A stretch of 64,000 nucleotides of DNA from an uncultured Clostridia bacterium. Its GTDB lineage: Bacteria; Bacillota; Clostridia; Lachnospirales; Lachnospiraceae. The translations under genes and the position numbers were made by a program. Within the stretch, counting starts at the first letter, position 1. Each line of letters starts with the position of its first letter. Below are positions 1-64,000 of the stretch, piece by piece. Below the pieces are notes generated by a model that worked only from the letters and a program-made list of their open reading frames with translations, ran no database searches and was not told where the DNA came from. The DNA lies in NCBI GenBank assembly GCA_948467395.1, contig CAOKDX010000001.1, positions 62,001 through 126,000 on the forward strand. Reading direction: 5' to 3'.

Positions 1-1335
1 TGCAAAGGCTGCATGGCGGCAGCGGTTATTTTGTTTTCGTCACTTTATGGGGGGGTCAGCAGGGCAGAGGAAAAGAGTGTGTTACAGGCGGAGCAGAATG
101 GTTTTACCTTTTTCTATCAGGAACTGGATGGATTTCAGGGGGCAGTTGAGATTGTGGGCATAACGATACCAGAAGAGGAGACGGTATTGACCATACCGGG
201 AAAGCTGGGAGGGAAGACGGTGATAAGCCTGAATGTGGATGAATATTCTTCATCGAATCCCAGCTATGGCCTGCATCCCCATGTACAGGATTATCATATT
301 GATAAGCTGATACTTCCTAGGACGCTGCGGCCGTTGAAAAACGAAACCGGGGAATTTAAGATGGCCGATCTTTCCACCAGCTTTTTCAATCTGGCGAGTG
401 TAGAAGTGGAGGCGGGGAGCCGGTATCTGAAAGCGGAAAACGGTATCCTGTATAATTGGGACAAAAGTGCCATGATCTGTTACCCAAATCATAATACGCT
501 GGAGGAATACAAAATGCCTTCCAGCTTAGTCTCATCTGAATCAATCAGGAATAAATTTGTAAAGAGGATTGTTTTTTCAAAGAATAAGAAATGGAAATTC
601 AAAGGTTGGCAGGTATGGGATTGTAAAAAACTGGAGGAAATATATTTGCCGGATCATATAACGGAGATATCGCCATATGCGTTTAATGGATGTAGCGGAT
701 TGAAGAAAATACGGTGGAGCAAGAACTTAAAGATCATAGGCCAGGGGGCTTTTCAAGGTTCATTTGCTGCATCGGTGACCAAGCTGAAGCTGCCTGGGAA
801 AATCCGGGTGATCGAGCCGGAGGCGTTCCGGTGGTGCGGGCTGAAAGAAATATCACTGCCAGATTCAGTGGCGTCGGTTGGCTATTCGGCATTCGGTGCG
901 TCAAAGGGAAAGAAAGGCCCGACGTTTAAAAAGGCGTCCTACCTTTTGTCCTCCAAAAATAAAAAACTGAAAGGAATGGTGTATACTACAGACAAATATG
1001 TGGCGGTAGTGACCACAGTAAAGAGTAAGAAAAAGAAATATTATGATTCCCAGACGGTTCTGAGACTGATCCCCACGGCAAAGGAGATCCGGCTGCGAAA
1101 GGGAAAGACAGGTCAGATCAGTGTAATACCAGAGATCGATGATCTGGGAAGGAGCGGTGTGAAGAAGGGCTGGAGAATAAAATCAGACATTCTTACATTT
1201 AAAAGTTCCCGTCCCAAGGTAGTAAAGGTCTCTGGGACGGGGAACATCCGGGGCTTAAAGAAAGGGAGCGCCACCGTGACTGTGGGCATGAAAACCAGTG
1301 ATAGAAAATGCAGGGTGAAGGTGAAGGTAGCGTAA
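1..1335 (+). CDS. Secreted leucine-rich-repeat (BspA/LRR_5-like) protein with C-terminal Ig-like domain, 5' end cut by window
   Basis: The frame is open to the first base of the window. The first ATG (13) is preceded in frame by codons for Cys-Lys-Gly-Cys, so the true start and positively charged signal-peptide n-region probably lie upstream. The hydrophobic stretch MAAAVILFSSLYGGVSRA reads as the rest of a signal peptide. Residues about 205-300 contain LRR_5-type units (LEEIYLPDHITEISPYAFNG, LKEISLPDSVASVGYSAF), the pattern of BspA-like surface proteins. The last 80 residues (KTGQISVIPEI, then GLKKGSATVTV) resemble a bacterial Ig-like (Big_2) domain. A cell-surface or secreted role, perhaps adhesion, is inferred. 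No LPXTG anchor or other catalytic motif is visible. It converges on purC across a bidirectional hairpin. Confidence 0.75.
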   Translation, partial: CKGCMAAAVILFSSLYGGVSRAEEKSVLQAEQNGFTFFYQELDGFQGAVEIVGITIPEEETVLTIPGKLGGKTVISLNVDEYSSSNPSYGLHPHVQDYHIDKLILPRTLRPLKNETGEFKMADLSTSFFNLASVEVEAGSRYLKAENGILYNWDKSAMICYPNHNTLEEYKMPSSLVSSESIRNKFVKRIVFSKNKKWKFKGWQVWDCKKLEEIYLPDHITEISPYAFNGCSGLKKIRWSKNLKIIGQGAFQGSFAASVTKLKLPGKIRVIEPEAFRWCGLKEISLPDSVASVGYSAFGASKGKKGPTFKKASYLLSSKNKKLKGMVYTTDKYVAVVTTVKSKKKKYYDSQTVLRLIPTAKEIRLRKGKTGQISVIPEIDDLGRSGVKKGWRIKSDILTFKSSRPKVVKVSGTGNIRGLKKGSATVTVGMKTSDRKCRVKVKVA

Positions 1336-1354
1336 GCTTCCTGCTCTTTTAAAA

Positions 1355-1396
1355 ATCCCCTCAACGGCAGCGATAGATCAGGGCCGTTGAGCGGAT
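1355..1396. terminator. Bidirectional terminator between the LRR gene and purC
   Basis: CTCAACGGC (1360-1368) pairs perfectly with GCCGTTGAG (1383-1391). The stem extends outward through CCT/GGA-type pairs and is flanked by an A-run and a T-rich run, so it can end transcription from both convergent genes. The arms match the core of the dispersed palindromic repeat annotated at 7668 and 32224. Confidence 0.7.
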
Positions 1397-1421
1397 TTGT
1401 TGTGTAATGTTTCGTTTTGGA

Positions 1422-2300
1422 TCATCCTATCCTTTCACCTGTCAGCAGCTCATAGCCGGACAGATATTTGTCAATGGTCTTCTGGACGATATCCTCCGGC
1501 AGCGTCCAGTCATTATCCGGATTTTCTTTCAGCCAGTCTCTGGCAAACTGTTTGTCGAAGGAGGGTTGTCCGTGTCCCGGCTCATAGCCGTCTGCGGGCC
1601 AGAAACGGGAGCTGTCCGGTGTGAGCATCTCGTCGCCGAGAACGATATTTCCGCTCTCATCCAGACCGAATTCAAACTTTGTATCGGCTATTATGATTCC
1701 CCGGGTCAACGCAAAATCCGCACATTTTTTGTACAGGGCGATAGTGGCATCGCGGAGCTTCCCCGCATATTCTTCTCCCTTGCCGGGGAAATATTTCTCA
1801 AGATGGGCTGCGCTCTGTTCAAATGAAATATTTTCATCGTGATCCCCGAGCTCTGCTTTGGTGGAAGGGGTGTAGATGGGCTCCGGGAGCTTATCGGATT
1901 CCTGTAATCCTTCTGGAAGTGTGATGCCGCACACCGTGCCGTTTTTCTTGTAGCTCTCCCAGCCGCTTCCGGTGATGTAACCCCGGACAATACATTCGAT
2001 GGGCAGCATGTTCAGCTTCTTGCACATCATACTGTTGCCGTCGAATTCCGGCTTGCGGAAGAACTCTGGCATATCGTTTACATCTACGGAGAGCATATGA
2101 TTGGGAAGGATATCTTCTGTCATTTCGAACCAGAACCGGGACATCTGGGTCAGAACGGTTCCCTTTTTCGTGACATTGTTTTTCAGTATTACATCAAAAC
2201 AGCTGATGCGGTCGGTGGCGACAATGATCAGATTGTCACCATTATCATATATTTCCCGCACCTTGCCTTCCATAATTGGTTTACATTCTTTAGCACTCAT
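1422..2300 (-). CDS. purC: Phosphoribosylaminoimidazole-succinocarboxamide synthase
   Basis: SAICAR synthase joins CAIR with aspartate using ATP in de novo purine synthesis. The 292-residue protein has the family layout: an N-terminal KVREIYDNGDNLIIVATDRI strand-loop region, GYITGSGWESYKK near residue 110, and the signature IADTKFEFGLDE near residue 205. Length fits the roughly 290-residue form of the family, longer than the E. coli enzyme. The ATG at 2300 is preceded by GAGGG at a suitable distance. It stands alone, with purF and purB located about 34 kb away in this window, so the purine pathway is not one operon here. The gene upstream is divergent. Confidence 0.95.
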   Translation of the reverse strand: MSAKECKPIMEGKVREIYDNGDNLIIVATDRISCFDVILKNNVTKKGTVLTQMSRFWFEMTEDILPNHMLSVDVNDMPEFFRKPEFDGNSMMCKKLNMLPIECIVRGYITGSGWESYKKNGTVCGITLPEGLQESDKLPEPIYTPSTKAELGDHDENISFEQSAAHLEKYFPGKGEEYAGKLRDATIALYKKCADFALTRGIIIADTKFEFGLDESGNIVLGDEMLTPDSSRFWPADGYEPGHGQPSFDKQFARDWLKENPDNDWTLPEDIVQKTIDKYLSGYELLTGERIG

Positions 2301-2425
2301 GGCGAACCCTCACTTTTCTTAATCTTATGATACTTTATATAAAAACAGATTTTCGTCAAAAAATCAATAGGAAGTTTAAATAATTTATGATACAATACCC
2401 ATATATAAACTCATTGGAGGTCAGA

Positions 2426-2899
2426 ATGGAATCACGCAGAGAACAGGCAATGAAAAATTTCAGGGAGGGATATAACTGTACCCAGGCGGTGATCCTTGCC
2501 CACAGCGATCTGCTGGGAGTGGACACCGAACAGGCGCTGAAGCTCTGCCAGTCATTTGGCGGCGGTATGGGGCGTTTGAGACAGGTATGTGGAACGGTAT
2601 CGGCGATGTTTTTTATCGCCGGCGCCCTGACGGGGAGTGCGGATCCGAAAGATCCAGAGGGGAAGAAGCGGAACTATGATGCGGTTCAGAGACTGGCGGC
2701 TGCCTTTGAGGCGAGGAATGGCAGTATTGTCTGCCGGGAGCTGCTGGGACTGGACAAAAAGAAATCATCTGTCTCGGAGGAATACCGGACGGGAATTACA
2801 CCGGAGCCAAGGACGGAGGAATATTATAAGAAACGTCCCTGCCTGAATCTGATCGGAGATGCCTGTGATGTGCTGGCGGAGATTTTCCCAGATAAATAA
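2426..2899 (+). CDS. C_GCAxxG_C_C family protein (putative redox-active)
   Basis: This 157-residue protein matches the C_GCAxxG_C_C family: NCTQAV near residue 17, SFGGGMGRLRQVCGTVSAMF near residues 42-61, and conserved cysteines near residues 102 and 143. The family is thought to be redox-active or metal-binding, but no biochemical function is established. The ATG at 2426 has GGAGG six bases upstream, which favours it over an in-frame ATG at 2387 with no ribosome binding site. It lies 22 bases before the GH127 gene and is probably co-transcribed with it. Confidence 0.85.
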   Translation: MESRREQAMKNFREGYNCTQAVILAHSDLLGVDTEQALKLCQSFGGGMGRLRQVCGTVSAMFFIAGALTGSADPKDPEGKKRNYDAVQRLAAAFEARNGSIVCRELLGLDKKKSSVSEEYRTGITPEPRTEEYYKKRPCLNLIGDACDVLAEIFPDK

Positions 2900-2921
2900 A
2901 CAGTAAAGAGAGGTAGAAGGA

Positions 2922-4958
2922 ATGAATGAAAATGATTACACAACTCCCGTTTCACTCAGGAAGGTCAGGATCACGGATTCTTTCTGGAAAAGTGAGATGG
3001 AGCTGGTACGTGAGGAGATCCTGCCGTATCAGTGGGACGCCCTGAACGATCAGGTAGAGGGGGCGGAGCCCAGCTTCTGCATGCGCAATTTCCAGGTGGC
3101 GGGGAAACAGAATGAGGAGCGGAGGGAGCAGGGGGAATCCTTCGAGGAACCGCAGTATACGTTCCGGGGATTTCAGGCCCTTCCGGAGGACATGGATCAT
3201 CTGGAGGATAAGTTTTACGGCTTTGTTTTTCAGGACAGTGACTTTTATAAATGGGTGGAGGCGGTGGCATATTCACTGACACAGCATCCGGATCCGGAAC
3301 TGGAGAAAAGGGCGGATGACGCCATTGATATCGTCTGCGCGGCCCAGCAGGAGGACGGATATCTGGACACCTACTACATCATCAACGGGAAAGACAAGAT
3401 CTTCTCCAACCTTAGAGACCATCATGAATTGTACTGTTTCGGCCATCTGACGGAGGGAGCGGTGGCGTATTATCAGGCTACGGGCAAGGATAAGCTTCTC
3501 CATGCGGCGAAGCGGTTTGCGGATTACATAGACAATTATTTTGGTCCGGAGGAGGGAAAATGCAAGGGATATCCGGGACATGAGATTGCGGAGATGGCGC
3601 TGGTGAGGCTCTATGAGGCCACCGGGGAGAAGAGGTATCTGGATCTGAGCTATTTCTTCGTGAACGAGCGGGGCAGACGTCCCTATTATTTTGACAGTGA
3701 GGATCATCCCGAGAAGATCGAGAAGGGGCACGAAGAGGATCTGCGGTATTTCTATCATCAGGCTCATGTGCCGGTGCGCCAGCAGGATGAGGTGACAGGG
3801 CATGCCGTCCGGGGGGTATATCTCTATTCCGGCATGGCGGATCTTGCCCGGCTCTGTCAGGACGGAGAGCTCTTTGACGCCTGTGAGAAGCTGTGGGATA
3901 ATATGGTGAACGAGAAGATGTATATCACGGGCGGTATCGGCGCCACTCATCTGGGAGAGGCGTTCTCCTACCGCTATGACCTGCCCAATGACACCGCCTA
4001 CGCCGAAACCTGTGCCGCCATCGGACTTGTATTCTGGGCGCGCAGGATGCTGCAGATCCGACCGGACTCCAAATATGCCGACGCCATGGAGAGTGCGCTG
4101 TACAATGGTGTACTCAGCGGTATGGCGCTGGACGGCAGGAGCTTCTTTTATGTAAATCCACTGGAGGCGGTGCCGGAGGCATGCCGCTTTGATGAGCGCA
4201 AATTCCATGTCAAGCCGGTGCGGCAGAAATGGTTTGGCTGCGCCTGCTGTCCGCCTAATCTGGCGCGGCTGCTGAGCTCCATCGGCTCCTATGCCTACAC
4301 GGAAAAAGAGGATACCCTGTATATCCACCTATATATGGGGAGCATGGTACAGAAGGAGATCAGGGGAGAGACTGCAGAGATCTCGGTTATTTCCGGCTAT
4401 CCGTGGAACGGCGGGGTCAGCGTGAAGGTGAGAGGGACGTCGGAGCCCTTCACCATTGCCCTGCGCATTCCCGAATGGTGTGCGGATGAGTATCAGGTCA
4501 GGGGAACGGAGGGAGCCGGGACCCGGACGGAAAATGGCTATCTGTATGTGACGAAGGCGTGGGGAGCGGAGGATTGTCTGGAGCTGAGTTTTCCCATGAA
4601 AGTCCATGTATTCGAGGCGGACAGCCGCGTTCGTGAGGATATCGGGAAAGTGGCGGTGATGCGGGGGCCTGTTGTCTACTGTCTGGAAGAGGTGGACAAC
4701 GGAAAGGATCTGCACCTTCTGAGTCTTGACGTCCATGCAGAACCGGAAGTGAAGGAACGTGAGATTGCGGGGACGACAGTGGAGGGAATCACCCTTTCCG
4801 GATATCGGCAGGAGCCTGTCTATATAGAGGGAAGGGGATTATACCGGGTGGTGAAGGAGATCAGGAGAAACCCAGTGAAGCTTCAATTTGTACCCTATTA
4901 TACATGGGCGAACCGGGGTGAGAATGAGATGAGGGTCTGGATACAGCGTGCGGACTGA
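2922..4958 (+). CDS. Glycoside hydrolase family 127 (beta-L-arabinofuranosidase-like)
   Basis: This 678-residue protein belongs to GH127 (formerly DUF1680), whose characterised members remove non-reducing beta-L-arabinofuranose. It starts with the typical PVSLRKVRITDSFW. The zinc and catalytic site described for HypBA1 (Glu338, Cys340, Cys417, Cys418) aligns with E362 and C364 (in AETCAAIG) and the cysteine pair C442-C443 (in WFGCACCPPN), with almost the same spacing. C442 is the predicted nucleophile. There is no signal peptide, so it should act in the cytoplasm on imported oligosaccharides. No sugar transporter is adjacent. Exact substrate is not certain. Confidence 0.93.
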   Translation: MNENDYTTPVSLRKVRITDSFWKSEMELVREEILPYQWDALNDQVEGAEPSFCMRNFQVAGKQNEERREQGESFEEPQYTFRGFQALPEDMDHLEDKFYGFVFQDSDFYKWVEAVAYSLTQHPDPELEKRADDAIDIVCAAQQEDGYLDTYYIINGKDKIFSNLRDHHELYCFGHLTEGAVAYYQATGKDKLLHAAKRFADYIDNYFGPEEGKCKGYPGHEIAEMALVRLYEATGEKRYLDLSYFFVNERGRRPYYFDSEDHPEKIEKGHEEDLRYFYHQAHVPVRQQDEVTGHAVRGVYLYSGMADLARLCQDGELFDACEKLWDNMVNEKMYITGGIGATHLGEAFSYRYDLPNDTAYAETCAAIGLVFWARRMLQIRPDSKYADAMESALYNGVLSGMALDGRSFFYVNPLEAVPEACRFDERKFHVKPVRQKWFGCACCPPNLARLLSSIGSYAYTEKEDTLYIHLYMGSMVQKEIRGETAEISVISGYPWNGGVSVKVRGTSEPFTIALRIPEWCADEYQVRGTEGAGTRTENGYLYVTKAWGAEDCLELSFPMKVHVFEADSRVREDIGKVAVMRGPVVYCLEEVDNGKDLHLLSLDVHAEPEVKEREIAGTTVEGITLSGYRQEPVYIEGRGLYRVVKEIRRNPVKLQFVPYYTWANRGENEMRVWIQRAD

Positions 4959-4964
4959 TCCAAT

Positions 4965-4998
4965 GGCTCTGACTGGCTTAAGCGTGCCGGTCAGAGCC
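4965..4998. terminator. Hairpin between convergent genes
   Basis: A 13-base arm beginning GGCTCTGAC (4965-4977) pairs with its complement (4986-4998) around an 8-base loop, with one G-T pair. It lies just after the GH127 stop and overlaps the last codons of the convergent coiled-coil gene. It has no clear T-run, so it is either a weak terminator or a 3' stabilising structure. Confidence 0.5.
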
Positions 4999-5779
4999 GC
5001 TGGTCTACCGCGAGCCCAAGGGCATCTTCGTCGATCATATGCTGTTCCTCCATGAATTTCTTCAGCTCCGACTGTTTCTTTTCAGCCTCCCTATCTGCCG
5101 TCAGCAGCTTCTCTTCTATTTTCTCTTCTTCGGATTGATGTGCCTGGGCTTCTTCCTTTACCGTTTCGGCCCGGTCATCGGCTTCTTTTCTGGCTTCATT
5201 GATGAATTCCCGGACAGACGCATCCAGCGCAGAACTCATGACATCAGCCGCATCCTTCTGGGTATCATACATGGGATCGTCTTTGAGACGCGCCAGTTTA
5301 ATGTCTGAGATCATATATTGTTCCCTGCGGTCCTGACGGTATAGATTCTCCGGATTGTCCGGATCCAGTTCTTTCTGGCAGATGGAACGCCGGGTTTCCA
5401 GATCGGACAGGATCTGTTTGAACTGGTCAGGGTAATCTTCTTCCGGTGTCTCGTCCGTTATCCCGAATTCTTCTCTGTATGAGGCGATGGATTCATCGAT
5501 TTGTGCAAGCTCCTTCTGGTTATCCAGAATCTGCTGTTTTATGTCGTCCCGGTGTGCGGCCCGGTCTTTGAGGCTCTGATCCAGGGCGATGTCCCGGTGG
5601 AACTGATCCATGATCATCTTCATGGATTTCTTCTGGGCGGCGGCAAGCCTGCCTCCGGGTATGTATACCCCCGCTTCTTTTTGGGGACCTGCATAGATGG
5701 TGCCGTTTCTAACTGCTGTGTTTTCCTTCTCTGTATCGTAACTATATATTGTTGTATTTGGATTGACCGTAAGACTCAT
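4991..5779 (-). CDS. Hypothetical coiled-coil protein
   Basis: I do not recognise this 262-residue protein. It begins MSLTVNPNTTIYSYD at an ATG (5779) with a purine-rich ribosome binding site (GGGAGAGGG). A longer in-frame opening to 6247 runs into the divergent methyltransferase and is rejected. From about residue 50 it is strongly charged and helical, rich in Glu, Lys, Asp, Gln and Ala with heptad-like spacing (DRAETVKEEAQAHQSEEEKI), indicating long coiled coils. It has no signal peptide or membrane segment and only one cysteine. A structural or scaffolding role is possible but unsupported. Confidence 0.7.
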   Translation of the reverse strand: MSLTVNPNTTIYSYDTEKENTAVRNGTIYAGPQKEAGVYIPGGRLAAAQKKSMKMIMDQFHRDIALDQSLKDRAAHRDDIKQQILDNQKELAQIDESIASYREEFGITDETPEEDYPDQFKQILSDLETRRSICQKELDPDNPENLYRQDRREQYMISDIKLARLKDDPMYDTQKDAADVMSSALDASVREFINEARKEADDRAETVKEEAQAHQSEEEKIEEKLLTADREAEKKQSELKKFMEEQHMIDEDALGLAVDQRL

Positions 5780-5947
5780 AGGATCCCTCTCCCTTCCGGA
5801 CTGTTGTACTGTATATATCGGTATTTCCGGCCATTTGTTTAATTTTTCCGGGTCCGTACCGCCGGCGGCGGGAGCTTGACGGAGAGAGGCTTTTCGAATA
5901 AAATGAAAGAATAGAAAAGAATCACCAGAAGAGGAGAGAAAGACGGG

Positions 5948-7012
5948 ATGAGTGAGGAAAGAGCAGGGCAGGGAAACGGGCCCCACAGAAGGCGGCCCCG
6001 GTATAAGGGGACGCATCCGCGCCGGTATGAAGAGAAGTATAAGGAGCTGGATCCCGAGAGATATGCGGATACAGTGGAGAAGGTAATCCGCAAGGGCAGT
6101 ACACCGGCGGGGATGCATATTTCCATAATGGTGGAAGAGATTTTGGATTTTCTGCAGATACAGCCTGGTCAGCGGGGACTGGATGCCACGCTGGGATATG
6201 GCGGGCACACCAGGAAGATGCTGGAATGCCTGCAGGGGAAGGGTCATATTTTTGCCCTGGATGTGGACCCCATTGAATCGGAGAAAACAAAGGAACGGCT
6301 GCGGCAGGCCGGGTACGGTGAAAATATCCTCACTGTGAAGCAGATGAACTTTGCAGAGATTGACAAGGTGGCGGAGGAGGCCGGACTTTTTGACTTTGTG
6401 CTGGCAGATCTTGGGGTGTCATCCATGCAGATTGACAATCCGGAGAGGGGATTTTCCTACAAGACCGACGGACCTCTGGATCTTCGGCTGAATCCCCGGA
6501 AGGGCATTCCCGCCTCCGACAGGCTGAAGGAGCTGTCAAAGGAAGAGATCGAGGGAATGCTTGTAGAAAATGCGGACGAGCCCTATGCGGCGCAGATTGC
6601 AGCTGCCATCAGCAGGGAACAGAAGAGGGGAAATGCCATTGAGACTACGGCGGCACTCCGGCAGATTGTGAGACAGGTTCTTCCGGCACTGCCCGCCAGG
6701 GCAAGGGAGGAGGCAGAGAGGAAGACATGCCAGCGGGTCTTTCAGGCGGTACGGATTGACGTTAATAGTGAATTTGAGGTTCTGGATGCCTTTCTCTCAA
6801 AGCTCCCTGCCGTCCTTAAGCCCGGGGGCCGGGCGGCGGTGCTCACATTCCATTCGGGAGAGGACAGAATGGTGAAGAGATCCTTTAAGCAGCTGGCCGG
6901 CCAGGGTGTGTACCGGGAGACTGCGCGGGATGTGATCCGGCCCACTGCCGGGGAGTGCTCCAGAAATGGGCGGGCCAGGCCGGCTAAGCTGCGCTGGGCG
7001 ATACGGGACTGA
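5948..7012 (+). CDS. RsmH/MraW-like SAM-dependent methyltransferase (divergent paralogue)
   Basis: The protein (354 residues) clearly belongs to the RsmH (MraW) family, whose main member methylates N4 of C1402 in 16S rRNA. Visible motifs are DATLGYGGHT (SAM site), FVLADLGVSSMQIDNPERGF, DGPLDLRLNP and the C-terminal RARPAKLRWA. It differs from canonical RsmH by a basic N-terminal extension of about 57 residues and by loss of the segment that usually carries CGKKP before the C-terminal motif. It is not in a division cluster (no ftsL, pbp or mraZ nearby). It is probably a second copy; the substrate may differ from C1402. The ATG at 5948 follows a GGAGAG-rich stretch. Confidence 0.85.
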   Translation: MSEERAGQGNGPHRRRPRYKGTHPRRYEEKYKELDPERYADTVEKVIRKGSTPAGMHISIMVEEILDFLQIQPGQRGLDATLGYGGHTRKMLECLQGKGHIFALDVDPIESEKTKERLRQAGYGENILTVKQMNFAEIDKVAEEAGLFDFVLADLGVSSMQIDNPERGFSYKTDGPLDLRLNPRKGIPASDRLKELSKEEIEGMLVENADEPYAAQIAAAISREQKRGNAIETTAALRQIVRQVLPALPARAREEAERKTCQRVFQAVRIDVNSEFEVLDAFLSKLPAVLKPGGRAAVLTFHSGEDRMVKRSFKQLAGQGVYRETARDVIRPTAGECSRNGRARPAKLRWAIRD

Positions 7013-7086
7013 ACAGACAAGGCGGTGGGAGCATCAAAGCCCGGCGGCTTCATATACTGGAACAAAAAGAGGAATGGTTATGGCAT

Positions 7087-7671
7087 ATGGATTATTCTGA
7101 CATTGTATACAGGGAACCGGGCCAGAGGATTGTAACGGCTGCCATGGAGGAGTCCCGGGTGCGGGTTTCTTTCCAGCAGAAAGAAGCCGGCTTCTGGCAG
7201 ACCCGGCGGGAATGTACAGGCTGGGCCGGGCGGAACGGATACGGGAAGAGAGAGGAGGGAGACGGCAGGACCCCGGCGGGGCGCCTGTCGTTTCTCTATG
7301 CCTTCGGCATCTGCCCCAGTCCCGGGACGCGGTTTCCGTACCGGCGTCTGGATGCCAGCCACTATCTTGTGGACGACGGGGAATCGCGTTATTATAACCG
7401 GATCGTCAGCAGAAGGGATGTTCCTGCCGACTGGAGGTCGGCGGAGCACATGACGGAAATGGGAAAGGCATACTGCTATGGACTGGCAACAGATTACAAT
7501 AAGGCAAGGTTACCGGGGCGTGGGTCCGGCATCTTTCTCCACTGCGAGGAGGGACGCCCCACGGCGGGGTGTGTTTCCGTCCCACGGGAAATGATGGTCT
7601 GGCTCCTTCAAAATATGGAGACAGACTGTTATATGGTAATTGATTTTCCCGGGGGGAAATGCTATACTTAG
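7087..7671 (+). CDS. L,D-transpeptidase (YkuD)-like protein without visible signal peptide
   Basis: The 194-residue product has the YkuD-fold pattern: GYGKREEGDGRTPAGRLSF near residue 55, then GSGIFLHCEEGRPTAGCVSV near residues 155-174, where His and the later Cys match the catalytic His and Cys of L,D-transpeptidases. Such enzymes cross-link peptidoglycan and are normally exported. Here the first in-frame ATG (7087) gives no signal peptide or membrane anchor, so the protein is cytoplasmic as called or the start is unresolved. The ribosome binding site is weak. The TAG stop lies inside a dispersed palindromic repeat (7668-7704). It follows the RsmH paralogue in the same direction. Confidence 0.75.
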   Translation: MDYSDIVYREPGQRIVTAAMEESRVRVSFQQKEAGFWQTRRECTGWAGRNGYGKREEGDGRTPAGRLSFLYAFGICPSPGTRFPYRRLDASHYLVDDGESRYYNRIVSRRDVPADWRSAEHMTEMGKAYCYGLATDYNKARLPGRGSGIFLHCEEGRPTAGCVSVPREMMVWLLQNMETDCYMVIDFPGGKCYT

Positions 7672-7704
7672 CACAACGGTGCCAATTTGAACCCGCCGTT
7701 GAGC
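7668..7704. repeat. Dispersed palindromic repeat, copy A
   Basis: This 37-base element begins TTAGCACAACGGTGC and ends CCGCCGTTGAGC, and its arms can pair. It matches the copy at 32224-32260 at 31 of 37 positions. The TTAG at its left edge provides the stop codon of the L,D-transpeptidase-like gene. Confidence 0.65.
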
Positions 7705-7756
7705 AGGGATACAAATCCGGCGTATGCCGGATCGGAGATAGAAAGGAGCTGCACAG

Positions 7757-8602
7757 GTGACAGGAATAGTTTTGGAGGGTGGAACGTTCCGCCCGGTATT
7801 TAGTTCAGGGGTTTTGGATGCGCTTTTGTCTGAAAATATCTTGCTGCCATACTGTATTGGAGTGTCGGCAGGAATCGCGGACGGAGTATCTTATATTTCC
7901 AGACAGCCACAGCGCAATCTGGAAATCGTACAGAAGTACAGGAATGACAAACGATATATGAGCCGGGGAAACTACCGGAAGGAGCGGAGTCTTTTTGGCC
8001 TGAATTTTATCTATAATGAGATACCCAATAAGCTGGTGCCCTTTGATAAGGAAACCTTTTTCTCCTACAAGGGGAAATGCCTGGTGGGAGTGACCAATGC
8101 CGCTACCGGAGAGCCGGAGTACAGGGACGCCATGGAGATGGATGACAAATTTACCATGCTCCGGGCCACGTGCGCCCTGCCCATGTTCTTTCCGGCCATT
8201 GAGATGGACGGGGAGAAATATTACGATGGCGGAATTTCCGATCCGATTCCGGTGCGCAAAGCACTGGAGGACGGCTGTGACAAGCTGCTGGTCATTCTGA
8301 CTCAGCCCCGGGGATTTGTGAAACGGCTTGGCAAATATGATAAGATGGGGGCGCGTATGCTGGGGCACAAGTACCCAAGGCTGAAGAAGGCCATCCTGGG
8401 CCGGCCGGAGCTGTATAATGAGACGGTGGAATTCTGCCACAAGATGGCGGGAGAGGGAAAGGCCATGGTGATCTGCCCGAATCATAAGCTGAACAGCTTT
8501 GAGAGCGATGTCCGGCGGCTGGAGATGTCCTACTGGCACGGTTTCCGGATGGCGAAGGAAAAAATGAAGAAGATCAGAAAATTTATTGGAATGGATCAGT
8601 GA
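7757..8602 (+). CDS. Patatin-like phospholipase/hydrolase
   Basis: The protein (281 residues) has the three patatin signatures in order: a glycine-rich oxyanion site at the N-terminus (LEGGTFRP), the nucleophile elbow GVSAG with Ser37, and the catalytic Asp157 in YDGGISDPIP. Bacterial members are serine acyl hydrolases acting on lipids; the substrate here is unknown. A GTG start at 7757 has AGGAG eight bases upstream; no upstream ATG keeps this frame. No signal peptide is present, so it should be cytoplasmic. It lies seven bases before the O-antigen-ligase-like gene and is probably co-transcribed with it. Confidence 0.9.
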   Translation: MTGIVLEGGTFRPVFSSGVLDALLSENILLPYCIGVSAGIADGVSYISRQPQRNLEIVQKYRNDKRYMSRGNYRKERSLFGLNFIYNEIPNKLVPFDKETFFSYKGKCLVGVTNAATGEPEYRDAMEMDDKFTMLRATCALPMFFPAIEMDGEKYYDGGISDPIPVRKALEDGCDKLLVILTQPRGFVKRLGKYDKMGARMLGHKYPRLKKAILGRPELYNETVEFCHKMAGEGKAMVICPNHKLNSFESDVRRLEMSYWHGFRMAKEKMKKIRKFIGMDQ

Positions 8603-8608
8603 GAAGGG

Positions 8609-10495
8609 ATGGTAATGAAACCGATGAAGAAAAAGGAAACCATTAGAGAAAGAAAGACCATTGGGACGCTGCTGCCGGTTATTCTCGTGCTGGCGGTGGT
8701 CCCCCTGGTCTGCATTATCCATAAATATGACAGCGGCCTGCAGAGCCAGCCGTGGTTTTCCCAGGCAGGCACGGTCTACGATTTCTTTTTGTATTACAAA
8801 TCCCGGTTGCTGCTTCTGATCGGGGTGGTGCTTGCCTGCATGGCAGGAGGCTATCTTTATGGTAAGAAAGAAACCGTATTCCGGGATGACAGCTCCCGTT
8901 TCGTCATGATCTGTCTTGGATGCTTTGTTGTCTTCTCGCTGGCGTCTGTTCTGTTTGCCTACAGCCCGGGCGAGGCATTCTGGGGAGGCTATGAGCAGTG
9001 GGAAGGATTCGTGGTTCTTTTTTCTTATGCCGCAATTTTCCTCTTCACCTATGCCTTTCTGCACCATGAAGAAGAAATTTATATCCTGCTGGGCGCCTTT
9101 GCCGTGGGAGCTCTGATCGTAGGCGTCCTGGGGGCGTTTCAGGCGGCGGGATATGACTATATGAAAAGCGGCTGGATGCATGCCATCCTGACTTCGCTGG
9201 AGGCTTCTGTACTGAAGGTGAAGGTGAGCCTGAATTTTGAAGAGGGGATGGTGTATTCCACTCTCTACAATCCGAACTACATCGGTTCTTATGCCGCTCT
9301 CGTGCTGCCGGTGATGGCAGGGCTGGCGGTCTGGTCGAAAAGGATCTGGATGAAAGCCGTGGCGGCGCTCACCGTGGCGGTCACGCTGATATCCCTCTAT
9401 TTCTCCCTCTCCTTTACCGGTTTTATCGGTCTCGGGGCATCTTTGGTTATGCTGGCCGTATTCTGTGTGCCTGTGCTGATAAAGAAGCCGAGGATTGGTT
9501 TTTCTGTTCTCGGGGGGGTGGTGGCTGCCGCTGTGCTCCTGATAGCAGTGAGGCCGGCCTTTCTTGACAAAATGTGGAACCGCCTGACCCAGACCACCAT
9601 GGCACAGGGGACTCATATGATAGAAGAATTATTTATCAGGGACGGAAAACTGGTGGTCAGGACAAGTTCCGGCGGACAGGCGGAGCTTGGCATTTCCTAT
9701 CAGGACGGTTTTCTGTATGAGGTGCAGGATGAACAGAAATACCAGGCGGTGGAGAAAAACGATCTCTCCCACACTATGGTACTGACGCTAAGGGACAATG
9801 AGGCCCTGCATTTCTCACAGGCTTCGGCGGAATATGAGGGCAGGACGTATCCGATGCTGATCGTCAGCGGCGGAGGCGACAGCTGGAGCTTTCTGTGGAG
9901 AAAGGATCGGCTGATCTACCAGAACATCTTTGGCAAGCTGGACGAATTGCAGGAGATCCCGCATTTCGGATTTGAAAACAACATGTCTCTTGCCAATGGC
10001 CGCGGGTATATCTGGTCCCGAACATTCCCGCTGCTGCCAAAGCACATACTGGTGGGAGCCGGGGCGGATAACTTCGTCTATGAGTTCCCCAATCACGATT
10101 ATGTCGGCAAGAGAAATAACGGCTTTGAGGCACAGATTATGTCCAAACCGCATAATATGTATCTGCAGGTATGGGTTCAGGACGGTCTGATCGCCCTGCT
10201 GGGGATGCTGGGAATCTTTCTGCTGTACGCTGTCGACACCTTCCGGCAGTATTTTGCCAGAGGCAGGAAGGGCTTTCTGCCCAATATAGGGATCTGCGTG
10301 TTTCTGGGAATCACAGGATATATGGTGGCAGGGCTGGCCAACGATGCCACCATTTCGGTGGCCCCGCTGTACTGGGCGCTGCTGGGCATTGGCTTTTCCA
10401 TTAACCGTATGGCGGCGGCAGAAAACCCCGCAGCCAGTTCCGGCAAGCCATCCGGCCCTGTGGCCGGTGGGACTAAAAAAGCCGGAAAACGGTAA
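8609..10495 (+). CDS. O-antigen ligase/polymerase family (Wzy_C) membrane protein with a soluble insert
   Basis: The protein (628 residues) has about a dozen hydrophobic segments, starting LLPVILVLAVVPLVCII (21-37). It carries the Wzy_C motifs GRGYIWSR (464-471), GAGADNF (483-489) and SKPHNMYLQVW (512-522), where the His-Asn pair is typical of O-antigen ligases and polymerases. These enzymes transfer lipid-linked glycans outside the membrane. The odd part is a roughly 120-residue hydrophilic, strand-rich region (335-455) between the membrane core and the GRGYIW motif. In a Gram-positive this may act on a surface polysaccharide or glycoprotein; the acceptor is unknown. Confidence 0.85.
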   Translation: MVMKPMKKKETIRERKTIGTLLPVILVLAVVPLVCIIHKYDSGLQSQPWFSQAGTVYDFFLYYKSRLLLLIGVVLACMAGGYLYGKKETVFRDDSSRFVMICLGCFVVFSLASVLFAYSPGEAFWGGYEQWEGFVVLFSYAAIFLFTYAFLHHEEEIYILLGAFAVGALIVGVLGAFQAAGYDYMKSGWMHAILTSLEASVLKVKVSLNFEEGMVYSTLYNPNYIGSYAALVLPVMAGLAVWSKRIWMKAVAALTVAVTLISLYFSLSFTGFIGLGASLVMLAVFCVPVLIKKPRIGFSVLGGVVAAAVLLIAVRPAFLDKMWNRLTQTTMAQGTHMIEELFIRDGKLVVRTSSGGQAELGISYQDGFLYEVQDEQKYQAVEKNDLSHTMVLTLRDNEALHFSQASAEYEGRTYPMLIVSGGGDSWSFLWRKDRLIYQNIFGKLDELQEIPHFGFENNMSLANGRGYIWSRTFPLLPKHILVGAGADNFVYEFPNHDYVGKRNNGFEAQIMSKPHNMYLQVWVQDGLIALLGMLGIFLLYAVDTFRQYFARGRKGFLPNIGICVFLGITGYMVAGLANDATISVAPLYWALLGIGFSINRMAAAENPAASSGKPSGPVAGGTKKAGKR

Positions 10496-10502
10496 TCTTA
10501 TA

Positions 10503-10531
10503 TTGAAAATAAGTCTGTGTTGTGCTATGAT
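10503..10531 (+). promoter_or_regulatory. Sigma-A promoter of scfA
   Basis: TTGAAA (10503-10508) and TATGAT (10526-10531) are separated by 17 bases and lie about 56 bases before the scfA start. The SCIFF genes therefore have their own strong promoter rather than depending on the upstream membrane-protein gene. Confidence 0.75.
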
Positions 10532-10587
10532 AGTAAATACTTATCGAGTAAAAAGCGGGAGTAGATTCCCCGGAAAGGACATTTATC

Positions 10588-10737
10588 ATGAAAAGAATTA
10601 AGACCCTGACAACTAAAAATCTGAAAGAATCCATGAAGAAGGGCGGATGCGGCGAGTGCCAGACATCCTGCCAGTCTGCGTGCAAGACATCCTGTACCGT
10701 AGGCAATCAGACCTGTGAACACAGTCCGGCCCTGTGA
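10588..10737 (+). CDS. scfA: SCIFF ribosomally made peptide precursor (six cysteines in forty-five residues)
   Basis: This short gene encodes 49 residues: a Lys-rich leader beginning MKRIKTLTTKNLKESMKKGG, then a core with six cysteines at positions 21, 24, 28, 32, 36 and 43. That is the SCIFF family pattern, a nearly universal peptide in Clostridia. Its partner radical SAM enzyme forms Cys-to-Thr thioether (sactipeptide/ranthipeptide) links; the core here has Thr residues after several cysteines. GAAAGGA lies upstream at good spacing. The maturase gene follows after about 110 bases, across a strong hairpin. The biological role of the mature peptide is not settled. Confidence 0.95.
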   Translation: MKRIKTLTTKNLKESMKKGGCGECQTSCQSACKTSCTVGNQTCEHSPAL

Positions 10738-10763
10738 CCGGATCGGATTATATTCAGTCCGGC

Positions 10764-10806
10764 GGCGCCGGTCCGGCCCTGTTCTGTCAGGGTGCGGCCT
10801 GGCGCC
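10764..10806 (+). promoter_or_regulatory. Strong hairpin between scfA and scfB (likely attenuator or processing structure)
   Basis: GGCGCC (10764-10769) pairs with GGCGCC (10801-10806), and inside it CCCTG pairs with CAGGG around a TTCTGT loop, with further GC pairs between. It has no T-run, so partial termination or mRNA stabilisation of scfA is more likely than full termination. It would keep peptide levels above maturase levels. Confidence 0.55.
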
Positions 10807-10846
10807 GTCAAAAGGTGCGCCGAATATGCGCACGCGTGGAGGAAAC

Positions 10847-12241
10847 ATGATACATCAATTTAAAAACAACGGATATAATATTGTATTAGATGTCAACAGC
10901 GGATCGGTCCATGTGGTAGACGATGTGGTCTATGATGTACTGGAACAGATGGACGAAAGCGATGAACATAGATATGACGATGAGAAATTCCGGGAGATTT
11001 CCGGAAATATAATTCAAAAATACGGAGCACAGGGCGTCGATGAACAAGAGATGAAGGAGATTTTTGGGGACCTAAAGGAACTGGAGGACAGCGGCGCCCT
11101 GTTTGCCCGGGATGTATACCGGGACGGCGTTATTGATTTCAGGAAACGCCAGACTGTGGTGAAGGCGCTCTGTCTGCATATTGCCCACGACTGTAATCTT
11201 GCCTGCCGGTACTGTTTCGCCGGCGAGGGGGAATATAAGGGCGACCGCTCCCTGATGAGCTTTGAGGTGGGGAAGAAGGCATTGGATTTCCTTGTTGCGA
11301 ATTCCGGCAGCCGCCGGAATCTGGAGGTGGATTTCTTCGGGGGGGAGCCCCTTTTAAATTTCGACGTCGTGAAGCGTCTGGTTGCATACGGGCGCGGAAT
11401 CGAGAAGGAACGGGACAAACATTTTCGTTTTACCCTGACGACCAACGGCGTTCTGCTAAATGATGAGGTGGTAGAATTTGCCAGCCGGGAGATGGATAAT
11501 ATTGTTCTCAGCATTGACGGACGAAAGGAAGTTCATGATCATATGCGGCCCTTTAAGAATGGAAGCGGCAGCTATGACCTGATCCTGGAAAAATTTAAGA
11601 AGGTAGCGGAATCCCGCGGCCAGGAACGTTATTATGTGAGAGGTACATTTACCCATTACAATCTGGACTTTGTGAAGGACGTCCTGAGCCTTGCCGACGC
11701 GGGATTTAAACAGATCTCGGTGGAACCTGTGGTGGCGGGGCCGGAGGAGCCGTATGCCATCCGGGAGGAAGATATTCCTGTGATCTGTGAAGGCTATGAT
11801 GAGCTGGCAAGGGAGATGCTGCACCGGCGGAGGGAAGGGAGAGGATTTAATTTCTTTCATTATATGATCGATCTCAGCGGCGGTCCCTGTGTGTATAAGC
11901 GGCTGTCGGGGTGCGGCTCCGGCACGGAGTATCTGGCTGTGACGCCCTGGGGGGATCTGTATCCCTGCCACCAGTTTGTGGGAGAGGAGAAATTCTGTCT
12001 TGGCAATGTGGAAGAGGGGATTCGGAATACCGGTCTGCAGGATACCTTTAAATTGTGCAATGTGTACGCAAAGGAAGAATGCAGGGATTGTTTTGCCAGA
12101 TTTTACTGCAGCGGCGGATGTGCGGCGAATGCCTATCACTGCCATGGGGATATCAATAAGCCGTACGGGATAGGGTGTGAGCTGCAGCGAAAGCGGGTAG
12201 AATGCGCCATTATGCTCCAGGCGGCGTATGACGCCGAATAG
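10847..12241 (+). CDS. scfB: SCIFF radical SAM maturase with SPASM domain
   Basis: This 464-residue enzyme is the thioether-forming maturase of the SCIFF peptide. The N-terminal region (about 1-95) looks like the peptide-recognition (RRE-like) part. The radical SAM cluster motif is CNLACRYC (Cys116, 120, 123). FFGGEPLLNF is the GGE SAM site. The C-terminus carries a cysteine-rich SPASM domain (YPCHQF, EECRDCFARFYCSGGC) for auxiliary iron-sulfur clusters. The ATG at 10847 has GGAGG five bases upstream, which favours it over in-frame starts further upstream. It lies directly after scfA, the standard arrangement. Confidence 0.95.
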   Translation: MIHQFKNNGYNIVLDVNSGSVHVVDDVVYDVLEQMDESDEHRYDDEKFREISGNIIQKYGAQGVDEQEMKEIFGDLKELEDSGALFARDVYRDGVIDFRKRQTVVKALCLHIAHDCNLACRYCFAGEGEYKGDRSLMSFEVGKKALDFLVANSGSRRNLEVDFFGGEPLLNFDVVKRLVAYGRGIEKERDKHFRFTLTTNGVLLNDEVVEFASREMDNIVLSIDGRKEVHDHMRPFKNGSGSYDLILEKFKKVAESRGQERYYVRGTFTHYNLDFVKDVLSLADAGFKQISVEPVVAGPEEPYAIREEDIPVICEGYDELAREMLHRRREGRGFNFFHYMIDLSGGPCVYKRLSGCGSGTEYLAVTPWGDLYPCHQFVGEEKFCLGNVEEGIRNTGLQDTFKLCNVYAKEECRDCFARFYCSGGCAANAYHCHGDINKPYGIGCELQRKRVECAIMLQAAYDAE

Positions 12242-12272
12242 GAGCTGGGAAAATATTTTTGAAAAAAAGACT

Positions 12273-12300
12273 TTGAATTATTGTAAAATCAGTTTATAAT
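12273..12300 (+). promoter_or_regulatory. Sigma-A promoter of the mbl-flagellar operon
   Basis: TTGAAT (12273-12278) and a consensus TATAAT (12295-12300) are 16 bases apart, about 62 bases before the mbl GTG. It looks like a housekeeping promoter, not a sigma-D motility promoter. Confidence 0.7.
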
Positions 12301-12362
12301 AAGAGTATGTGTATGCTAATTTGGGAATAATGTACAGGAGATAGAGAAAGGAGATTAGTATC

Positions 12363-13364
12363 GTGGCTTTTGATATTGGAATAGATCTGGGTACGGCAAG
12401 TATCCTGGTGTATGTAAAGGGAAAAGGCGTGGTCCTGAAAGAGCCCAGCGTGGTTGCTTTCGACAGGGATACCAACAGGATCAAAGCGATCGGTGAAGAA
12501 GCGCGTCTTATGCTCGGACGTACACCGGGCAATATCGTTGCGGTCCGTCCTCTCCGTCAGGGTGTGATATCCGATTATACCGTGACAGAGAAGATGCTCA
12601 AATATTTTATTCAAAAAGCGGTGGGAAAACAGAGATTTCGCAAGCCACTGATCAGTATCTGTGTACCGAGCCAGGTCACGGAGGTAGAGCGTAAGGCAGT
12701 AGAGGATGCTGCTTTTCAGGCGGGAGCACGGGATGTAAAGATTATTGAGGAGCCTATTGCGGCGGCCATCGGCGCGGGGATTGATATTGCCAGACCCTGC
12801 GGCAATATGATAGTGGATATAGGAGGCGGAACATCGGATATCGCTGTGATCTCCCTTGGGGGGACGGTAGTCAGCACATCCATTAAGATTGCGGGCGATG
12901 ACTTTGATGACGCCATTGTCAGATATATGAGAAAGAAACACAATCTGCTGATTGGCGAGAGAACAGCAGAGGATATTAAGATCCGGATTGGATCCGCGTA
13001 TCCGCGGCCAGAGAGCGTGTCTGTGGATGTGCGCGGACGGAATCTGGTAACCGGACTTCCCAAAACGATCACTGTGACCTCGGAGGAGACGGAAGAGGCC
13101 CTGAAGGACACGACTTCACAGATTGTTGAGGCAGTGCACAGCGTACTGGAGAAAACTCCGCCGGAGCTGGCTGCCGATATTGCAGACCGGGGCATCGTGC
13201 TTACGGGAGGCGGAAGTCTGCTGTATGGCCTGGAGGAGCTTATTGAATCCAAGACCGGCATCACAACGATGACAGCAGAAGAACCAATGACAGCAGTAGC
13301 CATTGGAACCGGCAAATATGTTGAGTTCCTCAGCGGCACAGCGAACGGTCCCGAGGAGGCGTAG
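12363..13364 (+). CDS. mbl: MreB/Mbl-type rod-shape cytoskeletal protein
   Basis: This 333-residue protein is a bacterial actin that guides lateral cell-wall synthesis at the membrane. It shows the actin-fold phosphate and nucleotide motifs: DLGTASILVYVKG at the N-terminus, VDIGGGTSDIAVISLGG near residue 160, and GIVLTGGGSLLYGLEELI near residue 285. The start is GTG at 12363 with AAAGGAG upstream. The order mbl-flhO-flhP is the same as in Bacillus subtilis, which supports the Mbl assignment over MreB proper. Protein sequence alone cannot separate the paralogues. Confidence 0.9.
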   Translation: MAFDIGIDLGTASILVYVKGKGVVLKEPSVVAFDRDTNRIKAIGEEARLMLGRTPGNIVAVRPLRQGVISDYTVTEKMLKYFIQKAVGKQRFRKPLISICVPSQVTEVERKAVEDAAFQAGARDVKIIEEPIAAAIGAGIDIARPCGNMIVDIGGGTSDIAVISLGGTVVSTSIKIAGDDFDDAIVRYMRKKHNLLIGERTAEDIKIRIGSAYPRPESVSVDVRGRNLVTGLPKTITVTSEETEEALKDTTSQIVEAVHSVLEKTPPELAADIADRGIVLTGGGSLLYGLEELIESKTGITTMTAEEPMTAVAIGTGKYVEFLSGTANGPEEA

Positions 13365-13406
13365 GGACCGGGGATATATTACTAAAAAAAGAAAGGAAGG
13401 TATGGT

Positions 13407-14186
13407 ATGCTGAGAGGTCTTTACACTGCATGGACAGGGATGGTCAACGATCAGAAGAGGCTGGATGTTATTTCCAATAACATGGCGAATTCCGATACCA
13501 TTGGCTATAAGGACGAACGCGTGACAAGCCAGGCGTTTGACCAGGTACTCGGAATCAAAATAAGAGATGGATCTCAGGCGTATCACAATCAGGCAATCGG
13601 AAGATTTAGTCTGGGTGTGAAGATTGGGGAAGTTTACACCGATTATTCCCAGGGCTCACTGAGGGAGACCGGGAATACATATGATGTGACTTTGAGCGGC
13701 AAAGGTTTCTTTACTGTCAATGTGGTTGACGGCAATGGAGTGACCCATACCCGCTATACCCGGAACGGACAATTTCATCTGACGAAGGATGGCTTTCTGG
13801 TAGATAAGGAGGGCAACCGTGTGCAGGGAGAGGGCGGCGACATTGTCATTGATCCGTCGGCCAGAAAGGTAAGTATATCCAGCACAGGTCAGATCGTCGC
13901 AGACGGGCAGGAAGTGGATACATTGCAGATAGCGGATTTTCAGGATTACGACTATCTGGCGAAATATGGAGATACAATGTATGAACCGGTGGACGGAGCC
14001 ACAATGATAGAAGCGGAGGCTGAGGTGCTGCAGGGATATACGGAGCAGTCCAACGTGAATGTGATCAAGGAAATGGTGGATCTGATTACGACTACAAGGG
14101 CGTATGAGGCAAATCAGAAGGTGATCCGTTCCTATGACAGTATGTTAGACAGGGCTGCGAATCAGGTAGGCAGACTCTCAGGCTGA
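13407..14186 (+). CDS. flgF: Flagellar hook-basal body rod protein (FlhO/FlgF-like)
   Basis: The protein (259 residues) begins MLRGLYTAWTGMVNDQKRLD and continues VISNNMANSDTIGYK, the conserved N-terminal helix region of axial flagellar proteins. It ends with the matching C-terminal helix (VDLITTTRAYEANQKVIRS). The centre has the rod/hook core (SGKGFFTVNV). It is exported by the flagellar type III system to build the rod. It equals FlhO of B. subtilis in gene order. AAGGAAGG precedes the ATG. Proximal versus distal rod identity is not certain from sequence. Confidence 0.9.
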   Translation: MLRGLYTAWTGMVNDQKRLDVISNNMANSDTIGYKDERVTSQAFDQVLGIKIRDGSQAYHNQAIGRFSLGVKIGEVYTDYSQGSLRETGNTYDVTLSGKGFFTVNVVDGNGVTHTRYTRNGQFHLTKDGFLVDKEGNRVQGEGGDIVIDPSARKVSISSTGQIVADGQEVDTLQIADFQDYDYLAKYGDTMYEPVDGATMIEAEAEVLQGYTEQSNVNVIKEMVDLITTTRAYEANQKVIRSYDSMLDRAANQVGRLSG

Positions 14187-14225
14187 TAGTAACTTTCGTA
14201 ATAGACAAACAGGAGGTGGCGCCAT

Positions 14226-15035
14226 ATGATGCGTGCTTTGTGGACGGCGGCGAGTGGAATGATCGGTCAGCAGACCAATCTGGATGTGATCGCCAACAAT
14301 CTGTCCAATATTTCATCAACAGGATATAAAACACAGGCTGCAGATTTTAAATCGCTGATCTATCAGAATCTGCAGAGAAGGGCAACGACGACTACCGGTG
14401 AGGCTAAGCCGGTGGGGGCTCAGGTGGGACTGGGTACCAGAGTGGCATCCATATCATCGGATTTTACACAGGGAAATCTCCTTGCTTCCAATGGAGCATT
14501 TGATTATGCCATCCAGGGGGAGGGATTTTTCATGGTAAGGACAAATGATGGATCCACGGCGTATACGAGAAATGGTCATTTCATTATGGCAGTGACCAAC
14601 GACGGCCTTGCCCTGACAGACAGCGAGGGGAATCCGGTACTGGATACCGACGGAAATCCCATTACCCTGCCGGCTACATACCGCTCGTCCAAGATACAGG
14701 TGGATCAGTTTGGTAATATGGCTTATCCGGATGCCAACAATAACCCGCAGTACATCGGGATTCAGATTGGTCTGGCCCATTTCCCCAATGCCGGGGGACT
14801 GGATAAGATCTCAGCTTCCAATTATGCCCAGTCAGAGGCATCTGGGGTGGCGACGATCTACACGGCACAGGATCTGAACTCCAAGATTGTGTCAGGACGT
14901 CTGGAGGGCTCCAATGTTCAGGCAGCGGATGAGATGGTCAACATGATTATTGCGCAGCGCGCCTACGAAATGAACTCCAAGGCGATCAAGGCATCGGATG
15001 ATATGCTTCAGCAGGCCAATAATCTTCGTTCATAA
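14226..15035 (+). CDS. flgG: Flagellar distal rod protein FlgG (FlhP-like)
   Basis: The product (269 residues) starts MMRALWTAASGMIGQQTNLD and has VIANNLSNISSTGYKTQ, IQGEGFFMVRTNDGSTAYTR and the C-terminal helix VNMIIAQRAYEMNSKAIKA. These are standard FlgG features; FlgG forms the distal rod. AGGAGGTGG precedes the start. It follows the FlhO-like gene by 39 bases, as in the B. subtilis flhO-flhP pair. Confidence 0.93.
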   Translation: MMRALWTAASGMIGQQTNLDVIANNLSNISSTGYKTQAADFKSLIYQNLQRRATTTTGEAKPVGAQVGLGTRVASISSDFTQGNLLASNGAFDYAIQGEGFFMVRTNDGSTAYTRNGHFIMAVTNDGLALTDSEGNPVLDTDGNPITLPATYRSSKIQVDQFGNMAYPDANNNPQYIGIQIGLAHFPNAGGLDKISASNYAQSEASGVATIYTAQDLNSKIVSGRLEGSNVQAADEMVNMIIAQRAYEMNSKAIKASDDMLQQANNLRS

Positions 15036-15056
15036 TGCCAGTAAAGGAGGAAGGCT

Positions 15057-15416
15057 ATGTCAGTTTCATTGGATAATACTTATCTTACCAATTATTCGCT
15101 GGACGCCAATGATCTCACGGCAGATAAGGTCAGCAGCCAGATCAAGGGGGCAAATACGGATGAAGAGACACTGGATGCCTGCAGACAGTTTGAATCCTAT
15201 ATGATCCAGCAGATGTATAAAAATATGGAAAAGGTAGCCAAAGCCTTTTCAGATGATGAGGACAGTGAGGACAGCAGTTCGGATTATGTCGATATGTTTT
15301 CGGACAATTATCTGGAGGAGATTGCGAACAATATGGTATACAGCGGCCAGGGACTTGGGATTGCCGAAAAGCTATATGAATCCATTAAGGCAAATCAGGG
15401 CGAGACTGTGAATTAG
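15057..15416 (+). CDS. flgJ: Rod-binding protein (FlgJ N-terminal domain)
   Basis: The 119-residue protein matches the FlgJ rod-binding domain: CRQFESYMIQQMYKNMEKVA near residues 42-61 and YLEEIANNMVYSGQGLGIAE near 82-101. It lacks the muramidase domain found in proteobacterial FlgJ, so it is the rod-assembly chaperone half only. An acidic stretch (DDEDSEDSSSDYVD) links the two halves. It is the last gene of the flagellar group before a terminator. Confidence 0.85.
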   Translation: MSVSLDNTYLTNYSLDANDLTADKVSSQIKGANTDEETLDACRQFESYMIQQMYKNMEKVAKAFSDDEDSEDSSSDYVDMFSDNYLEEIANNMVYSGQGLGIAEKLYESIKANQGETVN

Positions 15417-15438
15417 TGATTTGTAAGAGGACAGTTTG

Positions 15439-15488
15439 AATACCGCTCAGTCTGCAGAATGAGAGTTTTGGGACTGAACGGTATTTTT
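15439..15488 (+). terminator. Terminator of the mbl-flgJ operon
   Basis: AATACCG (15439-15445) plus TCAGTC pairs with GACTGA plus CGGTATT near 15472-15485, followed by TTTT. It separates the flagellar operon from recD2. Confidence 0.75.
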
Positions 15489-15509
15489 GTATTGTGAATG
15501 GAGATTACG

Positions 15510-17738
15510 ATGGAAGAGAGAAAAGGATATGTTTCCCACATTGTTTTCCGCAATGTGGAAAACGGGTATACGGTATTTGAGCTGGAGGATCCGGAGGGGG
15601 AGACAGAGACCTGTGTGGGAAATTTTCCCTTTATCAGTGAGGGTGAATATGTATGTGTCAGAGGGGAGATTGTAAAACATCCCGTCTATATGGAGCAGCT
15701 GAAGGTGGCGTCCCTGGAGACAAAGGATCCGGATGATCAGGACGCCATGCTGCGGTATCTCTCTTCCGGTGCCATTGCCGGGATACGGGGCGGACTGGCT
15801 AAGAGGATTGTGGACCGGTTTGGCGACAGGACCTTTGAGGTTATAGAGAAGGAACCGGAACGCCTGGCAGAGGTCAAGGGGATCAGTGAGAAGAAAGCCA
15901 TGGCTATCTCCCTCCAGTTTGAGGAAAAGAGAGAAATGCGGAGCGCCATGCTTTTTCTTCAGGAATATGGGATCTCGAACCAGCTGGCAGTGAAGATTTT
16001 TAAAGCCTATGGGGCGGGACTGTATGATGTCGTAAAACAGAACCCATATCAGCTGGCGGAGGACATATCGGGGGTTGGTTTCCGCATTGCGGATGATATC
16101 GCACGCAAGGCCGGATTTGCCATGGATTCTGATTACCGTGTGCGGGCGGGCATATTATATGTGCTGGGCCTTGGCACGGGTGCCGGCTATGTTTATATGC
16201 CGGAGCAGCAGCTCCTGAAGGAGGCCATATACCGGCTGGAGGTGTCCGCCGGGCAGCTGATGGATGTATTGGAACAGATGGCGCTGGAAAAGGCTGTCAT
16301 TGTGACGGAGGAGAGGGATGTGTATCTTCCGGCATTGTTTTATTCGGAGCTGAATTGTGCCCGGATGCTGACGGACCTCAATGTTCCCATAAGCCGGGAT
16401 ACCGGGAACTGTGATGCCGTGATTGATTCTGTGGCAGAGAGGGAGGGGCTGGAGCTGGACGGGCAGCAGAGGACCGCCGTCCGGGAAGCAATGAGCACGG
16501 GGCTGTTAGTGATCACGGGAGGGCCGGGAACGGGCAAGACTACCACCATCAATATGATCATCCGGTGCCTGCGGGAGGCCGGGATGGAAATTCTTCTGGC
16601 GGCTCCTACCGGGCGCGCCGCCAAGCGGATGTCCGAGGCAGCCGGATGCGAGGCACAGACGATACACCGTCTTCTGGAATACAATGGTTCCCTGCTGGAG
16701 GGGGAAAACAGGGAGGAAAATAAGCAGGAGGAGCTTTTTGGAAGAAATGAATGGAATCCCCTGGAAACAGATGTTCTCATTATCGATGAGATGTCCATGG
16801 TGGACATTTATCTTTTTCACAGTCTGCTGAAAGCGGTGGCCGTGGGAACAAGGCTGATCCTGGTGGGAGATGTGAATCAGCTGCCCAGTGTGGGGCCTGG
16901 AAATGTGTTAAAGGATATCATCCGTTCCCACTGCTTTAATGTGGTAAAATTATCCCGGATCTTCCGGCAGGCGGCAGAGAGCGACATTATACTAAATGCC
17001 CACAGGATCAATGACGGCGAGGAAATTGAACTGGATAATAACAGCAGGGATTTCTTCTGCCTGAAAAGGGATGACAGCCATGGAGTCCTGGAGGTCATGC
17101 TCTGGCTGGTGCGGGAGAAGATGCCGGCCTACACGAACTGTACACCCTTTGATGTCCAGGTTCTCACGCCGATGAAAAAGGGGGAGCTTGGCGTATATCG
17201 CTGCAATGAGGTGCTTCAGCGGTATCTCAATCCCGAAAGCCCGGAGAAGAATCAGATGGAGAGCCATGGCCAGCTGTTTCGGGAGGGCGATAAGGTGATG
17301 CAGACGAAGAACAATTACCAGATCAAGTGGGAGATCAGGGGCGGCAGCCAGATGGTGATCGAGGAGGGGAGCGGCGTATTTAATGGAGACTGTGGCGTTA
17401 TTACGGAAATAGATTTGTTTAATAAGGAAATCACGGTCTGCTTCGACGATGAAAAATATGTCTCCTATCCCCAGGGCAATATGGATGAGCTGGAGCTTGC
17501 CTATGCCATTACCATACATAAATCCCAGGGCAGCGAATATCCGGCGGTGGTGCTGCCCCTGCTGGCGGGGCCAAGACCGCTGATGAACCGGAATATCCTG
17601 TATACGGCAGTGACACGGGGAAGAAAGTGCGTAACCATTGTGGGAAGCCGCGACACCGTGCGGGGGATGATCCAAAACAAATCAGAACAGATGAGATATT
17701 CGTCTCTGGCAGAGAGGATAGTGGAAATGCAAAAGTGA
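15510..17738 (+). CDS. recD2: ATP-dependent 5'-3' DNA helicase RecD2
   Basis: The protein (742 residues) is a RecD2 (YrrC) SF1B helicase, which acts without RecBC in Firmicutes and helps replication forks and repair. It has an N-terminal OB-like region, helix-hairpin-helix repeats (SSGAIAGIRGGLAKRIVDRF and LAEVKGISEKKA), Walker A GGPGTGKTT near residue 337, Walker B LIIDEMSMVD, and the C-terminal UvrD-like AITIHKSQGSEYP. An ATG at 15510 has GGAG nine bases upstream and is preferred over the ATG at 15498, which has no ribosome binding site. Confidence 0.95.
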   Translation: MEERKGYVSHIVFRNVENGYTVFELEDPEGETETCVGNFPFISEGEYVCVRGEIVKHPVYMEQLKVASLETKDPDDQDAMLRYLSSGAIAGIRGGLAKRIVDRFGDRTFEVIEKEPERLAEVKGISEKKAMAISLQFEEKREMRSAMLFLQEYGISNQLAVKIFKAYGAGLYDVVKQNPYQLAEDISGVGFRIADDIARKAGFAMDSDYRVRAGILYVLGLGTGAGYVYMPEQQLLKEAIYRLEVSAGQLMDVLEQMALEKAVIVTEERDVYLPALFYSELNCARMLTDLNVPISRDTGNCDAVIDSVAEREGLELDGQQRTAVREAMSTGLLVITGGPGTGKTTTINMIIRCLREAGMEILLAAPTGRAAKRMSEAAGCEAQTIHRLLEYNGSLLEGENREENKQEELFGRNEWNPLETDVLIIDEMSMVDIYLFHSLLKAVAVGTRLILVGDVNQLPSVGPGNVLKDIIRSHCFNVVKLSRIFRQAAESDIILNAHRINDGEEIELDNNSRDFFCLKRDDSHGVLEVMLWLVREKMPAYTNCTPFDVQVLTPMKKGELGVYRCNEVLQRYLNPESPEKNQMESHGQLFREGDKVMQTKNNYQIKWEIRGGSQMVIEEGSGVFNGDCGVITEIDLFNKEITVCFDDEKYVSYPQGNMDELELAYAITIHKSQGSEYPAVVLPLLAGPRPLMNRNILYTAVTRGRKCVTIVGSRDTVRGMIQNKSEQMRYSSLAERIVEMQK

Positions 17739-17802
17739 AAAAAATATAGTGCAAAATGCAGATAAATTTGTTATGATAGAGGGAGAGAGTCAGGGTAGGA
17801 GA

Positions 17803-18519
17803 ATGTGGAATGTATTAGAATTATTATTTCCGGCCAAGTGCCCGGTATGCGGTGCTTTACTGGGGAGAGACAGACAGGGGGTCTGTGACGGCTGCCGGTC
17901 CCGGCTCCCGGAAGTGACAGAACCGAGCTGCCGGCGCTGTGGAAAGCCCATTGCAGATGAGGAAGAGGAATACTGCATGGACTGCGGAAAGAGGGACAGT
18001 ATCCTGGAGCAGGGAACGGCGCTCTGGGTATATACGGATGCAATGCGGAGAGCTATGGCAGATTTTAAATATCAGGGGTGCCTGCCAGACGGTGATTTCT
18101 ATGGACAGGAGATCCTGAGAAAAAGAGGAGGGCTTCTGTACTGCTGGAATCCCGACTGTATTGTACCAGTACCCCTTTACTGGCGCCGCAGATGGTTCCG
18201 CGGCTTTAACCAGGCGGCCTATGTTGCCGGCGTCGTAGGGAGGCATACCGGTATACCAGTGCTGGAGGATGCCCTGCTGCGCACCCGGAGTACCCGCCCA
18301 CAGAAGGGGCTGAATGACAGAGAAAGAAAGGAAAATATTAAGGATGCCTTTGCCGTAAACCCCCGATGGCTGGAAAGGCTGTCCATCTGCCGGAGTATAC
18401 TTTTGATTGATGATATCTATACGACCGGTGCGACTTTGGAGGCATGCGGGACTGCCCTGCGAAATGCCGGAGTGGAAAAGATATATTTTATCTGCCTGTG
18501 CACAGGCAGCGATTGCTAA
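17803..18519 (+). CDS. comF: ComF family phosphoribosyltransferase-like protein
   Basis: The 238-residue protein has an N-terminal zinc-ribbon region (CPVC, CDGC, CRRCG, CMDCG) and a C-terminal PRTase fold with the PRPP loop ILLIDDIYTTGATLEAC. ComFC proteins are needed for DNA uptake in competent bacteria, though many non-competent Clostridia keep one. The ATG at 17803 gives the standard family start MWNVLELLFPAKCPVCG; an earlier in-frame ATG at 17749 has no ribosome binding site. The next gene is yvyF, the same neighbour as in B. subtilis. Confidence 0.88.
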   Translation: MWNVLELLFPAKCPVCGALLGRDRQGVCDGCRSRLPEVTEPSCRRCGKPIADEEEEYCMDCGKRDSILEQGTALWVYTDAMRRAMADFKYQGCLPDGDFYGQEILRKRGGLLYCWNPDCIVPVPLYWRRRWFRGFNQAAYVAGVVGRHTGIPVLEDALLRTRSTRPQKGLNDRERKENIKDAFAVNPRWLERLSICRSILLIDDIYTTGATLEACGTALRNAGVEKIYFICLCTGSDC

Positions 18520-18535
18520 AAAGGAGGATAAGGAA

Positions 18536-18949
18536 ATGGAAGTCATAACATGTAAAGGATGCGGAAAGTTATTTAATTATATCCAGGGACAGAGGATCTG
18601 CCCTTCCTGCCAGAAAAAGGTGGAAGATAAGTTTGTGGAAGTGAAGAAGTATGTCAGGGAAAATCCCAATGCGGATATTCAGCTGGTTGCTTCTGACATG
18701 GATGTAAGCGTGCGGCAGATTAAATCCTGGATCCGTGAGGAGCGTCTTGTCTTTTCGGATGATTCTCCGGTGGGCCTTCCCTGTGAGAGCTGCGGAAAGA
18801 CAATAAAGACCGGGCGTTACTGCGATGCCTGCAAGAATACTCTGTCCAACAATCTGCGTCAGGCTGCCGGCCTGAATAAGAAACCGGAAGGCGTGGCCAT
18901 GAAACCGAAAAAGTCATCGGAGAGCCGTATGAGATTTCTGGATAACTGA
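18536..18949 (+). CDS. yvyF: Flagellar-region zinc-ribbon protein YvyF-like (TIGR03826 type)
   Basis: The protein (137 residues) has an N-terminal zinc ribbon (CKGCGKLFN and CPSC), a central helix-turn-helix-like segment (VASDMDVSVRQIKSWI), and a second CxxC pair (CESCG, CDAC). It matches the family of conserved flagellar-operon proteins exemplified by YvyF, which sits between comFC and flgM in B. subtilis and affects FlgM levels. Here it also follows comF, but flgM is not present downstream. AAGGAGG lies eight bases before the ATG at 18536. Confidence 0.85.
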   Translation: MEVITCKGCGKLFNYIQGQRICPSCQKKVEDKFVEVKKYVRENPNADIQLVASDMDVSVRQIKSWIREERLVFSDDSPVGLPCESCGKTIKTGRYCDACKNTLSNNLRQAAGLNKKPEGVAMKPKKSSESRMRFLDN

Positions 18950-18950
18950 T

Positions 18951-18986
18951 AAAAAATCCCTCCCCAAAGCGTGGAGGGATTTTTTA
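18951..18986. terminator. Bidirectional terminator between yvyF and cvfB
   Basis: AAAAAATCCCTCC and GGAGGGATTTTTT form an almost perfect hairpin around a short loop, with A-run and T-run on opposite sides. It serves both convergent genes. Confidence 0.85.
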
Positions 18987-18988
18987 TC

Positions 18989-19021
18989 TTAGCTCAAGGG
19001 TGCGAAGCCATTATCAGCCGG
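18989..19021. repeat. Dispersed palindromic repeat, degenerate copy C
   Basis: TTAGCTCAAGGGTGCGAAG (18989-19007) matches the left half of copy B (32224) at 18 of 19 positions. The right half is diverged. On the minus strand it supplies the TGA stop and last codons of cvfB. Confidence 0.5.
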
Positions 19022-19854
19022 ATTCCCTGTTCTGTAATTTCTATCCTTCCCTGTTTTTTCAACCTGCCGATGGCACGTTTGAAGGCGGCCTTGCTGATAT
19101 GGAATTCCCGCTTGATGATCTCAGGTGACGTCTTATCGTGAAAGGGGAGAAAACCCCCGGCATTCTCCAGCCGTTCAAGGATCCTCCCGGCATCCATCCC
19201 CATCTGTACTTTCAGTTTCTGCTGCAGGCTGAGGGTCAGCTTTCCCTCCTCCGTTACTTCCTTGATTCTGGCGTCGATCTCGTCTCCTACATGCAGCTCC
19301 CGTGACATTTCATTGTGGGGAATCAGTGCGGAATACCGGTTGTCCACAGCGACGAACACGCCGAAGGAGTCGGTGATCTCATATACCATGCCGTGGACAA
19401 TATCGTCCTTTTGATAGGGGCTGTCCTGGTACAGGTAATCGTAGACATGCATGGTGGCACAGAGGCGGTCGCTTTTGTCAATGTACAGGGCGGCCAGAAC
19501 CGTATCTCCCACCCGGACCCGTTTCGTCTGTTCCTTAAAGGGAAGGAAGAGATCCTTCGCAAGCCCCCAGTCCAGAAAGGCCCCAATATTTGTGACATCG
19601 GTTACCTTTAGCGGAGCTGTCTCATACAGGGTGATATAGGGAACGGTGGTGGTGGCGGTGAGACGATCTTCGGAATCCCGGTAGAGGAAAACCTCCAGGG
19701 AATCCCCCAGGGTGATGTCCGGGGGCACTTGATTGTTGGGCAGAAGAACTTCCAGTCCGGGGTACTCATCGGAACCGAGATAGATACCGAATTTTGAAGA
19801 TTTTATCATAGAAAGCCGGGCCGTAGAGCCCAGTAATTTTTGTTCTGGTGTCAT
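18994..19854 (-). CDS. cvfB: CvfB family S1 RNA-binding protein
   Basis: This 286-residue protein matches CvfB/YitL: consecutive S1-type OB domains (GIYLGSDEYPGLEVLLPNNQ, then VTNIGAFLDWGLAKDLFLPF, then ITDSFGVFVAVDNRYSALIP) followed by a C-terminal winged helix (FHISKAAFKRAIGRLKKQGR). Members bind RNA and affect virulence gene expression in staphylococci; the exact role is unclear. GAGGTAAACA precedes the ATG at 19854. The last codons lie in a copy of the dispersed repeat. Confidence 0.9.
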   Translation of the reverse strand: MTPEQKLLGSTARLSMIKSSKFGIYLGSDEYPGLEVLLPNNQVPPDITLGDSLEVFLYRDSEDRLTATTTVPYITLYETAPLKVTDVTNIGAFLDWGLAKDLFLPFKEQTKRVRVGDTVLAALYIDKSDRLCATMHVYDYLYQDSPYQKDDIVHGMVYEITDSFGVFVAVDNRYSALIPHNEMSRELHVGDEIDARIKEVTEEGKLTLSLQQKLKVQMGMDAGRILERLENAGGFLPFHDKTSPEIIKREFHISKAAFKRAIGRLKKQGRIEITEQGIRLIMASHP

Positions 19855-20040
19855 TGTTTACCTCCATTGTGTATGCTTTTTGTCCTATTATACTAGAGAT
19901 GAATGCAAAAAACTAGTGAATTCTCAGAAAGAATGCGTTATACTAAATAATGGCTGGCTGAGAAGTGCAGCTATCCGCATACGGCGGTATTACTTATATA
20001 ATAAAAAAGATAGATGAAAAAAAGAAAGGTGTGAAGCATT

Positions 20041-20421
20041 ATGAAAAAAATCATATCCACAGATCAGGCTCCGGCAGCCATCGGTCCATATTCCCAGGCA
20101 GTTGAGGTAAACGGATTTATTTTTACCTCCGGTGTCATTCCTATCGTACCTTCCACAGGTGAACTGGTGCAGGGCGGCATAGAAAAACAGGCGGAACAGG
20201 CTATGGGCAATCTGGAGGCGCTGATCAGGGCGGCGGGTGCCGAACTGGAGGATACGGTGAAAACCGTTGTATTTATAAAAGATATGAATGATTTTGGTAA
20301 GGTAAATGAAATCTATTCCAGATATTTTAAGACCGAATGCCCGGCACGTTCCTGTGTGGAGGTGGCAAGGCTGCCAAAGGATGTCCTGATCGAGATTGAG
20401 GCAATAGTGGCCAGAAAATAA
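20041..20421 (+). CDS. ridA: RidA family reactive enamine/imine deaminase
   Basis: The protein (126 residues) has the full RidA pattern: DQAPAAIGPYSQAVEVNGFI at the N-terminus and the substrate-binding Arg in CPARSCVEVARLPKDVLIEI near residue 103. RidA hydrolyses reactive 2-aminoacrylate-type intermediates made by PLP enzymes. It forms trimers. AAAGGTGTGAAGC precedes the ATG. It stands alone between convergent and divergent genes. Confidence 0.95.
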   Translation: MKKIISTDQAPAAIGPYSQAVEVNGFIFTSGVIPIVPSTGELVQGGIEKQAEQAMGNLEALIRAAGAELEDTVKTVVFIKDMNDFGKVNEIYSRYFKTECPARSCVEVARLPKDVLIEIEAIVARK

Positions 20422-20454
20422 CGGAACAGCGCCTTCCTTTCAGACCTGCGGGGC

Positions 20455-20781
20455 TCAGTCCAGGGAATCATAGTATTCGTACAGCTTCTGTACCCCGTTT
20501 TCCAGCAGGTAGTAGTGTCCGACATAGGGGACCAGAAGTACCAGAAAGAGCAGGGATAAGAGAAGGAGTACCGGTTTCATCAGGAACAGCTCCGCCAGCA
20601 GAGTAATGACAGTGAGCAGGGCAAAAAGAACGGTAACGATCAGATGGACAAGGCGTTCGTGCTGGAAAAACTGGATCTGTATCAAAAGTTCTTTTTTTGC
20701 CGCTGCGGATTTCTCTGGGCTCAGAGTCTGGCCGCAGAGTTCCTTGTATTGGGCCAGTAGTGTACGCATACGTCTGCTCAT
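20455..20781 (-). CDS. Hypothetical small membrane protein
   Basis: I do not recognise this 108-residue protein. The ATG at 20781 has GGGGGG upstream; a longer reading to 20895 lacks a ribosome binding site. It has a soluble helical N-terminus (LLAQYKELCGQTLSPEKSAA), two hydrophobic segments near residues 45-62 and 66-84 (ending LFLVLLVPYVGHYY), and a short acidic tail. It is convergent with ridA and lies after the YjfB-like gene. Confidence 0.6.
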   Translation of the reverse strand: MSRRMRTLLAQYKELCGQTLSPEKSAAAKKELLIQIQFFQHERLVHLIVTVLFALLTVITLLAELFLMKPVLLLLSLLFLVLLVPYVGHYYLLENGVQKLYEYYDSLD

Positions 20782-20869
20782 TGCAATTCCCCCCAACATC
20801 ATTTTTGAATACGGTTTGTCTGGCTCAGGGATGCCGCTGAGCCGTAAAAGAGCGCCCTGCACCGGCGCT

Positions 20870-21064
20870 CTATACCATAACGTCAATATTTCCACCCAGA
20901 TGTGGATTTACAGACTGCTCCATCATCTGGACAAGCTGTGCGCCTGCCGCTTCTGCCGTATCCAGGGTTTTGGCAAGTATCCCTGTGCCGATGGCCTGCA
21001 TGGTCTGGGTCTGGGCATTCATAACAGAATATGCCGCGATATCAATGCCGTCACACAATTCCAT
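20870..21064 (-). CDS. YjfB-like putative motility protein
   Basis: The 64-residue product begins MELCDGIDIAAYSVMNAQTQ and ends NPHLGGNIDVMV, the pattern of the YjfB family (putative motility protein). AAGGGGGGA lies before the ATG at 21064. YjfB is part of the sigma-D regulon in B. subtilis; its function is unknown. It fits the flagellar and chemotaxis genes elsewhere in this window. Confidence 0.75.
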   Translation of the reverse strand: MELCDGIDIAAYSVMNAQTQTMQAIGTGILAKTLDTAEAAGAQLVQMMEQSVNPHLGGNIDVMV

Positions 21065-21260
21065 GGTATCCCCCCTTTCATATGAAGATACTCTGCGGTT
21101 TCGCAGTGGTATCCTGTATTTCAATTGTAACACAGATAATAAGAAATGAAAAGAGCCAAAAATACGGCATCCGGGTCAATTGGTGTAGAATGATTCAGTG
21201 GATCAGGAAGGGCTGGAAGACAACTGGAAAAAATATGTAAAAAAACGGTTATTACAGGGC

Positions 21261-21289
21261 TTGACAGATATCTTCCAAGTTGTTATACT
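21261..21289 (+). promoter_or_regulatory. Sigma-A promoter of the NlpC/P60 gene
   Basis: TTGACA (21261-21266) and TATACT (21284-21289) are 17 bases apart, near consensus, about 75 bases before the start codon at 21365. Confidence 0.8.
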
Positions 21290-21364
21290 GTGAAGTACAG
21301 TTAATAATTTTGTAACAATTAGGATGATATTTCGGTTTGAGAAACAATATTGGAGGGAAAATAT

Positions 21365-22816
21365 ATGCAGCAGAGGAAGGTGGTCAGGACCGTACTGGGA
21401 GCAACCCTTGTGTTGTCTTTCGGCGTATTCGGTCACTATGTGGTTTCCACATCTACTACCATGGGAACCGAGACTGAACTTGCCGGTATGTCGTACACGC
21501 TGGATCAGTACTGTTCCGTCCAGGCCGGAGCGGCCCAGTCGAATCCGGAGGCTATCGTGGCATTTAGCGACGATACAGCCAATACTGGCGGTGCTGATGT
21601 GACCATCAGCGGAACAGCGGTAGTGGGGGCCACACCGGAGCCTACGGCAGTGCCGGAGGCGACAGCCACACCAAAGCCGGAATCGGAATATGCCAATGTG
21701 GGCATTTCGATTGCCGCTGATTATGTGAATATACGCAAAAAGCCCAGCACAGACGATGAGATCGTGGGCAAGCTTTATCGGGGAAGCGCCGCTACGATTA
21801 CCAAGACAGAAGGCGACTGGGTACAGATAAAGTCAGGATCCGTTACCGGGTACATAATGAAAGATTATCTTGCCATCGGTTACAGTGCGGAAAAGCTGAT
21901 TGATGACTTCGGAACCAAATGGGCCACGGTGACAACGGAGACCTTGAGGGTCCGGGAAAAGAAGAGCAGTGAAAGCGCCGTGCTGACACTAATTTCAGGA
22001 GAGGAAAGCTACGAGGTTCTCAAGGATGAAGGGGACTGGGCGAAGATCTGTGTAGATGGCGATACGAATGGATATGTGTCAAAAGAATTTGTAAAAATAT
22101 CAGTACAGTTTAAGAAAGCGGTATCCATTGAGGAAGAGCGCGAGGAGGCAAGGCGCAAAGCAGCAGCAGAGGAGGCCGAGCGTCAGGCTGAACTGGAGGC
22201 TGCCAGAAGGAAAGCGGAAAATGAGAGAAAGAGCGCCAGCACATCGGAGAATAAGAGCAATTCTTCCTCAAATAAGAGCAGTTCCAACAGCAGTTCCAGT
22301 AATAAGGGAAGCAGCTCCGGAAATAGTTCGGGAAGCACCAGCGGTTCCGGCGGAAGCAGCAGCTCCGGCGGAGGCAGCAGTTCCAACAGCGGTGGAGGCG
22401 GCGCCAGCGGAAGCAGCGAATCCAGTGAAGGCGGCGGTGGAAGCGTACTGGGGAGCGGTGACGGCTCTGCGGTTGCGTCCTATGCACTCCAGTTTGTAGG
22501 CAATCCGTATGTATATGGTGGCTCCAGCCTGACAAGGGGAACTGACTGCTCTGGATTTACCATGTCGGTATTTAAGAAATTCGGTATCAGTCTTCCGCGT
22601 ACCTCCGGAGAACAGTCCAGGACCGGAAAGAAGATTAAAGTATCTGACGCGCAGCCGGGGGATTTGATCTTCTATACCAGCGGGGGGCGTGTAAACCATG
22701 TTGCAATCTGCATTGGCGGCGGACGGGTTGTCCATGCAAGTAATCCGAGAACAGGAATTACTACAAGCAGTCTGCGTTACCGTACGCCATACTGTGCAAG
22801 ACGGGTGATTGGATAA
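21365..22816 (+). CDS. Secreted SH3 / NlpC-P60 peptidoglycan endopeptidase
   Basis: The protein (483 residues) has a signal peptide (VVRTVLGATLVLSFGVFG), a Pro/Thr-rich stretch (about 90-105), two bacterial SH3 domains (about 113-170 and 187-245), a charged Ala/Glu/Arg-rich helix (252-288), a Ser/Gly-rich linker (290-365), and a C-terminal NlpC/P60 domain with Cys395 (GTDCSGF), His445 (VNHVAI) and His457. It should cut D-gamma-glutamyl-diamino-acid bonds in peptidoglycan, like cell-separation hydrolases. GGAGG eight bases before 21365 fixes the start. A terminator follows. Confidence 0.93.
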   Translation: MQQRKVVRTVLGATLVLSFGVFGHYVVSTSTTMGTETELAGMSYTLDQYCSVQAGAAQSNPEAIVAFSDDTANTGGADVTISGTAVVGATPEPTAVPEATATPKPESEYANVGISIAADYVNIRKKPSTDDEIVGKLYRGSAATITKTEGDWVQIKSGSVTGYIMKDYLAIGYSAEKLIDDFGTKWATVTTETLRVREKKSSESAVLTLISGEESYEVLKDEGDWAKICVDGDTNGYVSKEFVKISVQFKKAVSIEEEREEARRKAAAEEAERQAELEAARRKAENERKSASTSENKSNSSSNKSSSNSSSSNKGSSSGNSSGSTSGSGGSSSSGGGSSSNSGGGGASGSSESSEGGGGSVLGSGDGSAVASYALQFVGNPYVYGGSSLTRGTDCSGFTMSVFKKFGISLPRTSGEQSRTGKKIKVSDAQPGDLIFYTSGGRVNHVAICIGGGRVVHASNPRTGITTSSLRYRTPYCARRVIG

Positions 22817-22853
22817 GGCAGCGAGCCGTTTAATTAGTATGTTATAAGGTGTT

Positions 22854-22890
22854 GTGCCGGCAGGCGGAGCTGTCGGTGCGGCACTTTTTT
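22854..22890 (+). terminator. Terminator of the NlpC/P60 gene
   Basis: GTGCCGGCAG pairs with its partner ending CGGCAC (22879-22884), followed by six T. Confidence 0.85.
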
Positions 22891-22979
22891 ATCTGATAGG
22901 AAAGACCATCTTGGGTTTATTACGCGCAGGGCGATGCGTTTCTCGGCCAGCCATTTTATATCACATCAGAAGATACATT

Positions 22980-23113
22980 GTATACACAATTCAAATAGGA
23001 ACGGTTGTACGGCGACATTTGTAGACTGGGACGGGCTTAAAAGTTATCAACAAATAAAAGGGCGATTTTGCGATATTTGTCAGTTATACACATAGTTATC
23101 AACAATGTCCACA
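22980..23113 (+). promoter_or_regulatory. Cluster of DnaA-box-like 9-mers in a 461-base intergenic region
   Basis: The gap 22817-23277 holds no gene. Within it are TTATACACA (23084-23092), which fits TTATNCACA exactly, two TTATCAACA (23044-23052, 23096-23104) one base off TTATCCACA, GTATACACA (22980-22988) one base off, and ATGTCCACA (23105-23113) two bases off. All point the same way and three lie within 30 bases. No origin genes (dnaA, dnaN) are nearby. It could titrate DnaA or let DnaA control hpf. Confidence 0.5.
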
Positions 23114-23194
23114 AAAAAAGGAGACTTTTGTAGCATAAAAAACAGGAAACATACAATTGTTATAATTGTCTTACAATTGCGCCCAAAATATTAG

Positions 23195-23223
23195 TTGCCC
23201 GAAAAGCTGAATTGTAGTATAAT
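23195..23223 (+). promoter_or_regulatory. Sigma-A promoter of hpf
   Basis: TTGCCC (23195-23200) and TATAAT (23218-23223) are 17 bases apart. Several AATTGT/ACAATT hexamers (23153-23160, 23164-23169, 23173-23178, 23210-23215) surround it and may be a regulator site or chance in AT-rich DNA. Confidence 0.65.
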
Positions 23224-23277
23224 AAATCTACAGGAAAATATTTCTCCTGAAACTTATGGGCAAAGGAGCTGAGCATT

Positions 23278-23805
23278 ATGAATTTAGTAATTAGTGGCAG
23301 AAACATCGACATAACAGAAGGGTTACGTTCAGCGGTGGAGGACAAGATAGGCAAACTGGAAAGGTATTTCAATGCCGGTACGGAGGTACATGTTACATTA
23401 AGTACAGAGAAGAGTCGTCAGAAGATTGAAGTTACGATACCAATGAAAGGCAGTATTATTCGTGCAGAGCAGACAAGCACTGATATGTATGTTGCCATCG
23501 ATCTTGTAGAGGAGATCATTGAGAGACAGCTTCGCAAATATAAAAATAAGCTGATCGACAAAGAGCAGGCAGCCGCACAGCTGAGTAAAGATTTTCTGGA
23601 AGAGGATGCCTACGATGATGAAGAGATCGAGATCATCCGAACCAAGAAATTCGCCATGAAACCGATGGATCCGGAAGAAGCATGCGTGCAGATGGAGCTT
23701 CTGGGACACAATTTCTTTGTATTCCGTAACGGTGTGACAGACGAGGTCAATGTAGTATATAAGAGGAAAGGAAATACATACGGGCTGATTGAACCGGAAT
23801 TCTGA
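23278..23805 (+). CDS. hpf: Long-form ribosome hibernation promoting factor
   Basis: The protein (175 residues) has the HPF N-terminal domain (NLVISGRNIDITEGLRSAVE) with an acidic linker (EEDAYDDEEIE), and the C-terminal dimerisation domain of the long form (KPMDPEEACVQMELLGHNFF to KGNTYGLIEPEF). Long HPF dimerises 70S ribosomes into inactive 100S particles in stationary phase. AAAGGAG precedes the ATG. It lies upstream of secA, a common Firmicutes order, but has its own terminator. Confidence 0.96.
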   Translation: MNLVISGRNIDITEGLRSAVEDKIGKLERYFNAGTEVHVTLSTEKSRQKIEVTIPMKGSIIRAEQTSTDMYVAIDLVEEIIERQLRKYKNKLIDKEQAAAQLSKDFLEEDAYDDEEIEIIRTKKFAMKPMDPEEACVQMELLGHNFFVFRNGVTDEVNVVYKRKGNTYGLIEPEF

Positions 23806-23852
23806 CAGGACGGGACAGGAATCCGGAATCTGCCGGGACTTAGGACGATCAG

Positions 23853-23882
23853 GGGGCACTTTCGTGAGAAGGTGCCCCTTTT
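23853..23882 (+). terminator. Terminator of hpf
   Basis: GGGGCAC (23853-23859) pairs with GTGCCCC (23872-23878), followed by TTTT. Confidence 0.85.
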
Positions 23883-23884
23883 CC

Positions 23885-23906
23885 ATAGCTCAACGCAGGG
23901 GTGCGT
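23885..23906. repeat. Partial dispersed repeat, copy D, with small hairpin
   Basis: TAGCTCAACG (23885-23894) equals the left core of copy B. It is followed by a small perfect hairpin, AACGCA-GGGG-TGCGTT. Only the first ten bases are shared, so membership in the repeat family is uncertain. Confidence 0.35.
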
Positions 23907-23920
23907 TAAGAAAATATTTG

Positions 23921-23949
23921 TTGCAACCTCTCCTGACTAGTGTTACAAT
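23921..23949 (+). promoter_or_regulatory. Sigma-A promoter of secA
   Basis: TTGCAA (23921-23926) and TACAAT (23944-23949) are 17 bases apart, about 49 bases before the secA start at 23998. Confidence 0.7.
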
Positions 23950-23997
23950 AATGTGGGATTATATTGAATAAGCTAGAAAATAATGGAGAGTGAAAGA

Positions 23998-26562
<2,565 letters not shown>

Positions 26563-26595
26563 CAGACAAAAAATATAAAACAGGTGGTGAAAAAA

Positions 26596-27700
26596 GTGGT
26601 CGAACTGGATAATATCCGAATCGAATTAAGCAGTTTTGAGAAACCCCTTTTGGAAGTAAGGGATTCACTTTAACTTAGCAGACAAGAAGCTGAGGGTAGA
26701 AGAGCTTGAGAGGAATATGGAGGCGCCGGATTTCTGGGATAATGCGGAGAAGGCCAGCGCCGACATGAAAGAGGTAAAGGATCTCAAGGATATCATTGAC
26801 CGCGCCGATAACCTCAGCGCGGCATATGAGGATATGATGACCCTGATCGAGATGGGGAACGAGGAAGAGGATGAGTCCCTGATCCCGGAGATCCAGGGTG
26901 AATTTGAAGAGTTTAAGAAAACCTTTGATGATCTGCGGATCACGACGATGCTCACCGGAGAGCATGATTCAGAGAATGCCATATTAACCCTTCATGCCGG
27001 TGCCGGGGGCACTGAGAGCTGTGACTGGGCCAGCATGCTCTGCCGGATGTATGAGCGCTGGGCGGACAAGAGAGGATTTACCGTGAAGGTGCTGGATTCT
27101 CTGGATGGGGATGAGGCTGGGCTCAAGTCCGTCACATTGGAGATCAGTGGTGAAAATGTGTATGGTTATCTGAAAAGCGAGCATGGCGTACACCGTCTGG
27201 TGCGGATTTCGCCATTTAACGCGGCGGGCAAGAGACAGACCTCTTTTGTTTCCTGCGATGTCATGCCGGATATCCAGCAGGATATTGACATTGAGATAAA
27301 CGACGACGATATACGGGTCGACACTTACCGATCCAGTGGCGCCGGCGGACAGCATATCAATAAGACGTCTTCCGCCATCCGCATTACGCATTTCCCCACG
27401 GGGATTGTAGTACAGTGCCAGAATGAGCGTTCACAGCATATGAATAAGGATAAGGCGATGCAGATGTTGAAAGCAAAGCTCCTGATACTGCGTGAGCAGG
27501 AGAATCTGGCAAAGGAGTCGGATATCCGCGGCGAGGTGAAAGAGATCGGATGGGGGAGCCAGATCCGTTCTTATGTGATGCAGCCGTATACGATGGTGAA
27601 GGATCACCGCACTGAGGCAGAGACGGGGAATGTGTCTGCTGTGATGGACGGCGGTATTGATATGTTTATGAATGCGTACCTGAAGTGGATCAACAGTTGA
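26596..27700 (+). CDS. prfB: Peptide chain release factor 2, with programmed +1 frameshift
   Basis: RF2 ends translation at UGA and UAA. The first part starts at GTG 26596 (AGGTGG upstream) and reads to CTT TAA at 26668-26673. A +1 shift on CTT continues in the frame starting AAC at 26672 (NLADKKLRVEELERNMEAPD). Total is about 367 residues. The downstream part has the SPF codon-recognition motif (VRISPFNAAG) and the catalytic GGQ (GAGGQHINKTSS). An SD-like AAGGGA lies just before the shift site. The in-frame stop is UAA rather than the usual UGA. RF2 levels should be self-controlled by this shift. Confidence 0.96.
26656..26674 (+). promoter_or_regulatory. prfB recoding site
   Basis: The site holds TAAGGGA (SD-like, 26657-26663), then CTT TAA C at 26668-26674. 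It fits the bacterial CUU URA C pattern of RF2 autoregulation, in the rarer UAA form. Confidence 0.9.
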
Positions 27701-27719
27701 TAAGAGAGAAGGGCAGCGA

Positions 27720-28193
27720 ATGAAGGAAATTGTTTCATTTTACTTAAGCGGCAAAATGTATGGGGTAGATGTAGACCATATGCAGGGGATAGAGAAGCAC
27801 CGGGAACTGGCCCGGCCGACAGGGCTGCCGGATTTTATGGAAGGCGTGGCGGATATCCGGGGGGAGATGATCCCGGTTATGGCGTTGAAAAAGCGTCTGA
27901 TCCTGCCTCCTGCAGATGTGACGGAGAAAACAAAGCTGCTTGTATTCCGTACCAGGAATGGGAAGATTGCCTGTATTGTGGATGGGATTTACAGAATACT
28001 GCAGATTGACAGCGAAAATGCGCAGGAATTTCCGCGGATCATTCAGAGTGAGGAGACCGGATATGCGGATTTTGTGGCAAGGAATGGCAGTGAGCTGATC
28101 CTGGTGATCAATCCTGAGAATCTCATCACTGAGGCGGAGTGGAAGGCAGTCAGCGAAATGTTAGACAGGATGGAGGAAGAAGACGATGATTAA
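27720..28193 (+). CDS. cheW: CheW-like chemotaxis coupling protein
   Basis: The protein (157 residues) is a single CheW domain: VSFYLSGKMYGVDVDHMQGI at the N-terminus, GVADIRGEMIPVMALKKRL near residues 43-61, and ELILVINPENLI near the end. CheW links chemoreceptors to CheA. The acidic C-terminus (EEEDDD) overlaps the start of hom by 8 bases. cheY and cheX lie 1.3 kb away on the other strand; no cheA or receptor is in this window, so it may be an orphan or paralogue. Confidence 0.85.
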   Translation: MKEIVSFYLSGKMYGVDVDHMQGIEKHRELARPTGLPDFMEGVADIRGEMIPVMALKKRLILPPADVTEKTKLLVFRTRNGKIACIVDGIYRILQIDSENAQEFPRIIQSEETGYADFVARNGSELILVINPENLITEAEWKAVSEMLDRMEEEDDD

Positions 28194-29391
28194 GATAGCA
28201 GTATTAGGTTATGGTACAGTGGGCTCCGGAGTGGTAAAGGTGCTGAACACAAATGCCAATATAATAGCGAAGAGGGCAGGACAGGAGGTAGGGGTGAAAT
28301 ATGTGCTGGATCTCCGGGATTTTCCGGAGGATCCGGTTCAAAATAAGGTTGTCCATGATTTTGATGTAATCCTGGATGATCCGGAGATTTCCATTGTGGT
28401 GGAGACCATGGGAGGCACGAAGCCCGCCTATGAATTTGTCAAGAAAGCGCTTATGTCAGGCAAGAGTGTGTGTACCTCCAATAAAGAGCTGGTGGCAGCG
28501 TACGGCGCCGAGCTGGTACATATTGCCAAGAGCAAGAGTGTGAATTTCCTTTTTGAGGCCAGCGTGGGCGGGGGCATTCCGGTAATCCGTCCGCTGAACC
28601 AGAGCCTGACGGCAGACAGGATCGAGCAGATAAACGGTATACTCAATGGTACGACGAATTATATTCTCACCAAGATGGCGCAGGATGGTTCTGATTTTGA
28701 TGAGGTGCTGCGAGAAGCGCAGGAGCTGGGTTATGCGGAGAAGGATCCCACGGCGGATGTGGAGGGCTATGATGCCTGCCGCAAGATTGCCATACTGACT
28801 TCCCTGGCTTATGGGCAGCAGGTGGATTATGAGGATATTTATACAGAGGGAATCACGAAGATCACGGCAGAGGATTTCCGATATGCAAAATCCATCGGTG
28901 CGGCGATCAAGATCTTTGGCACCAGTAAGAAGATTGGCGGCAGGCTGTATGCCATGGTGGCGCCGCAGATGATCCGGAGTGACAACCCCCTCTATGCGGT
29001 AAACGATGTATTTAATGCGATCTGTGTTACGGGAAATATGCTGGGGGACGTTATGTTTTATGGCAAGGGAGCCGGGAAAGAGGCAACGGCCAGCGCCGTG
29101 GTGTCGGATGTCGTGGACGCCGTGAAGCATATGAATATCAATGTAATGACAATCTGGGAGGATGAGAAGATGCCGGTAGCTCCGATGGATGAGATGAAGA
29201 ACCGTTTCTTCGTCCGCATCAGTGAGTCGGAGAGAGGGAAAGCCGAAGCAGAATTTGAAGAGATAGAAGCAGTGGACGGCGGTGTGAAAGGGGAATTCGG
29301 ATTTATTACAGGGATTATGACAGAAGGCGAATTCAATGATATCATCGCCGGGTTTGACAGCTTTATTACAAGAATCCGGGTTGGATTTTAG
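28186..29391 (+). CDS. hom: Homoserine dehydrogenase
   Basis: The enzyme (401 residues) reduces aspartate semialdehyde to homoserine for threonine and methionine synthesis. It has the Rossmann motif LGYGTVGSGVV, SNKELVAAYGAELVHIA near residue 98, the substrate region GGGIPVIRPLNQSLTADRI, and the signature INGILNGTTNYILT with EAQELGYAEKDPTADVEGYD. The C-terminal part (about 60 residues) is shorter than a full ACT domain, so feedback control by threonine is uncertain. Its ATG overlaps the end of cheW by 8 bases. Confidence 0.96.
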   Translation: MIKIAVLGYGTVGSGVVKVLNTNANIIAKRAGQEVGVKYVLDLRDFPEDPVQNKVVHDFDVILDDPEISIVVETMGGTKPAYEFVKKALMSGKSVCTSNKELVAAYGAELVHIAKSKSVNFLFEASVGGGIPVIRPLNQSLTADRIEQINGILNGTTNYILTKMAQDGSDFDEVLREAQELGYAEKDPTADVEGYDACRKIAILTSLAYGQQVDYEDIYTEGITKITAEDFRYAKSIGAAIKIFGTSKKIGGRLYAMVAPQMIRSDNPLYAVNDVFNAICVTGNMLGDVMFYGKGAGKEATASAVVSDVVDAVKHMNINVMTIWEDEKMPVAPMDEMKNRFFVRISESERGKAEAEFEEIEAVDGGVKGEFGFITGIMTEGEFNDIIAGFDSFITRIRVGF

Positions 29392-29398
29392 TAGAAAA

Positions 29399-29482
29399 AC
29401 AGGCTTCCTTTCCCATCGGTATGCAGCGCAGCGGTTAAAATATATATGTACCTGCTGCCGGGCCGGAGGGAGGGAAGCCTGT
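29399..29482. terminator. Long inverted repeat between hom and cheY
   Basis: ACAGGCTTCC (29399-29408) and GGAAGCCTGT (29473-29482) are perfect complements 64 bases apart, between convergent genes. The closing GTATAAAAC side gives a weak T-run for the minus strand. It could serve as a bidirectional terminator. Confidence 0.5.
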
Positions 29483-29495
29483 ATAAAACGAAGAA

Positions 29496-29855
29496 TCAAG
29501 GCATAAGATGTTCGATGGCAGTAGTGATCTGATCCGGGTCGAAGGGTTTCTGGATAAATTCGATGGCCCCGTGTTTGATGGCTTCTACCATTTTTTCTTT
29601 TTGGCCGGCAGCCGTTACCATAATGATATTGGCCTCGCTGTTGAGTTCCATGATTTTTTCCAGAGCTCCCAGACCATCCAGAACCGGCATTGTAATATCC
29701 ATCGTGACAATATCCGGATCAAGTTCAATAAATTTTTCGTATCCTTCCTGTCCGTTGTCCGCCTCACCGATCACCTCGTGTCCGGCTTTCGTGAGAATGC
29801 CCCGCAGCATTCGGCGGGATACACGGGAATCATCTACAATCAATATTTTTGCCAT
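29496..29855 (-). CDS. cheY: CheY-like single-domain response regulator
   Basis: The 119-residue receiver domain has acidic pocket residues D8-D9, phosphoacceptor D53 (in TMDITMP), Thr/Ser in MVTAAGQ and Lys in QKPFDP. There is no output domain, which fits CheY binding the flagellar switch. GGAGG lies upstream of the ATG at 29855. It follows the cheX-like gene by 17 bases, so phosphatase and target are co-transcribed. Confidence 0.93.
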   Translation of the reverse strand: MAKILIVDDSRVSRRMLRGILTKAGHEVIGEADNGQEGYEKFIELDPDIVTMDITMPVLDGLGALEKIMELNSEANIIMVTAAGQKEKMVEAIKHGAIEFIQKPFDPDQITTAIEHLMP

Positions 29856-29872
29856 AGTTTACATTCCTCCTG

Positions 29873-30742
29873 TCAGGCTAATTTCACGATTAAGTTTGAT
29901 CTTTTGCCTTCCACAAAGATGGGAAGTGAATAAAATGTATTATCTTCTTCGATAGCAGCATCAAAAAGAAGTTCCGGCGGTTTCATGTCCAGATGGACAT
30001 TCTGATAGCTCAGTTCGGCGGCATACAGGCCGTTTACACAGTTTGTAAATTCACCGACGGAATCGAGAGCATCTTCATCTACCGTGCCAAAACTTTCCTT
30101 TGCGTATCCCTCTGCGATGGCAAGAATGCCGTCGTCGTCTGAACAGAACCCGAGAAAACCTTCATAGTCGCCCACTGTGTGCTGGTATGCAAGATACCTT
30201 GCTTTCACGGATGAGACGAAGGAACCCTCCTCGATGCGCAGATACGAACTGACAAAGCGGATAATATTTCTGAGCGCCAGTCCGATTAGTCCGAGATAGC
30301 GGTTGTCCGGAGTCTCCACAAAAGCCGGGAGCATATCATCTATATCTGCATTTTTGATCGCCTCCATCACTTCGTCTGAAAAGTGGCGGGCTTCCTGAAA
30401 ATCAGCAAGGCTGCTGTTGATCTCATCTGAAGTAAACAGACCGTTTTCCTGTAATGCCTGAACAAAGGTCAGATATGGGTTCCCCTGAAGTCCCAGTAGA
30501 TAGTCAACCTCTGCTTCTGTTAGATATCCCTTTTCTACAGCCAGATCTCCGAAACGTTTGTCGGAATTCATCTGCAGATAGTTTAGCTCATTTGCCTGAC
30601 TGGATGAGAGCATTCCTTTTGTTTCGGCGATAAACCCCAGTTTTACACGATTAGCCTTTGTGTATTCGATACAGGAGGCGAACTGCTCAGCGGTAATTTT
30701 CTGGTTTTCCAACAAATAATTTCCAAAAAACTGACTAAACAT
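29873..30742 (-). CDS. cheX: CheX-type phosphatase fused to four N-terminal MshEN-like motifs
   Basis: The protein (289 residues) has two parts. The C-terminal half (about 130-289) resembles CheX/CheC/FliY phosphatases, with the E-x-x-N signature as E231-N234 in DSVGEFTNCVNGLY, where CheX dephosphorylates CheY-P. The N-terminal 116 residues contain four units of 24 residues (5-28, 34-57, 63-86, 92-115), each separated by exactly five residues. The third, RFGDLAVEKGYL and on to Gln86, closely follows the MshEN pattern R-L-G-x2-L-L-x2-G-L-L-x4-L-x3-L-x2-Q that binds c-di-GMP in some type II secretion and pilus ATPases. GAAAGGAG precedes the ATG. cheY follows. Confidence 0.8.
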   Translation of the reverse strand: MFSQFFGNYLLENQKITAEQFASCIEYTKANRVKLGFIAETKGMLSSSQANELNYLQMNSDKRFGDLAVEKGYLTEAEVDYLLGLQGNPYLTFVQALQENGLFTSDEINSSLADFQEARHFSDEVMEAIKNADIDDMLPAFVETPDNRYLGLIGLALRNIIRFVSSYLRIEEGSFVSSVKARYLAYQHTVGDYEGFLGFCSDDDGILAIAEGYAKESFGTVDEDALDSVGEFTNCVNGLYAAELSYQNVHLDMKPPELLFDAAIEEDNTFYSLPIFVEGKRSNLIVKLA

Positions 30743-30824
30743 AAAAATCTCCTTTCAATTGTACTTATTTTATTATACAATAGAACGGAGAAAAAAGAAA
30801 GAAGTTTTGAAAGGAAGTGTAAAA

Positions 30825-31931
30825 ATGGCTGGTTCGGTAATGGGCGAGATTTTTAAGATATCAACATGGGGGGAATCCCACGGGTACGGCATCGGGGTCG
30901 TGGTAGATGGGTGTCCGGCGGGCATTCCGCTGTCGGAGAAAGACATCCAGCCATTTTTGGACCGCAGAAGCCCAGGGCAGACGCGTTATTCTACGCCCAG
31001 GAAGGAATCGGACGAGGTAAGGCTTCTTTCGGGGATATTTGAGGGACGCACAACGGGAACCCCCATTTCCATGATGGTGGAAAACACTTCCCAGAAATCA
31101 AAGGATTATTCGGATATCGCGCAGTATTACCGTCCGGGCCATGCGGATTATACCTTTGACGCCAAATATGGTTTCCGGGATTATCGCGGCGGCGGGCGCT
31201 CTTCCGGCCGGGAGACCACCGGCAGGGTGGCGGCAGGCGCGGTGGCAGTTAAGATCCTGGGGGAACTGGGGATCCGGGTGAGGGCGTATACGAAGCAGAT
31301 TGGCCCCTTTGTGTGCAGGGAGGGGCATACATCCTGGGAGGATGTAGAGAGGAGCCCTCTTAGGATGCCGGATCTGGAGCAGTCCCAGGCGGCGGAGAAA
31401 TATCTGGAGCAGAAGATGAGCGAGCTGGATTCTGCCGGCGGCATTATTGAATGCGTCGTCACCGGGATGCCCGCGGGGATTGGGGAACCTGTCTTTGGAA
31501 AGCTGGATGCGGCGCTGGCCGGAGGAATTTTTTCTATTGGCGCGGTGAAAGGAGTGGAGATCGGAGCGGGCTTTGCCGTGGCAGGGAAAAATGGTTCTGA
31601 CAATAACGATGCATTTTATATGGATGCAGACGGGAAGATAAAGAAGGCGACAAACTTCGCCGGTGGAATTCTTGGCGGCATCAGCGACGGGGATGATATT
31701 ATTATCCGGGCGGCGTTTAAGCCGACGCCCTCCATATTCCGGCAGCAGAAAACCGTAAACCGGCAGGGAGAGGACGTGTCCGTCCGGATCAAGGGACGCC
31801 ATGATCCGGTGATCGTGCCCCGGGCGGTAGTGGTAGTGGAAGCCATGACGGCCCTGATCCTGGTGGACCGGCTGTTTGTGGGAATGACATCCAGGATGGA
31901 CAGGATACGGGATTTTTACAGCGACATATGA
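30825..31931 (+). CDS. aroC: Chorismate synthase
   Basis: The enzyme (368 residues) makes chorismate from EPSP using reduced FMN, the last shikimate step. It has the signatures STWGESHGYGIGVVVDG, FLDRRSPGQTRYSTPRKESD, DYRGGGRSSGRETTGRVAAG and a C-terminal RGRHDP-like IKGRHDPVIVPRAVVVVEAM. The ATG at 30825 has AAGGAAG upstream and begins MAGSVMGEIFKI; a longer frame to 30759 runs into the divergent cheX leader. No other aro gene is nearby. Confidence 0.97.
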   Translation: MAGSVMGEIFKISTWGESHGYGIGVVVDGCPAGIPLSEKDIQPFLDRRSPGQTRYSTPRKESDEVRLLSGIFEGRTTGTPISMMVENTSQKSKDYSDIAQYYRPGHADYTFDAKYGFRDYRGGGRSSGRETTGRVAAGAVAVKILGELGIRVRAYTKQIGPFVCREGHTSWEDVERSPLRMPDLEQSQAAEKYLEQKMSELDSAGGIIECVVTGMPAGIGEPVFGKLDAALAGGIFSIGAVKGVEIGAGFAVAGKNGSDNNDAFYMDADGKIKKATNFAGGILGGISDGDDIIIRAAFKPTPSIFRQQKTVNRQGEDVSVRIKGRHDPVIVPRAVVVVEAMTALILVDRLFVGMTSRMDRIRDFYSDI

Positions 31932-31965
31932 TGATAGTAAGAAATATGTAAGGTGCTGTCAGATC

Positions 31966-32154
31966 ATGAAGCAGTATGGAAAACGTGATCCTGAGACGAG
32001 GGTAGTGGTGGATGACACGACAATCTACGAGGTGGATATGGAGTGTTATTATTGTCTTACTGACAGGGAAAGGGAGCTGTATTATGACGGACTGGAGCCC
32101 TGGGCTGGAGAACAGGCCGCAGAGGGCGCGATTCCGGTGAACACCCGCGCATAA
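31966..32154 (+). CDS. Hypothetical small protein
   Basis: The 62-residue product begins MKQYGKRDPETRVVVDDTTI and contains MECYYCLTDRERELYYDG with a CxxYC-like pair. Codon use resembles the neighbours and AAGGTG lies about ten bases upstream. It follows aroC by 34 bases and is followed by a terminator, which suggests it is translated. No domain is recognised. Confidence 0.5.
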   Translation: MKQYGKRDPETRVVVDDTTIYEVDMECYYCLTDRERELYYDGLEPWAGEQAAEGAIPVNTRA

Positions 32155-32171
32155 CTGGGCTTTCCTGTAAG

Positions 32172-32220
32172 AACAGCAAGAGGACCTGCAGTGCTTATCT
32201 GTGCTGCACGTCCTCTTGTT
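32172..32220. terminator. Terminator after aroC and the small ORF
   Basis: CAAGAGGAC (32177-32185) pairs with GTCCTCTTG (32210-32218), with TGCAG/CTGCA inside and TT after. It separates these genes from the convergent ABC permease. Confidence 0.7.
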
Positions 32221-32223
32221 AAG

Positions 32224-32260
32224 TTAGCTCAACGGTGCGAAGTTGAATCCGCCGCTGAGA
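32224..32260. repeat. Dispersed palindromic repeat, copy B
   Basis: This 37-base element begins TTAGCTCAACGGTGC and ends CCGCCGCTGAGA. CTCA-ACGG pairs with CCG-CTGAG. It is the best-preserved copy; 31 of 37 positions match copy A at 7668. Confidence 0.65.
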
Positions 32261-32278
32261 TATCATGCTTTTCCGGGA

Positions 32279-33505
32279 TCACTCCCTGCTGTGGAGTCCC
32301 TTTAATGCATTGGTGAGTTTAATGGGATTTCCGTAACGGAGTGTGGAGTTGCGGAAAATCTTAGCTGCGATGAAGCCCATACCCACCACGGATACATACA
32401 GGATCACGGCAGCCAGTATGATCTCCCATACAGCCACCGTCCCCATGGCGATGCGGATAAACATGGCGCTGTAAGAGCTGACAGGAAGAAATGAAAGTAC
32501 CTTCATAATGATGCCGTCCGGCTCCTGCATCTGGAACAATACAAGAAAGTAAATGATCATAACGAGCATCTGGGCTGTTCCGGCACTCTTGTTCAGATCT
32601 TCTATCTTGGACACGAGGGCACCCAGGGCGCCATACATAAATGCATAGATCAGGAAACCACCCAGTCCAAATACTGCGAATGTCACAAGAACATCTGCGG
32701 GGATGTTAAGAATGAAATCCAGCATGCCGTCCAGATTGTCCCGGTTTAGATGATAGGCTCCCAGAAGGCTGGCGAAAATAAGACCAAGCTGGAACAGGAT
32801 CGCCGTGGCGCCTGCCAGAACCTTTCCGAACAGTAGGCTGGTGGAGGATGTACTGGTCACAAGAATTTCCACGGTCCGGTTGCTCTTTTCGTTGGCCACA
32901 CTGGTGGCGATCATCATGCCATACATAACAATAACGAAAAATACCAGTATGACAAGGATGTAGCTGTAGAAGTAATTTGACCGGGAATCCTTACCGAGGA
33001 TATTCTCGTGGCATACGATATTTTTTTCATCCATCTGAACCAGTTCATCATAGTTCAGATTATTGTCCTTACAGTATTTCATTCTGGCAGCCGTGCTCAT
33101 CAACTGGGAGAAAAGCTCTTTGGAATTTTCCATCATGGACTGGTTAAAGACATAATAATCGTATTCGTATAGGGAATGGATGACAAATCCGGCTTCCGAT
33201 TCCTCGGACCGGACTGATTCCTTCACTTCATGTTCGTTTTTTGTCCTTCGGATCTCTGCCTTTCCGTAGGAATTGAGAAGCTCGTCGGTGATAATGCCAT
33301 CGGGGTCATAAAGTGCTATGGTCTCTGCAATGGCATTGGTATTTTCTTTGGAATCCTTTTCGCCGGAGGATCTGCCGGACAGCAGTCCAGGAAGACTGAT
33401 GGCAGCGATGGCAAGGACACAGATCAGTATGGTGGAGAGCATAAAGGACTTGCTCTTAAAGTAGTTGCCCGATTCAAAACAATATACTTGAAATAATTTT
33501 TTCAT
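32279..33505 (-). CDS. ABC-2 type transporter permease (NatB/YhaP-like)
   Basis: The protein (408 residues) has an N-terminal membrane segment (FMLSTILICVLAIAAISLPG), a large extracytoplasmic domain (about 45-175), then five to six C-terminal segments starting ILVILVFFVIVMYGMMIATS. The motif VANEKSNRTVEILVTSTSST after the first of these is typical of NatB/YhaP permeases, which export sodium or unknown small molecules. Its ATG overlaps the ATPase stop by 4 bases, so the two form one operon. Confidence 0.88.
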   Translation of the reverse strand: MKKLFQVYCFESGNYFKSKSFMLSTILICVLAIAAISLPGLLSGRSSGEKDSKENTNAIAETIALYDPDGIITDELLNSYGKAEIRRTKNEHEVKESVRSEESEAGFVIHSLYEYDYYVFNQSMMENSKELFSQLMSTAARMKYCKDNNLNYDELVQMDEKNIVCHENILGKDSRSNYFYSYILVILVFFVIVMYGMMIATSVANEKSNRTVEILVTSTSSTSLLFGKVLAGATAILFQLGLIFASLLGAYHLNRDNLDGMLDFILNIPADVLVTFAVFGLGGFLIYAFMYGALGALVSKIEDLNKSAGTAQMLVMIIYFLVLFQMQEPDGIIMKVLSFLPVSSYSAMFIRIAMGTVAVWEIILAAVILYVSVVGMGFIAAKIFRNSTLRYGNPIKLTNALKGLHSRE

Positions 33506-34446
33506 TCTGGTTCACGACTCCCTTCTTCTGTCACACTATCACCCACGCAGGATACAAAAATATCATTGAGGGAGGGTTCATAGGAACCATAGTGGTCGAT
33601 CTCGATCCGCTCTGCCCGCAGCCTGTCCAGGATCTGCCAGGTGTCCGTTTCCTCCTGGAGCCGGAATATAACATTGTGCCGGGTCCTGCCCTCCACCTCC
33701 AGCAGATGGGACAGTTTTTCGCGGCAGCACTGCTCCAGTTCAGGGAGGGACATGTTCAGGGCGGACAGGATTTTTCGCCCCCTGCCATATTCTGCCTTGA
33801 TTTCATCCAGATTGCCGTCAAGGACGATCTCTCCCTGATTTACGATACAGATATCCTCACAGAATTCTTCTACATAGCTCATCTGATGGCTGGAAAAGAT
33901 TACGATACGTTCATCGGCGATCAGTTCCCGGATCACGTCTTTGAGGATCTGGGAGTTGACGGGGTCAAGGCCGGAGAAGGGTTCATCCAGTATAACGATA
34001 TCGGGATCGCTGACCAGTGTTGCGGCCAGCTGGACCTTCTGCTGGTTTCCTTTGGAAAGCGTATCCATTTTGCGTTTTGCGTATTCGGATACCTGGAGCC
34101 GTTCCAGCCATTTTGCTGCATTTTTCGAGGCCTTATTTTTGTCAAGGCCCCGGAGCCTGGCAAAATATATCATCTGCTCCAGCACAGTTTTCTTTGGATA
34201 CATACCTCGTTCCTCAGGCAGATAGCCCACCTGGTTTTTGGAGGGTTCAAATTTTTTGCCGTCCAGCAGGATCTCGCCCTCATTGGCGTGGAATATATCC
34301 ATTATAATACGGATAGAGGTGGTTTTTCCCGCGCCGTTTCTGCCCAGCAGTCCCAACGCCCTGCCGCTCTGAACGGAGAAGTTTATTCCCTTTAAGACTT
34401 CCTTGCCGTCAAAACTCTTGTGTATATTCCTTAGTTCAAGTCTCAT
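33502..34446 (-). CDS. ABC transporter ATP-binding protein (NatA/YhaQ-like)
   Basis: The 314-residue ATPase has Walker A GLLGRNGAGKTTSIR, the Q-loop region VGYLPEERGMYPKKTVLEQM, the signature LSKGNQQKVQ, Walker B PDIVILDEPFSGLDPV, and the switch His in IFSSHQMSYVEE. The LPEERG sequence is typical of the NatA/YhaQ group. The ATG at 34446 has AAGGAG upstream and is preferred over one 27 bases earlier. It overlaps the permease gene by four bases (ATGA). Confidence 0.92.
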   Translation of the reverse strand: MRLELRNIHKSFDGKEVLKGINFSVQSGRALGLLGRNGAGKTTSIRIIMDIFHANEGEILLDGKKFEPSKNQVGYLPEERGMYPKKTVLEQMIYFARLRGLDKNKASKNAAKWLERLQVSEYAKRKMDTLSKGNQQKVQLAATLVSDPDIVILDEPFSGLDPVNSQILKDVIRELIADERIVIFSSHQMSYVEEFCEDICIVNQGEIVLDGNLDEIKAEYGRGRKILSALNMSLPELEQCCREKLSHLLEVEGRTRHNVIFRLQEETDTWQILDRLRAERIEIDHYGSYEPSLNDIFVSCVGDSVTEEGSREPE

Positions 34447-34469
34447 CGTTCTCTCCTTTTTTGTTATTT

Positions 34470-34540
34470 CCATACAGAAGGCTGGTACAGCGCTGTATGG
34501 GTTAATATCTTTATTATATTTAAATTATTCTATAATTCAA
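34470..34540 (-). promoter_or_regulatory. Promoter and palindrome of the ABC transporter operon
   Basis: On the minus strand TTGAAT (34535-34540) and TATAAT (34513-34518) are 16 bases apart. Just downstream of the expected start site, CCATACAG and CTGTATGG (34470-34477, 34493-34500) are inverted, and inside this lies a perfect 12-base palindrome, TACAGCGCTGTA (34486-34497). It is a likely operator for a repressor or a leader hairpin. Confidence 0.6.
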
Positions 34541-34585
34541 GATATAAAAGAAATAAAATATAAAAATTCACATTCTATGTACGGG

Positions 34586-34616
34586 AAAGGGGACCTGCAG
34601 ATGCAGACCCCCTTTT
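34586..34616. terminator. Terminator of the Gly/Cys-rich gene
   Basis: AAAGGGG (34586-34592) pairs with CCCCTTT, with CTGC/GCAG inside. It lies between the small protein gene and the ABC operon on the minus strand. Confidence 0.6.
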
Positions 34617-34650
34617 GATGCTGTCTGATGTGGATTATGGCTATGAATCC

Positions 34651-34902
34651 TTAGCAGCCACAGCCGCAGCCGCCGCCACAGCCACAGTTTCCGCCGAATC
34701 CACTGCCGTTGCCGCAGCAGCAGAGAAGCAGCAGGATCCAGATGATGCAGCTGCAGTCGCCGCCGCCAAATCCGCCGAATCCACTGCCGTTGCCACAGCC
34801 TCCGCATACGAGCAGAAGCAGGATGATGATCCAGCAGGAGGAGCCGCCTCCTTCGTTACAGGAACATCCGCCTCCGCACTGTGTTGCTGATAAATCACTC
34901 AT
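34651..34902 (-). CDS. Gly/Cys-rich small hydrophobic protein (chorion-class high-cysteine HCB-like)
   Basis: The protein (83 residues) starts MSDLSATQCGGGCSCNEGGG at ATG 34902, preceded by a strong AGGAGG. It has 16 cysteines and about as many glycines, with two hydrophobic runs (CWIIILLLLVC and CIIWILLLLCC), each followed by CGNGSGFGG: an internal duplication. It ends in alternating Gly-Cys. Small proteins of this kind in Clostridia are annotated as high-cysteine chorion-class proteins; the function is unknown. A surface, spore or metal-binding role is possible. The coding strand is set by the ribosome binding site and the terminator. Confidence 0.75.
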   Translation of the reverse strand: MSDLSATQCGGGCSCNEGGGSSCWIIILLLLVCGGCGNGSGFGGFGGGDCSCIIWILLLLCCCGNGSGFGGNCGCGGGCGCGC

Positions 34903-35021
34903 AATTTTGCCTCCTAAGATTCATTTACACTGTTATCCTATGCGGGGCAGCTTGGTCGGTTTACACAAATTATTTAAAAAAACAGGAAAAAATTTTACTA
35001 AATGGCCGGGACAAAAAACTT

Positions 35022-35050
35022 TTGACCCAAACATTATTATATAGTATAAT
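35022..35050 (+). promoter_or_regulatory. Sigma-A promoter of the GH3-like lipoprotein operon
   Basis: TTGACC (35022-35027) and TATAAT (35045-35050) are 17 bases apart, about 43 bases before the start codon. Confidence 0.8.
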
Positions 35051-35092
35051 AAATGCTGTGTCAAAAGGGCACGAAAAGGAGTATGGATCACG

Positions 35093-36373
35093 ATGAAGCG
35101 GTTTCTATTAGTAGTCTGCATGACAGTGGCTGTTCTCGTTCTCTTTGCCTGCGGCAGCGGGGAAAAGGGACGGGAGAAGTGGAAGACGCCGGAGGGGACG
35201 AAGGCGGCAGTGAAGGACAAGCTGCAGAATGCATCGGACGGGGCTGCCTCCGGGAAGCAGCCGGTAGTATCAGACAATGAGGCTTTTAACAGAGCTGAAG
35301 AGATTATAAAAAATATGACGCTGGAGGAGAAGGTGGCACAGATGTTTCTTGTGGAGCTCTCCCAGCTTGATCCGCCGAAGAAGGCCTCCGGCAGGCGTTA
35401 CCGCCTTACGAAGAAGATGAGGGAGCAGCTGCAGGGATGTGCAGTGGGAGGCGTTTATCTGACGGAAAGGAATGTCAGGGATGAGGAGCAGACGAAGAAG
35501 CTCGTATCGGATATTCAGTCGCTGGCCTCTGGCGGCGCAATGTATGTGGCGGCAGAAGAGGAGTGTGCCGGAGATCATTCTCTTGCCGGGAAGGTGAAGG
35601 CGATGAAGAATCCGGGGAACGCCACTGCCTACAGGCAGGCATCCGAATCAGACGAACAGGTGTATCAGGATTGTATGGGCGCTGCCGGGCAGTTGAGGCA
35701 ATGGGGCTTCAACCTGAACCTGGCCCCGGTGGCGGATATCGGGACGGAGACGAACCCCGGATATGCTTCCCGCTGTTTTGGAACGGATGCTGATACGGTT
35801 TCCGACAGGCTCACCGCCGCCGTGACCGGCATAAGCGACGGCGGACTGGCGGTGACCCTGAAATATTTTCCGGGCCTGGGCAGTGTAATGGGAGATTATG
35901 AGGAGGACATCCTGGACAACCAGGAGAGTCTGATGACACTTCGGAATAACAATTTTTCTGTTTATGCCGACGGTATTGAGGCGGGGGCAGACTGTGTGAT
36001 GATGTCCAATACGGCAGTCAGCAAAATTACGGTGAACAATAAGCTGCCGGCGTTTCTATCGGAAGAGGTTGTAACGGATCTGCTCCGGGAAGAGGTGGGC
36101 TTTCAGGGTGTGATCATGACGCCGCCTCTGAACAGCAGGGCGGTAACGAAGAACTATACGGTTGAATACGTGGTTGTGGAGGCAGTGAAAGCCGGCTGTG
36201 ATATGATCATTATGCCGGAGGACCTGAAAAGGGGGTACAGGGCGCTGCTGGATGCCGTTGTATCGGGAAAGATTGATGAAAAGGTGATCAATACATCTGT
36301 CCGCAGGATTCTTCAGGACAAGATCCGGCGGCAGATTCTGGTGATAAATGAGGAGCCAGAGAGTTTAAATTAA
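35093..36373 (+). CDS. GH3-like (NagZ-type) lipoprotein lacking catalytic residues
   Basis: The protein (426 residues) has a lipoprotein signal ending LFAC (Cys20), a linker (about 21-60), then a GH3 N-terminal TIM-barrel domain: IIKNMTLEEKVAQMFLVEL, FNLNLAPVADIGTETNPGY, and GLAVTLKYFPGLGS. NagZ-type enzymes cut N-acetylglucosamine from muropeptides. Three sites are altered: KHFPGHG is KYFPGLG (257-263), the nucleophile motif (S/T)D(D/A)L is TPPL (343-346), and DQEGG is replaced by EEECAG. It is therefore probably a non-catalytic glycan-binding protein on the outer face of the membrane. purF follows after 19 bases. Confidence 0.85.
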   Translation: MKRFLLVVCMTVAVLVLFACGSGEKGREKWKTPEGTKAAVKDKLQNASDGAASGKQPVVSDNEAFNRAEEIIKNMTLEEKVAQMFLVELSQLDPPKKASGRRYRLTKKMREQLQGCAVGGVYLTERNVRDEEQTKKLVSDIQSLASGGAMYVAAEEECAGDHSLAGKVKAMKNPGNATAYRQASESDEQVYQDCMGAAGQLRQWGFNLNLAPVADIGTETNPGYASRCFGTDADTVSDRLTAAVTGISDGGLAVTLKYFPGLGSVMGDYEEDILDNQESLMTLRNNNFSVYADGIEAGADCVMMSNTAVSKITVNNKLPAFLSEEVVTDLLREEVGFQGVIMTPPLNSRAVTKNYTVEYVVVEAVKAGCDMIIMPEDLKRGYRALLDAVVSGKIDEKVINTSVRRILQDKIRRQILVINEEPESLN

Positions 36374-36392
36374 GAAAGGAATCAGGATAAAT

Positions 36393-37847
36393 ATGCAGAT
36401 CAGCGAATGTTCAGGAGAAGGTATGGACCATCTTTATGAGGAGGGGCTTCATGAGGAGTGCGGGGTATTTGGTGTTTATGATCTGGATGGCGGAGATGTG
36501 GCGTCTACCATTTATTATGGGTTATTTGCCCTTCAGCACCGCGGACAGGAGAGCTGCGGCATAGCCGTGAGCGATACGGAGGGGCCGAAGGGCAGGGTCT
36601 TGTCTGCCCGGGGAATGGGCCTTGTAAACGAGGTCTTTGACTCGGAGAAGCTGGGGGGACTGAAGGGGAATATCGGAGTGGGGCATGTGCGCTATTCCAC
36701 GGCAGGCGCCAGCAATCATTATAATATACAGCCCCTGGTGCTGAATTATGTAAAGGGAACATTGATGCTGGCCCACAATGGAAATCTGGTAAACGCGCCA
36801 GAGCTCCGCAGGGAACTGGAGCACACGGGAGCGATTTTTCAGACAACCATTGATTCGGAGGTGATTGCTTATCATATCGCCAGAGAGCGTCTCAATACGG
36901 GAACCGTGGAGGATGCTGTGAAGAATGCCATGCGTAAGATAAAGGGGGCCTATTCCCTTGTGATCTCCAGTCCGAGAAAGCTCATCGGCGCCCGGGATCC
37001 CTTTGGGTTCCGGCCTTTGGTAATTGGCAGGCGCGACAACTGCTATGTGCTGGCAAGCGAGACATGTGCCCTGGATGCTGTGGGTGCTTCCTATGTCCGG
37101 GATGTGAAGCCCGGTGAGATCGTTATGCTGGACAGGGACGGCATTTCCTCCGACGAGAGCCTGTGCACGGTGAAACCGGCGAAGTGCATCTTTGAGTATA
37201 TTTATTTTGCCAGACCGGACAGCTATGTGGACGGCGTCAGCGTTTATAATTCACGGATCATGGCGGGAAAGATTCTGGCACAGATGCACCCGGCCAAGGC
37301 GGATATCGTGGTGGGCGTTCCGGATTCCGGCAATGCGGCAGCCATGGGATTTGCCCTGGAGGCGGATATACCCTATGGCGTGGCCTTTGTGAAGAACAGC
37401 TATGTGGGCAGGACTTTTATCAAGCCGAAGCAGTCGGCCAGGGAGTCCAGCGTGCATATCAAGTTAAATGTGTTAAAGGAGGTCGTCCGGGGAAAACGCG
37501 TGGTTATGGTAGATGATTCCATTGTCCGGGGGACTACCAGCGGGCGGATCGTTAAGATGCTGAAGGATGCGGGCGCGGTGGAGGTTCACGTCAGGATCAG
37601 CTCACCCCCGTTTCTGTACCCCTGTTATTTCGGCACAGATGTTCCGAACTGCGATCAGCTGATCGCCCACAACAATACGGTGGAACAGATCTGTGAACTG
37701 ATCGGAGCCGATTCTCTCGGATATCTGGACGGGGAGCGGCTGCCGGAGCTGATCGGGGGCGATACCGGATACTGTGACGCCTGTTTTTCCGGCAATTATC
37801 CGGTGGAACCGCCGAAGGAAGACATTCGTGGAGACTATGACAGGTGA
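36393..37847 (+). CDS. purF: Amidophosphoribosyltransferase
   Basis: The enzyme (484 residues) makes phosphoribosylamine from PRPP and glutamine, the first purine step. The Ntn glutaminase domain begins at Cys23 in HEECGVFGVY, after a short propeptide. GLFALQHRGQESCGIA follows. The C-terminal PRTase has the PRPP loop VVMVDDSIVRGTTSGRI near residue 370. Cysteines near the C-terminus (CDACFSGNYP) fit the Bacillus-type iron-sulfur form. AGGA lies five bases before the ATG at 36393. It overlaps the region before purB closely, so the pair is co-transcribed. Confidence 0.97.
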   Translation: MQISECSGEGMDHLYEEGLHEECGVFGVYDLDGGDVASTIYYGLFALQHRGQESCGIAVSDTEGPKGRVLSARGMGLVNEVFDSEKLGGLKGNIGVGHVRYSTAGASNHYNIQPLVLNYVKGTLMLAHNGNLVNAPELRRELEHTGAIFQTTIDSEVIAYHIARERLNTGTVEDAVKNAMRKIKGAYSLVISSPRKLIGARDPFGFRPLVIGRRDNCYVLASETCALDAVGASYVRDVKPGEIVMLDRDGISSDESLCTVKPAKCIFEYIYFARPDSYVDGVSVYNSRIMAGKILAQMHPAKADIVVGVPDSGNAAAMGFALEADIPYGVAFVKNSYVGRTFIKPKQSARESSVHIKLNVLKEVVRGKRVVMVDDSIVRGTTSGRIVKMLKDAGAVEVHVRISSPPFLYPCYFGTDVPNCDQLIAHNNTVEQICELIGADSLGYLDGERLPELIGGDTGYCDACFSGNYPVEPPKEDIRGDYDR

Positions 37848-37891
37848 TGACAGTCACTGTCCAGCATATAGAAGGAAAGGAACGTAAGAAT

Positions 37892-39346
37892 ATGAGTACA
37901 GACAGATATGTGAGCCCGTTGTCGGAGAGATATGCAAGCAAGGAGATGCAGTTTATCTTCTCACCGGATATGAAGTTCCGCACATGGAGGAAGCTTTGGA
38001 TCGCCCTGGCCGAGACGGAACAGGAACTGGGGTTAAAGGATGCCGAGGGAAATTCCCGCATTACTGATGAACAGATCGCTGAGCTAAAGGCATATCAGGA
38101 TGATATCAATTACGATGTGGCGAAAGCGCGGGAGAAAGAGGTCCGGCATGACGTAATGAGCCATGTCTATGCCTATGGCAGGCAGTGTCCAGGTGCGGCC
38201 GGCATTATCCATCTCGGCGCCACCTCCTGTTATGTGGGAGATAATACAGATGTGATCATTATGACGGAGGCACTGAAGCTTGTAAAGAAGAAGCTGGTGA
38301 ACGTAATACACGTTCTCTCGGGCTTTGCCATGAAATATAAAGATCTGCCCACACTGGCATTTACCCATTTTCAGCCGGCACAGCCAACCACAGTGGGCAA
38401 GCGCGCCACCCTCTGGATGCAGGAGCTGGTGATGGATCTGGAGGATCTGGATTATGTCCTCTCTAATATGAAGCTTCTGGGATCAAAGGGAACCACTGGT
38501 ACACAGGCGAGTTTCCTGGAGCTGTTTGACGGGGATGAGGAGGCGTGCCGGAAGGCGGATAAGCGCATTGCAGAAAAAATGGGATTTGCCTCCTGTTTTC
38601 CGGTTTCGGGACAGACCTACTCCCGCAAACTGGATACCCGGGTTTGCAATATCCTCGCCGGCATTGCGGCCAGTGCCCATAAGTTTTCCAATGACATCCG
38701 TCTCCTCCAGCATCTGAAGGAAGTGGAAGAGCCTTTTGAGAAGAGCCAGATTGGTTCATCTGCCATGGCCTATAAGAGAAATCCCATGCGCAGCGAGAGG
38801 ATCGCCTCCCTGGCCCGTTATGTTATGGTGGATGCCCTGAACCCTGCCATCACGTCGGCGACCCAGTGGTTTGAGCGGACGCTGGATGATTCGGCCAATA
38901 AGCGGCTCAGTGTGGCGGAGGGCTTTCTGGCGGTGGATGGAATCCTGGATCTGTATATGAATGTGGCGGACGGGCTTGTCGTGTATGATAAAGTAATTAC
39001 GAAGCGCCTTATGTCAGAGCTTCCCTTTATGGCCACTGAAAATATTATGATGGACGCCGTAAAGGCGGGTGGAAACCGGCAGGAGCTTCACGAGAAGATC
39101 CGTGAACTCTCGATGGAGGCGGGAAGAAATGTGAAGGTGGAAGGGCGGGAGAACAATCTTCTGGAACTGATCGCCGCCGATGAAGCATTCCCCATGACGC
39201 TGGAAGAGCTGCAGGAGACGATGGATCCTTCCAAATATGTTGGCCGGGCGCCGAGTCAGGTGAGTGAATTTATCGAAGAGGTGATACAGCCGGTTCTTGC
39301 AGAAAATAAGGAACTGCTTGGAATGACGGCGGAGATAACCTGCTGA
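37892..39346 (+). CDS. purB: Adenylosuccinate lyase
   Basis: The enzyme (484 residues) cleaves SAICAR and adenylosuccinate to release fumarate. It has DRYVSPLSERYASKEM at the N-terminus, THFQPAQPTTVGKRATLWMQ near residue 155, and the fumarase-superfamily signature GSSAMAYKRNPMRSERI near residue 287. The ATG at 37892 follows AAAGGAACG; a longer frame to 37844 overlaps purF and is not needed. The length fits the long-type PurB. Confidence 0.97.
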   Translation: MSTDRYVSPLSERYASKEMQFIFSPDMKFRTWRKLWIALAETEQELGLKDAEGNSRITDEQIAELKAYQDDINYDVAKAREKEVRHDVMSHVYAYGRQCPGAAGIIHLGATSCYVGDNTDVIIMTEALKLVKKKLVNVIHVLSGFAMKYKDLPTLAFTHFQPAQPTTVGKRATLWMQELVMDLEDLDYVLSNMKLLGSKGTTGTQASFLELFDGDEEACRKADKRIAEKMGFASCFPVSGQTYSRKLDTRVCNILAGIAASAHKFSNDIRLLQHLKEVEEPFEKSQIGSSAMAYKRNPMRSERIASLARYVMVDALNPAITSATQWFERTLDDSANKRLSVAEGFLAVDGILDLYMNVADGLVVYDKVITKRLMSELPFMATENIMMDAVKAGGNRQELHEKIRELSMEAGRNVKVEGRENNLLELIAADEAFPMTLEELQETMDPSKYVGRAPSQVSEFIEEVIQPVLAENKELLGMTAEITC

Positions 39347-39372
39347 TTAGAAGAAAGGCGATAAGACAATTT

Positions 39373-40239
39373 ATGTGGATGGCAGACAAATGGAAAGATT
39401 ATGAGGTGCTGGACACCTCGTCAGGTGAGAAACTGGAGCGGTGGGGGGACTATATTCTGGTGCGCCCCGATCCTCAGGTGATCTGGAATACTCGGCGCAC
39501 GGCGCCGGAGTGGAAGAGAAAGAACGGACACTATCACCGGAGCAGCAAAGGCGGCGGCCAGTGGGAATTTTTTGATCTGCCGGAGCAGTGGGAAATCTCC
39601 TATGGTGAACTGACTTTTCATCTAAAGCCATTTAGCTTTAAGCACACGGGACTGTTTCCCGAACAGGCGGTGAATTGGGACTGGGCGGGGGAACGGATAC
39701 GGAGCGCAGGGCGTCCGGTCAGAGTCCTGAATTTATTCGCCTATACCGGCGGCGCCACAGTGGCCTGTGCGAAGGCTGGTGCGGCAGTGACCCATGTGGA
39801 TGCGTCAAAGGGAATGGTATCCTGGGCGAAAGAAAATGCAGCGGCTTCTGGGCTTGCCGACGCGCCTATCCGGTATCTCGTAGATGACTGTGTGAAATTT
39901 GTAGAGCGCGAGATCCGCCGGGGAAATAAATATGACGGGATTATTATGGATCCGCCCTCCTATGGGCGGGGACCGAAGGGCGAGATATGGAAGATTGAGG
40001 AAAAGGTGTATCCGCTCATTCAGCTCTGTACCAGTCTTATGTCGGAGGATCCGTTGTTTTTCCTGATCAATTCCTATACAACGGGACTACAGCCAGCCGT
40101 TCTCTCCTATATGATGAATCTGGAGCTTACGGGGCGGTATGGCGGCGTTGTGGAGTCTGACGAGATCGGCCTTCCTGTGCGGGGCGGAAGACTGACACTG
40201 CCCTGTGGCGCCAGCGGGCGCTGGCAGATGGGAGGGTGA
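39373..40239 (+). CDS. RlmI-like class I SAM-dependent methyltransferase
   Basis: The 288-residue protein has the SAM-binding motif RVLNLFAYTGGATVACAKAG near residue 118, the acidic loop THVDASKGMVSWAKEN, and motif IV IIMDPPSYGRGPKGEIW near residue 195. It resembles the RlmI/RlmK rRNA cytosine or guanine methyltransferases and related proteins (Methyltrans_SAM). It lacks an N-terminal PUA domain. The substrate is unknown. The acylphosphatase gene follows after 6 bases. Confidence 0.85.
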   Translation: MWMADKWKDYEVLDTSSGEKLERWGDYILVRPDPQVIWNTRRTAPEWKRKNGHYHRSSKGGGQWEFFDLPEQWEISYGELTFHLKPFSFKHTGLFPEQAVNWDWAGERIRSAGRPVRVLNLFAYTGGATVACAKAGAAVTHVDASKGMVSWAKENAAASGLADAPIRYLVDDCVKFVEREIRRGNKYDGIIMDPPSYGRGPKGEIWKIEEKVYPLIQLCTSLMSEDPLFFLINSYTTGLQPAVLSYMMNLELTGRYGGVVESDEIGLPVRGGRLTLPCGASGRWQMGG

Positions 40240-40245
40240 TGGCAG

Positions 40246-40509
40246 ATGCGGAGATATTACCGGTTCTATGGCAGAGTACAGGGTGTAGGATTCCGATACA
40301 GGGCGCAGCAGGCAGCCAGAAGCCTTGGCGTCACCGGATGGGTGACGAATCTGTATGACGGCTCAGTGGAGATGGAGGCCCAGGGAAAAGAGGAAGAACT
40401 GGACCGTCTGCTGGCAATGATCCGGCAGGGCCGCTATGTGGACGTGGCAGATCTGACGGTGAAGGAGATAGAAGAAAGAGAAGGGGATCTTTCTTTTGTG
40501 ATTATTTAA
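40246..40509 (+). CDS. acyP: Acylphosphatase
   Basis: The 87-residue enzyme hydrolyses acyl phosphates. It has the catalytic pattern YYRFYGRVQGVGFRYRAQQA with the active-site Arg near residue 17 and GWVTNLYDGSVEMEAQG with the active-site Asn near residue 35. Length is typical. It lies six bases after the methyltransferase. Confidence 0.95.
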   Translation: MRRYYRFYGRVQGVGFRYRAQQAARSLGVTGWVTNLYDGSVEMEAQGKEEELDRLLAMIRQGRYVDVADLTVKEIEEREGDLSFVII

Positions 40510-40603
40510 TAAACAATTGTTTTTAGGAATATTAAGGAATAAAGGGGATGTAAAAAAAGAGGGAGAACATTCCTTTAGAATTATATATAAAAAAGGGGTA
40601 TCT

Positions 40604-41002
40604 ATGGATTGTTCAAAAATAAAGAAGGTTCTATGTTTCACTTCCCTGTTGATCCTTTTAGCGGCATTGTGCTTGTTCCGAACACCGAGAACTATGGGAG
40701 AGGTTATGGGTAAATTTGTGATGTCAGATAAAGTTGTCATTACAGATGGCAATACAGGCCAGAAGATTACACTTAATGAAGAAGAAAGAGCAGCGTTATT
40801 ATGGATATTAAAAGGAACAAAGATTTGCGGGAGAAAAAGATATGAGCCGAGCTGTGGATATAATAAGTCTATCGGTTTTTTTTGTGGGAACGATCATTTA
40901 GCATTAACGCCAAGAGGATATAATGAGATTGAGGTGACAGATGCCGGGTATATTTTGGATGATAAAAACAATCAGAGGATCAGGGAATTTATTGGAATGT
41001 GA
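40604..41002 (+). CDS. Hypothetical membrane-anchored protein
   Basis: I do not recognise this 132-residue protein. The ATG at 40604 has AAAAGGGG upstream; an earlier in-frame ATG at 40517 has weaker support. It has one N-terminal hydrophobic segment (VLCFTSLLILLAALCLF), then a soluble part with VVITDGNTGQKITLNEEERA and four cysteines (ICGRKRYEPSCGYN, GFFCGNDH). It is more AT-rich than its neighbours. It could be a secreted or anchored small protein. The ribosomal leader follows. Confidence 0.55.
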   Translation: MDCSKIKKVLCFTSLLILLAALCLFRTPRTMGEVMGKFVMSDKVVITDGNTGQKITLNEEERAALLWILKGTKICGRKRYEPSCGYNKSIGFFCGNDHLALTPRGYNEIEVTDAGYILDDKNNQRIREFIGM

Positions 41003-41050
41003 GCTGCATTCCATTTTTTTATCCGGCCGATGCTTTTTTAAAAATTTTTC

Positions 41051-41079
41051 TTGCATTATTTCCCTTTTTATGGTATAGT
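41051..41079 (+). promoter_or_regulatory. Sigma-A promoter of the S10 ribosomal operon
   Basis: TTGCAT (41051-41056) and TATAGT (41074-41079) are 17 bases apart. The transcript would carry a leader of about 295 bases before rpsJ. Confidence 0.75.
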
Positions 41080-41084
41080 GAACC

Positions 41085-41382
41085 TTGCTGTGACATGATA
41101 GCGATGAAATGGGAGGTTGCCACCGTTCGGTGGGTTTTTCCATGGAGCGAATGTCAAGAGGCTGGAGATCAGCGGCAATATGCATTGTTTCCAGCCGGTA
41201 AACCTGACGGCAAGTCACTGTACAGAAACATATTTTCTGCCACTGAGCAGATAAACGTGTGAGTCACACCTCAGTCAGTGAGGTATTTATTAATGAACCG
41301 ATACGACACACACGGATGAGTGTACAGTCACCACTTGTCGTACTATCCAATTAAAAAGTACGAAAAGGAGGCGGCTATTTTT
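41085..41382 (+). promoter_or_regulatory. Structured S10-operon leader with attenuator-like hairpin
   Basis: This gap (41003-41382) has no gene. CCACC-GTTC-GGTGG followed by TTTTT (41120-41139) is an early terminator-like hairpin. Further downstream are GGCTGGA/TCCAGCC (41160-41166, 41190-41196), ACCTCA/TGAGGT (about 41266-41283) and TACGACA/TGTCGTA (41302-41308, 41336-41342). Ribosomal leaders of this sort are commonly controlled by a ribosomal protein such as L4; which protein acts here is not shown. Confidence 0.55.
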
Positions 41383-41703
41383 ATGGCAAGTCAAAAATCT
41401 CAGAAAATGAGAATCATTCTGAAGGCGTACGATCATCAGCTGATCGATTTTGCGGCTTCGAAACTGATCGAAACAGTTAAAAAAACGGGAGCAAAGGTGA
41501 GCGGACCTGTACCGCTGCCCACAAAGAAGGAGATCATCACGATCCTTCGTGCCGTACACAAGTACAAAGATTCCCGTGAGCAGTTCGAGCAGAGGACGCA
41601 CAAGAGACTGATCGACGTGCTGACGCCATCGCAGAAGACAGTAGATGCACTTTCCCGTCTGGAACTGCCTGCTGGCGTTGCGATTGATATCAAGATGAAA
41701 TAA
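41383..41703 (+). CDS. rpsJ: 30S ribosomal protein S10
   Basis: The 106-residue protein has the S10 body [19 protein letters not shown] and [21 protein letters not shown]10 sits in the 30S head and also serves as NusE in antitermination. The ATG at 41383 has GGAGG 11 bases upstream, a rather long spacing. An internal ATG (41407) has no ribosome binding site. It opens the operon. Confidence 0.97.
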
Positions 41704-41885
41704 TCTTATATTATTGTCATCGGATGGAATGGTTATGATGCGGGTCTCCGGTTCAGGACATGGCAGTAACCATCTAGTATGATTGTTTCCTGGCAATGAC
41801 AGAGACAATCCGCTGTAGAAATTTTAGGAGGAAAATCCTCTGTGTGCAGAGGAGTGTGTTTTCTTCCAAATAGGAGGATTAGAAA
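41704..41885 (+). promoter_or_regulatory. rpsJ-rplC gap with alternative hairpins
   Basis: The 182-base gap holds TCCTCTG-TGTG-CAGAGGA (41836-41853), a perfect hairpin, and upstream GAGGA (41828-41832) that can pair with the same TCCTC. Two exclusive structures can therefore form just before the rplC ribosome binding site. ATGGTTA/TAACCAT around 41730-41775 adds a longer arm. Confidence 0.4.
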
Positions 41886-42515
41886 ATGAAGAAAGCTATC
41901 GTAGCTACAAAGGTTGGAATGACTCAGATTTTCAACGAAGACGGTGTGTTGACACCTGTTACCGTGCTGCAGGCTGGTCCGGTTTATGTATCCCAGATCA
42001 AGACCGTAGAGAATGACGGATACGAGGCAGTTCAGGTAGCATACGGCGATGTTCGCGAGAAGCTGTTGAACAAGCCGCAGAAAGGACACTTGGCAAAAGC
42101 GGGAGTGGACTATAAGAGATTCCTTACGGAATTCAAGTTCGAGAATGCAGCCGAGTACGAATTGGGACAGGAAATAAAAGCAGATATCTTTGAGGCTGGT
42201 GACAAGATCGACGTGACTGCAAAGACCAAAGGTAAAGGTTTCCAGGGCGCTATCAAACGTCATGGACAGTCCCGCGGACCGATGGGCCACGGCTCCAAAT
42301 TTCATAGACATGCAGGCTCCAATGGTAGTGCATCGGATCCTAGCAAAGTATTTAAGGGCAAGAAAATGCCTGGTCAGATGGGCGCAGTACAGGTTACGAT
42401 CCAGAATCTTGAGATCGTGCGCGTGGATGCAGAGAGCAATCTGCTGTTAGTAAAGGGCGCAGTACCGGGACCGAAAAAATCAACAGTAATCATTAAAGAA
42501 TCCGTTAAGGCATAA
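41886..42515 (+). CDS. rplC: 50S ribosomal protein L3
   Basis: The 209-residue protein has the family start [20 protein letters not shown] and the core loop [20 protein letters not shown] with [10 protein letters not shown], which reaches towards the peptidyl transferase centre. AGGAGG precedes the ATG. It is followed by rplD, as usual. Confidence 0.98.
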
Positions 42516-42540
42516 CTTTTCGGAAAGGAGGAAGACACAG

Positions 42541-43161
42541 ATGGCAAGCGTATCTGTTTATAATATGGAAGGCAAAGAAGTGGAAAAGATCGACCTGAAT
42601 GATTCCGTCTTTGCTGCTCCGGTAAATGAGCATTTGGTTCATATGGCGGTTGTTCTGCAGCTGGCCAACAAACGTCAGGGTACACAGAAAGCCAAGACGC
42701 GTTCTGAGGTTCGCGGCGGCGGCAGAAAGCCCTGGAGACAGAAGGGAACAGGACATGCGAGACAGGGTTCCATCCGCGCTCCCCAGTGGACTGGCGGCGG
42801 CGTTGTATTTGCGCCGGTTCCGAGAGATTATTCATTTAAGATGAATAAGAAAGAGAAGGCAGCGGCGATTAAGTCTGCCTTATCTTCCAAAGTAAGCGAG
42901 GATAAACTGATCGTTGTGGATTCTCTGGATCTTGAGGCTCCCAAGACAAAGAGAATGAAAGAAGTTCTGGCAAATCTGAAAGCAGACAAGGCACTGGTAG
43001 TTGTTGACGGTGATGCTGCCAACACCATTCTTTCTGTAAGGAATCTTCCTACGGCAAGAGGTATTTACAGCAATTCCATCAATGTATACGATATTCTGAA
43101 ATACGATGCCGTAGTTATTACCAAGAGCGCTGTAAAAGCAATCGAGGAGGTGTACGCATAA
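42541..43161 (+). CDS. rplD: 50S ribosomal protein L4
   Basis: The 206-residue protein has the long extended loop KAKTRSEVRGGGRKPWRQKG and GRARQGS-like TGHARQGSIRAPQW that lines the exit tunnel. L4 is the feedback regulator of S10 operons in several bacteria. Its stop codon overlaps the rplW start by one base. Confidence 0.98.
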   Translation: MASVSVYNMEGKEVEKIDLNDSVFAAPVNEHLVHMAVVLQLANKRQGTQKAKTRSEVRGGGRKPWRQKGTGHARQGSIRAPQWTGGGVVFAPVPRDYSFKMNKKEKAAAIKSALSSKVSEDKLIVVDSLDLEAPKTKRMKEVLANLKADKALVVVDGDAANTILSVRNLPTARGIYSNSINVYDILKYDAVVITKSAVKAIEEVYA

Positions 43162-43460
43162 TGGCAGATCTGAAATATTATGACATTATTGACAAACCGG
43201 TGATCACGGAGAAGTCAATGTCGGGAATGGAATACAAGAAATACACATTTTATGTGCACACAGAGGCTACGAAAACTCAGATTAAGGAAGCAGTAGAGAA
43301 GATGTTTCCGGGAACGAAGGTAGCAAAGGTCAACACCATGAACCTCGGCGGAAAGAAACGCAGAAGGGGAATGGTGACGGGAATGACAGCCAAGAGAAAG
43401 AAAGCCATCGTTCAGCTGACTGAGGACAGCGCGGATATTGAAATATTTGAAGGACTTTAA
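43161..43460 (+). CDS. rplW: 50S ribosomal protein L23
   Basis: The 99-residue protein has DIIDKPVITEKSMSGMEYKK at its N-terminus and KVNTMNLGGKKRRRG in the loop near the tunnel exit, where signal recognition particle and trigger factor dock. The start shares its A with the rplD stop. Confidence 0.97.
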   Translation: MADLKYYDIIDKPVITEKSMSGMEYKKYTFYVHTEATKTQIKEAVEKMFPGTKVAKVNTMNLGGKKRRRGMVTGMTAKRKKAIVQLTEDSADIEIFEGL

Positions 43461-43548
43461 TGCGCGGCTGAGAAACGCACGCATTTAAGAAACATTAAGC
43501 GTTTTTCACTATGCAAAGACAGTATGAATTTTGAAAGGAGTGTAACTC

Positions 43549-44394
43549 ATGGGAATTAAAACCTATAACCCATATACACCTTCTAGAAGAAATATGACCG
43601 GTTATGATTTCAAAGAGATCACAACGGATAAACCTGAGAAATCCCTTACCACTTCCTTGAAGAAGCATGCGGGACGCAATGCCCAGGGCAAGATCACGGT
43701 GAGACACCGTGGCGGCGGTTCTAGAAGAAAATATAGAATAATTGATTTTAAGAGAAATAAAGATGGTATTCCGGCAACCGTTAAGACAATTGAGTACGAT
43801 CCGAACAGGACGGCGAATATCGCGCTGGTATGCTATGCCGACGGCGAGAAGAGATATATCCTCGCTCCGGTTGGACTGAAAGTCGGCCAGACCATTATGA
43901 ACGGTGAGAATGCAGAGATCAAGGTTGGCAACTGCATGGAATTGAAAGATATGCCGGTTGGTACTCAGATCCATAATATCGAGATGCATCCGGGGCACGG
44001 CGGACAGCTGGTCCGCGCGGCTGGCGTAAGCGCACAGCTGATGGCGAAGGAAGGCAAATATGCCATCCTGCGTATGCCCTCTGGCGAGATGAGGATGGTT
44101 CCGGTTGTATGCCGCGCTTCCATCGGACAGGTTGGCAATACCGAGCACAACCTTGTGAATATCGGTAAAGCAGGACGTAAACGCCATATGGGTATCCGCC
44201 CCACCGTCCGCGGTTCTGTAATGAACCCCAATGACCATCCGCACGGTGGTGGTGAGGGTAAGGCTCCTGTTGGACGTTCCGGTCCATGTACTCCTTGGGG
44301 CAAGCCTGCACTGGGCTATAAGACGAGAAAGAAGAATAAGCAGTCGAATAAGATGATCATCCGTCGCAGGGATGGCAAAGCGCTGGCTAAGTAA
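43549..44394 (+). CDS. rplB: 50S ribosomal protein L2
   Basis: The 281-residue protein has [40 protein letters not shown] and the conserved C-terminal [20 protein letters not shown], whose His is important for subunit joining and peptide transfer. GAAAGGAG precedes the ATG. The 88-base gap before it has no gene. Confidence 0.98.
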
Positions 44395-44430
44395 TTAGGC
44401 CGGACGCAGACAATAAGGAGGTAAAAGCTA

Positions 44431-44703
44431 GTGTCACGTTCATTAAAAAAGGGACCATTTGCGGACGCTCATCTTCTGAAGAAGATTGATGCGATGAATG
44501 AGTCCGGAGATAAATCAGTAATTAAAACCTGGTCACGCCGTTCTACTATCTTTCCGAGCTTTGTAGGACATACAATTGCTGTTCACGATGGAAGAAAGCA
44601 TGTGCCGGTATATGTGACAGAGGATATGGTAGGCCATAAGCTGGGTGAGTTTGTAATGACGAGAACTTATAAAGGTCATGGCAAGGACGAAAAAAGAGGT
44701 TAA
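44431..44703 (+). CDS. rpsS: 30S ribosomal protein S19
   Basis: The 90-residue protein starts at GTG (AAGGAGG upstream): [18 protein letters not shown]. It has [20 protein letters not shown] and [16 protein letters not shown]19 lies in the 30S head by the A-site tRNA. A hairpin-rich gap follows. Confidence 0.97.
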
Positions 44704-44704
44704 A

Positions 44705-44806
44705 AAGCGTCGTGAGAAACCGACGCTTCCAAGAACAGCTTTGCTGTTCTTGCTCCGCATTGTCTCGAGCAAGCTCGAGCCATTGGAAGTTTGCAAAGCA
44801 AACTTC
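44705..44806. repeat. Hairpin island 1 (rpsS-rplV gap): four consecutive perfect hairpins
   Basis: In 102 bases there are AAGCGTCG/CGACGCTT (44705-44728); CAAGAACAGC-TTT-GCTGTTCTTG (44730-44752); CTCGAGC-AA-GCTCGAG (44764-44779); and GAAGTTTGC-AAA-GCAAACTTC (44786-44806). Three of the four end in GC closing a two- or three-base AT loop. Different sequences share one shape. Confidence 0.8.
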
Positions 44807-44848
44807 GGAAAATTTTGTTTCAAATGTATGAAAGGAGGTTTCTGAGAA

Positions 44849-45235
44849 GTGGCTAAAGGACATAGATCACAGATCAAGAAAGAAAGAAACCAGAACAAAG
44901 ATACAAGACCATCTGCTAAGTTGTCACATGCCAGAATTTCTGCCCAGAAGGCAGGGTTCGTACTGGATGCGATCCGCGGCAAGGATGTACAGACAGCACT
45001 TGGTATTTTGGAATATAATCCAAGATATGCGTCTTCAGTAATCAAGAAACTGCTGAATTCCGCAGTGGCTAATGCTGAGAATAACAACGGCATGAACCCG
45101 GAAAATCTTTATATTGATGAGTGTTTTGCAAACAAAGCGACCACAATGAAGAGAATCAGACCAAGAGCGCGTGGTATGGCTTACCGCATCGAGAAGAGAA
45201 CATGTCATATTACCATAATCTTGAATGAAAGATAA
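44849..45235 (+). CDS. rplV: 50S ribosomal protein L22
   Basis: The 128-residue protein (GTG start, AAAGGAGG upstream) has KLSHARISAQKAGFVLDAIR and the tunnel-lining beta hairpin KRIRPRARGMAYRIEKRTCH. It is the site of macrolide-resistance changes in other bacteria. Confidence 0.97.
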   Translation: MAKGHRSQIKKERNQNKDTRPSAKLSHARISAQKAGFVLDAIRGKDVQTALGILEYNPRYASSVIKKLLNSAVANAENNNGMNPENLYIDECFANKATTMKRIRPRARGMAYRIEKRTCHITIILNER

Positions 45236-45250
45236 TGAAAGGAGATTAAG

Positions 45251-45931
45251 ATGGGACAAAAAGTAAATCCACACGGCCTGAGAGTCGGCGTTATCAAAGA
45301 CTGGGAATCCAGATGGTATGCAGATCCTGAGGAATTCTCCGACAACTTAGTTGAAGATTATAAAATCCGTGAATTCTTAAAGAAGGAATTATATCACGCA
45401 GGGATCTCCAAGATTGAGATTGAGAGAACTGCAGATCGTGTAAAGGTACTGGTATATACTGCTAAACCCGGCGTAGTGATCGGTAAGGGCGGTTCCGAGA
45501 TTGAGAAGCTGAAAGGAAAGCTCGCTTCTTATTCGGCAAAGAAGGTACTGGTGGACATCAAAGAGGTGAAGAGGCCGGACAGCGATGCCCAGCTGGTGGC
45601 AGAAAATATTGCACAGCAGCTTGAAAACCGTATTTCTTTCCGCCGCGCCATGAAATCCTGTATGGGACGCGCCATGAAAGCGGGGGCAAAGGGGATCAAG
45701 ACTGCCTGCTCCGGACGGCTTGGCGGAGCAGATATGGCACGTACGGAATTTTACAGCGAAGGAAACATTCCGCTGCAGACACTGCGTGCAGACATTGACT
45801 ATGGTTTTGCAGAAGCAAATACAACGTATGGTAAGATTGGTGTGAAGGCATGGATCTACCATGGTGAAGTACTTCCAACCAAAGGCGGAAAAAACGCCAA
45901 GGCTACTTCAAAGGAAGGGAGCGATAAATAA
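45251..45931 (+). CDS. rpsC: 30S ribosomal protein S3
   Basis: The 226-residue protein has [20 protein letters not shown], a KH domain ([20 protein letters not shown]) and [21 protein letters not shown]3 helps form the mRNA entry channel. AAAGGAG precedes the ATG. Its stop overlaps rplP by one base. Confidence 0.98.
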
Positions 45932-46368
45932 TGTTAATGCCTAAGAGAGTAAAACGTCGTAAACAGTTTCGCGGCTCCATGAGAGGAAAAGCGTTACGAG
46001 GAAATAAGATCAGTTATGGAGAATTTGGTCTTGTGGCTGCCGAGCCGGCATGGATCCGTTCCAATCAGATCGAGGCAGCGCGTATTGCCATGACACGTCA
46101 TACGAAGCGTGGCGGTAAGGTGTGGATCAAGATTTTCCCTGATAAGCCGGTTACGAAGACACCAGCCGAAACCCGAATGGGTAAAGGTAAAGGTGCCCTG
46201 GAGTACTGGGTTGCCGTTGTTAAGCCCGGCCGCGTTATGTTTGAGATTGCCGGCGTGCCGGAAGAGACAGCCAGAGAAGCGCTGAGACTGGCTATGCACA
46301 AGCTGCCGATCAAATGTAAGATTGTTTCCCGTGCGGACTTAGAAGGAGGTGCAGGCAGTGAAGAGTAA
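45931..46368 (+). CDS. rplP: 50S ribosomal protein L16
   Basis: The 145-residue protein begins [20 protein letters not shown] and has [21 protein letters not shown]16 helps shape the A-site. Both the start and the end overlap neighbouring genes (rpsC by 1 base, rpmC by 11 bases). Confidence 0.98.
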
Positions 46369-46567
46369 GGAATTTTTGAGCGGAATCGCAGGAATGTCAC
46401 TGGCCGAATTAAATGATGAGTTAGTCGCTGCCAAGAAGGAGTTATTTAACCTTAGATTCCAGAACGCAACAAACCAACTTGACAATACAAGCAGAATTAA
46501 AGAAGTCAGAAGAAACATTGCTCGTATCCAGACAGCGATGTCGAAAGAACAGAAAGCAGCAAACTAA
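46358..46567 (+). CDS. rpmC: 50S ribosomal protein L29
   Basis: The 69-residue protein begins [20 protein letters not shown] and has [23 protein letters not shown] at 46358 has AAGGAGG eight bases upstream and fits the family start; an in-frame GTG at 46349 falls inside that ribosome binding site. Confidence 0.95.
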
Positions 46568-46590
46568 GCTGAGGAAAGGAGGATTTTGTT

Positions 46591-46845
46591 GTGGAAAGAA
46601 ATCTTAGAAAGACCCGTACAGGTAAAGTTGTGAGCAACAAGATGGATAAGACCATCGTGGTAGCAGTAGTAGACAACGTGAAACATCCCCTCTACGGAAA
46701 GATTGTAAAGAGAACTTACAAACTGAAGGCTCATGATGAGAACAATGAGTGCAATATTGGCGATAGAGTTAAGGTTATGGAGACAAGACCGCTGTCCAAG
46801 GACAAGAGATGGAGACTTGTTGAAATTATAGAAAAAGCCCGGTAA
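46591..46845 (+). CDS. rpsQ: 30S ribosomal protein S17
   Basis: The 84-residue OB-fold protein (GTG start) has [20 protein letters not shown] and [20 protein letters not shown] with [28 protein letters not shown] lies upstream. Confidence 0.97.
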
Positions 46846-46913
46846 TAAGCCCGGCTTTAGCCAGATCAAGCATTTGGCCTCAATAATTGAAACTCAGGAA
46901 AGGAGTATTTGTT

Positions 46914-47282
46914 ATGGTACAGCAGGAAACCAGACTTAAGGTTGCTGATAACACAGGAGCAAAGGAATTACTGTGTATCCGTGTTCTTGGCGGTTCTGTT
47001 AGAAGATATGCGGCTGTTGGCGATATCATCGTTGCTACGGTTAAAGATGCAACACCAGGCGGAGTTGTAAAGAAGGGTGATGTGGTAAAGGCAGTCGTAG
47101 TTCGTACGGTTAAAGAAATCCGTCGTCCAGACGGTTCTTATATTCGTTTTGATGAGAATGCAGCAGTTATCATCAAGGATGATAAGACTCCGAGAGGAAC
47201 TCGTATTTTCGGACCGGTAGCTAGAGAGTTAAGAGAAAAACAATTTATGAAGATTGTTTCCTTAGCGCCAGAAGTATTATAA
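46914..47282 (+). CDS. rplN: 50S ribosomal protein L14
   Basis: The 122-residue protein begins [20 protein letters not shown] and ends [14 protein letters not shown]. The ATG at 46914 with GGAAAGGAG upstream gives the family start; an in-frame ATG at 46887 has no ribosome binding site. L14 forms an intersubunit bridge. Confidence 0.97.
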
Positions 47283-47296
47283 GGAGGTGTCCCTAA

Positions 47297-47605
47297 GTGG
47301 CAACATCAAAGATCAAAAAAGGTGATACCGTTCGCGTTATTGCCGGTGTAGATAAAGGGAAAGAAGGAAAGGTCCTTGAGGTGAAGGACGGTAAGGTAAA
47401 GGTTGAGGGCATCAATATGGTAAAGATGCATGTAAAGCCTAACCAGACCAATACCAAGGGCGGCATCGTGGATAAGGAAGCGTTCTTCGATGTATCAAAT
47501 GTAATGTATGTTGTGGACGGTCAGGTTACCCGTGTCGGTTTCAAGATGGAAGAGGGTAAGAAGAAAGTCCGTTATGCCAAAAAAACAGGCGCTGTTATTG
47601 ATTAA
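47297..47605 (+). CDS. rplX: 50S ribosomal protein L24
   Basis: The 102-residue protein (GTG start) has a KOW motif, [20 protein letters not shown], and [20 protein letters not shown]. It is an assembly-initiating protein of the large subunit. Confidence 0.97.
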
Positions 47606-47628
47606 TAGAGAGAGGAGGTACTGTTAGG

Positions 47629-48168
47629 ATGGCCAGATTAAAAGAGACATATTTAAACGAGATCGTCGATGCGATGATGAAGAAGTTTGAGTATAAAAAT
47701 GTTATGCAGGTACCAAAGCTCGAGAAGATCGTGATCAATATGGGCGTTGGTGAAGCAAAAGATAATTCCAAGGTTTTGGATACAGCAATCAGTGATCTTG
47801 AGATCATCACAGGTCAGAAAGCTGTTGTAACAAGAGCAAAGAAATCCGTTGCGAACTTTAAACTTCGTGAGGGACAGCCAATCGGATGTAAGGTTACACT
47901 TCGTGGAAAGAAGATGTATGAATTCGCGGATCGCCTGATCAACCTTGCACTTCCGCGGGTACGTGACTTCCGTGGCGTGAATCCAAATGCTTTTGATGGT
48001 CGTGGAAATTACGCTCTTGGCATTAAAGAGCAGTTGATCTTCCCTGAGATTGAGTACGATAAGGTAGACAAGGTGAGAGGTATGGATATCATCTTCGTTA
48101 CTACCGCTCAGACAGATGAAGAAGCACGTGAACTCTTGGCACAGTTTGGTATGCCGTTTAAGAAATAG
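47629..48168 (+). CDS. rplE: 50S ribosomal protein L5
   Basis: The 179-residue protein has [40 protein letters not shown] and [20 protein letters not shown]. It binds 5S rRNA. AGAGGAGG lies upstream. Confidence 0.98.
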
Positions 48169-48183
48169 TTAGGAGGTAATTTC

Positions 48184-48369
48184 ATGGCTAAAAAGTCTTT
48201 GAAGATTAAGCAGCAGCGTAAACCAAAGTTCTCTACCAGAGCGTACACTCGCTGCAAGATTTGTGGACGTCCACACGGATATCTGAGAAAATACGGAATC
48301 TGCAGAATCTGCTTCCGTGAATTAGCTTACAAGGGCCAGATTCCTGGCGTTAAAAAAGCGAGTTGGTAA
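48184..48369 (+). CDS. rpsN: 30S ribosomal protein S14, zinc-binding type
   Basis: The 61-residue protein is the short type Z form: [20 protein letters not shown] supplies four zinc-binding cysteines, followed by [18 protein letters not shown]. Only this zinc form is seen in the window; a zinc-free copy, if any, lies elsewhere. Confidence 0.97.
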
Positions 48370-48384
48370 AGGAGGAAACCGAGA

Positions 48385-48786
48385 ATGACGATGAGTGATC
48401 CTATTGCAGATATGCTTACAAGAATCCGTAATGCAAATACTGCAAAACATGATACAGTTGATATTCCTTCTTCCAAAATGAAGGTTTCGATTGCGGAGAT
48501 CCTTTTGAAGGAAGGATATATCAAGAACTTTGAAGTAGTAGAGGTAGATGGTTTCAAATCCATTCATATGACACTAAAATATGGCAGGGACAAGAATGAG
48601 AAGATCATTTCCGGTCTGAAGAGAATCTCTAAGCCGGGACTCCGCGTGTACGCAGGCACCGATGAGCTTCCCACCGTGCTTGGCGGTCTTGGAATCGCTA
48701 TTATTTCTACAAATAAAGGCGTGATGACAGATAAGCAGGCACGCAAAGAAAACGTGGGCGGGGAAGTACTTGCTTTCGTTTGGTGA
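48385..48786 (+). CDS. rpsH: 30S ribosomal protein S8
   Basis: The 133-residue protein begins [20 protein letters not shown] and ends [18 protein letters not shown]8 binds 16S rRNA and represses spc operons in other bacteria. GGAGG precedes the ATG. Confidence 0.98.
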
Positions 48787-48801
48787 ATGCCCGCGTGCAG
48801 G

Positions 48802-48819
48802 CGATTGCTTTAGCAATCG
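48802..48819. repeat. Hairpin island 2 (rpsH-rplF gap)
   Basis: A single perfect hairpin, CGATTGC-TTTA-GCAATCG, in the 95-base gap. It has the same form as the other islands: GC-closed stem with a short AT loop. Confidence 0.6.
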
Positions 48820-48881
48820 GATGCTGTCTTGTATGTCTTGTAACTGTAAATATATATATTTCCGAAATAGGAGGTAACGGC

Positions 48882-49424
48882 ATGTCACGAATTGGAAGAA
48901 TGCCTATCGCGGTACCTGCAGGCGTAACTGTAGATATTGCAGAAAATAATCAGGTGACGGTGAAAGGTCCAAAGGGAACTCTGGAGAGAGTGCTTCCCGC
49001 TGAGATGACCATTACAAGAGAGGGCGAGGAGATCACAGTGACCCGTCCTAACGATTTAAAGAAGATGAAATCCCTTCATGGTCTGACAAGAACACTGATC
49101 TACAATATGATCGTAGGTGTGACGGAAGGATATGAGAAGAAACTGGAAGTAAACGGCGTTGGTTACCGTGCGGTAAAGCAGGGTAAGAAGCTGACCCTTT
49201 CCCTGGGATATTCCCACCCGGTAGAGATGGAAGATCCGGAAGGAATTGAGGTTACCGTGGACGGTCAGAACCTTATTATTGTCAAGGGAATCGATAAAGA
49301 GAAGGTCGGCCAGTATGCCGCTGAGATCCGTGAGAAGAGAGCACCGGAGCCATATAAGGGCAAAGGTATCAAATATGTAGATGAAGTGATCCGGCGTAAA
49401 GTTGGTAAGACTGGTAAGAAATAG
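48882..49424 (+). CDS. rplF: 50S ribosomal protein L6
   Basis: The 180-residue protein begins [20 protein letters not shown] and has the C-terminal signature [20 protein letters not shown]. The ATG at 48882 has AGGAGG seven bases upstream; the frame extends upstream to 48780 but that part has no ribosome binding site. Confidence 0.97.
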
Positions 49425-49440
49425 AAAGGAGTAATTAAGA

Positions 49441-49809
49441 ATGGTTAGTAAGAAGGTTAGAAGCGAAGTTCGCAAAAATAAACATAGAAGAATACGCAGC
49501 CGTTTGTCTGGTACTCCTGAGAAACCACGTTTGTCTGTGTTCCGCAGCAATAAGCATATGTATGCACAGGTAATTGATGATGTAGCTGGTAATACAATTG
49601 TTTCTGCGTCCACCCTTCAGTCAGAGGTAAAAGACGGCCTGGAGAAGACAAATGATATCACCGCTGCCGGCAAGCTTGGCGAAGTGATTGCTAAAAAGGC
49701 ACTGGATAATGGTATCAAGACAGTCGTGTTTGACCGTGGCGGTTATATTTATCAGGGTAAAGTGAAAGCACTGGCAGATGCAGCAAGAGAAGCTGGTCTG
49801 GAATTCTAG
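49441..49809 (+). CDS. rplR: 50S ribosomal protein L18
   Basis: The 122-residue protein has [20 protein letters not shown] and [20 protein letters not shown]. It binds 5S rRNA with L5. AAAGGAG precedes the ATG. Confidence 0.97.
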
Positions 49810-49824
49810 TAAGGAGGAGAACAC

Positions 49825-50334
49825 ATGAAACGTGAGATTATTGATGCTAGTCAGTTTGAATTAGAAGATAAAGTAGTATCAATCAAACGTGTTACCAAAG
49901 TTGTTAAGGGCGGTCGTAATATGCGTTTCACGGCACTTGTCGTTGTAGGCGACGGCAACGGACACGTTGGTGCAGGTTTAGGTAAGGCAACAGAAATCCC
50001 GGAAGCGATCCGTAAAGGGAAAGAAGCTGCAACAAAGGCTCTGATCGAAGTACCTCTGGATGAGAACCGCAGTATCCCTCATGATTTTATTGGCAAATTT
50101 GGAAGTGCTTCCGTATTGATGAAGAAGTCTCCAGAAGGTACCGGTATCATCGCAGGTGGTCCTGCCCGTGCCGTACTTGAGCTGGCTGGATTCAAAAATA
50201 TCCGTACGAAGTCTCTTGGCTCCCGTAATAAGCAGAACGTAGTTCTTGCGACCATCGCGGGACTGAAAGAGCTGAAGACTCCGGAGGAAGTAGCAAAGCT
50301 TCGCGGTATTTCCGTAGAAGAAGTTCTGGGCTAG
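49825..50334 (+). CDS. rpsE: 30S ribosomal protein S5
   Basis: The 169-residue protein has the double-stranded RNA-binding region [20 protein letters not shown] and [21 protein letters not shown]5 is important for decoding accuracy. AAGGAGG lies upstream. Confidence 0.98.
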
Positions 50335-50347
50335 GAGGTGCAGAGAA

Positions 50348-50530
50348 ATGGCAGATAAATTGAGGATTACTTTAGTGAAATCGACAATCGGTGCGATTCC
50401 AAAGCACAGAAAAACGGTGGAGGCTCTTGGACTCAGAAAATTAAATAAAACCGTAGAAATGCCTGATAACGCAGCGACACGCGGACAGATCCAGCAGATC
50501 AGACATTTGGTTAAGGTGGAAGAAATCTAA
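50348..50530 (+). CDS. rpmD: 50S ribosomal protein L30
   Basis: The 60-residue protein has [20 protein letters not shown] and [20 protein letters not shown]. Its presence supports a Firmicutes-type spc operon. AGGAGG precedes the start. Confidence 0.97.
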
Positions 50531-50547
50531 TCAGGGAGGTGCAGAGA

Positions 50548-50988
50548 ATGAATTTATCAGAATTGAAACCGGCGGCAGGCTCAAAACAGAGCAATGCCTT
50601 TAGAAAAGGCCGCGGACACGGTTCAGGAAATGGTAAGACTGCCGGCAAAGGCCATAAGGGCCAGAAAGCCCGTTCCGGTGCTCCGAGACCCGGTTTTGAG
50701 GGCGGCCAGCTGCCATTATATATGAGATTGCCGAAGAGAGGCTTTACAAACATCAATAGTAAAGATATCGTCGGGATCAATGTGGAGCTTCTGAACGCCT
50801 TCGATGACGGTGCCGAGGTAACAGTGGAGGCACTGGTTGAGAAGGGTATTGTAAAAAATCCGAAAGACGGAGTAAAGATTCTTGGAAATGGAGAGTTAAC
50901 CAAAAAGCTTGATGTAAAAGTAAATGCCTATAGTGCAGGCGCTGCTGAGAAGATTCAGGCTGCTGGTGGAAAAGCAGAGGTGATCTAA
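50548..50988 (+). CDS. rplO: 50S ribosomal protein L15
   Basis: The 146-residue protein begins [20 protein letters not shown] and has [20 protein letters not shown]. The ATG at 50548 has GGAGG nine bases before it and fits the family start better than an in-frame GTG at 50539. Its stop overlaps the secY start by one base. Confidence 0.97.
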
Positions 50989-52322
50989 TGTTAACAACGA
51001 TTCAGAATGCGTTAAAGACGAAAGAGATCCGCACAAAGCTTCTGTATGTCCTTTTTGCCCTGATCGTTGTCCGGATCGGCTGTAATATTCCGGTTCCCGG
51101 CGTGGACGCACAGGTAATACAGGAGATGTTCAGTGACAATCAGGCGCTGGGATTTCTGGATGTCATGACCGGTGGATCATTTTCAAGAATGTCCATCTTC
51201 GCATTGAACATTACACCGTATATCACAGCGTCCATTATTTTACAGCTTCTCACCATCGCTATTCCCCGTCTTGAGGAAATGCAGAAGGATGGAGAGGATG
51301 GACGCAAGAAGATAAACGAATATACCAGATACCTTTCAATCGTTCTGGCAGTGATCGAGGGTGTGGCAATCATTATCGGATTCCGCAACCAGAATCTTTT
51401 TACCGACGGCGGATATGTGCCGTTGATCGTCGCTGTCGTTGCCCTGACCGCAGGTGCGGCCTTCCTGATGTGGCTCGGTGAGCAGATCACGGAGAAGGGA
51501 GTGGGAAATGGTATTTCCATTATCCTGTTGATCAATATCGTGGCGCGTATTCCAAGCGATCTGTCAAATCTGTATACCACATACATTGCCGGGGCTGCCA
51601 ATATTACAAATGCCATTGTGGCAGGTGTGATCATTCTGGCAATTATACTGGCCATGTTTGTCTTTATCGTGTGGCTGCAGGATGGAGAGAGAAGGATTCC
51701 GGTACAGTATGCAAAGAAAATCCAGGGGAGAAAGGTGGCTGGCGGACAGTCAACCCATATTCCGCTGAAGGTGAATACGGCGGGGGTAATTCCCGTAATC
51801 TTTGCGAGTTCCATGATGTCGCTTCCGGTGGTGATCGCCAGCTTCGCCGGCATTCAGCCGGCCACTGGACCGAATGCAACAGTATTCCAGAAACTTCTGA
51901 CTGTCTGCAATCAGAGCGACTGGTGCAAGATCGGAAGCTGGGGAGAGTTTAAATACTCACTGGGATTACTTGTCTATATTGTATTAGTAATCTTCTTTGC
52001 GTATTTCTATACCTCAGTTACCTTTAACCCCCTTGAGATTTCCAACAATATGAAGAAACAGGGCGGCTTTATTCCCGGTATCCGTCCGGGTAAGCCTACC
52101 ACAGATTATCTGACTTCCGTGCTGAACAGTATCGTATTCCTGGGAGCGATTGGAATGGTTATTGTCTGTGTACTTCCCATCTTCTTCTCCGGTGCATTTG
52201 GAGCGGATGTTTCATTCAGTGGTACGTCGCTCATCATCGTAGTAGGCGTTGTGATCGAGACACTGAAGCAGATCGAGTCTCTGGTTCTGGTGCGCCATTA
52301 TAAGGGATTCCTTGGAAACTAA
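50988..52322 (+). CDS. secY: Preprotein translocase channel SecY
   Basis: The 444-residue protein has ten membrane segments: the first near 18-37 (KLLYVLFALIVVRIGCNIPV), the plug region DVMTGGSFSRMSIFALNITP, the cytoplasmic loop with GERRIPVQYAKKIQGRKVAG, and a C-terminal EIETLKQIESLVLVRHYKGF. It works with SecA (encoded at 23998). Translation is probably coupled to rplO through a TAATG overlap. Confidence 0.98.
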   Translation: MLTTIQNALKTKEIRTKLLYVLFALIVVRIGCNIPVPGVDAQVIQEMFSDNQALGFLDVMTGGSFSRMSIFALNITPYITASIILQLLTIAIPRLEEMQKDGEDGRKKINEYTRYLSIVLAVIEGVAIIIGFRNQNLFTDGGYVPLIVAVVALTAGAAFLMWLGEQITEKGVGNGISIILLINIVARIPSDLSNLYTTYIAGAANITNAIVAGVIILAIILAMFVFIVWLQDGERRIPVQYAKKIQGRKVAGGQSTHIPLKVNTAGVIPVIFASSMMSLPVVIASFAGIQPATGPNATVFQKLLTVCNQSDWCKIGSWGEFKYSLGLLVYIVLVIFFAYFYTSVTFNPLEISNNMKKQGGFIPGIRPGKPTTDYLTSVLNSIVFLGAIGMVIVCVLPIFFSGAFGADVSFSGTSLIIVVGVVIETLKQIESLVLVRHYKGFLGN

Positions 52323-52426
52323 TTCATATGCCGTGTCCAGCGGCAGGAAAAAAATAGATGACCGCCTGCCAGAATTGTACTGGTGGGAGGTCTCTTATCG
52401 CTTTTATTTAAGAAAGGATGTGTAGT

Positions 52427-53071
52427 ATGAAAATCGTAATGTTAGGTGCTCCGGGTGCCGGAAAAGGTACTCAGGCAAAGATGATTTCTGAGAAGTACGG
52501 GATTCCCCATATTTCCACAGGAGATATTTTTCGGGCGAATATTAAGGAAAACACCGAGCTGGGTCAGAAAGCAAAGGGGTATATGGATAAGGGCCTCCTT
52601 GTCCCGGATGAGCTGGTAGTGGATCTGGTAGTAGACCGTCTCGCCCAGGATGATGCAAAGAAGGGCTATGTACTGGACGGCTTTCCAAGAACAATCCCGC
52701 AGGCGGAGGCTCTCACCGACGCTCTGGCAAAGATTGGCGAGAAGCTGGATTATGCCATTGATGTGGATGTACCGGATGAAAATATCGTAACCCGTATGTC
52801 CGGCAGACGTGCCTGTGTAAAATGCGGCGGAACATATCATGTAAAATATAATCCCACAAAGACAGAGGGAATCTGTGACGCCTGCGGCGGGGAATTGATT
52901 CTTCGTGATGATGACAAGCCGGAGACCGTTCAGCAGAGATTGAGCGTATACCATGAGCAGACACAGCCTCTGATCGATTACTATACCAAAGAGGGAATTT
53001 TGAAAGAGGTTGACGGCACGGTGGATCTGAATGACGTATTTGCAGCAATTGTCACAATACTGGAAAAATAA
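52427..53071 (+). CDS. adk: Adenylate kinase, zinc-lid type
   Basis: The 214-residue enzyme interconverts ATP, ADP and AMP. It has the P-loop [30 protein letters not shown], and the lid with a four-cysteine zinc site (CVKCGGTYH and CDACGGE). The ATG at 52427 follows AAAGGA; an ATG nine bases earlier lies in this site. The 104-base gap from secY has GGCAGG/CCTGCC pairing but no T-run. Confidence 0.97.
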
Positions 53072-53073
53072 TT

Positions 53074-53829
53074 ATGGCAGTGACGATCAAATCGGAACGG
53101 GAAATTCAGTATATGCGGGATGCCGGAAAGATCCTGGCTGAGGTTCACGAGAAACTGGCCGAGGCTATTGAACCGGGTATCACCACCTGGGATATTGACA
53201 AGAAGGGGGAAGAGCTGATCCGCGGCGCGGGCTGCATTCCCTCCTTCAAGGGGTATCAGGGATATCCGGCATCTATATGCGTGTCCATCAATGATGAGGT
53301 TGTCCACGGGATTCCCAGCCGGGAGCACCGCCTTTTTGCGGGAGATATTGTCAGTCTGGACGCCGGGGTCATCTATCAGGGATATCAGTCAGACGCTGCC
53401 AGAACTCATGGTGTCGGCGCGGTCGATTCGGAGACACAGCGCCTGATGGATGTGACGAAAGAGAGTTTTTTCCAGGGAATCAGATATGCAAGAGCAGGAT
53501 GTCATCTTTATCAGATCTCATCTGCCATCCAGAATTATGTAGAGAAAAACGGGTTTTCCGTTGTCCGTGCCCTGGTGGGACATGGAATCGGGAGAGAGAT
53601 GCATGAGGAGCCGCAGATTCCCAATTTTAAACCTGCGTTTCGGCGGGGAATCCGGCTGCGTCCAGGTATGACGCTGGCCATTGAGCCTATGGTGAATGCG
53701 GGGGGCTATGACGTCTGGATGCTGGAGGATGACTGGACCATTGTAACACAGGATGGCAGACGGTCCGCTCATTATGAGAATACAGTATTGATCACGGAAG
53801 GTGATCCTGAAATCTTATCATTGTTATAA
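53074..53829 (+). CDS. map: Type I methionine aminopeptidase
   Basis: The 251-residue enzyme removes N-terminal Met. The metal ligands appear in order: Asp in VSLDAGVIYQGYQSDAARTH (two Asp), His in LVGHGIGREMHEEPQI, Glu in TLAIEPMVNAG, and the last Glu in HYENTVLITE. The start is two bases after adk with a poor ribosome binding site, so translational coupling is likely. Confidence 0.97.
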   Translation: MAVTIKSEREIQYMRDAGKILAEVHEKLAEAIEPGITTWDIDKKGEELIRGAGCIPSFKGYQGYPASICVSINDEVVHGIPSREHRLFAGDIVSLDAGVIYQGYQSDAARTHGVGAVDSETQRLMDVTKESFFQGIRYARAGCHLYQISSAIQNYVEKNGFSVVRALVGHGIGREMHEEPQIPNFKPAFRRGIRLRPGMTLAIEPMVNAGGYDVWMLEDDWTIVTQDGRRSAHYENTVLITEGDPEILSLL

Positions 53830-53851
53830 ACGTGTATGAATGGAGGTAAAA

Positions 53852-54070
53852 ATGTCAAAATCAGATGTTATTGAAATCGAGGGAACAGTAGTTGAAAAAT
53901 TGCCAAACGCAATGTTTCAGGTGGAATTGGAAAATGGTCACAAGGTCCTGGCGCATATAAGCGGAAAACTCCGTATGAACTTTATCCGCATTCTGCCGGG
54001 CGACAAAGTAACACTGGAGCTGTCCCCGTATGATCTGACCAAAGGCAGGATCGTATGGCGGGATAAATAA
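53852..54070 (+). CDS. infA: Translation initiation factor IF-1
   Basis: The 72-residue OB-fold protein begins [20 protein letters not shown] and ends [16 protein letters not shown]. The ATG at 53852 has GGAGG five bases upstream; an upstream in-frame ATG (53840) lies within this site. Confidence 0.97.
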
Positions 54071-54129
54071 TCAGTTTTTATATATTCGTGTAAATAGAAA
54101 TCTGTTACCAATTTTTATTAAATAAGCAC

Positions 54130-54158
54130 TTGCAATCTGCAAAGCGCTATGTTATACT
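54130..54158 (+). promoter_or_regulatory. Internal sigma-A promoter before rpmJ
   Basis: TTGCAA (54130-54135) and TATACT (54153-54158) are 17 bases apart. It should give extra transcription of rpmJ and the alpha operon genes. Confidence 0.7.
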
Positions 54159-54192
54159 TTTAAGCGGACTTTTTTGAAAGGAGGGTATTACT

Positions 54193-54306
54193 GTGAAAGT
54201 TAGATCATCAGTAAAACCGATTTGCGAAAAATGCAAAGTCATTAAAAGAAAGGGTCGCGTCAGAATTATCTGCGAGAATCCGAAACACAAGCAAAGACAG
54301 GGCTAA
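54193..54306 (+). CDS. rpmJ: 50S ribosomal protein L36
   Basis: This very short gene encodes 37 residues, [20 protein letters not shown] then [17 protein letters not shown]. It has the zinc-binding C-x2-C-x12-C-x4-H set of the standard L36. GTG at 54193 has AAAGGAGG upstream. Confidence 0.97.
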
Positions 54307-54320
54307 TGAATATATCGAGG

Positions 54321-54350
54321 ACCGGAAGTATCGATGCTTCTGGTTATTTT
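54321..54350 (+). terminator. Terminator-like hairpin after rpmJ
   Basis: ACCGGAAG (54321-54328) pairs with CTTCTGGT (54337-54344) through eight pairs including one G-T, followed by TATTTT. It may partly end transcripts in the 454-base rpmJ-rpsM gap. Confidence 0.5.
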
Positions 54351-54566
54351 CGTGTGAATAAATTCAAGTTCTTGCTTTCTGTGTTACAGTGCCGGAACCG
54401 TCATTAGACTGCCCGGCCGGCAGTTATACCGGCATTGTGATATCACAACGGTGAGCACTGTGGAATTCTCCGGTGGAGTTCCTTCTATATAAATAATAGG
54501 TAATTATTTGTCATGGGACAGACCGGTTCTTGTTTCACAGAGTTGTTGTGATTTAAAGCGGCTGCA

Positions 54567-54713
54567 AAGTGTTTGCAGGGCAAACACTTCGAAGAACGCA
54601 TTGCGTTCTTCACAACAAGGGGCGGATAAAAGATCTGCGCCGAAAAATGCCAAAGGCATTTTTCATAGTAAGAGAAGTGTAAAACAAACACTTCGAAGAA
54701 CGCATTGCGTTCT
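54567..54713. repeat. Hairpin island 3 (rpmJ-rpsM gap)
   Basis: The gap 54307-54760 has no gene. It holds AAGTGTTTGC-AGG-GCAAACACTT (54567-54589), GAAGAACGC-ATT-GCGTTCTTC (54591-54611), AAAAATGCC-AAA-GGCATTTTT (54643-54663), a weaker AAGTGT/ACACTT (54675-54693), and AGAACGC-ATT-GCGTTCT (54697-54713). A 29-base stretch at 54581-54609 recurs exactly at 54685-54713, so part of the island is a duplication. Confidence 0.8.
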
Positions 54714-54760
54714 CTACGAAATCAGAAAAACTAAAATTTTAATGGAGGTGTAAAGCGCAC

Positions 54761-55129
54761 ATGGCTCGTATAAGCGGTGTAGATTTACCAAGGGAAAAAC
54801 GTGTTGAAATAGGTCTTACCTATATTTACGGCATCGGTGTTGCCAGCTCAAGGAGAATCCTGGCTGAGGCAAATGTTGATCCGGATATCCGTTGTAAGGA
54901 TCTGACGGATGAAGATGTTTCCAAGATTCGCGATGTCATTGATCGTACACAGACAGTAGAGGGTGATCTTCGCAGGGAAGTTGCCCTGAATATCAAGAGA
55001 TTACAGGAAATTGGATGCTATAGGGGAATCCGCCACAGAAAGGGGCTTCCGGTTCGTGGCCAGAAGACAAAGACCAATGCCAGAACCCGCAAAGGTCCGA
55101 AACGTACTGTAGCAAACAAGAAGAAATAA
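54761..55129 (+). CDS. rpsM: 30S ribosomal protein S13
   Basis: The 122-residue protein begins [20 protein letters not shown] and has [20 protein letters not shown]. It contacts the P-site tRNA and L5. GGAGG precedes the ATG. It follows hairpin island 3. Confidence 0.98.
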
Positions 55130-55147
55130 TATAGGAGGGTAAGACAA

Positions 55148-55543
55148 TTGGCTAAACAAGTTGCAAAAAAAGTGACAAAAAAGCGTGTCAAAAAGAATAT
55201 TGACCGCGGACAGGCACATATTCAGTCATCTTTTAATAATACGATCGTAACGCTGACAGATTTACAGGGAAATGCGATTTCCTGGGCAAGTGCAGGCGGA
55301 CTTGGATTCCGTGGTTCCAAAAAGTCCACTCCCTATGCGGCTCAGATGGCAGCAGAGACAGCAGCCAAGGCTGCCCTGCCTCATGGACTGAAATCAGTAG
55401 AGGTAATGGTCAAGGGACCAGGCTCCGGAAGAGAAGCAGCAATCCGTGCAATCCAGGCCTGCGGTATTGAAGTGACGAGTATCCAGGATGTCACACCGGT
55501 TCCGCATAATGGGTGCAGACCGCCGAAGCGCAGAAGAGTATAG
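55148..55543 (+). CDS. rpsK: 30S ribosomal protein S11
   Basis: The 131-residue protein has [20 protein letters not shown] and the C-terminal [16 protein letters not shown]. It starts with TTG at 55148, with GGAGGG about nine bases upstream. It lies in the E-site platform of the 30S. Confidence 0.97.
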
Positions 55544-55545
55544 AA

Positions 55546-55607
55546 AGCCAAAGAATTGGCTAGGCCAATGAATTGGCTTGGGAAATTCGTACAAGAGTAC
55601 AAATTTC
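55546..55607. repeat. Hairpin island 4 (rpsK-rpsD gap)
   Basis: AGCCAA-AGAA-TTGGCT (55546-55561), GCCAAT-GA-ATTGGC (55564-55577) and GAAATT/AATTTC closed over GTAC-AAGA-GTAC (55582-55607) follow one another directly. The first two can also pair with each other. Confidence 0.7.
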
Positions 55608-55648
55608 GGACTGTAATTAGATTTGATTTTATATAGGAGGAATTTAGA

Positions 55649-56242
55649 ATGGCTAGAGATATGACGCCTGTTTTGAAAAGATGCCGATCCCTGGATCTGG
55701 ATCCGGTATATCTGGGAATCGATAAAAAGTCCAAGAGAAACGCCAGGACCGGAAAGAAACTCAGCGAGTACGGACAGCAGCTGAGAGAGAAACAGAAAGC
55801 AAAGTTTATTTACGGAGTGCTTGAGAAACCATTCCGCAATTATTTTGCAAAGGCGCAGAAGCTTAAATATGGAACGACAGGTGACAACCTGATGATTCTT
55901 CTGGAACTGAGACTGGATAACGTTATGTTCCGTCTTGGATTCGCCAGAACGAGAAAAGAGGCAAGACAGATCGTTGATCATAAACATGTACTGGTAAACG
56001 GCAAAGCGGTAAATATCCCATCCTATCAGTTAAAGGCTGGCGATGTAATCGAGATCAAAGAAAAATTTAAAGGAGCACAGAGATATAAGGATATCCTTGA
56101 GGTGACCGGCGGCAGACTTGTTCCTGCATGGCTGGAAGCGGACCAGGAAGCCTTATCCGGAACGGTTAAAACGATCCCTACAAGGGCGGAGATCGATGTT
56201 CCGGTGAACGACGTGCTTATTGTGGAGTTGTACTCTAAGTAA
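55649..56242 (+). CDS. rpsD: 30S ribosomal protein S4
   Basis: The 197-residue protein has RDMTPVLKRCRSLDLDPVYL, the S4 RNA-binding domain RLDNVMFRLGFARTRKEARQ and VDHKHVLVNGKAVNIPSYQL. The N-terminus has one cysteine only, so it is a zinc-free form. It often represses alpha operons. Confidence 0.98.
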   Translation: MARDMTPVLKRCRSLDLDPVYLGIDKKSKRNARTGKKLSEYGQQLREKQKAKFIYGVLEKPFRNYFAKAQKLKYGTTGDNLMILLELRLDNVMFRLGFARTRKEARQIVDHKHVLVNGKAVNIPSYQLKAGDVIEIKEKFKGAQRYKDILEVTGGRLVPAWLEADQEALSGTVKTIPTRAEIDVPVNDVLIVELYSK

Positions 56243-56271
56243 TTAAGTAAACCCAAAAGGAGGGTCCAGGA

Positions 56272-57237
56272 GTGTTTGAATTTGAAAAACCGAGAATTGA
56301 AATTGCCGAAATTTCAGAAGATAAGAAATATGGACGTTTTATAGTAGAACCACTTGAAAGAGGATACGGAACTACTTTGGGTAATTCTTTGAGAAGGATC
56401 ATGCTTTCATCCTTGCCTGGCACGGCTGTGAGCCAGATAAAGATTGATGGCGTGGTACATGAGTTCAGCTCAGTCCCTGGAGTAAAAGAGGACGTGACAG
56501 AGATCGTCATGAATATCAAGAACCTGGCAATCAGGAACAGCAGCGCGGACCTGAACACTCCCAAGATGATGTATATTGATGCTCATGGTGAGGGAGTTGT
56601 GACGGCAGCGGACATTAAGTGTGACGCCGATCTGGAGATTGTAAACTCCGATCAGGTTATCGCTACACTGAACGGTGGTTCGGACTGCAAGCTTTATATA
56701 GAGATGACAGTGACGAATGGCCGCGGTTATGTGAGTTCAGACAAAAACAAGCGGGAAGATATGGCGATTGATGTGATTCCTATTGATTCCATTTATACTC
56801 CGATCGAAAGGGTAAACATTAAGATTGAGAATACACGAGTTGGTCAGATAACAGACTTTGACAAACTGACACTGGATGTACTGACAAATGGTACACTGGA
56901 GCCGGATGAGGCAGTCAGCCTTGCAGCAAAGGTATTGAGCGAGCATCTGAATTCCTTTATTGATCTGTCAGAGAAGGCAAAGATGGCAGAGATTATTGTA
57001 GAGAAGGAAGAGGATGAATCACAGAAGGTAATGGACATGAACATTGATGAGCTGGAGCTCTCTGTCCGTTCCTACAACTGCCTGAAGAGAGCGGGCATCA
57101 ATACAGTAGAGGAGCTGACAAACAAAACGGCAGAAGATATGATGAAGGTTCGCAATTTAGGACGCAAGTCCCTGGAGGAAGTGCTGGCTAAATTAAAAGA
57201 ACTTGGTTTGTCTCTCAGTATGGGAGAATCTGAATAA
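56272..57237 (+). CDS. rpoA: RNA polymerase alpha subunit
   Basis: The 321-residue protein (GTG start, AGGAGGG upstream) has the assembly domain with [20 protein letters not shown] and [20 protein letters not shown], a flexible acidic linker ([10 protein letters not shown]), and the C-terminal DNA-binding domain [20 protein letters not shown] with [20 protein letters not shown]. Confidence 0.98.
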
Positions 57238-57261
57238 TAGTATGAACAAGGAGGAAAGATA

Positions 57262-57798
57262 ATGGCAGGCTATAGAAAACTCGGAAGAACTTCCAGCCAG
57301 AGAAAAGCTTTGCTGAGAAATCAGGTAACAAATCTGCTGTATCATGGCAAGATTGTGACAACAGAAGCAAAAGCAAAAGAGATCCGGAAGATCGCTGAAC
57401 ATATGATCGCGCTGGCAGTTCGTGAGAGAGATAATTATGAAGTAGTAACTGTTCAGGCTAAGGTGCCTCAGAAAGATAAGGACGGAAAGAGAGTAAAAGA
57501 AGTTGTAGATGGCAAGAAGGTGACAGTATTTGATACTGTGGACAAAGAGATTAAGAAAGACAGCCCGTCCAGACTTCATGCAAGACGTCAGATGAAGAAG
57601 ATGCTCTATACAGTAAAAGAAGTTCCTGCCGCCACAGCAGGCCGGAAAAAGGGAACAAAAGAAATTGACGTCACAAACCTTCTCTTTGATGAGATTGCTC
57701 CCAAGTATGCAGACCGCAATGGTGGTTATACAAGAATCATCAAGATCGGACCGCGCAAGGGCGATGCAGCAATGGAAGTTGTGATTGAGTTAGTATAA
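57262..57798 (+). CDS. rplQ: 50S ribosomal protein L17, long form
   Basis: The 178-residue protein begins [20 protein letters not shown] and ends [20 protein letters not shown]. Compared with the usual 115-130 residues, it has an extra charged segment of about 45 residues (roughly 59-102, with [20 protein letters not shown]) before SRLHARRQ. Both flanks match L17. The insert is in frame and has normal codon use, so it is probably lineage-specific. Confidence 0.97.
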
Positions 57799-57811
57799 GG
57801 TGATATGAAGG

Positions 57812-57836
57812 GGACTGTCGGTTAAGACAGTCCTTT
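57812..57836 (+). terminator. Short terminator after rplQ
   Basis: GGACTGTC (57812-57819) pairs with GACAGTCC (57826-57833), followed by TTTATAT. The weak T-run suggests partial termination before ecfA1. Confidence 0.6.
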
Positions 57837-57862
57837 ATATCTATAGAAGGGGGCAGACAGCA

Positions 57863-58729
57863 GTGATTCGTGCGGAGCATGTTACATTTGACTACATAAG
57901 ACGGGATAATGAGGATAATGTGATTGCAGTGGAAACGGCCGTCAATGATGTCTCCTTTCAGGTAAAGCCGGGAGATTTTACGGCGATCCTGGGTCATAAC
58001 GGTTCCGGGAAGTCTACGATGGCAAAGCATATCAACGCATTATTGGTTCCGGAGTCCGGTACGGTATTTGTGGATAATATTGATACCTCCCAAGCTGAAA
58101 TGGTATGGGAGATCCGCCAGAGGGTCGGAATGGTATTTCAAAACCCGGATAACCAGATTGTTTATAATGTCGTGGAAGAGGATGTGGGCTTTGGGCCGGA
58201 AAATCTCGGCGTCCCCACAGAGGAAATATGGAAGAGGGTAGACGAGTCGCTTTCCAGGGTCGGTATGCTGCATGCCCGAAAGGAATCCCCGAACAATCTG
58301 TCCGGCGGACAGAAACAGAGGGTGGCAATTGCCGGTATTCTAGCCATGAAGCCAAAGTGCATCGTATTGGATGAGGCCACGGCAATGCTTGATCCGGTGG
58401 GCAGAAGAGAGGTTCTTCAGGCGGTCACGGATCTAAACCGGAAGGAAAATATTACGGTGCTCTGGATTACACATCATATGGAAGAAGTAGTGGCGGCGGA
58501 CAGAGTGATTGTAATGGATAGAGGCCGTGTCGTTATGGAAGGAACGCCCCGGGACATATTTTCCCAGGTAGAGACGATGCAGCGCTGTCATCTGGATGTT
58601 CCCCAGGTTACGAGACTGGCTTATGAGCTGCGAAAAAGAGGGATGCGGATTCCAGGGGATATCCTGACAGTACAGGAACTGGTGGATGCGGCTGCCGGCT
58701 GCATCCGGGGGCAGGAGGCGTTCATATGA
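57863..58729 (+). CDS. ecfA1: ECF transporter ATPase EcfA1
   Basis: The 288-residue ATPase has Walker [18 protein letters not shown]-loop [20 protein letters not shown], signature [16 protein letters not shown], and Walker [14 protein letters not shown]. The [11 protein letters not shown] region is typical of ECF vitamin and metal transporters. GTG start. It overlaps ecfA2 by four bases. No substrate-binding S component is in the window, so this is probably the shared energising module. Confidence 0.95.
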
Positions 58730-59577
58730 TCATAGTAAATGAGCTGGAGCATATATACGGAAGGGGTACGGCCTTTGAGAAGAGAGCTCTGCATCATGTC
58801 AATTTAAAGATTGACCGGGGAGAACGGATCGGACTCATCGGGCATACCGGTTCGGGGAAATCCACATTGATCCAGCATTTTAACGGACTTCTGAAACCAT
58901 CTTCCGGCAGTATTTTCTTTGACGGAGAGGATATTTTTGATAAGGATTATTCGCTGAAAAAACTCAGAAGCAGGGTCGGCCTTGTATTTCAGTATCCCGA
59001 ACACCAGCTGTTCGAGAGCACGGTGATAGAAGATGTCAAATTCGGTCCCCGAAATATCGGAATGGAGGATCTCCAGGCGGATCTTCACGCCTTTGAGGCG
59101 CTGAAGCAGGTGGGGATCGGTCAGGAGCTGCTGGACGTCTCTCCCCTGGAATTATCCGGCGGCCAGAAGCGCCGTGTGGCCATCGCCGGTGTTCTGGCGA
59201 TGGAGCCGGAGGTGCTCATCCTGGATGAGCCCACTGCCGGGCTTGATCCCCAGGGCAGGGATGAGATCTTCCGACTCGTGGAGGAGCTTCATAAGACACG
59301 CGGGATTACCGTGATTATCGCCTCCCACAGCATGGAGGACATGGCGCGGTATGTGGACAGGCTGATTGTGATGAGCCAGGGGACTGTGAGATACGATGGA
59401 AGGGCGGAAGAGGTTTTCTCACATTACAGGGAGCTGGAGAAGATCGGGCTGATGGCGCCGCAGGTCACTTATGTAATGGAGGGGCTGGCGGAACGGGGAA
59501 TCTCCCTGCCCCACAATGCCATCACCATAGAGCAGGCAGTGGACAGTATACTCCGTGCGGCGGGAAAGGAAGTCTGA
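58726..59577 (+). CDS. ecfA2: ECF transporter ATPase EcfA2
   Basis: The 283-residue ATPase has Walker [41 protein letters not shown], signature [16 protein letters not shown], and Walker [16 protein letters not shown]. It pairs with EcfA1; the genes overlap (ATGA) for coupled translation. Confidence 0.95.
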
Positions 59578-59580
59578 ATT

Positions 59581-60387
59581 ATGTTACGGGATATCACCAT
59601 CGGACAATTTTATCCTGTGGAATCACCGGTGCACCGGCTGGATCCCCGGGTCAAGGTAGTGGCAGTTCTGGTCTACCTTATTTCACTCTTTATCTTCAGC
59701 AGCTTTACCGGGTATATCGTCGTGACGCTGTTTCTTGTGTCTGTGATCATAATGTCCAGAGTGCCCTTTTCTTATATCGTAAAGGGGCTGAGACCGATCC
59801 TGATCCTGCTGCTGTTTACCGCTTTCTTTCATATTTTCTGGACTAGGGGAGATATTGCCTTTCAGTGGCGTTTTATTACGGTTACGTGGCAGGGGCTGCG
59901 CAAGGGGCTCTTTATGTCCATGAGGCTCATTTACCTGATTATCGGTTCTTCCATGCTGACCTATACAACTACGCCAAACCAGCTGACAGATGCCATAGAA
60001 TCCCTGTTAAAGCCGCTGGAGGCGCTGCGGGTTCCGGTACATGACTTCGCCATGATGATGTCGCTGGCGCTGCGGTTTATACCGATACTGCTGGATGAGG
60101 CAAACCGGATTATTAACGCCCAGAGTGCCAGGGGAGCGGATTTTGATGAGGGTACTCTTTGGAAGAGAATGAAGGCCATGGTGTCCATTCTGGTTCCGCT
60201 GCTGGTATCCTCGGTGCGGCGCGCCTACGATCTGGCCATGGCCATGGAATCCCGCTGCTATCATGGCGGCGAGGGGAGGACGAAGATGAAGCCGCTGCAG
60301 TACCGGACAGTGGACAAGACAGTATATGGAGTTCTAGTGATTTATTTTGTGCTGGTGGTGGTTGTCACCAGTTATTTCAGGATATAG
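59581..60387 (+). CDS. ecfT: ECF transporter transmembrane subunit EcfT
   Basis: The 268-residue protein has five to six membrane segments and the two Ala-Arg-Gly coupling motifs: NAQSARGADF near residue 181 and AMAMESRCYHGG near residue 220 (ARG replaced by ESR). It starts three bases after ecfA2. It would connect EcfA1-A2 with S components made elsewhere. Confidence 0.95.
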   Translation: MLRDITIGQFYPVESPVHRLDPRVKVVAVLVYLISLFIFSSFTGYIVVTLFLVSVIIMSRVPFSYIVKGLRPILILLLFTAFFHIFWTRGDIAFQWRFITVTWQGLRKGLFMSMRLIYLIIGSSMLTYTTTPNQLTDAIESLLKPLEALRVPVHDFAMMMSLALRFIPILLDEANRIINAQSARGADFDEGTLWKRMKAMVSILVPLLVSSVRRAYDLAMAMESRCYHGGEGRTKMKPLQYRTVDKTVYGVLVIYFVLVVVVTSYFRI

Positions 60388-60401
60388 AAATGGAGTGTGT
60401 G

Positions 60402-61148
60402 ATGAAACGGATCCGACTGACCATTGCCTATGACGGCACCGGCTACTGCGGCTGGCAGATTCAGAAAAATGCCGTGACGGTGCAGGAGGAGCTGGAAAAG
60501 GCGCTGTGCCGCCTTCTGGGAAAGGAAACTGAGGTGACCGGCGCCAGCCGGACAGATTCCGGCGTCCATGCGATGGGTAATGTAGCCGTGTTTGACACAG
60601 ATACCCGGATTCCCCCGGAGAAGATTGCCATAGCCCTGAATCATTTTCTGCCGGAAGATATCCGGATACAGAAATCCGAGGAGGTGGCGGATGATTTTCA
60701 TCCGCGGTACTGTGAGAGCGAAAAGACCTATGAATATACTATCCTGAATACGCCTATCGGGATTCCGGTGCGGAACCGTTACAGCTTCCATGTCTGCCGC
60801 CCTCTGGACCTCTGTGCCATGCAGGAGGCGGCAGGGATTCTTGTGGGAACCCATGATTTTTCTGCCTTCTGTTCCGCCGGGAGCCAGGTGAAGAGTAAGG
60901 TGCGCACAGTTCTGGAAACAACGGTGGAAGAGAGGGCGGCGCCGGCCGGCCGGGAGATTGTCATCCGGGTCAGGGGGAACGGATTTCTCTATAATATGGT
61001 CCGCATTATCGCGGGGACGCTGATCGAGGTGGGGCAGACAAGAAGAACCGTGGCGTCGGTGGAAGAGGCAGTCCGTTCGGGGGAGCGGGATAAGGCAGGC
61101 CCCACTGCTCCGGCGCGCGGCCTGATGTTAATGGAAATTAGGTATTGA
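60402..61148 (+). CDS. truA: tRNA pseudouridine synthase A
   Basis: The 248-residue enzyme makes pseudouridine at positions 38-40 of tRNA. The catalytic Asp52 lies in GASRTDSGVHAMGN. AYDGTGYCGWQIQKNAVTVQ starts the domain and GNGFLYNMVRIIAGTLIEVG marks the C-terminal half. The ATG at 60402 has GGAG six bases upstream and is preferred to the ATG at 60390. The order ecfT-truA-rplM-rpsI is usual in Firmicutes. Confidence 0.96.
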   Translation: MKRIRLTIAYDGTGYCGWQIQKNAVTVQEELEKALCRLLGKETEVTGASRTDSGVHAMGNVAVFDTDTRIPPEKIAIALNHFLPEDIRIQKSEEVADDFHPRYCESEKTYEYTILNTPIGIPVRNRYSFHVCRPLDLCAMQEAAGILVGTHDFSAFCSAGSQVKSKVRTVLETTVEERAAPAGREIVIRVRGNGFLYNMVRIIAGTLIEVGQTRRTVASVEEAVRSGERDKAGPTAPARGLMLMEIRY

Positions 61149-61315
61149 CAGAAAAATGGGAATATTATATAATATGATACTGTGACGTGAAAAATACCCG
61201 ATCCAATGCCCCGGTAAGGTATTTTTAACATAAAGATATTGAAAACCGAAACCGGCCCCGGTCTTACGGACAGAGACTGACAGGCTGGCAGACAGAATTA
61301 AGGAGGATCCCCAGG
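61145..61315 (+). promoter_or_regulatory. rplM promoter and structured L13 leader
   Basis: A consensus promoter, TTGACA (61145-61150) and TATAAT (61168-61173) with 17-base spacing, starts inside the end of truA. The leader contains AAAAATACC/GGTATTTTT (61190-61198, 61218-61226), a terminator-like hairpin, then GGCCCCGG-type GC arms. It resembles the r-protein leaders known before rplM in Firmicutes, where L13 probably controls its own synthesis. Confidence 0.65.
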
Positions 61316-61744
61316 ATGAAAAGTTTTATGGCAAATCCATCCAAAGTGGAAAGAAAATGGTATGTGGTAGACGCCGAGGGAAAGACTTTGGGACGTCTTG
61401 CATCCGAGGTAGCGAATGTATTAAGAGGAAAGAAGAAACCTATCTATACACCTCATATTGACACCGGTGATTATGTGATCGTAGTAAATGCGGAGAAAGT
61501 AAAGACAACTGGTAAAAAGCTGGATCAGAAAAAATACTATCACCACTCTGAGTACGTTGGTGGTATGAAAGAAGCTACCTTAAAGGAAATGCTTCAGAAG
61601 AAACCGGAATTTGTTATTACTCACGCAGTAAAAGGCATGCTTCCCAAAGGACCGCTTGGCCGTCAGATGCTTACAAAGCTTCATGTATATGCAGGACCAG
61701 AGCACAAACACGAAGCTCAGAAGCCGGAAGCTATGGAAATTTAA
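61316..61744 (+). CDS. rplM: 50S ribosomal protein L13
   Basis: The 142-residue protein has [40 protein letters not shown] and [27 protein letters not shown] lies upstream. It forms a pair with rpsI. Confidence 0.98.
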
Positions 61745-61770
61745 GAGGGTTTTAGAAAGGAGAAGTAACA

Positions 61771-62163
61771 TTGGCTAGTTCAACATTTTATGGAACAGGA
61801 AGAAGAAAATCCAGCGTTGCCCGCGTATACATTACACCGGGAACTGGTAAAGTGACCATCAATAAAAAAGATATGGACGATTACTTTGGTCTTGAGACCC
61901 TTAAGATCATCGTTCGTCAGCCGCTGGAGGCGACAAATACAGCGGATAAATATGATGTAAAGGTAAATGTCCGCGGCGGTGGGTTTACCGGTCAGGCAGG
62001 CGCGATCCGTCATGGTCTCGCCCGCGCATTGAATAAGGCAGATGAAGATTTCAGACCGATCCTTAAGAAAGCAGGCTATCTTACCCGTGATTCCCGTATG
62101 AAGGAGAGAAAGAAATATGGACTGAAGAAAGCCCGCAGGGCACCACAGTTCAGCAAACGATAA
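61771..62163 (+). CDS. rpsI: 30S ribosomal protein S9
   Basis: The 130-residue protein starts with TTG (GAAAGGAG upstream): [20 protein letters not shown]. It has [20 protein letters not shown] and the C-terminal tail [11 protein letters not shown] that reaches the P-site tRNA. It ends the operon. Confidence 0.98.
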
Positions 62164-62192
62164 TTACAAGATAATTAAAGAGATTAAAAAGG

Positions 62193-62227
62193 CCCTTGAA
62201 AGTCCAGTATTTTCAAGGGTTTTCTTT
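62193..62227 (+). terminator. Terminator of the rplM-rpsI operon
   Basis: CCCTTGAAA (62193-62201) pairs with TTTCAAGGG (62211-62219), followed by TTTTCTTT. Beyond it the sequence changes character. Confidence 0.85.
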
Positions 62228-62918
62228 ATGTATATGTTTTCTGAAATTGTGGTAAAAAGCGCTGAATTTTGAAGCGTAGCACACACACAGCACACAAACG
62301 AGAGCGTAAAAACCATGTGTCTTGCGTAAGAATTTTGTATAATGAGGTTATCAAAGAAAAGGCGGTGTTTTTATGGATAGAACAGCGTATACACCCTTTG
62401 ATACGGTTTTATGGGCAGCAGTCTATTACTTCCCGACGGTTTGCCTTAACGGAAATTTTTCTTAAATTTATCCGGGGAGTATGCTATATTATAGATACAA
62501 AAGAGGAAGCAACCGCCCGCAAAGTGGTTGACCTCCAAGATTAGACATAAGCCTACCTGTACCGGTCAAGTAACAAGGCAGGCTTATTTATTTTCACTTG
62601 TTGTTCTTATCAATATTGGTACTATGTCAAGAAAAAGTTTCACAGACTCGCTTTTTTCGCCGCCAGCCGTCGTCCCTGCGCCCGCTTGATTGCCCTTACC
62701 TTTTTGCTTGTTGGAATTATCCCAAACCCTCTTGAAAACCCTCTCACTACCACAACACCGCACAGGGCGTTTTTGACGAAGTTTTGAGAAAAATTCTTCA
62801 AAAAGATTTCCTTGCTTCTTAATACGGGGGAGTTACAGAAATGCCAAATAAAAGGATAAAATTTCCGTTATGGATAGGGATTTACAAGTTGCCATAAAAC
62901 ATTTATCTCTAAACCTCA
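62228..62918. other. AT-richer non-coding stretch with probable gene remnants
   Basis: This gap has no confident gene. A frame at 62269-62544 (91 residues, ending EEATARKVVDLQD) stops three bases before a terminator but has no convincing start. A 30-codon frame at 62373-62465 (MDRTAYTPFDTVLWAAVYYF...) has AAAGGCGG upstream and could be a leader peptide. On the minus strand about 62590-62820, two frames are open but start-less; one ends in a basic tail (KKVRAIKRAQGRRLAAKKAS). These look like decayed pieces of a mobile or acquired region. Confidence 0.4.
62547..62594 (+). terminator. Terminator in the remnant region
   Basis: ATAAGCCT (62547-62554) pairs with AGGCTTAT (62580-62587), with CC/GG pairs inside, followed by TTATTTT. 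It lies three bases after the stop of the 62269-62544 frame. Confidence 0.65.
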
Positions 62919-62965
62919 TTGACAAGAGGAAATACACGCTATATAATTAAACTGTAAGTTTAATT
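62919..62965 (+). promoter_or_regulatory. tetR promoter with overlapping operator
   Basis: A full-consensus promoter, TTGACA (62919-62924) and TATAAT (62942-62947), has 17-base spacing. A perfect inverted repeat, AATTAAAC (62945-62952) and GTTTAATT (62958-62965) around TGTAA, overlaps the -10 box and the expected start site. This is the usual place for TetR autorepression. Confidence 0.8.
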
Positions 62966-62982
62966 ATTGCAAGGAGGAACAC

Positions 62983-63618
62983 ATGGGACGAAGAAAGAAA
63001 GAGCCTAGAAGCGTACACCGGGAAAACATAGTGTCTGCGGCATCCGCTTTGTTTATGGAAAGGGGGATTGCCGCGACTTCTATGGACGAAATAGCGAAAG
63101 CCGCCGGATATAGTAAGGCAACATTATATGTATATTTTGAAAATAAGGAAGAGATTGTCGGCATTTTGGTATTAAACAGTATGAAGAAACTTGACGACTA
63201 TATATCTTCTGCGCTGATACAGCATGAAACCACAAAAGCAAGATATGACTATATCTGCCGCGGGCTGGTGCAGTATCAAGAGGAATTTCCTTTTTATTTC
63301 AAAATGGTATTGGATAAAATCAACATTGACTTTGAGAGCAAAAACTATCTGCCGGAAGAAAAGGAAACTTATCAAATCGGGGAAGAAATAAATGAAAAGA
63401 TAAAAAACTTTTTGTTATCCGGCATGGAAAAGGGAGATTTACGAAGTGATTTGGAAATTATGCCTGCTATATTGAATTTTTGGGGTATGCTTTCCGGAAT
63501 CATTCAACTTGCCGCTAACAAAGAAGAATATATTAAAAAGTCAATGGGTTTATCAAAAATAAAATTTTTGGAATATGGTTTTTCTCTTGTTTACCATTCG
63601 ATTGCGACAAAGGGGTGA
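62983..63618 (+). CDS. TetR/AcrR family transcriptional regulator
   Basis: The 211-residue protein has the TetR N-terminal helix-turn-helix: IVSAASALFMERGIAATSMD, EIAKAAGYSKATLYVYFENK. The C-terminal ligand domain (about 60-211) is diverged, with LVQYQEEFPFYFKMVLDKIN. AAGGAGG precedes the ATG at 62983. It is upstream of, and overlaps to within a few bases, a flavodoxin-like gene, which it probably controls along with itself. The ligand is unknown. Confidence 0.92.
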   Translation: MGRRKKEPRSVHRENIVSAASALFMERGIAATSMDEIAKAAGYSKATLYVYFENKEEIVGILVLNSMKKLDDYISSALIQHETTKARYDYICRGLVQYQEEFPFYFKMVLDKINIDFESKNYLPEEKETYQIGEEINEKIKNFLLSGMEKGDLRSDLEIMPAILNFWGMLSGIIQLAANKEEYIKKSMGLSKIKFLEYGFSLVYHSIATKG

Positions 63619-63623
63619 TGATT

Positions 63624-64000
63624 ATGAATGAAAAAAATTTGCTTGCCATTTTAGGCAGTCCTCATACAAACGGAACGACAGCCGCCATGTTAAATTTGGC
63701 AGTTCATAAAGCTGAACAGGCGGGATATGCTGTAACGAAAATCAATCTGTATGAAAAGGAACTTTCTTTCTGCACAGGCTGCCGGATTTGTATGGATACG
63801 CATATTTGCGTCCAGAAAGATGATATACAGGAAATTGCCCTGTTATTACATAAGAGTCAGCTTGTTATCCTTGCGGCCCCTGTCTATTGGGCGAATGTTC
63901 CGGCTCCTGTCAAAAACTTATTTGACCGATTGCTGGGAACGGCGATGGAAGAAACAGATACATTTCCAAAACCACGCTTACGGGGGAAGCAATATATGAT
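63624..64000 (+). CDS. NADPH-dependent FMN reductase/flavodoxin-like protein, 3' end cut by window
   Basis: The frame is open to the window end (125 codons seen). It begins MNEKNLLAILGSPHTNGTTA, the phosphate-binding loop for FMN, and has CTGCRICMDTHICVQKDDIQ and VYWANVPAPVKNLFDRLLGT, typical of the iron-sulfur-flavoprotein/FMN reductase family. ATG 63624 has AAGGGG eight bases upstream and lies five bases after the tetR stop. Role may be quinone, nitro-compound or redox stress detoxification under TetR control. Confidence 0.88.
   Translation, partial: MNEKNLLAILGSPHTNGTTAAMLNLAVHKAEQAGYAVTKINLYEKELSFCTGCRICMDTHICVQKDDIQEIALLLHKSQLVILAAPVYWANVPAPVKNLFDRLLGTAMEETDTFPKPRLRGKQYM

Follow-up and report, generated by a model that had tools for sequence, protein, structure and literature searches.

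The MshEN domain of Vibrio cholerae MshE (PDB 5htl) is a c-di-GMP-binding segment of 53 residues, folded as a four-helix bundle, in which two motifs of 24 residues are separated by a spacer of five; the NCBIfam model NF053729 describes the MshE-related c-di-GMP-binding motif. Both a strict and a relaxed version of the motif are given in the main text of Wang 2016 (PMC5013675), which also reports that XpsE, an MshEN relative, has lost binding through changed contacts. PilF of T. thermophilus, as presented in the accessible part of PMC11731258, carries several motifs per protein on separate GSPII domains of a pilus ATPase; some of these motifs are degenerate, and GSPII-B binds with 6 nM affinity with K and L in place of arginines. 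CheX is a phosphatase known from structures of the T. maritima protein (PDB 1squ and 1xko) and of a complex with CheY (PDB 3hzh); the role of its acidic residue and asparagine pair is treated in the accessible part of PMC3035606.

The fusion of MshEN to CheX is already known as such, because Wang 2016 (PMC5013675) lists the CheX phosphatase among MshEN-associated domains, in one sentence that refers to a supplementary table. It is the one publication in which we found MshEN and CheX named together, in a search that reached few subscription journals and the main text of Wang 2016 rather than its supplement. That main text has the same two domains, and contains no receiver pairing, four-unit array or distribution. 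Three other papers name CheX, PMC8789113 (where a motility suppressor has a secondary mutation in the CheX-family gene vc0377), PMC9239204 and PMC3447774; their accessible parts do not describe an MshEN-array architecture. We report here a CheX protein with an array of four MshEN-type units, linked in three arrangements to a CheY-like receiver and spread over many genera, features of which we found no description. It is encoded in a stretch of 64,000 nucleotides, called the window below, from an uncultured Lachnospiraceae bacterium (assembly GCA_948467395.1, contig CAOKDX010000001.1, positions 62,001 to 126,000).

Results

An array of four MshEN-type units

The original prediction, made from the DNA alone, was of a CheX phosphatase gene whose product begins with four MshEN-like motifs at an exact period of 29 residues. 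The reading frame, the four units and the period are all upheld (Table 1). Compared with itself, the family profile is most similar at a shift of 29 residues (z 4.7) and next at a shift of 58 (z 3.4). In the window protein taken singly, the score at shift 29 was reached by none of 2000 shuffles, and by four of 2000 when any shift from 5 to 60 was allowed. The units lie N-terminal to CheX in an exact 24 + 5 spacing, the layout of the two MshEN motifs and their spacer carried on to four units. When the relaxed motif of Wang 2016 (PMC5013675) was scored at 11 positions per unit over four units in this spacing, the best start was residue 5, with a sum of 35 out of 44; no shuffle among 2000 reached 35, the best giving 31.

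Table 1. Features of the locus, in window coordinates.
Feature	Positions	Strand	Basis
MshEN x4 - CheX protein, 289 aa	29873..30742	-	ORF with ATG start; PF13690 and NF053729 matches
MshEN-type unit 1, aa 5-28, FFG-type	30659..30730	-	relaxed fit 8/11
MshEN-type unit 2, aa 34-57, KLG...Q	30572..30643	-	relaxed fit 9/11; E40, N54 fail
MshEN-type unit 3, aa 63-86, RFG...Q	30485..30556	-	relaxed fit 11/11
MshEN-type unit 4, aa 92-115, most degenerate	30398..30469	-	relaxed fit 7/11
CheX domain, Pfam match aa 188-264	29951..30181	-	PF13690
CheX active-site motif E231-F-T-N234	30041..30052	-	alignment to T. maritima CheX
Partner receiver, CheY-like, 119 aa, D8 D9 D53 T81 K103	29496..29855	-	PF00072 2.8e-30

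Profile searches bear out the MshEN-like identity of the repeats. The whole window protein scores 39.3 bits against NF053729 (cut-off 38), and all 45 members of the family alignment, the window protein included, match this model at E ≤ 0.001. Taken alone, the window unit pairs 1 + 2, 2 + 3 and 3 + 4 score 25.6, 24.1 and 20.6 bits, each below the cut-off; in the relative L075 every adjacent pair lies above it (52.9, 46.8 and 47.6 bits). Searched against the PDB, the family profile matches entries of MshE, PilB and PilF, and its residues 28-86 align to residues 3-61 of V. cholerae MshEN 5htl (9.7e-7), which places units 2 and 3 on motifs I and II of the c-di-GMP-binding segment. The sole other place in the window's genome that matches NF053729 at E ≤ 0.1 is a PilB-like ATPase (named by eye; contig C9, locus L031, 1483-3159), and this match is stronger, at 67.9 bits. 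Against the MshEN region of this PilB-type protein the family profile aligned units 3 and 4 rather than 2 and 3 (hhalign probability 70.5, E 3.9e-5), so that the register of the unit pair is unsettled between the two comparisons. Beyond having four units where MshEN has two, the window protein differs from the MshEN domain in its degenerate contacts and in carrying CheX instead of an ATPase, and no MshEN C-terminal subdomain was recognised in it; the G, Q and R/K positions are kept.

Helical repeat families often have units of two helices and about 30 residues. This usual length is what might commend the idea that the repeats are coincidental, TPR- or HEAT-like, and mistaken for MshEN, an idea that we scarcely credit given the match to NF053729 and to MshE, PilB and PilF structures, with the exact 24 + 5 layout. 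At E ≤ 10 four Pfam matches are listed for the window protein, none of them to a helical-repeat family; three of these, to Sigma70_r1_1, FumaraseC_C and TPP_enzyme_N, are weak, fall below their cut-offs and were set aside. Pfam includes a T2SSE_N/MshEN family, and it was matched neither by the window protein at E ≤ 10 nor by the 45 alignment members at 0.01. DUF4388 was matched by 12 of the 45 at 0.01.

A CheX domain with its active-site pair

The Pfam CheX profile PF13690 matches the window protein at 1.6e-9 (38.1 bits, cut-off 27) and 39 of the 45 alignment members at E ≤ 0.01, and the family profile matches the CheX structures 1squ/1xko at 7e-5. E231 and N234, which the original prediction had singled out as the CheX pair, do line up with GELGN of T. 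maritima CheX at its E and its N. The E-x2-N pair and the domain, as recognised by sequence, are those of CheX and suggest phosphatase activity; unlike CheX as described from T. maritima, this one is carried on an N-terminal array and is paired with a receiver gene.

We assembled 98 distinct full-length homologues, the window protein included, from 182 loci. All 98 keep the active-site asparagine; at the acidic position 79 have E and 19 have D. The D is confined to homologues with the receiver upstream, where 19 of 35 members have it (e.g. L073, L074 and L079). Three genomes (G356, G374 and G394; contigs C28, C14 and C54, respectively) hold second, partial copies that cover profile positions 103-288 only, that is, CheX without the MshEN array; the first copy in these genomes lies in a frame of 437-442 residues.

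An adjoining CheY-like receiver

The original prediction read the protein as a CheY-P phosphatase and overlooked the CheY-like receiver gene that starts 17 bp beyond the end of the CheX gene. This neighbour is the strongest clue to the substrate of the CheX protein. Within 250 bp on either side, and with a frame-length filter of 220, a receiver lies downstream in 52 of the 98 homologues and upstream in 35, is fused at the C-terminus in eight, and received no tag in three. Among the untagged loci, L072 does have a receiver downstream, in a frame of 256 residues and so beyond the filter, which brings the linkage to 96 of 98; at L090 the contig ends about 320 bases past the gene on the downstream side; and L182 has no receiver within about 1.47 kb on either side, the copy L164 in the same genome having one. 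The single polypeptides that join four MshEN-type units, CheX and a receiver (L083-L089 and L127, paralogues or relatives) occupy open frames of 437-494 residues. That the same pair occurs downstream, upstream and fused is a strong argument for joint action of the two proteins.

The receivers carry a complete phosphorylation site. D8, D9, D53 and K103 are present in 99 of 99 aligned rows (96 module receivers, that of the window repeated, and two other CheY-like proteins of the same genome), with T or S at position 81. The window receiver is 48% identical to the CheY encoded beside the FliMN_C genes of its own genome. In a tree that included 19 other receivers of that genome, the module receivers fell into one group (support 0.92), which L148 joined as the single outsider; neither the CheY beside the FliMN_C genes nor a third CheY-like protein belonged to it.

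Conservation of the contact positions

As originally predicted, unit 3 is the best of the four; it alone fits the relaxed motif completely. The misfits in unit 1 are F5, Q14 and K15, with T at the final Q position of the strict motif; those in unit 2 are at positions expected to be hydrophobic; and those in unit 4 are T92, V94, Q98 and F115, this unit having neither G at position 3 nor Q at its end. In the window protein each neighbouring pair of units departs from the relaxed motif in at least one half, and contact residues are not intact in any two adjacent motifs. Of the original interpretation, the MshEN-CheX fusion, a connection with motility and an input that may plausibly be a nucleotide or a protein are supported. 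K34, at the first position of unit 2, is no obstacle to binding, since PilF, according to the accessible part of PMC11731258, binds at nanomolar affinity with K or L there. N54 in the same unit is left unexplained by that precedent.

Similar repeats are present in orthologues: an alignment of 50 distinct sequences, among them that of the window, is free of gaps from residue 1 to 120, and the divergent members L169 and L171 of the wider set have gaps and no fitting unit. Unit 3 fits the relaxed motif in 84 of the 98 homologues. Units 2 and 3 fit together in nine, L129 and L079 among them, all with the receiver upstream. Among the 95 homologues of the downstream, upstream and fused groups (the three lacking a receiver tag being left out), units 2 and 3 keep R/K (position 1), G (position 3) and Q (position 24), each in 88-93. 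MshEN has a hydrophobic residue at position 21; in unit 2, 78 of the same 95 have N or H there. Unit 1 begins with an aromatic residue or L across the homologues, mostly as FFG where MshEN has RLG. Mean entropies in units 2 and 3 are 1.18 and 0.95, respectively, at the six contact positions of Wang 2016 (PMC5013675), 1.17 and 0.91 in the core, and about 2.2 elsewhere; when 10000 random sets of positions were drawn from these two units, 37 had an entropy as low as that of the contact positions. Constraint is weakest in unit 4 (2.04).

The contact positions are thus under constraint, though to no greater degree than the hydrophobic core, and a purely structural role would fit as well. This equal constraint, the contacts lost in units 1, 2 and 4, the N or H that unit 2 has at position 21, the FFG of unit 1 and the precedent of XpsE all speak for the chief alternative, in which the array descends from MshEN, no longer takes the nucleotide and serves as a scaffold for protein docking; in the window's lineage it would then sense no second messenger and would instead bring CheX to the receptor array, the flagellar switch or the receiver itself. 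A scaffold would have no need of the R/K, G and Q that units 2 and 3 so widely keep; nine homologues also retain the full pair, and PilF GSPII-B indicates that imperfect motifs can bind. We give the scaffold, docking role included, a substantial probability that is nevertheless clearly short of one half. c-di-GMP is a plausible ligand of the array; that the array of the window's lineage still binds it we place at somewhat below even odds.

Distribution and genomic context

In a sample of the order Lachnospirales, 85 of 392 genomes, in 41 of 173 genera, match the family profile at 1e-10; 79 of these matches are full length and six have the CheX part only or the MshEN part only. In a sample of the phylum Bacillota the matches number 26 of 398 genomes, 14 of them full length. 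The homologue loci come from Roseburia, Agathobacter, Eubacterium xylanophilum and other Lachnospiraceae, several of them from rumen, cecum or colon samples, and three lie in Desulfovibrio/Solidesulfovibrio (33% identical over the alignment).

The window's genome has 11 GGDEF, seven EAL and two FliMN_C matches. FliMN_C, which we used as a proxy for the flagellum, was found in all 40 carriers tested (the first 40 of 64 carriers of the same family, the window's genome excluded) and in nine of 20 non-carriers of that family among those listed (Fisher 4.9e-7). GGDEF barely separates the two groups, with 40 of 40 against 17 of 20 (Fisher 0.033); both p-values are too small, because the genomes share ancestry. 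Genus g30 has both states: six carriers and one non-carrier have FliMN_C, and two non-carriers are without it.

A lone CheW gene lies on the plus strand at 27720-28193 (PF01584, 1.5e-22), 1.3 kb from the receiver gene, between a release factor-like and a homoserine dehydrogenase-like ORF (both named by eye). A match to this CheW, at whatever position and with flanks of unequal length, occurs in 18 of 44 homologue loci. No chemoreceptor or CheA gene was recognised by eye among the ORFs at 26000-34000, where family searches were run on three ORFs. Promoter and terminator scans gave no minus-strand site. At Rfam gathering thresholds the window has no c-di-GMP riboswitch; the sole Rfam match is an S10-Clostridia ribosomal protein leader (RF03136, 41096-41178, plus strand, 71.9 bits).

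This context bears on whether CheX and its receiver might form a signal-dependent pair whose output is not the motor but, for example, the placement of flagella or attachment to surfaces. The low sequence identity of the receiver to the CheY beside the FliMN_C genes, its separate grouping and the lack of a recognised chemoreceptor or CheA gene nearby would suit such an output. We consider it unlikely, since FliMN_C accompanies the module in every carrier sampled, the receiver site is of CheY type, and a CheW gene lies near the window module and is matched in 18 of 44 homologue loci.

Discussion

We tentatively propose, with not quite an even chance of being right on the evidence of sequence and gene order, that the two genes form a module in which an MshEN array, most likely sensing c-di-GMP, controls a CheX-type phosphatase for its own dedicated second CheY. 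The four MshEN-type units, predicted to fold as helical hairpins, would set the activity or the location of CheX. The substrate would be the adjoining receiver, a second CheY distinct from the one beside the fliM/fliY-type genes. c-di-GMP would be sensed most likely through units 2 and 3, and its binding would alter the lifetime of the phosphorylated receiver, which may act on the flagellar switch or compete with the main CheY for phosphoryl groups. As in PilF (PMC11731258), several motifs are present in one protein, some of them degenerate, and unit 2 starts with the K that PilF tolerates at the first motif position; unlike in PilF, they form one array on a CheX protein rather than separate domains on a pilus ATPase.

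A broader form of the proposal is that c-di-GMP, acting on the four-motif array, directly sets CheX activity on a dedicated CheY as a widespread switch, in Lachnospiraceae, in other families of the same phylum and also in Solidesulfovibrio. We regard this switch, with that range, as possible and distinctly less than evenly probable. If it exists, c-di-GMP would enter motility control at the phosphorylation step rather than at the motor or through transcription. These ideas lend themselves to tests with purified proteins, since a substrate can be proposed for the enzyme, both occur naturally fused, and some relatives have intact sites and others degraded ones. Should c-di-GMP prove to be the ligand, both of the signalling systems by which a cell chooses between swimming and settling would meet at a single enzyme.
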